20,162 nucleotides of DNA. Source: a virus. The position numbers and the translations under genes are program-made. The notes beneath the pieces were generated by a model. It saw only the letters and a list, made by a program, of their open reading frames with translations. It did no database searches and had not been told where the DNA came from. The stretch covers positions 1-20,162 of the IMG/VR virus record IMGVR_UViG_3300031601_000059; one strand, 5' to 3'. Shown piece after piece: positions 1 through 20,162 of the stretch; the first letter of the stretch is position 1, and each line of letters begins with the position of its first letter.

Positions 1-55
1 GTTTCACTCCTAATCGTTTCACTCCTAATCGTTTCACTCCTAATCGTTTCACTCC
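1..55. repeat. 15-bp tandem repeat at the left edge (GTTTCACTCCTAATC)
   Basis: Three exact copies of a 15-bp unit occupy 1-15, 16-30 and 31-45, followed by a 10-base partial copy (46-55). The copies abut with no spacers, so this is a simple tandem array and not a CRISPR array. It runs straight into the TAGGG tract after five bases (CTTTG). The array may continue to the left of the window or reflect a contig end. No function can be assigned from sequence. Confidence 0.95.
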
Positions 56-60
56 CTTTG

Positions 61-124
61 TAGGGTAGGGTAGGGTAGGGTAGGGTAGGGTAGGGTAGGG
101 TAGGGTAGGGTAGGGTAGGGTAGG
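61..124 (+). repeat. (TAGGG)12 tract, G-quadruplex-prone and telomere-like
   Basis: Twelve perfect TAGGG units (61-120) are followed by TAGG (121-124). Runs of three G separated by TA fit the G-quadruplex pattern on the + strand. The unit resembles telomeric TTAGGG but is one base shorter. It is G-rich on the strand whose 5' end points outward, the reverse of a normal eukaryotic left telomere. More TAGGG-type motifs occur between 190 and 440. The role is unknown; an origin, packaging or termination site, or slippage expansion are all possible. Confidence 0.95.
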
Positions 125-213
125 TGTTAAGCCGTGAGCGCTTGCTAGTCGGCCGTCACCGACCGGGGAGCCCTAACCCGGTATTAGTTTAGGGGGGAGT
201 GGTGTTAAGCCGT
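123..213. repeat. 13-bp direct repeat pair (GGTGTTAAGCCGT)
   Basis: The same 13 bases occur at 123-135 and 201-213. Between them lies GC-rich sequence with two small hairpins: GTCGG/CCGAC at 148-152 and 159-163, and CCCTAA/TTAGGG at 171-176 and 189-194. No open reading frame is present. This is part of the non-coding stretch 1-471, which holds only repeats, hairpins and a promoter. Confidence 0.75.
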
Positions 214-227
214 TAGGGTCTCTCACA

Positions 228-261
228 GGGCCTAAAAATAAATAAATTTATTTTTAGGCCC
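228..261. repeat. 34-nt near-perfect palindrome
   Basis: Sixteen bases on each side are exact reverse complements around a 2-base centre. The outer part is GGGCCT/AGGCCC and the inner part is A/T only. In RNA it would form a strong hairpin of about 15 bp with a 4-base loop (TAAA). There is no T tract on either side, so it is not a standard terminator. A cruciform or a dimeric protein site is possible. Confidence 0.9.
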
Positions 262-289
262 AAAGGCTAAAAATCGGGGTAGGCTAACA

Positions 290-378
290 CCGACCCACGT
301 ATATGGTTAGGAAGTTAGCTATAGCTAACCGAAGTTAAGGCAACTAAACCGAGGTTCCTAATCCTATACGTGGGTCGG
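290..378. repeat. Nested inverted repeat with an inner 16-nt perfect palindrome
   Basis: The outer arms at 290-313 and 355-378 are reverse complements apart from a small offset near GGTTAGG/CCTAATCC. The match includes CCGACCCACGTATA against TATACGTGGGTCGG. Inside, 314-329 (GTTAGCTATAGCTAAC) is a perfect palindrome. A third pair, AACTAAACC near 342-350 and GGTTTAGTT at 378-386, overlaps the right arm and could form an alternative fold. The block lies just upstream of the promoter at 387-420. Confidence 0.85.
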
Positions 379-386
379 GTTTAGTT

Positions 387-420
387 GGGCTTTACTTAGG
401 GGTATAGGGTAGGGTATACT
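387..420 (+). promoter_or_regulatory. Promoter-like element upstream of the KNAATP-repeat gene
   Basis: TTTACT (391-396) and TATACT (415-420) are separated by 18 bases and resemble sigma70 -35 and -10 boxes. The wider form GGGCTTTACTT, 13 bases, then AGGGTATACT recurs with identical spacing at 1876-1909 ahead of the terminase genes. That repetition is the best evidence that it is functional. Transcription would start near 427, giving a leader of about 45 bases that carries the hairpin at 424-452. Confidence 0.65.
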
Positions 421-423
421 TAC

Positions 424-452
424 TTTGGTGCCGGGGTAGGCTCGGCGCCAAA
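424..452 (+). other. Leader hairpin (TTTGGTGCC / GGCGCCAAA)
   Basis: Nine-base arms at 424-432 and 444-452 pair with one G-T wobble around an 11-base loop (433-443) that contains GGGGTAGG. It sits between the promoter and the ATG at 472, near the predicted 5' end of the transcript. It could stabilise the mRNA or be a regulatory site. No terminator-like T tract follows. Confidence 0.6.
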
Positions 453-471
453 AACCGAAAGGGTTTAGACC

Positions 472-843
472 ATGAAGAACGCAGCAACCCCTAAGAACGC
501 AGCAACCCCTAAGAACGCAGCAACCCCTAAGAACGCAGCAACCCCTAAGAACGCAGCAACCCCTAAGAACGCAGCAACCCCTAAGAACGCAGCAACCCCC
601 ACCGTGCCAGTGCGGATGCCACCGAAAAACGGCGGAGGTCGCGCGGTGAAGTACGGGGCAAATCTGGTGGTAACCGTAATAGTAGCCAACCCAAAGAGGG
701 TTGGTAGCAAAACGGCGGAGCGCTTTGAAAAGTACCTGAGCGGGAAGACCGTAGCAGAAAACATGAAAGCGGGAGTTACCCGAGCCGACCTAGACTGGGA
801 CTACAACCGGAGTTTCATTGACCTGACCACATTGGTGAAGTAG
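472..843 (+). CDS. Small KNAATP-repeat protein of unknown function
   Basis: This 123-residue protein has unknown function. Residues 2-43 are seven tandem KNAATP hexapeptides, followed by a Pro/Gly/Lys-rich linker (about 44-62). The C-terminal core (about 63-123) contains a beta-like VVTVIV segment, NPKRVGSKTAERFEKYLSG, a second likely helix, and TRADLDWDYNRSF. The core reminds me of short uncharacterised proteins in bacterial and phage genomes (NPKR...GSK...RF, then AGVTRADL.WD), but this is from memory. The basic Lys/Ala/Pro repeat recalls histone-H1-like tails, so nucleic-acid binding is a guess. The gene stands alone with a promoter upstream and a strong terminator after the stop. The ribosome-binding site is weak (GAAAGGG, about 8 bases before ATG). 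The antisense frame through the same repeats is a shadow. Confidence 0.8.
   Translation: MKNAATPKNAATPKNAATPKNAATPKNAATPKNAATPKNAATPTVPVRMPPKNGGGRAVKYGANLVVTVIVANPKRVGSKTAERFEKYLSGKTVAENMKAGVTRADLDWDYNRSFIDLTTLVK
475..600 (+). repeat. Seven 18-bp tandem repeats inside the KNAATP gene
   Basis: The unit AAGAACGCAGCAACCCCT is repeated seven times (475-492 through 583-600). Only the final base of the last copy differs (C for T). Synonymous third positions are otherwise identical, which points to recent expansion by slippage or recombination. Each junction contains CCCCTAAG, the reverse complement of CTTAGGGG, so the repeat carries C-rich complements of the TAGGG motif upstream. Confidence 0.97.
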
Positions 844-855
844 CCCCCGAACCCC

Positions 856-891
856 AAGCCCCCACAGCTTAGCTGTGGGGGCTTTCTTTTT
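856..891 (+). terminator. Strong intrinsic terminator after the KNAATP gene
   Basis: A 14-bp perfect stem (856-869 with 871-884) in a GC-rich palindrome is followed by TTTCTTTTT (883-891). It begins 13 bases after the stop codon at 841-843. Together with the promoter at 387-420 it makes the upstream gene a separate transcription unit. An open frame that starts inside this hairpin (875-1084) is therefore unlikely to be a gene. Confidence 0.9.
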
Positions 892-1110
892 GGCTGTTGG
901 CCCTTGGATACGTGAAACCGTGTTCATGTGGCTAAGGGTAATCGCGTGTATACGTAACTACGTTGTGCCTTGGTCTATGGTGCTAGCTAAGCAGCATAGA
1001 ATACGTGACAATACAGCCCACGTTATAGGGCCAAGAACGCTTATACGTAAGCAGCGCTGCTTACGTAAAAATTCCCCGGCGTAAGACCCTTGAACCGTAG
1101 CCAATGCTAC
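892..1110. other. Non-coding stretch with scattered ACGT boxes
   Basis: No convincing gene lies here. TACGT or ACGT cores occur near 909, 951, 959, 1002, 1020, 1044 and 1063, with more in the iteron tract and at 1241. Several are embedded in ATACGTG or TACGTA. The density and the flanking palindrome suggest a protein-binding or replication region. This is inference, since no known consensus is matched. Confidence 0.5.
1044..1067. repeat. Perfect 24-nt palindrome
   Basis: Twelve bases (TACGTAAGCAGC) are followed directly by their exact reverse complement. The outer TACGTA boxes match the ACGT motifs around it, and the centre contains AGCGCT. A related shorter palindrome, GTAGCGCTAC, lies at 1234-1243. 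With no loop, it is more likely a dimeric protein site or cruciform than an RNA hairpin. Confidence 0.9.
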
Positions 1111-1214
1111 TACGTTTATACGTTTCTACGTTTCTACGTTTATACGTTTATATGTTTCTATGTTTCTACGTTTCTACGTTTCTACGTTTCTACGTTTCTA
1201 CGTTTATACGTTTC
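1111..1214. repeat. Thirteen tandem 8-bp repeats (TACGTTTC/TACGTTTA), iteron-like
   Basis: Thirteen head-to-tail octamers run from 1111 to 1214. The consensus is TACGTTTM: position 8 is C or A, and two copies (1151 and 1159) have TATG instead of TACG. The repeat carries the same ACGT core as the boxes upstream. Short tandem iterons next to AT-rich DNA are a common layout for replication origins or partition sites. The period is not 10-11 bp, so bound proteins would not all face one side of the helix. Function is inferred only from layout. Confidence 0.92.
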
Positions 1215-1352
1215 ATCTTAACCCCATAAGCGGGTAGCGCTACGTAAACAGGCCGGGGCCAATTGCCGCATACCAACTTTGCAATAATTTTGAAAAAGAG
1301 GCATTCACACAATACCTGTTGAGCTATGGACAAATCAAAACCGTTTCAATTT

Positions 1353-1380
1353 AAAGAGTATTGGAGACGAAATACTCTTT
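1353..1380. repeat. Perfect 10-bp inverted repeat (AAAGAGTATT / AATACTCTTT)
   Basis: The arms at 1353-1362 and 1371-1380 flank an 8-base loop, GGAGACGA. The sequence following is TCACG, so the T tract needed for an intrinsic terminator is missing on the + strand. AAAGAG at the left arm gives a short T-rich tail if read on the - strand, but this is weak. Confidence 0.7.
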
Positions 1381-1441
1381 TCACGTGTAGCTGCCCTATA
1401 TAAAAAGGACCTAAAATAGTGTTTTTATAGAGAATTATGAG

Positions 1442-1525
1442 AAAGGTATTAGGTATTAGCTCCATATTGGAAAGTAAAAAAAGTTTTTACGCGTCCATTT
1501 TTTAAAGCTAATACTTTAATACCTT
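1442..1525. repeat. Long imperfect inverted repeat built on GGTATTAGCT
   Basis: The left arm at 1442-1461 (AAAGGTATTAGGTATTAGCT) pairs with the right arm at 1506-1525 (AGCTAATACTTTAATACCTT), broken by a small internal mismatch. The loop contains a second small stem, GTAAAAA with TTTTTAC, near 1474-1490. The GGTATTRGC motif recurs at 1794-1802 and in reverse at 1836-1844. Confidence 0.7.
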
Positions 1526-1621
1526 TATCTTTTAATCATTTTAACAAGGATATAGCCCCTAAACCTACTGATGAAATGGGAATAGTATTACTTTTAGTAG
1601 GTCATACTCCTTTGCTTATTT

Positions 1622-1663
1622 AACCTGGTGATGTATTCCGAACCCCGACCACCGCACCAGGTT
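1622..1663. repeat. 9-bp inverted repeat (AACCTGGTG / CACCAGGTT)
   Basis: Exact 9-base arms at 1622-1630 and 1655-1663 are separated by 24 bases. The right arm overlaps a smaller stem, AGGTTC/GAACCT (1659-1664 and 1674-1679), which is followed by TTTT and could act as a weak terminator. The two stems cannot form together. Confidence 0.55.
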
Positions 1664-1740
1664 CCAAGTCCAAGAACCTTTTAAGAAGAACACGTCTGGT
1701 ATTGCCTATTAAGGGTCCAGTACGGACGAAAAAGGCGATC

Positions 1741-1844
1741 CAATTAAGCCAATAACATCAAAACAGTAAAAACCATATCTTTAATTGAAAAAAGGTATTG
1801 GCTAAAGACAAAAAATGAGTTGCTTTTAATACGACGCTAATACC
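1741..1844 (+). other. Overlapping alternative hairpins with GGTATTRGC motif
   Basis: CAATTAA (1741-1747) can pair with TTAATTG (1781-1787). AGCCAATA (1747-1754) can pair with TATTGGCT (1796-1803). GGTATTGGC (1794-1802) can instead pair with GCTAATACC (1836-1844) with one G-T wobble. At least two of these folds compete. The block lies just upstream of the structural-operon promoter, so an RNA switch would need transcription from further upstream. Confidence 0.45.
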
Positions 1845-1875
1845 TCTAATAATCGTTTTATACAAGTCTAAATTG

Positions 1876-1909
1876 GGGCTTTACTTTCAACCCACAGATA
1901 GGGTATAAT
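1876..1909 (+). promoter_or_regulatory. Promoter-like element driving the packaging/structural operon
   Basis: TTTACT (1880-1885), an 18-base spacer and TATAAT (1904-1909) form a good sigma70-like promoter. GGGCTTTACTT at 1876-1886 and AGGGTATAAT at 1900-1909 repeat the element at 387-420 with exactly the same spacing. The predicted start near 1916 would leave a leader of only about 11 bases, nearly all taken up by the ribosome-binding site of the small terminase gene. Confidence 0.7.
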
Positions 1910-1916
1910 AGGGGTT

Positions 1917-1921
1917 GGAGG
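1917..1921 (+). promoter_or_regulatory. Ribosome-binding site deciding the small terminase start
   Basis: GGAGG at 1917-1921 is followed by 5 bases and then ATG at 1927. This favours the ATG over the in-frame TTG at 1915, which would overlap the ribosome-binding site itself. Confidence 0.8.
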
Positions 1922-1926
1922 TTAAA

Positions 1927-2559
1927 ATGGCAACACCAGGGAACCCAAAAGATAAAGTAGTTATCCCACAAAAGTTAGTCACCCAGGAACAAGAGGCCCA
2001 GCTCAAAGAAGAGATTGGGGGCTTGACCTACCTACAATGGATGTTCATTAATGAGTACTCTGTTGATTTTTGCGGGAAACAGGCTGCAATTCGCGCGGGC
2101 TATGCTCCAGCCACCGCGCACGTGCAGGCGTCCAAACAGTTAAAGAAGCCAGCTGTCCAAAAAGCATTGGCCACGGTCATTTTAGACAAGTCTGAACGGA
2201 CAAAGATAACGTCCGATATGGTGCTGACAGAGTATGCTAAGATTGCTTTCAGCTCAATTGGGGACATCTGTGATTGGACCGATTCCGGATTGGTCAACAT
2301 CAAGGCCTCCGAGGACATCCCAGACGGGGCCATGGGTGCCATCTGCGAAGTCAGCCGGATCCCAACTGAGATGGGAATGGCTGTTAAGGTGAAGATGCAT
2401 GACAAATTGTCTGCACTGAAGGATGTTGCAAAACATCTTGGTATGTTCAACCAGAACAAGGTCACTGATGCTCAGGATGACAAGTACTCAACATTATCCG
2501 CTGTAGAGCTTGCCAAGATCGTGAACTTCCAGCAGAAACAACTTGAGGCTCAGGGATAA
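1927..2559 (+). CDS. Terminase small subunit
   Basis: A 210-residue protein that likely recognises the packaging start site on phage DNA and presents it to the large terminase. Residues 33-75 hold the diagnostic helix-turn-helix pattern of the Terminase_2-type small subunit: an aromatic LQWMFINEY stretch, then KQAAIRAGYAPATAHVQASK. A central helical region follows, and the C-terminus is charged and probably contacts the large subunit. Length is typical. The ATG at 1927 is preferred because of GGAGG at 1917-1921. The stop overlaps the start of the large subunit (TAATG at 2557-2561), giving translational coupling. Being first in the operon, with repeat-rich DNA directly upstream, makes that DNA a candidate for its binding site. 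Confidence 0.9.
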   Translation: MATPGNPKDKVVIPQKLVTQEQEAQLKEEIGGLTYLQWMFINEYSVDFCGKQAAIRAGYAPATAHVQASKQLKKPAVQKALATVILDKSERTKITSDMVLTEYAKIAFSSIGDICDWTDSGLVNIKASEDIPDGAMGAICEVSRIPTEMGMAVKVKMHDKLSALKDVAKHLGMFNQNKVTDAQDDKYSTLSAVELAKIVNFQQKQLEAQG

Positions 2560-3878
2560 TGCCCACTGCCACTTTAGAGGAAGCACTGCCCAAGACACCA
2601 GGCGACCGGGCAGCACTGGCCAAGGCAATACGCTACAACTGGGAGTTGCATAGACGCCCAGAGCAGTGGCCTGACCCTAATGAGCGCGACTGGAAGACCT
2701 GGATGTATGTGGCTGGCCGTGGATCAGGGAAAACAAGAGCCGGGGCCGAGCTCATCCGCCATTATGTGGAGAATTTTGAACACTATTTCGGGGTGCCTCC
2801 TGAAAAGGGTATTATACACTTTATTGCTCCGACTGTCAGTGATCTGCGGGATGTGATGGTGGAGGGTGATTCTGGGATCATAAGTGTGTCTGCCCCGTGG
2901 TTTATGCCCCTGTACGAGCCATCCAAGCGCAGAGTCACGTGGCCAAACGGAGTAAAGGCACTCTTGTTTTCGGCTGACGAGCCGGAACGGCTTCGGGGTC
3001 CCCAATGTCACCTGTTGTGGGCGGACGAGATAGCCTCCTGGAGACGGCCCAACACATGGGACATGGCAATCTTTGGTAATCGCCTGGGGGCCAATCCCAA
3101 AAGGATTGTGACTGGGACCCCGAAGCCCACCAAGCTGATCAAGTCCATACTAAAGGATAAGGGCACATATGTCACAAAGGGCAGCACCTATGACAATGTA
3201 GACAACCTTGCCCCATCATTCATCGAGGAGATCAGGCTCAAGTATGAAGGCTCAAGGATGGGCCGTCAGGAGATCCATGCAGAGATTCTTGAGGACAACG
3301 AGAATGCACTTTGGACTCGCCACATTATTGACTTAGGCCGTGTTGTGCGGACTCCTCCTGGGATTGATATCGTGCGGATGATTGTGGCCTTGGATCCATC
3401 CTGTGGTGGAGGAAAGGATAGTGATGATGCCGGAATCATTGTTGCCGGGAAGGGCTCAGATAAAGAGTACTATGTATTTGACGATTGTACCTGTTCTGGA
3501 TCCCCATTCAAATGGGCCCGTGCAGCTGCAACAGCTTATCACACTCATGCCTGTGACCGGGTTGTGTACGAAAAGAATCAAGGCGGTCTTATGGTGGAGT
3601 CAACAATCGCAAACTATGACACAAAGTTGCCTCTCAAAGGTGTCCATGCCAGTCGAGGTAAAATCACCAGGGCAGAGCCAATTTCAACACTCTACGAGCA
3701 AGGTCGGGTTCATCACGTTGGAGAATTTCCTGAATTAGAAGACGAGCTTTGTCAGTGGGAGCCAGGCCAGTCCTCTCCCAACAGGCTTGATGCACTCGTG
3801 TGGGGGGTGACAGATCTTCATGGGTCCAGCGGCGTTGCACATGCAATGACAACCAGTAGGGACATAAGACCACAATGA
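2559..3878 (+). CDS. Terminase large subunit (packaging ATPase/nuclease)
   Basis: A 439-residue motor protein that pumps DNA into the prohead and cuts it. The ATPase domain shows Walker A GRGSGKT at residues 53-59, Walker B LLWADEI at 152-158 and a coupling motif TGTP at 185-188. The C-terminal RNase H-like nuclease domain shows acidic residues at D279 (ALDPS), E338 (YEKNQGG) and D411 (RLDALVWG). The GRGSGKTRAGAE motif resembles the COG5323 large terminase group found in gene transfer agents and many phages. The protein appears complete. It overlaps the small subunit by one base and the portal gene by four bases (ATGA). Confidence 0.96.
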   Translation: MPTATLEEALPKTPGDRAALAKAIRYNWELHRRPEQWPDPNERDWKTWMYVAGRGSGKTRAGAELIRHYVENFEHYFGVPPEKGIIHFIAPTVSDLRDVMVEGDSGIISVSAPWFMPLYEPSKRRVTWPNGVKALLFSADEPERLRGPQCHLLWADEIASWRRPNTWDMAIFGNRLGANPKRIVTGTPKPTKLIKSILKDKGTYVTKGSTYDNVDNLAPSFIEEIRLKYEGSRMGRQEIHAEILEDNENALWTRHIIDLGRVVRTPPGIDIVRMIVALDPSCGGGKDSDDAGIIVAGKGSDKEYYVFDDCTCSGSPFKWARAAATAYHTHACDRVVYEKNQGGLMVESTIANYDTKLPLKGVHASRGKITRAEPISTLYEQGRVHHVGEFPELEDELCQWEPGQSSPNRLDALVWGVTDLHGSSGVAHAMTTSRDIRPQ

Positions 3879-5275
3879 GGTTTCCAAGAATATTTGGCCA
3901 ACACCGCAGAGAGGTTAACAAGTTGACAGTGCTCAATACCAAGTTGCAGCACTTCAATTCCATGCTGGTCAGGGACTTTGATCCTTTGACTGGGAGTGTT
4001 GGTGGTGGAGGGTACAATGGCAACCCATACAAGAGCTATGAAACTCAGGTAACTGCGACTGCAAACATGTATGATGGCTTTGCGGACTGGGGTTGCCAGC
4101 AAGTGAAGTCCATTATTGATGCCAGAGCGGCCCTTACAGCCGGCTCTGGAGTTCAACCCAAGGTCACTGATGTGGTGGAGAACGAGGGTGGGGCTAAGAA
4201 GGAGTTGGAGTGGGTTCGCAAGTTCGTGCAGTTCAACGGGTTACAAGGTAAGACAGGGGTTGAGTGGGCCAAGGAGGCGGAGATTGAGGGCAAGTGCCTT
4301 GCTAAGTTGTCACTTGACCGGAAGTTTGGGCAAATTGTTGTTCGGTTTATCCCTTGGTCTCAGCGAAGCTACACCGTGCACACTGACACAGATGATTATG
4401 AGCACTATACTGGTGTAGAGTTTCACGACGAGGGCAAGAAGGTTTCGTGGGGTGAGGATGATTTTGTGTACACCAAGTTTGGTGGCCGCATTAACAATCC
4501 CAACATTTCACCAACAAAGATAGGGGTAGTACTGGGCAAAATCGAGGCCTTAGACAAGGCACTTCGTGACCTTCGCGAAGTCAACCATCTGTTTGCTTCC
4601 CCCACCCCCACCTTTGAGTGTGAGGACAAGAACGCTGCTGAAGAATTGTATGACATGCTTGAGAGCATCAAGTGGACCATTGGTAAGATGCTTGTGGTTG
4701 GAGCCGCCAAGTACAAGATGGTGGGTGTGGATCTAGCAGCTGTTGAGACTCTTGAGCGTGAGATCACGATCAACGCCAAGATTGTCTCTGGCGCAGTGGG
4801 GCTTCCTGTTCATTTTCTTGGGTTCCCAGAGCTCATGTCTAATCGTTCTACTGCGGATTCGTCCATGGAAATGGTGTTCTCCTCAGTCCATCGTGAGCGT
4901 GAAACATGGGTGAAGTTTTACACAGAGCTGTTCCGCAAAGCCATTGTGATGTCCAACAAGTACCTCAACACCACTCTTGATGGGGACAAGGTTTGTGCTG
5001 AGATCCCTCACAGCAGCAACACCAAGATGCGCCAAGTGATTGAGTTTTGGATGGAGCTGGCAGATAGGGACGCCATCTCTAAGGAAACATTGGTTGAGCA
5101 AATCCCCGGTATTGATGCTCAGCAAGAGTTGAATCGCTTGAAGAAGGAGAAGAAGGAGGCCGAGGCTGACTTGATTGATGGCCTGAGGAACTCGAAGAAT
5201 CCTGCCCCACCCAAGGACCAGAAAACTCTGGACGAGAACCGGCTTGGAAGGCCAGCGGAGAGAAACAGTGATTAA
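3875..5275 (+). CDS. Portal protein
   Basis: A 466-residue protein whose position right after the large terminase and whose sequence fit a dodecameric portal forming the DNA channel at one head vertex. The middle region has the beta-rich pattern with FIPWSQRSYTV and a long helix. Near residues 300-350 lies the portal-typical stretch SGAVGLPVHFLGFPE followed by NRSTADSSMEMVF, before the crown region. The C-terminal 60 residues are highly charged (KKEKKEAEADL) and probably helical. It overlaps the terminase by four bases. Family assignment relies on context and motif feel, since portals diverge strongly. Confidence 0.88.
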   Translation: MRFPRIFGQHRREVNKLTVLNTKLQHFNSMLVRDFDPLTGSVGGGGYNGNPYKSYETQVTATANMYDGFADWGCQQVKSIIDARAALTAGSGVQPKVTDVVENEGGAKKELEWVRKFVQFNGLQGKTGVEWAKEAEIEGKCLAKLSLDRKFGQIVVRFIPWSQRSYTVHTDTDDYEHYTGVEFHDEGKKVSWGEDDFVYTKFGGRINNPNISPTKIGVVLGKIEALDKALRDLREVNHLFASPTPTFECEDKNAAEELYDMLESIKWTIGKMLVVGAAKYKMVGVDLAAVETLEREITINAKIVSGAVGLPVHFLGFPELMSNRSTADSSMEMVFSSVHRERETWVKFYTELFRKAIVMSNKYLNTTLDGDKVCAEIPHSSNTKMRQVIEFWMELADRDAISKETLVEQIPGIDAQQELNRLKKEKKEAEADLIDGLRNSKNPAPPKDQKTLDENRLGRPAERNSD

Positions 5276-6404
5276 GCTACAACTGCATAGCCTCAAGCAC
5301 ATGGCACAAGCGGACATTATGGGCATGGTTGACCCCATTGTATTGGCCAAGATCAAGGAGACTGATAGCTCTCCAACTATCAAGGTGTTCTCAATTGCCC
5401 ACCCCGGAGCAGTCAAGGGGTTTTTCTCAAAGTTTGGGAACGTCAAGGTTCATTATTTCGAGGACTCCATCAAGAAGATATATAACCTTATTGACACCGG
5501 CTTGGAGTGCTTTCTTGGCCATGGCAAAAACAACTCTCATGCAGGGCGTGATGTGGTTGGTCGGGTCATTGGCAAATCACTTGAGAAGATAGATGACATC
5601 ATCCATGATGTTGTTGCAGTGCATGTGCTCTCAGAGCACAAGCATCGCAAGTTGAATGTGGCTAGTATGGAAGTGGACGTTGGGTTCACACAGGATGACA
5701 ACGGGGACGCTTATATCCAGAACGTGCATGCCCTGACTGGTATTGCGCTGGGTGACGGAGACAAAGAGTCACCAGGGTTCCCGGGAGCAACGTTGCTGGC
5801 AGAAATGCAAGCATTCCAGAAAGGAGATGAGACTGTGACATTGGCAGAAGTTAAGGCATTTATCAAGGAGAATGGGACAATACCGTCCGATCTTTTTGAG
5901 AAGACCATGTTGGCTGCGGACAAGGTTGTTCGCGCCATTACTGAGGAACAAGTTGGCGATGAGACGAAAGCTCGCGAGCGGGTAGAGTCAAATCTCAACA
6001 AGGTGAAAGACCGGCACAAGGAAGAACTCGGTGAGAGGGACATAAAGATTGCGGAGCTTGGCAAAGCGTCTTTGGGTCTCCAAGTCAACCCACTTCTCGA
6101 GGGACTCGTGACGGAGATGAAGCTATCTGACCCACAGAAGGCTTTCATTGATTCTCGCAAAGCAGGAATTGACCTCACATCTGTTGAGGGCGAGGATGCT
6201 TTGAAGAAGGCGGTCAAGACCCATGTTGATCAAGAGCTGACTGAATTCAAGAGCTACGCGAAGATGTTCGGTGCTGAGGACCAAACTGGTGACCCAGATC
6301 GTGGGGCCGGGGCTGGTGGCACTGTTCAAGAGGGCAACGGGAAAGACCTAACTGTTCCCAAAAATAATCCATTGATCCCGCAAGAAGCCAGTCCCAAAAA
6401 GTAA
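5268..6404 (+). CDS. Probable capsid maturation protease fused to a scaffold domain
   Basis: A 378-residue protein if it starts at GTG 5268. CGGAG lies about 7 bases upstream, and the start overlaps the portal stop by 8 bases; TTG 5244 and ATG 5301 are alternatives. The N-terminal part (about 40-175) matches the layout of phage prohead proteases: GHGKNNSHAGRDVVGRVIG (84-102, candidate His91), then HKLNVASMEV-like sequence around candidate Ser133, then ALTGIALGDG and PGFPGA near 155-175. The rest is long, charged and helical with Glu/Lys-rich coiled-coil segments, as expected for an internal scaffold. Location between portal and capsid supports the role: it would guide capsid assembly and then be removed by proteolysis. 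The catalytic residues are inferred. Confidence 0.7.
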   Translation: MIKLQLHSLKHMAQADIMGMVDPIVLAKIKETDSSPTIKVFSIAHPGAVKGFFSKFGNVKVHYFEDSIKKIYNLIDTGLECFLGHGKNNSHAGRDVVGRVIGKSLEKIDDIIHDVVAVHVLSEHKHRKLNVASMEVDVGFTQDDNGDAYIQNVHALTGIALGDGDKESPGFPGATLLAEMQAFQKGDETVTLAEVKAFIKENGTIPSDLFEKTMLAADKVVRAITEEQVGDETKARERVESNLNKVKDRHKEELGERDIKIAELGKASLGLQVNPLLEGLVTEMKLSDPQKAFIDSRKAGIDLTSVEGEDALKKAVKTHVDQELTEFKSYAKMFGAEDQTGDPDRGAGAGGTVQEGNGKDLTVPKNNPLIPQEASPKK

Positions 6405-6433
6405 CTGGCCAAGAATGAAGGAGTAAGTTTATC

Positions 6434-6817
6434 ATGGCTGCTACTGTCTTTCATCTGCGATCGGACGAATGGTCGTCTGTGCAGATTGCGTCTGTTGTTT
6501 CCCCCGGCTTGACCGCTGGTGGGTTCTTCAAGACGGAGAACATGATTGCCATCGCCCCCGAGGCAGCAATCACTGGTGCCAAAGGTGTTGGCATCTACAA
6601 GGCCAAGAAGATCTATGTGCCCAAGGCTGCTGCAACGGGCAAGGATCTTGCCGTTGGTGACCTTGTGTACCTGGATCTTACCAATCAGTGTGTTGAGAAA
6701 GCTGCCACCACTGGGTTCTATCCCATTGGTATCTGTACTGAAGCCGCAACCTGGGACGCCACTGGTGTTGAAATCGAACTCGATGGTATCCACGGTGCTG
6801 CTATTGCTGTAAGTTAA
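6434..6817 (+). CDS. DUF2190-like capsid decoration (cement) protein
   Basis: A 127-residue beta-rich protein. The pattern AVGDLVYLDLTNQCVEKAATTGFYPIGICTEAA, split across about residues 74-108, matches DUF2190 proteins, which decorate or stabilise capsid shells or form trimeric capsid spikes. Gly/Ala-rich strands and a compact size fit that family. AAGGAG at 6418-6423 supports the ATG. It directly precedes the capsid gene, the usual place for such proteins. It probably binds the outside of the mature capsid. Confidence 0.75.
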   Translation: MAATVFHLRSDEWSSVQIASVVSPGLTAGGFFKTENMIAIAPEAAITGAKGVGIYKAKKIYVPKAAATGKDLAVGDLVYLDLTNQCVEKAATTGFYPIGICTEAATWDATGVEIELDGIHGAAIAVS

Positions 6818-6832
6818 GGAGACCCCCTGATC

Positions 6833-7825
6833 ATGCTTGGAAAGATTATCTCTGATTGGAGCAAGGTCAACCTCAGCAATGCAGAGGGACAGGCCCAGTT
6901 CCGTGGTGCAATGAACCATTTCTTGCAAGCCCCAGACCGTCCTGAAGTCCGCGCTGCCCTCCAGCACTTCACGCTGTCTGGTGACTTCCCCTCCGAGATG
7001 GCCCAGATCTTGCAAAAGTTCCATATCACCACCAACTTCGATGAAGGTTGGCAAACAATCTTCGATGTGCGGGACTTCACGAACACGAAGACCACTGGCT
7101 TTGACATCCTTGATGTTCAGTCCGGGTTGGCCTTCAACCATGTGAGCCCCGGTGAGGAAGTTAAGCTGTACAAGATGTCCGGCGCCAAAGTCAATGTTGG
7201 CTTTGACATGTACGGTGGGGGCCTTGGGTGGCATCGGACGTGGTTCGATGACAATACCTACTGGCTTGCCGAGGATTCGACCATCGAGTTCAACAACAAG
7301 GCATACGCCAAGCGTGCACAGATTTTCTACAATCTCATCGACGCGATTGGCGCCGGACAGAATCTTGCATGGCAAACCCCTGTCCCCACTGCGTTGGCGA
7401 ACACTGACCCCAACTATGTTGCGGTTCGTGACATGGCAACCATTGACAAGGCTTGCGAGACCATCTTGCTTGCAGTCAAGGACAAGGGCTATGGTGTGGG
7501 TGCAAACGCACAATTCCGCATCTTGGCCCCCATTCAGTTGCGCGCTCGCATCGCGCGGGCACTCAGCATTGCCAACTGGGGCCTCAGCCAAGGCTTCCCT
7601 GGTGTTCAGTATTCGGTAACCCCTCAGTACAGCATGATGATGTCGTCTGCATCCTCGTACTATGTGTGTCTCCCCGGCATTAAGTCCAAAGCTGGCATCC
7701 GTCAGAACTTGACCATGTTTGGTGAGTTTGACATGATGACCTACACGGACAAGGCTGCGGCATACATGCGCTTCGGTGGGGCCATTGGTGACACTGACCA
7801 GTTTCAGCGTTGTGCAATAGCATAG
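6833..7825 (+). CDS. Probable major capsid protein
   Basis: A 330-residue protein, probably the main shell subunit with an HK97-type fold. Support comes from its position after the protease/scaffold and decoration genes, its size, and the family-like course: an extended N-terminus, FDVRDFTNTKTTGFDILDV, then SPGEEVKLYKMSG and a helical stretch KAYAKRAQIFYNLIDAIGAG, ending with AAYMRFGGAIGD. There is no obvious N-terminal delta domain, which fits a separate scaffold gene. AAGGAG at 6816-6821 precedes the ATG by 11 bases. A hairpin follows the gene, possibly to raise its expression relative to downstream genes. No exact family name is claimed. Confidence 0.82.
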   Translation: MLGKIISDWSKVNLSNAEGQAQFRGAMNHFLQAPDRPEVRAALQHFTLSGDFPSEMAQILQKFHITTNFDEGWQTIFDVRDFTNTKTTGFDILDVQSGLAFNHVSPGEEVKLYKMSGAKVNVGFDMYGGGLGWHRTWFDDNTYWLAEDSTIEFNNKAYAKRAQIFYNLIDAIGAGQNLAWQTPVPTALANTDPNYVAVRDMATIDKACETILLAVKDKGYGVGANAQFRILAPIQLRARIARALSIANWGLSQGFPGVQYSVTPQYSMMMSSASSYYVCLPGIKSKAGIRQNLTMFGEFDMMTYTDKAAAYMRFGGAIGDTDQFQRCAIA

Positions 7826-7848
7826 CTCTACGCCTCCTGTGTTGGTTG

Positions 7849-7876
7849 GGGGCCAGAAGAAATTCTGGCCCCTTCT
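7849..7876 (+). terminator. GNRA-capped hairpin after the capsid gene (partial terminator or mRNA stabiliser)
   Basis: A perfect 10-bp stem, GGGGCCAGAA (7849-7858) with TTCTGGCCCC (7863-7872), encloses a GAAA tetraloop. The tail is TTCT, so termination would be incomplete. It could shield the 3' end of capsid mRNA or reduce read-through. A second small palindrome (7873-7887, TTCTACT-A-AGTAGAA) follows immediately, ending just before the ribosome-binding site of the next gene. Confidence 0.75.
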
Positions 7877-7900
7877 ACTAAGTAGAAAGGCTAATTTACA

Positions 7901-9373
7901 ATGGCTCCTATGATAACAACGGCAGATCTTCGTAAGGTAGAAGCAGCAAAGATGGCCCAGGGAGACCCCACCCCATCTAAAGTCACAGTAATCACCACCA
8001 AGGACCTCATTGCTTCCACAAAGAGGAAAGAAGACTTTGAGGATGTTCAGCATCTTCTACGCGCCAGTAGCAATCGGTATCTGAAGCATCTCGTAGCAGA
8101 CCAGTGCTTGGCGGAAGCCCCGGTTGTGGTGGTTATTGGTGGGGGCCCAAGTGTCAAAACAGTAGATCTTGATGGCCTTGAAGGTGCAGTGGTGGTGGGG
8201 GTGAATAGAGGGTTTGAGCTTGATCAAGTGGGGATCAATGTCTCAATGGACTTGAGGTTTAAGCGCTGGATGTTTAATGGGGGTTACAAGGATCTCTCCC
8301 CTGACATTCTGGACACATGGAAGAACTGGCTTGGGGTAAAGGTATTTGCTGTGCTTCAAGAGACCCCGGTTCCTGAAAATGGGGAGGATCCCCCTTATGT
8401 TGTGTACAGACGCCAAGACCCTAACTTTGGTATTGAACGTTCCAATACCGAGGAAATGTGCAACTCAACCAACTCTGGCCAAGCAGCCATCCAGTTGGCA
8501 CTTGCATTAGGGGCCAAGAACGTCCACCTTATTGGGTTTGACATGAACCCATCAGAGAATGGCCAAGAACAGGAGTGGTACCACAATGGCCATCCTGAGA
8601 ACCAAGGGGCCCATGTGTATGACCGCATGGTGGACACAATGGTAGCCCCCGCCAAGTTTGCCCGGAACAACGGGGTAGAAATATTGAACCATAGTCAAGG
8701 TTCAGCCATCTCGTCATTCAACATTGCCAAGTCCGGTGCAGAGTGGAATGAAATGACTGCTACTATCCCAAAGCGCCCAGTTGTGGTGTCTTACTTCACT
8801 GACGAGTTGTACCATGACCACTGTAAGGAAATGGCCCAAACAGCCCACTTCTTTGGGATGTCCACTTGCTTGTACAGTATGGAGTCTCTAGGCTCATGGA
8901 TACGCAATTGTTCTTTGAAGCCTATGGTGATTGCCAAGGCCATGGAAGAGTTCCCTGATGACCCAATTCTCTTTGTGGATGCTGACTCTCGGTTCAGGAC
9001 CTACCCAACCTTGTTTGACAACCACAAGGGCCACTTTGGGTATTGCACATTTGATTGGCCTAAGTGGACAAATGGGCAGCGGGATGACAAGGAGATAAGT
9101 TCCGCTGTGCTGTACATCAAGAACGTAGCAATCACCAGGAAACTTGTGGCAACGTGGAAGGACGCATGTGAACGCAACCTTTCTGATGGGGTTGATGTTT
9201 GGGACCAGAAGGTGTTGGCCCATATCATCCGTAGTATGAAGTGGCATAACAAGGAAAAAGTGTTTGACATACCCCCTGCTTATTGCCAGATCTTTGACAC
9301 TATGGCACATCTTGGTGCTCCTGTCATTGAGCAAATGCAAGCCAGCCGGGAGGCACGGGTGAGGAGTTCATAA
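7901..9373 (+). CDS. Two-domain MptE/DUF115-like and GT-A-like glycosyltransferase
   Basis: A 490-residue fusion. Residues about 72-280 form a Rossmann-like domain: VVVVIGGGPSV (75-85), NSGQAAIQLALALGAKNVHLIGFDM (191-215). This resembles the MptE/DUF115 group, which includes proteins for nonulosonic-acid glycosylation. Residues about 290-480 resemble a GT-A nucleotide-sugar transferase: ILFVDADS (356-363, DXD-like), SSAVLYIKN, and VDVWDQKVL (431-439). AGAAAGG upstream supports the ATG. It sits between the capsid gene and the head-tail connector in the same orientation. The simplest role is attaching a sugar to a virion protein, but sugar donor and target are unknown. Enzymatic activity is inferred from motifs only. 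Confidence 0.75.
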   Translation: MAPMITTADLRKVEAAKMAQGDPTPSKVTVITTKDLIASTKRKEDFEDVQHLLRASSNRYLKHLVADQCLAEAPVVVVIGGGPSVKTVDLDGLEGAVVVGVNRGFELDQVGINVSMDLRFKRWMFNGGYKDLSPDILDTWKNWLGVKVFAVLQETPVPENGEDPPYVVYRRQDPNFGIERSNTEEMCNSTNSGQAAIQLALALGAKNVHLIGFDMNPSENGQEQEWYHNGHPENQGAHVYDRMVDTMVAPAKFARNNGVEILNHSQGSAISSFNIAKSGAEWNEMTATIPKRPVVVSYFTDELYHDHCKEMAQTAHFFGMSTCLYSMESLGSWIRNCSLKPMVIAKAMEEFPDDPILFVDADSRFRTYPTLFDNHKGHFGYCTFDWPKWTNGQRDDKEISSAVLYIKNVAITRKLVATWKDACERNLSDGVDVWDQKVLAHIIRSMKWHNKEKVFDIPPAYCQIFDTMAHLGAPVIEQMQASREARVRSS

Positions 9374-9375
9374 TC

Positions 9376-9786
9376 ATGGCCCTGATGATTTCAGTAGCAG
9401 ATGTTACCACATACATGGTAACCCGTCCCAACTCAAGTTCTTGGACCGCACTTAATGCTGCGGACAAGACAGCACATGTGACCACGGCGGAGAACCAGTT
9501 GGCTCTGTACTATGAGCTTGACGCCACAGAGCAGACACATTTGAATGCTATTGCAGAGCAGACCCTATTCATTTCCCAGACGGGAGCCGGAGCTGATCAA
9601 CGTGCAGCCTTGCAAGCAATGGGTGTGTACGAGACCACTGTCACTGATGAGAAATTGCGCAAGAATGAGGAAGTCCCCATTTGTGCCTATGCAAAAAAGG
9701 CACTTGCTTCTGTCAAGATAAACGAGGAGCGTGTGTTTGTTAATGCCAGACGCTTAGAGCGAGACGACACTGATTATGGGACTTAG
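9376..9786 (+). CDS. Head-tail connector/adaptor protein
   Basis: A 136-residue, largely helical protein. The N-terminal SVADVTTYMVTRPNSSSWTAL and the later helices ending near YAKKALASVKI resemble small phage proteins often annotated as DnaT-like or head-tail adaptor proteins that sit under the portal. The start ATG is two bases after the glycosyltransferase stop, with GAGGAG at 9361-9366. Its end overlaps the next gene by 11 bases. Function rests mostly on position. Confidence 0.6.
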   Translation: MALMISVADVTTYMVTRPNSSSWTALNAADKTAHVTTAENQLALYYELDATEQTHLNAIAEQTLFISQTGAGADQRAALQAMGVYETTVTDEKLRKNEEVPICAYAKKALASVKINEERVFVNARRLERDDTDYGT

Positions 9787-10804
9787 TAGAAAACAAAAGA
9801 AGGCTATTGCAGATCTCAAGGCTGTTGAGGTTGCAGCGTACACTCGTAAGCAAATTGATGAGTTGCGTAAGATATATCGGCAAGCCACTAAGGATTTGCA
9901 AAGAGTTCTTTTGTCCACAACAGCCACCTCATTGACCAAGAAGTCTGCAGCAAAGACACTTGCTAATGTGAAAATTATAACAAAAGCCCTTGAGGTTGAT
10001 GTTGTGGAGTGGGGGGAAGACATACTCCCCCTTTCATACAACAGAGGGGTTGATGTTGCTGAGAGGCAAGTGCTTCGTCTTGGTATTTCAGACAGTGTGG
10101 CCCGAACAGCTGCTCTCCACACAGCAGCCATAGGTGTTCTTGCGGACAGCCTTGCTGTTGATGTTGTCAAGGTGTCTGGGGAGATAACCCATCTCGCTGG
10201 ATCCTTTATTCGTAGGGCTCAGCTAGACAGCCTCATGGATCAAGAACTATCTAGGCAAGTTGCTCAGGGCATTATCAAAGGGGATGGGTTCAAACAGTCA
10301 GGGAGCCGGTTGCTTCAGGCTTATCGTGAGCGCATTGCTGAAGGGGCCTTTGTTCGGATAGGGGGCCGGAACTACCAATTAGACAAGTACCTTGAGCTTG
10401 TTGCCCAAACTCGTACTCGAGAGGCAACCACTGAGGGCACAATCAATACTGCTGTTCAGTATGGCATGGACATAGGGATCTGGGATGTTCATGATAACCC
10501 ATGCCCACAATGCCAACGCTTTTCAGGAAGGGTGTTCTCCATAAGTGGCACCCACCCAGATTTTCTCCGGCTCGACGTGAGACCCCCAGTTCATCCTAGA
10601 TGTGAATGCTCCTTCCACCCAACCACTGAGACCAAGTTGAGGGACACTGACATGTATGATAAGCTGGTGGCATTGTCTAAGAACCCAAATATTCCAATAC
10701 TAAACCAAGGGGACTATGAGAGTATCCTTGGTAGGAAGCCCCTTGAAATTGCTAAGGCAGAAGCCAACGTTCTTGGAAACCTTGAGGAAGCCATGGCCTT
10801 ATGA
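9776..10804 (+). CDS. Minor head protein (Mu gpF/SPP1 gp7-like)
   Basis: A 342-residue protein with a helical N-terminal half. Its C-terminal signature fits phage head morphogenesis/minor capsid proteins: NPCPQCQRFSGRVFSISG, then RLDVRPPVHPRCECSFHP. Cys243 and Cys246 plus the later His and CxC cluster could bind a metal. These proteins act inside the head, near the portal, and may be ejected with DNA. The start overlaps the connector by 11 bases and the stop overlaps the next gene by four. It lies further downstream than in Mu or SPP1, where the equivalent gene directly follows the portal. Confidence 0.8.
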   Translation: MGLSRKQKKAIADLKAVEVAAYTRKQIDELRKIYRQATKDLQRVLLSTTATSLTKKSAAKTLANVKIITKALEVDVVEWGEDILPLSYNRGVDVAERQVLRLGISDSVARTAALHTAAIGVLADSLAVDVVKVSGEITHLAGSFIRRAQLDSLMDQELSRQVAQGIIKGDGFKQSGSRLLQAYRERIAEGAFVRIGGRNYQLDKYLELVAQTRTREATTEGTINTAVQYGMDIGIWDVHDNPCPQCQRFSGRVFSISGTHPDFLRLDVRPPVHPRCECSFHPTTETKLRDTDMYDKLVALSKNPNIPILNQGDYESILGRKPLEIAKAEANVLGNLEEAMAL

Positions 10805-11124
10805 GTTTGACCACTGTATACCACAATGCCACGGCAACCCTCACCAGGCATGCTGAGGATAACTATGGCAATGAGCTTTCTGGCTATCCCCAATCAATTG
10901 ATGTCCCTGTGTACTATAAGCATATCCATCAAGTTGTAAGAACGCTGGAAGGTGAGGAACTTCGTGCCCAGGGCCACATTGAGTTCAGTGATTCTCAGTT
11001 GCCATCTGGGTGGGTGCTTGAAGATTTTGACATTACTGTGAACAGTAAAACATACAGAGGTCAGATGCTGGATGTCCGAGATGGTGGTGGGGACCTCACA
11101 AAAGTGAGGATCTACTTAGTATGA
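10801..11124 (+). CDS. Head closure/head-tail joining protein
   Basis: A 107-residue beta-rich protein. Short strand-forming stretches (ATLTRH, DVPVYYKHIHQVV, FDITVNSKTYRGQMLDVRD, TKVRIYLV) match the small beta-barrel stoppers that close the portal after packaging. It is translationally coupled to both neighbours by ATGA overlaps. The assignment is by size, fold feel and gene order, not by a recognised motif. Confidence 0.6.
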   Translation: MSLTTVYHNATATLTRHAEDNYGNELSGYPQSIDVPVYYKHIHQVVRTLEGEELRAQGHIEFSDSQLPSGWVLEDFDITVNSKTYRGQMLDVRDGGGDLTKVRIYLV

Positions 11125-11585
11125 GTGTAAATTTGAGATTTGAGATTGAGTTTCCTAAGATGATGGGCAAGCTCTTGTCTGATGTGGAGCGTGGCATGGG
11201 TAAGGCTGGGATACAAATGCTCACTGATGCCACAACGGAAGTACCCAAAACTCCTCATTGGCGTGGGGTGCTTAGATCCTCAGGAAGTGTGTTTTTGCAG
11301 TCTAAGCATATCCACACCGCCAAGGCAGAAGGCCCAAGACCTGGGGCATTCATACCTAACAGTAAAAAGGAATCCCCCACCCCCGCAACTCAATATGGTG
11401 GGGGGATTACTCCTGACGAAATAACTGTTGTGGCAGGGTTCAATACTTCCTATGCGAAGAAAATGCATGAGGGGGTGAATTTGAATTTTAAGGAGTCAGG
11501 AACAGGGGCCAAGTTCCTAATCATGTCAATGACAAATAATGGCAGCACTTATCTTAAGCTGGCTGCCAAGGAGGCTCGCAGGTAA
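11121..11585 (+). CDS. Tail completion/neck protein (HK97 gp10-like)
   Basis: A 154-residue protein with the usual gp10-like order: a helical start; TPHWRGVLRSSGSVF near residues 44-58, equivalent to the family TG-L-S motif; then VAGFNTSYAKKMHEG, a YA...HEG signature; and a final GAKFLIMSM helix. Such proteins join the completed tail to the neck. It overlaps the previous gene by four bases and the next by one (TAATG). Confidence 0.72.
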   Translation: MSVNLRFEIEFPKMMGKLLSDVERGMGKAGIQMLTDATTEVPKTPHWRGVLRSSGSVFLQSKHIHTAKAEGPRPGAFIPNSKKESPTPATQYGGGITPDEITVVAGFNTSYAKKMHEGVNLNFKESGTGAKFLIMSMTNNGSTYLKLAAKEARR

Positions 11586-11980
11586 TGATTAATGAATTTT
11601 GTGACCACCTTGCCACACTGGTGCCTGGCTATACGGTGGGCAGCAGCATAGTTGTAGGGGTGGTGAACGTTGGCAAAAAGGCCTCCAACACCCCTTACCT
11701 ATTAGTCCGGGAAATAGGCCCCGCTCCACGGGAAACGGATGGCACGGAGATAATAGCAAAGTCCATCCAGCTGTTGTCTCATCATAATAACTATCAAGCA
11801 TCAAGGACTATTTGTCATGCTTTTGCGGAGGGGGTCCTAAATAAAGCTAGTATTGACATGCCTACTTATAGTATACTATCTATAGTTGGTGATGAGCCTT
11901 CTTATCTAGGGGTTGACGAGAAGGGGCTACATCAATTTGTTTCAAATGTGGTTGTGCGACTAAAGAGGAAAGGAGGCTGA
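11585..11980 (+). CDS. Tail terminator-like minor protein
   Basis: A 131-residue alpha/beta protein. Its course resembles phage minor capsid/tail terminator proteins: an N-terminal helix, PYLLVREIGPAPRETDG, a helix NYQASRTICHAFAEGVLN, then SILSIVGDEPSYLGVDEKGLHQFVSNVVVRLK. These cap the tail tube and set its length together with the tape measure. It starts inside the previous stop codon. Order (completion, terminator, tube) matches many siphoviruses. Confidence 0.65.
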   Translation: MINEFCDHLATLVPGYTVGSSIVVGVVNVGKKASNTPYLLVREIGPAPRETDGTEIIAKSIQLLSHHNNYQASRTICHAFAEGVLNKASIDMPTYSILSIVGDEPSYLGVDEKGLHQFVSNVVVRLKRKGG

Positions 11981-11984
11981 TTAG

Positions 11985-12533
11985 ATGTCTGTACACACAG
12001 CACAACAGTACAAGGACATTGGGCCTGCAGAGTTGACCTTTAACAGCATTGTTCTTGGCAAGACTGCTATAAACCCTAACGGTGGTACTCATGGTGGAGT
12101 TGGTGTGACAATTGGCACAGAGACGCGAGACTCGTTTCGTGATGCCACTGGCACCAACGCTCACGATGGGACCATTGTTGGCCGCACCCTTGGTGTTGAG
12201 GCCAACTTGACCGGCTTGAGCCTTGAGCAGTTGGCTGGACTGATTCCTGGCGCGGAACTTTCAGCGGGGGCCCAGAAGGCTCTTGCGTTGAATAACCCTG
12301 TTGGGATGTCCCAGCGTGATAACGCTAAATCGTTGGTTATCAAGCCCATTGACTCGGGTGTGGTGTCCACGGATGAAACGGAATGGATTACCATCCCGTT
12401 GGCGTTTCCGGAACCGGACTTTGACTTCAAGTTTGATCTTGAGGGTCAGAAAGTCTACAATGTCAAGTTCAAGACCTTCAACGAGCTCACTGGTTCCAGC
12501 ACCATTGCTACGTTGGGTCAGAACTCAACCTGA
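11985..12533 (+). CDS. Major tail tube protein
   Basis: A 182-residue protein with Gly/Thr-rich beta strands, followed directly by the chaperone pair and tape measure, as expected for the tail tube subunit. AGGAGG at 11971-11976 gives a strong ribosome-binding site nine bases or so before the ATG, fitting high expression. The C-terminal part (FPEPDFDFKFDLEGQKVYNVKFKTF) has the beta-rich pattern of tube proteins. No Ig-like extra domain is present. Confidence 0.8.
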   Translation: MSVHTAQQYKDIGPAELTFNSIVLGKTAINPNGGTHGGVGVTIGTETRDSFRDATGTNAHDGTIVGRTLGVEANLTGLSLEQLAGLIPGAELSAGAQKALALNNPVGMSQRDNAKSLVIKPIDSGVVSTDETEWITIPLAFPEPDFDFKFDLEGQKVYNVKFKTFNELTGSSTIATLGQNST

Positions 12534-12549
12534 GGAGAATAACTGAGTC

Positions 12550-12876
12550 ATGGGTAAGAAGATCAATATCGATGCAATCGCTGGCTTGAGCGATGCAATC
12601 GAACTCACGCTTGGGGGCAGGACTTTCAGCATCAGTGATATGAAGAAGGGAACACTGGACCGTGTTACCTCGTTGGGTGAAGAGGCAGACAATGCCGAAA
12701 GCATCCACGAGGTGCTCGCCCAGCAGCTTGTGCTTCTCACGGACGGTGGTGAAGAAGACATGGCATTTCTTCTGGGTCTTGATGGAAGGGTGTTGAAGGC
12801 TGCGGTCACCAGGGTCATGGAGGAATTGACGGAGGCGGGGGAGCGCAAGCGCAGCAAGAGAAGTGGAAGACGTTAG
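12550..12876 (+). CDS. Tail assembly chaperone (upstream, unshifted product)
   Basis: A 108-residue acidic protein with a basic end (RKRSKRSGRR), in the position of lambda gpG. It should coat the tape measure and recruit tube subunits during tail assembly, and is absent from mature virions. Its middle (LDRVTSLGEEADNAESIHEVLAQQLVLL) is helical. The frame ends at TAG 12874-12876, while a second frame that is open from 12783 continues. A -1 shift before the stop would make a longer form, as in other long-tailed phages. Confidence 0.75.
   Translation: MGKKINIDAIAGLSDAIELTLGGRTFSISDMKKGTLDRVTSLGEEADNAESIHEVLAQQLVLLTDGGEEDMAFLLGLDGRVLKAAVTRVMEELTEAGERKRSKRSGRR
12837..12843 (+). other. Candidate -1 ribosomal slippage site (GGGGGAG)
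   Basis: Among codon pairs in the overlap of the two chaperone frames (12783-12876), GGG GAG preceded by G allows perfect re-pairing of the P-site tRNA in the -1 frame. The A-site pair (GAG to GGA) is poor, so it is not a standard X XXY YYZ heptamer. No clear downstream pseudoknot was seen by eye. Confidence 0.35.
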
Positions 12877-13169
12877 CTAAGATCTGGCACTTCTTTCCAG
12901 GCTTTGCTTACTGCGAGCTCTTAAAGTTGAAAGGTTCTGAGTTAAGGTTTTGGGCCAATGAGACACGTAAAGTTGATGCCCGAACCAAGTATTCATTGAT
13001 GCTCATGTCATCTACTCCTCACATGAAACCTGAGTTTAGAGACAAGGTCATTAAACAGTTGAATCAGGAGATGGATGGTGTTGAAGGAACCTATGCTGGT
13101 GACTTGAAGCAAAGGGAAGAGCAGCACCAAAATCGAAAATATGTTCAGAACATGCTTAAAGGACTTTGA
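12838..13169 (+). CDS. Frameshift extension of the tail assembly chaperone (G-T type fusion)
   Basis: The -1 frame relative to the upstream gene is open from 12783 to the stop at 13167-13169. Before the TTG at 12927 it has no ATG or GTG start and no good ribosome-binding site. Yet the translation upstream of that TTG looks protein-like, for example EKWKTLAKIWHFFPGFAY and LLKLKGSELRFWANETRKV. Expression as a -1 frameshift product is the best reading, giving a fusion of about 206 residues from 12550. A candidate slip site is G GGG GAG (12837-12843), which re-pairs well in the P site only, so the site is uncertain. The extension should bind the tape measure, like gpT. Confidence 0.75.
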
Positions 13170-13171
13170 TC

Positions 13172-16100
13172 ATGTCGGCTTTTACAGTTGGCTCAATCAT
13201 AGGTAAGATGAAGTTGAACATCGGCGAGTGGAGACGTTCTGTCGCCGGTGTTCAACGGGATTCTACACGTATTCGCCGTTCATTAAAGATGATTGGGGTA
13301 TCTGCACTGGCCGCAAGTCGCACTTTTGCCATGATTGGGGCCGCTTCTGTTGTGGCGGGGATCAAGATTGCTAAGTCCTTTATGCATGCTTCCCGCACTA
13401 TGGAGAATTTCACACTCACCTTAGAGATCATCCTTGGGGATCTTGATGAAGCCAACACCCTTGTTGAGGACATGACCAAGATCGCTCGGGTTGTACCGTT
13501 TGAATTTGAGGGGGTGCTGAAAAGTGCTACTCAGTTGTCAGGAGCACTTGGGGGCTCCGCTGATGAGATTCGTGCCTGGATGCCCTTGCTACTAGACCTT
13601 GCTGGTGTGATCAAGCCACTTAACATCACACTAGAGGAAACCACAGTTCAGTTCTTGAGGATGTTCTCCTCTGGTGCTGCAGCGGCGGATTTGTTTCGTG
13701 AGAAGTCTGTGCTTGCTTTTCTTGGGTTTAACCCTGGGGAGATTGTCTCAGCAAACGAAACCCGCAAGCGTATTTTTGAAGAGTGGAACAAGGACAACTC
13801 AAAGTTTCGCGGGGCGGCAATGCGCTTGGCTGAAACATGGGATGGGCAAATGTCCATCATGAAGGATGCATGGTTCCTGTTTCGCAAGGAAGTGATGAAG
13901 ACAGGCCTGTTTCAAAGCATGAAGGATGGGCTTCGTCAGATTGTTAAGGCACTTACTGAGAATAGAACTGAAATAGACAACTGGGTGTCCAATAATGCCA
14001 AACTCTTTTCAAACATTGCTGTGGCTAGTGCCGCCTTTATTGGGCTGACCACAGTGCTTGGTGTTTTAGGTTTGGCTTGGTCAGCGGTGGTTGCTGTGTG
14101 GGCACCAGCCGCTGGGGCATTTATGCTGTTAATAGCCCCAATAGGGCTTGTTTCAGTTGCACTGATCGGGCTAGTTGCAGTGTTTTATTGGTATCTGGCA
14201 GGATTACGAAATTGGATAAGTGAGAACCAACAACTTTGGGACCTGTTTGTTCGGGACATTGTTACCTCCCTAACTACAGTTAAGGATTTTGTTGTATGGG
14301 TTTTTGCTGATATGTTAGAAGCATCAGTTACAGCATTGGCTTGGATAGGCAGGGAAACAGCTGCATCACTGAAGTTTTACACCACTTTAGCAGGGGGATT
14401 GCGAGATGCTACATTGGGAACAAAGTCCTTCAGTAAACTTTACAGAAAAGCGTTGTCCGATTCTATGGTGGTCAGTGAAGATTTACTAAAGAAAGATCTT
14501 GTTGGGAAATATGTTGCCCAGATGAAAGCGGGGGCCAAAGAAATTCCTGGGCTAGCAAAAGATTTGTTCTCTGGGGAGGCCAAGGTAATAGGTGAGGATT
14601 GGGCTGTTGTTAAGGATCAAGCACAAAAAGATGTTGAGTCATTCATTGCTTTTATCAAGGAACAGTTTCCAACAATGACTTCTATTGTTGAGTCACTGAA
14701 GAAAAGTTATGTGGACATGGAACCCATTGACATTTCCAAGATGTTTGGGAAGACTCCAACTTTTGATGGTGGTGGAGATGAGCTTAGCAAGAGTGCTCTT
14801 AATGCTATTAAGCGTGCAATGGACCAAGCAAAGGCTGTCAGGTTTCAGGTGTACCCGGAAGAGGCCCTTGCTAATGACCTGATGACTATTCAGTTGCTGG
14901 CTGCACGGTTCCCAAAGATCTTAGACACAACCACCGTGCGTGGGGCCATGGCTAACTTGTGGGATGATTTTAGAGATAAGGGCATGTCCGCAGCAGTGGA
15001 TGTTGCTCAGGCAATTAGTATCCTCACCCCTGAGTTTCAGTCCATGTTTGAAGGGGCCAGAGTTGCTGCTGAAGAGCTTCGTATGGAGATGGAGGCAATT
15101 AAAGAAAAGAGCCTTGATGCCACCCCAGATCCTAAGATGGATGCAGGTCTCCAAATTATACAGCAACTTCCTCTTGTGGCCAATGCAACGACTGAGTTTC
15201 AGCAAAGTTTGGTTGATCTTCAGTACACTGTGGATGCACTGATTGATCAAGGGGATATGTCTAGGTCTGATGGTCAAAACATACTTGATGAGTTCTATTG
15301 GGACAGGGTCTCGTGGGCCGCTGAGCTAGGGGTGGCGAAGATTGCCAATGCTATGAACGACCCTGCCTTGAGTCCAGAACAAGCTGAAATGCTTGGCAAG
15401 GCTTTGAAGAAGGCCCTTGTTGATGATGTGAGGGAGGCCTACTCAACTCTTGGCAAAGTTGGAGTTCTACTACAAGACTTAGGGGCGGACAAGGCTGGTA
15501 AGGTAATCAAAGGGTTGCATGGGATTGTGGGCACAGTGTCACAAATTGGTGGGTCAATTGCAAAGCTCCCAGCTTTGTTTTCAGCCATGCAAACCGGTGG
15601 CGTAAGCGCTGCAGCAGCTATTGGCTCAGCCATGCAAACTACGTTCCATATCGTTTCTAATATTGCCCAAACTGTATCGCAGATCATTTCACTGTTTGCT
15701 GACCTGGGGGAGGATAGTGAGGAAGAACTCAAGGGGATGGCCAAGGTTATCAATGAGATAGCTGAGGCCAGCGAGCAATGGATTGAAGAGTTTACAGATG
15801 CAATTATCGATTTTGCCCGCACAGGGGAGCTCACGTTTAAGGAATTCGCTGACAGTGTGATTGAGGATCTGTTCCGAATTGCGTTTACTGAGCTTATTAT
15901 GACTCCTATTGTCCAGGGCATTGGCTCTATTCTCCCAATGTTTGGTGGGGGTGGGGTGTTCAACGGAGGGTCTATACAGAAGTTTGGTGGGGGTGGTGTA
16001 GTGCAAACACCAACCATGTTCCCAACTGCCAAGGGCACAGGGATCATGGGTGAGGCAGGTCCAGAGGGTGTCATCCCCTTAGCCAATACCGGCAGTGGGC

Positions 16101-16324
16101 TTGGGGTGAATGCAATTGGGCTTGGTGGTAACGGTACAATTGTCAACGTGTACGCTCAGGGGGCCAAGGACGAGGATGTCACTGTAGAGAAGAGCACAGA
16201 TGTTAATGGCCAAGAGATTCTGGATATCATGATCAGAAACTCTTGGCGCGCCAGCTTTGGTGAAGGAGAGTTCAACAATGACCTTCAGTCCATGTTCTCT
16301 GGTTTGAGAAGGAGACCAATCTAA
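13172..16324 (+). CDS. Tail tape measure protein
   Basis: A 1050-residue protein from ATG 13172, chosen over TTG 13166 because AAAGGA lies about 8 bases upstream. It is mostly helical and sets tail length. Residues about 1-65 hold basic and Ala-rich helices; 275-347 form a strongly hydrophobic block of several membrane-length segments; a helical region follows. The C-terminus has typical tape-measure features: EFADSVIEDLFRIAFTELIM, Gly-rich GGGGVFNGGSIQKFGGGG, then GIMGEAGPEGVIPL, about 100-150 residues from the end. At roughly 1.5 angstrom per residue this would suggest a tail near 150 nm, which is only a rule-of-thumb estimate. No peptidase or lysozyme motif was noticed. Confidence 0.93.
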   Translation: MSAFTVGSIIGKMKLNIGEWRRSVAGVQRDSTRIRRSLKMIGVSALAASRTFAMIGAASVVAGIKIAKSFMHASRTMENFTLTLEIILGDLDEANTLVEDMTKIARVVPFEFEGVLKSATQLSGALGGSADEIRAWMPLLLDLAGVIKPLNITLEETTVQFLRMFSSGAAAADLFREKSVLAFLGFNPGEIVSANETRKRIFEEWNKDNSKFRGAAMRLAETWDGQMSIMKDAWFLFRKEVMKTGLFQSMKDGLRQIVKALTENRTEIDNWVSNNAKLFSNIAVASAAFIGLTTVLGVLGLAWSAVVAVWAPAAGAFMLLIAPIGLVSVALIGLVAVFYWYLAGLRNWISENQQLWDLFVRDIVTSLTTVKDFVVWVFADMLEASVTALAWIGRETAASLKFYTTLAGGLRDATLGTKSFSKLYRKALSDSMVVSEDLLKKDLVGKYVAQMKAGAKEIPGLAKDLFSGEAKVIGEDWAVVKDQAQKDVESFIAFIKEQFPTMTSIVESLKKSYVDMEPIDISKMFGKTPTFDGGGDELSKSALNAIKRAMDQAKAVRFQVYPEEALANDLMTIQLLAARFPKILDTTTVRGAMANLWDDFRDKGMSAAVDVAQAISILTPEFQSMFEGARVAAEELRMEMEAIKEKSLDATPDPKMDAGLQIIQQLPLVANATTEFQQSLVDLQYTVDALIDQGDMSRSDGQNILDEFYWDRVSWAAELGVAKIANAMNDPALSPEQAEMLGKALKKALVDDVREAYSTLGKVGVLLQDLGADKAGKVIKGLHGIVGTVSQIGGSIAKLPALFSAMQTGGVSAAAAIGSAMQTTFHIVSNIAQTVSQIISLFADLGEDSEEELKGMAKVINEIAEASEQWIEEFTDAIIDFARTGELTFKEFADSVIEDLFRIAFTELIMTPIVQGIGSILPMFGGGGVFNGGSIQKFGGGGVVQTPTMFPTAKGTGIMGEAGPEGVIPLANTGSGLGVNAIGLGGNGTIVNVYAQGAKDEDVTVEKSTDVNGQEILDIMIRNSWRASFGEGEFNNDLQSMFSGLRRRPI

Positions 16325-16740
16325 TGCCAGCATGGCTAACATCAGGAGCCACAGACCCCTTCCCACAAGGGCCATTTATTGGGGCAAAGGTTGATTATGA
16401 CAGCGCTGTAGAATTCTTTCAGACTGGGATTGGCCCTGGCAAAATGCGCATGAAAGGCACCAGGCAACGGGAGTATCACACAACCCCACTTGAACTGACT
16501 GGTCGACAGTTAGACTTGTTCAACAATTGGTTCACACTTATTCTTTATAATGGGACTTTGTCATTTACCTGGACAAACATGATCACTGGTGCAGCTGCAA
16601 CGTATAGGTTCAAAGAAGGGACCCGCCCAAAGTTTGGTCTTGTGTCTCCAGCCCCAAACTATGTTGTCGCCCCAGATAAGGTTGGGGGGGAAACCCAGAG
16701 GCATTACACTGGCACAATAGCCCTTGAGTTGATGCCATGA
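16324..16740 (+). CDS. Minor tail protein (distal tail type)
   Basis: A 138-residue beta-rich protein directly after the tape measure, where lambda-like phages place their minor tail (M-like/distal tail) gene. Visible features include LELTGRQLDLFNNWFTLILYNGTLSFTW and a beta-rich end. It starts inside the tape measure stop (TAATG) and overlaps the next gene by four bases. Assignment is from order and size. Confidence 0.65.
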   Translation: MPAWLTSGATDPFPQGPFIGAKVDYDSAVEFFQTGIGPGKMRMKGTRQREYHTTPLELTGRQLDLFNNWFTLILYNGTLSFTWTNMITGAAATYRFKEGTRPKFGLVSPAPNYVVAPDKVGGETQRHYTGTIALELMP

Positions 16741-17237
16741 GTGAGCCCCGCAATTTCACCGAAGACTTTGTTGCAGCCCTGTTGTCTCAGACATCTAGCC
16801 TTGCCATATTATGGACACTAGAAGTTAAGTATTGGGAGACCGGGGAGGTCTTTCGTCTTGTGAACAACACAGAAGACATTAAAGTTGGTCTGTACACGTA
16901 TACAGCGTGTGGGTTTTCGCTAAGGATGCCAGAGGAAAAGGACCAAGGCTTTCGCCGTGGCAAATTGGAGGTGGTAAATGTTGACCAGTTGCTGACTGAC
17001 CTCATGCGCTCGGTGCATGGCAAGTTGACAGTCACAATTCGTGTAATCACCCCCACAGACCTTGCTGCTGTCCCAAAAGAGTTTAACAACATTGAGTATG
17101 AGTTTTTGCCTATGGTGGTTACAGACATAACATATGATGATTTCAAGGTGAGGGCCAATCTTTCTTACGAGACAATCTCCACAAGAAAGTTCCCGGCGTT
17201 GCAGTTTGCCCCTTTTCATTTTCCAGGATTGTTCTAG
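16737..17237 (+). CDS. DUF1833-like minor tail protein
   Basis: A 166-residue protein resembling DUF1833 tail proteins: LAILWTLEVKYWETGEVFRLVNNTEDI near the start, then YTACGFSLRMPEEKDQG, and a basic-acidic beta pattern ending YETISTRKFPALQFAP. In lambda-like layouts such a protein (L-like) precedes the NlpC/P60 protein and joins the tail tip complex. It ends one base before the next gene starts. Confidence 0.7.
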   Translation: MSEPRNFTEDFVAALLSQTSSLAILWTLEVKYWETGEVFRLVNNTEDIKVGLYTYTACGFSLRMPEEKDQGFRRGKLEVVNVDQLLTDLMRSVHGKLTVTIRVITPTDLAAVPKEFNNIEYEFLPMVVTDITYDDFKVRANLSYETISTRKFPALQFAPFHFPGLF

Positions 17238-17645
17238 ATGGACCCATCAAAATACATAGGGATCCCATATGAGTTTAGGGGGGACCGGTTTGATGGGGCC
17301 GACTGCATTGGGCTGATTCGTCTTATCTATCAAGAAGAGTTCGGGATAGCCTTACCAATGTATGCCCCAGAGATGGAGTCCCCTGATAAGTCTATGATCA
17401 TGTCCTCCTTTACTTCAGCCACAAGGACACTGCTTTGGGAAGAAACAAGCACTCCTATTGAGGGAGATGTAGTGTTAATCAATTTGTTTGGAGCCCCTTT
17501 TCATTGTGGGGTGTTCTTGCCTGGAAGGCAAATGCTTCATGTTATGGAGAAAACTCATAGTGTGATCGAACGGTTGGACAGTGTGCGTTGGGGGCAGAGG
17601 CTTGCTGGGTTCTTTCGTCATAAGGATCATGTCAGTGGACACTAA
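17238..17645 (+). CDS. NlpC/P60-type tail peptidase
   Basis: A 135-residue protein with the cysteine peptidase layout: FDGADCIGLIRLIY (catalytic Cys23), IEGDVVLINLFGAPFHCGVFL (catalytic His candidate His89), and MLHVMEKTH (third polar residue candidate His101 or His107). It probably cuts peptidoglycan cross-links or assists tip assembly, like lambda gpK. The length fits a stand-alone NlpC domain without the JAB domain of lambda K. It overlaps the downstream hub protein gene by 17 bases. Confidence 0.85.
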   Translation: MDPSKYIGIPYEFRGDRFDGADCIGLIRLIYQEEFGIALPMYAPEMESPDKSMIMSSFTSATRTLLWEETSTPIEGDVVLINLFGAPFHCGVFLPGRQMLHVMEKTHSVIERLDSVRWGQRLAGFFRHKDHVSGH

Positions 17646-20162
17646 CAAAGTACATGTATCTAGAGGTTCAATCTTCTTCCCAAGTTTCCGGCACTCTGCA
17701 AGTTATCCTGAAGGTGCCACAATCACTCAGATCCTGTTGTTGGACAAGATTCCTGAGACCCTTTGGAATTGCCTTGAGGTCAAGCTGAACAATGAGTATG
17801 TACCAAAGGACTATTGGCCTCGAGTGAAGCCCAGGGTGGGCACACTTGTGAATATTGGTATTTGCCCGGCAACTGGCAGCGATAACGTGGTGCCAACAAA
17901 CACTAACCTCATTGACAAGGGCACTATCCGTTTGCTTGCGTTTCTCACAACCACAATTGCGGCTAACGCCATCCCCTCATTGATTGGTCTTGCTGGGCCA
18001 TGGGGTGTGGTTGTTCAGACAGTGTTCAGTATCATTGGGATCTTTCTTTCCTCCACCTTTATTGCGGCTCCCTCTGATCCTGAGGAAATAGAACGTTACT
18101 CTTTGGAGTCTGTCCAGAATAGGATGCGGCCCTACCAAGCTGTCCAGAAGCACTATGGCAAAATGCGGGTGTATCCTGATCTTGCTAGTGTCCCGTTCAC
18201 AGAGATTGTTGGTGACGACCAGTACATAAACTTGCTGTTTTGTATTGGGTACAGTCCACTTGTTGTTACAGAGATTAAGATTGGGGAGAAGGACATTTCA
18301 GAGTTTTTATCTGAAGGTGTCACAATTGGGCTGTCCTCTGGGTGGGGTGCCCCATCAGATGTTGTGCAGGACTTTAGCCTTGGGTCAGATCCTGAACAGA
18401 TAATGGTCAATGAAGAGCTTGAGTATGCCCCATCCTGGTACAAGGATGGGTCTGTTCAAGAAAAATGTGGGTCAGACACAGTTGTATACTTCTGGGGGGT
18501 TGATGATGAGGGCAATGCTATTTATTCTTTTGACCCACCCCCCACTCTGCATCCAAAACACCTCCAGATTCGAGCGGATCACCGTGAGACCAGAATCTCT
18601 GTGCATGATGGGCGACTTCGTGATGAAGTGCACGAATATCTAACCCCAATGGACACTGTTCGTATTGGCCTAGATCTTATGTTCCCTGATGGATTGTACA
18701 ACACAGATACTGATGGGAATGTGAACAGCGAGCGTGTTGATGTTGCCATAAGGTATCGCCCCAAAGGTGCTACTGGGTATAACAATTGGACATATGTCTA
18801 CCCTTATTGGAACAATCCTAATCTTGTGGCTGAAGTGCAAGAGATCACTATAATTGTTGCACTACAAGCACTGCAATCTGGACTCCAAGACATTCAAGAC
18901 TTTACAGCACAGATGCAAGCAGTCCCCGCTGTGGAGCGTGAGTTAACTGTGAAGTTGCACACATGGGCTGATGAAAGAATAAACAACATTATAGACAAGA
19001 CCGTTGTCTTAATAAGAGACCCATCCTCTTCATTAACCCTCGCCCAGAAAGACATCTTCAGTCAGCTTAGAACCAGTGTAATCAATTTCAAGGCTGAAAC
19101 TGACAACACCACTGATGTGAGTTCCACAGATGACTTGGTTTCTGTTGGCCCAGAAGATGTGAACACAGTGCTGTCTGCGGCGCAGATGTTGCTTAGTTTC
19201 TTTGAGGACAGCATTGCAGTGTCCGAGTACATAGCACAGGGGATTGGGCCAGAGGCAGCAACACTCAGACCTTTCCACAGGTATCTTATCCACAAGAGAA
19301 ATCTGGGCCGGTTGTTTGGCCCACCTGAAGCTGGATCTTTTGCAATTACACAAATAGATGCCCGTGCTGGGCTGTTTCGTAGAGGCCTGGAGTTTTCAGT
19401 TCTTAAGGGCCAGTATGAGGTACAGGTTCGTAGATCCAGCATCAAGGTGACAGCGGACAATATTCATCACATTGTGCTTATTGGGTCTTTCAGAAGTTTC
19501 TCAGCTCACTCTCCTGTGAGTGACTTTGTTGCAGAGAACATGGTGCTTATGCATATGCGGGCTAGGGCCACAGAAGAACTCAACTGTACTGTCGATATTG
19601 TTAACTGCATAGTGGAAACCCCACTTCATTATTGGGATGGGGCTGCATGGTCAGAGGACGCTGTCCTTACAAATCCGGACACTGGTGATAATGTAAGCCA
19701 AAGCCCTGCCTGGGCTTTTGCGGACATTATACGTGGGTCTGCATCTGAAGACCCTGTTTCAGACTCCAGTGTGGACACCACCAGGTTATTAGAGTTTGCT
19801 GATTACTGCACTGAGAATGGGTACTACTTCAATGGAACCTTTGATCGGGCTAAAACTGTTGAAGAGTCTCTTCAGGATGTGTGTCGTGTGGCCAAGGGGT
19901 CCATCTCCTTACGTGATGGGAGGTTCTCTTTGGTGTATGAGCATGAGCAGTCTACTCCTGTTGCTTTGATCACCCCCCGCAATATTGCTCCCAGCTTTTC
20001 AGCCTCTAAAACCATGATTGCTCCTCCTGACGCCTTGAGAATGAAGTTCAAGAACCCAGACAACGGGTATCAGATGGATGAGATGTATGTATATTGTGAT
20101 TGGTTTGGTTCTGGTGGGGCCTCCCCAGTAGAGGTGGACAGGTATTTTAATGGTGGGGGGCA
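17629..20162 (+). CDS. J-like tail-tip hub protein, partial at right edge
   Basis: This frame stays open from 17629 to the window end, at least 844 residues, and is the largest unfinished gene. GTG 17635 is an alternative start with better spacing to AAGGA (17622-17626). Residues about 98-145 hold a hydrophobic segment (LIGLAGPWGVVVQTVFSIIGIF). A helical stretch lies near 405-545. From about 715 the pattern matches J-like host-specificity proteins: LLEFADYCTENGYYFNG, then VEESLQDVCRVAKGSISLRDGRFSL, and PPDALRMKFKNPDNG. It should form the central baseplate hub; receptor-binding parts probably lie beyond the window. Confidence 0.85.
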   Translation, partial: MSVDTNKVHVSRGSIFFPSFRHSASYPEGATITQILLLDKIPETLWNCLEVKLNNEYVPKDYWPRVKPRVGTLVNIGICPATGSDNVVPTNTNLIDKGTIRLLAFLTTTIAANAIPSLIGLAGPWGVVVQTVFSIIGIFLSSTFIAAPSDPEEIERYSLESVQNRMRPYQAVQKHYGKMRVYPDLASVPFTEIVGDDQYINLLFCIGYSPLVVTEIKIGEKDISEFLSEGVTIGLSSGWGAPSDVVQDFSLGSDPEQIMVNEELEYAPSWYKDGSVQEKCGSDTVVYFWGVDDEGNAIYSFDPPPTLHPKHLQIRADHRETRISVHDGRLRDEVHEYLTPMDTVRIGLDLMFPDGLYNTDTDGNVNSERVDVAIRYRPKGATGYNNWTYVYPYWNNPNLVAEVQEITIIVALQALQSGLQDIQDFTAQMQAVPAVERELTVKLHTWADERINNIIDKTVVLIRDPSSSLTLAQKDIFSQLRTSVINFKAETDNTTDVSSTDDLVSVGPEDVNTVLSAAQMLLSFFEDSIAVSEYIAQGIGPEAATLRPFHRYLIHKRNLGRLFGPPEAGSFAITQIDARAGLFRRGLEFSVLKGQYEVQVRRSSIKVTADNIHHIVLIGSFRSFSAHSPVSDFVAENMVLMHMRARATEELNCTVDIVNCIVETPLHYWDGAAWSEDAVLTNPDTGDNVSQSPAWAFADIIRGSASEDPVSDSSVDTTRLLEFADYCTENGYYFNGTFDRAKTVEESLQDVCRVAKGSISLRDGRFSLVYEHEQSTPVALITPRNIAPSFSASKTMIAPPDALRMKFKNPDNGYQMDEMYVYCDWFGSGGASPVEVDRYFNGGG

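Follow-up and report, generated by a model that had tools for sequence, protein, structure and literature searches.

What gives rise to two perfect tandem arrays, one of them a long TAGGG tract, at the very edge of a phage contig? We addressed this question in IMG/VR record IMGVR_UViG_3300031601_000059, which was analysed over its whole length of 20,162 bases (hereafter, the window) and whose left edge holds a 15-bp repeat next to the TAGGG units (Table 1). The record is classed as "linear" by IMG/VR, meaning that no end repeats were found, and the window is a fragment because a reading frame is still open at its right end. A previous reading of the sequence only had noticed both arrays and had suggested that they could mark an origin, a site of packaging or termination, or a linear end. 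The evidence as it stands points to ordinary slippage.

Perfect arrays and a G-quadruplex motif at the left edge

Tandem Repeats Finder reported an array of period 15 at 1–55 (3.7 copies) and another of period 5 at 60–124 (13.0 copies), both with 100% matches, which together with the sequence itself bears out the earlier description of a 15-bp repeat of 3.7 copies and (TAGGG)12 lying side by side. The second array comprises 12 exact TAGGG units at 61–120, extended by partial units to 65 bp of perfect period 5. As a null for chance, we simulated the whole window 100 times with a first-order Markov model of its own dinucleotide content; the longest perfect tracts reached 16 bp for period 5, versus 65 bp observed, and 27 bp for period 15, versus 55 bp observed. 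Neither edge array is due to chance and, as in microsatellites, their copies are perfect and arranged head to tail to an extent beyond chance.

A scan of both strands for the motif G3+N1–7 retrieved a single G-quadruplex motif in the window, at 63–120 within the TAGGG tract. The tract had been called G-quadruplex-prone, a term that agrees with its motif of at least four runs of at least three G separated by short loops, and its folding as a G-quadruplex is possible, judging from these letters.

TAGGG is also the telomere unit of some protists. The likeness to eukaryotic telomeres is in the sequence of the unit, whereas the orientation is reversed in the window, the tract is not terminal and the context is that of a phage. 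A telomere was rejected because the G-rich strand, here the + strand, runs inward and because another array occupies at least 55 bp on the outer side of the TAGGG tract; the previous reading had likewise remarked that, with the G-rich strand running inward, a telomere was not the simplest interpretation.

We found no other viral contig holding the 15-bp array of 1–55, and none carrying the flank 3′ of the TAGGG tract. Likewise, a DNA similarity search of 125–2600 against phages did not yield any match.

Table 1. Features of the left part of the window, ordered by position.
Feature	Positions	Strand	Basis or remark
15-bp tandem array GTTTCACTCCTAATC, 3.7 perfect copies	1–55		Cut by the contig end
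(TAGGG)12 followed by TAGG	61–124	+ (G-rich strand)	Only G4 motif in the window
16-bp direct repeat GGTGTTAAGCCGT(G/T)AG, two copies	123–138 and 201–216		Repeat search
Strong hairpin run before the small gene	228–452	+	Folding and inverted repeats
Small gene, 123 aa, no family found	472–843	+	N-terminal KNAATP hexapeptide repeats
18-bp tandem array, 6.9 perfect copies, in frame	475–599	+	4.9 copies in contig L009
Terminator-like hairpin with T-rich tail	856–892	+	3′ of the small gene
8-bp tandem array CTACGTTT, 13 imperfect copies	1110–1214		Tandem Repeats Finder
AT-rich stretch, GC down to 0.28, no ORF of at least 60 aa	1276–1900		Composition and ORF list
Promoter-like site TTTACT-18-TATAAT	1880–1909	+	Just 5′ of terS; such sites are not commoner than in shuffles
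Terminase small subunit (terS), Terminase_2	1927–2559	+	ORF and family match
Terminase large subunit (terL), Terminase_6N/6C	2559–3878	+	Family and sequence matches

A cluster of four arrays and a near-identical contig

The edge arrays have close neighbours. Two more arrays, at 475–599 and 1110–1214, were overlooked in the sequence-only reading, and all four, with unrelated units of 15, 5, 18 and 8 bp, are located in the first 1.2 kb of the window. We found no perfect array of at least 40 bp in the remaining 19 kb. The contigs with related terminases (204,575 bases) likewise contained no perfect tract of this length; they are distant controls, as the terminase is all that they have in common with the window. 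Three of the four arrays are perfect, resembling recent expansions, whereas the 8-bp array bears point changes and resembles an older one.

The edge arrays form part of a cluster of microsatellites and minisatellites in front of the terminase genes, which is probably young and a product of replication slippage, and the contig breaks off within one of its arrays. We prefer this explanation because it needs the fewest assumptions to account for the clustering, the perfection, the unrelated units and the change in length described below. Arrays would arise and change in length by strand slippage while the phage DNA replicates, in a stretch between gene modules that is presumably under little sequence constraint. 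When single-stranded, the TAGGG tract might form a G-quadruplex, promoting slippage or slowing polymerases, and no selected function would be required to account for it. The contig would stop at position 1 because the assembler halted inside the 15-bp array, and not at a chromosome end.

A contig from another metagenome, L009, is 99.9% identical to the window and matches positions 208–5064. The 4,821 aligned bases contain four substitutions (3062, 3110, 3938 and 4513), all of which fall within terL or the portal gene; the only other difference is of 36 bp, corresponding to exactly two units of the 18-bp array that L009 lacks (5 versus 7 copies). Slippage would produce a change of this kind. 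The change keeps the frame, which supports that the small gene at 472–843 is coding. Its deduced product contains seven KNAATP-type repeats followed by a C-terminal part of 80 amino acids without known relatives. Searches for homologues of this protein in phages and plasmids retrieved none; a further search, of 240 genomes from one class and 229 from a second class, was also negative, a weak result because it had no positive control.

Perfect short units arranged head to tail are also typical of the short tandem repeats of bacteria and phages, of the phase-variation type, with which the window shares a difference in length between near-identical strains, here in the neighbouring 18-bp array. 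It counts against slippage that this variation was observed in the adjacent 18-bp array and not in the TAGGG tract itself, and that the difference could also come from the assembler collapsing two units in L009. A further point against it is the neighbouring strongly folded region, whose function, if it has one, could favour the gain or retention of repeats: compared with shuffled sequences, folding reached z values of −6.0 for 125–475 and −6.3 for 280–390. The hairpin run in this region includes a perfect inverted repeat at 228–261, a structure with arms of 41 nt at 284–384 and a further one at 426–451, and an Rfam search of 228–452 yielded no family reaching its gathering score.

L009 also bears on whether assembly artefacts account for part of the left edge, with repeats mis-joined or with a wrong copy number, which we consider highly improbable. 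The end of the contig in a repeat would fit such an artefact, as would the start of L009 at 208, to the right of both edge arrays, which leaves them outside its coverage, and the different copy number of the 18-bp array in the two contigs. However, the edge arrays are perfect and, with 55 and 65 bp, shorter than common read lengths, so that single reads could span each of them; besides, their flank runs unbroken into sequence that is backed by L009 from 208 onwards.

Possible packaging and origin roles of the left region

The late module is normal from 1927 rightwards, with terS, terL and an SPP1-type portal gene followed by further head and tail genes, including those for a likely scaffold, a likely capsid protein, a Mu F-like minor head protein, a tape measure and an NlpC/P60 tail protein. 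The protein encoded at 7901–9373, whose gene is located between the capsid gene and the head-tail genes, shows a sialyltransferase-like match (phrog_4603). We rejected assigning a host to this phage because the terminase matches phages of many hosts, with 40–48% identity, the only match of the major-capsid-like protein (6833–7825) is from a Microcystis phage, with 26%, and the portal search among phages gave no match. A search for relatives with the capsid protein also retrieved nothing.

The edge arrays are upstream of the packaging genes, as had been claimed, but at some 1.8 kb from terS, and the small gene and the terminator-like hairpin that follows it (856–892) are located in between. Short-repeat arrays flank the terminal repeat of phage T7 (a literature search did not confirm this), and the edge arrays could by the same token mark a packaging site or a physical chromosome end, since they lie where the contig ends, on the side of the late genes that carries terS. 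We see this as very unlikely. Assemblies commonly break in tandem arrays, and this contig, a fragment for which IMG/VR found no end repeats, ends inside one. Additionally, pac is situated in or at terS in P22 and SPP1 (PMC9611059, PMC6316719), covering in the latter the terS promoter and the start of the gene (PMC6316719), whereas 1–124 is far from terS. SPP1, the best-studied phage with a comparable terS/portal arrangement, agrees with the window in its kinds of terS, portal and minor head protein; the two differ in that the TerL of the window is of the Terminase_6 type and in that 1–124 does not occupy a pac-like location. With SPP1 as a guide, a packaging role would fit the surroundings of terS (about 1880–2100) better than 1–124. 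A packaging site at 1–124 was rejected for its distance to terS and for the intervening gene with its own terminator-like hairpin, and nothing ties these positions to the packaging or termination site, or the linear end, that had been suggested.

Another alternative, which we regard as doubtful, is that the whole of 1–1900, and not 1–124 alone, constitutes a replication origin or a regulatory region. In such a region, an initiator would bind the direct repeats, the AT-rich stretch would melt and the G-quadruplex tract would affect strand opening or transcription. The origins of SPP1 combine direct repeats with an AT-rich stretch for unwinding (PMC6316719), and the window appears to resemble the anatomy of oriL and oriR at 1110–1900, where the 8-bp array, with its TACGT motif, and scattered copies of TACGT adjoin the AT-rich stretch. 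This motif is enriched, with 19 occurrences in 125–1900 versus 2.4 expected, and is scattered over 909–1241, also beyond the array. The strong hairpins at 228–452 would also be in keeping with an origin. However, direct repeats beside an AT-rich stretch, the anatomy that an iteron-type origin would have, are present at 1110–1600 and absent at 1–124, and the best origin-like arrangement leaves out the edge arrays. It also speaks against an origin that we recognised no replication gene in the window, that contigs with related terminases lack the arrays, and that the GC skew has no clear switch here. By analogy with SPP1, an origin role would suit 1110–1600 better than 1–124, and we found nothing to connect the latter with the origin that the sequence-only reading had proposed. 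It is likewise improbable that the arrays, including the long G4 tract, were selected for setting strand opening, transcription or concatemer processing before the packaging genes. Should the region prove to be a working origin, G4 DNA would be connected with phage replication.

TAGGG tracts in other genomes

Replication slippage, the explanation that we favour, can also be confronted with the TAGGG tracts present elsewhere. In a scan of 2.9 million viral contigs, we found at least five TAGGG units in only two contigs other than the window, L026 and L038, both unrelated to it, and at least eight units only in L026. Long perfect TAGGG arrays are thus nearly absent from the viral contigs searched, which agrees with the earlier opinion that such repeats are unusual in phage genomes, and a special cause in this phage is possible, given that so few viral contigs bear them. 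Pentanucleotide arrays were the rarest class in a survey of mycobacteriophages, with 17 motifs at three or more copies (PMC6426759); unlike those arrays, the one in the window has twelve copies, well above the threshold of three used there.

Stretches of (TAGGG)8 or longer were also scarce among 11.3 million contigs from species of bacteria and archaea, with only ten cases, six of them from Hymenobacter. The Hymenobacter stretches belong to L027, L029, L030, L032, L033 and L035, and three of them occur in one strain. The remaining carriers of such stretches are a gammaproteobacterium, Pirellula, Novosphingobium, a Dehalococcoidia bacterium and the phage contig L026.

As in the window, the tracts in L026 and Hymenobacter are perfect, with 8–20 copies, and other short arrays are found near the TAGGG tract in L026, L027, L034 and L036. 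In contrast to these likenesses, flanks and gene contexts are unrelated to those of the window and no common ancestry of the tract is visible; indeed, the flanks of the public (TAGGG)8+ tracts differ every time, and their locations are unrelated. Some tracts are compound, with nine copies of TGAG adjoining 9.6 copies of AGGGT in L027, and CAGGG units continuing into TAGGG in L036. Such a comparison reveals scattered occurrences that are unrelated to one another, and no conserved element. The unrelated flanks, the compound tracts and the extra arrays in L026 conform to a pattern of repeated independent slippage. A TAGGG array beside three others makes the left part of the window a natural place to study the birth of repeats and their tolerance in compact genomes.

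L026 (IMGVR_UViG_3300035689_001091), the nearest viral parallel, is an unrelated phage contig of 7,834 bases, which contains (TAGGG)17 between two genes and three further short arrays, with unit lengths that include 9 and 15 bp. The thymidylate synthase encoded by L026 has its nearest counterpart in Synechococcus phages (56%).
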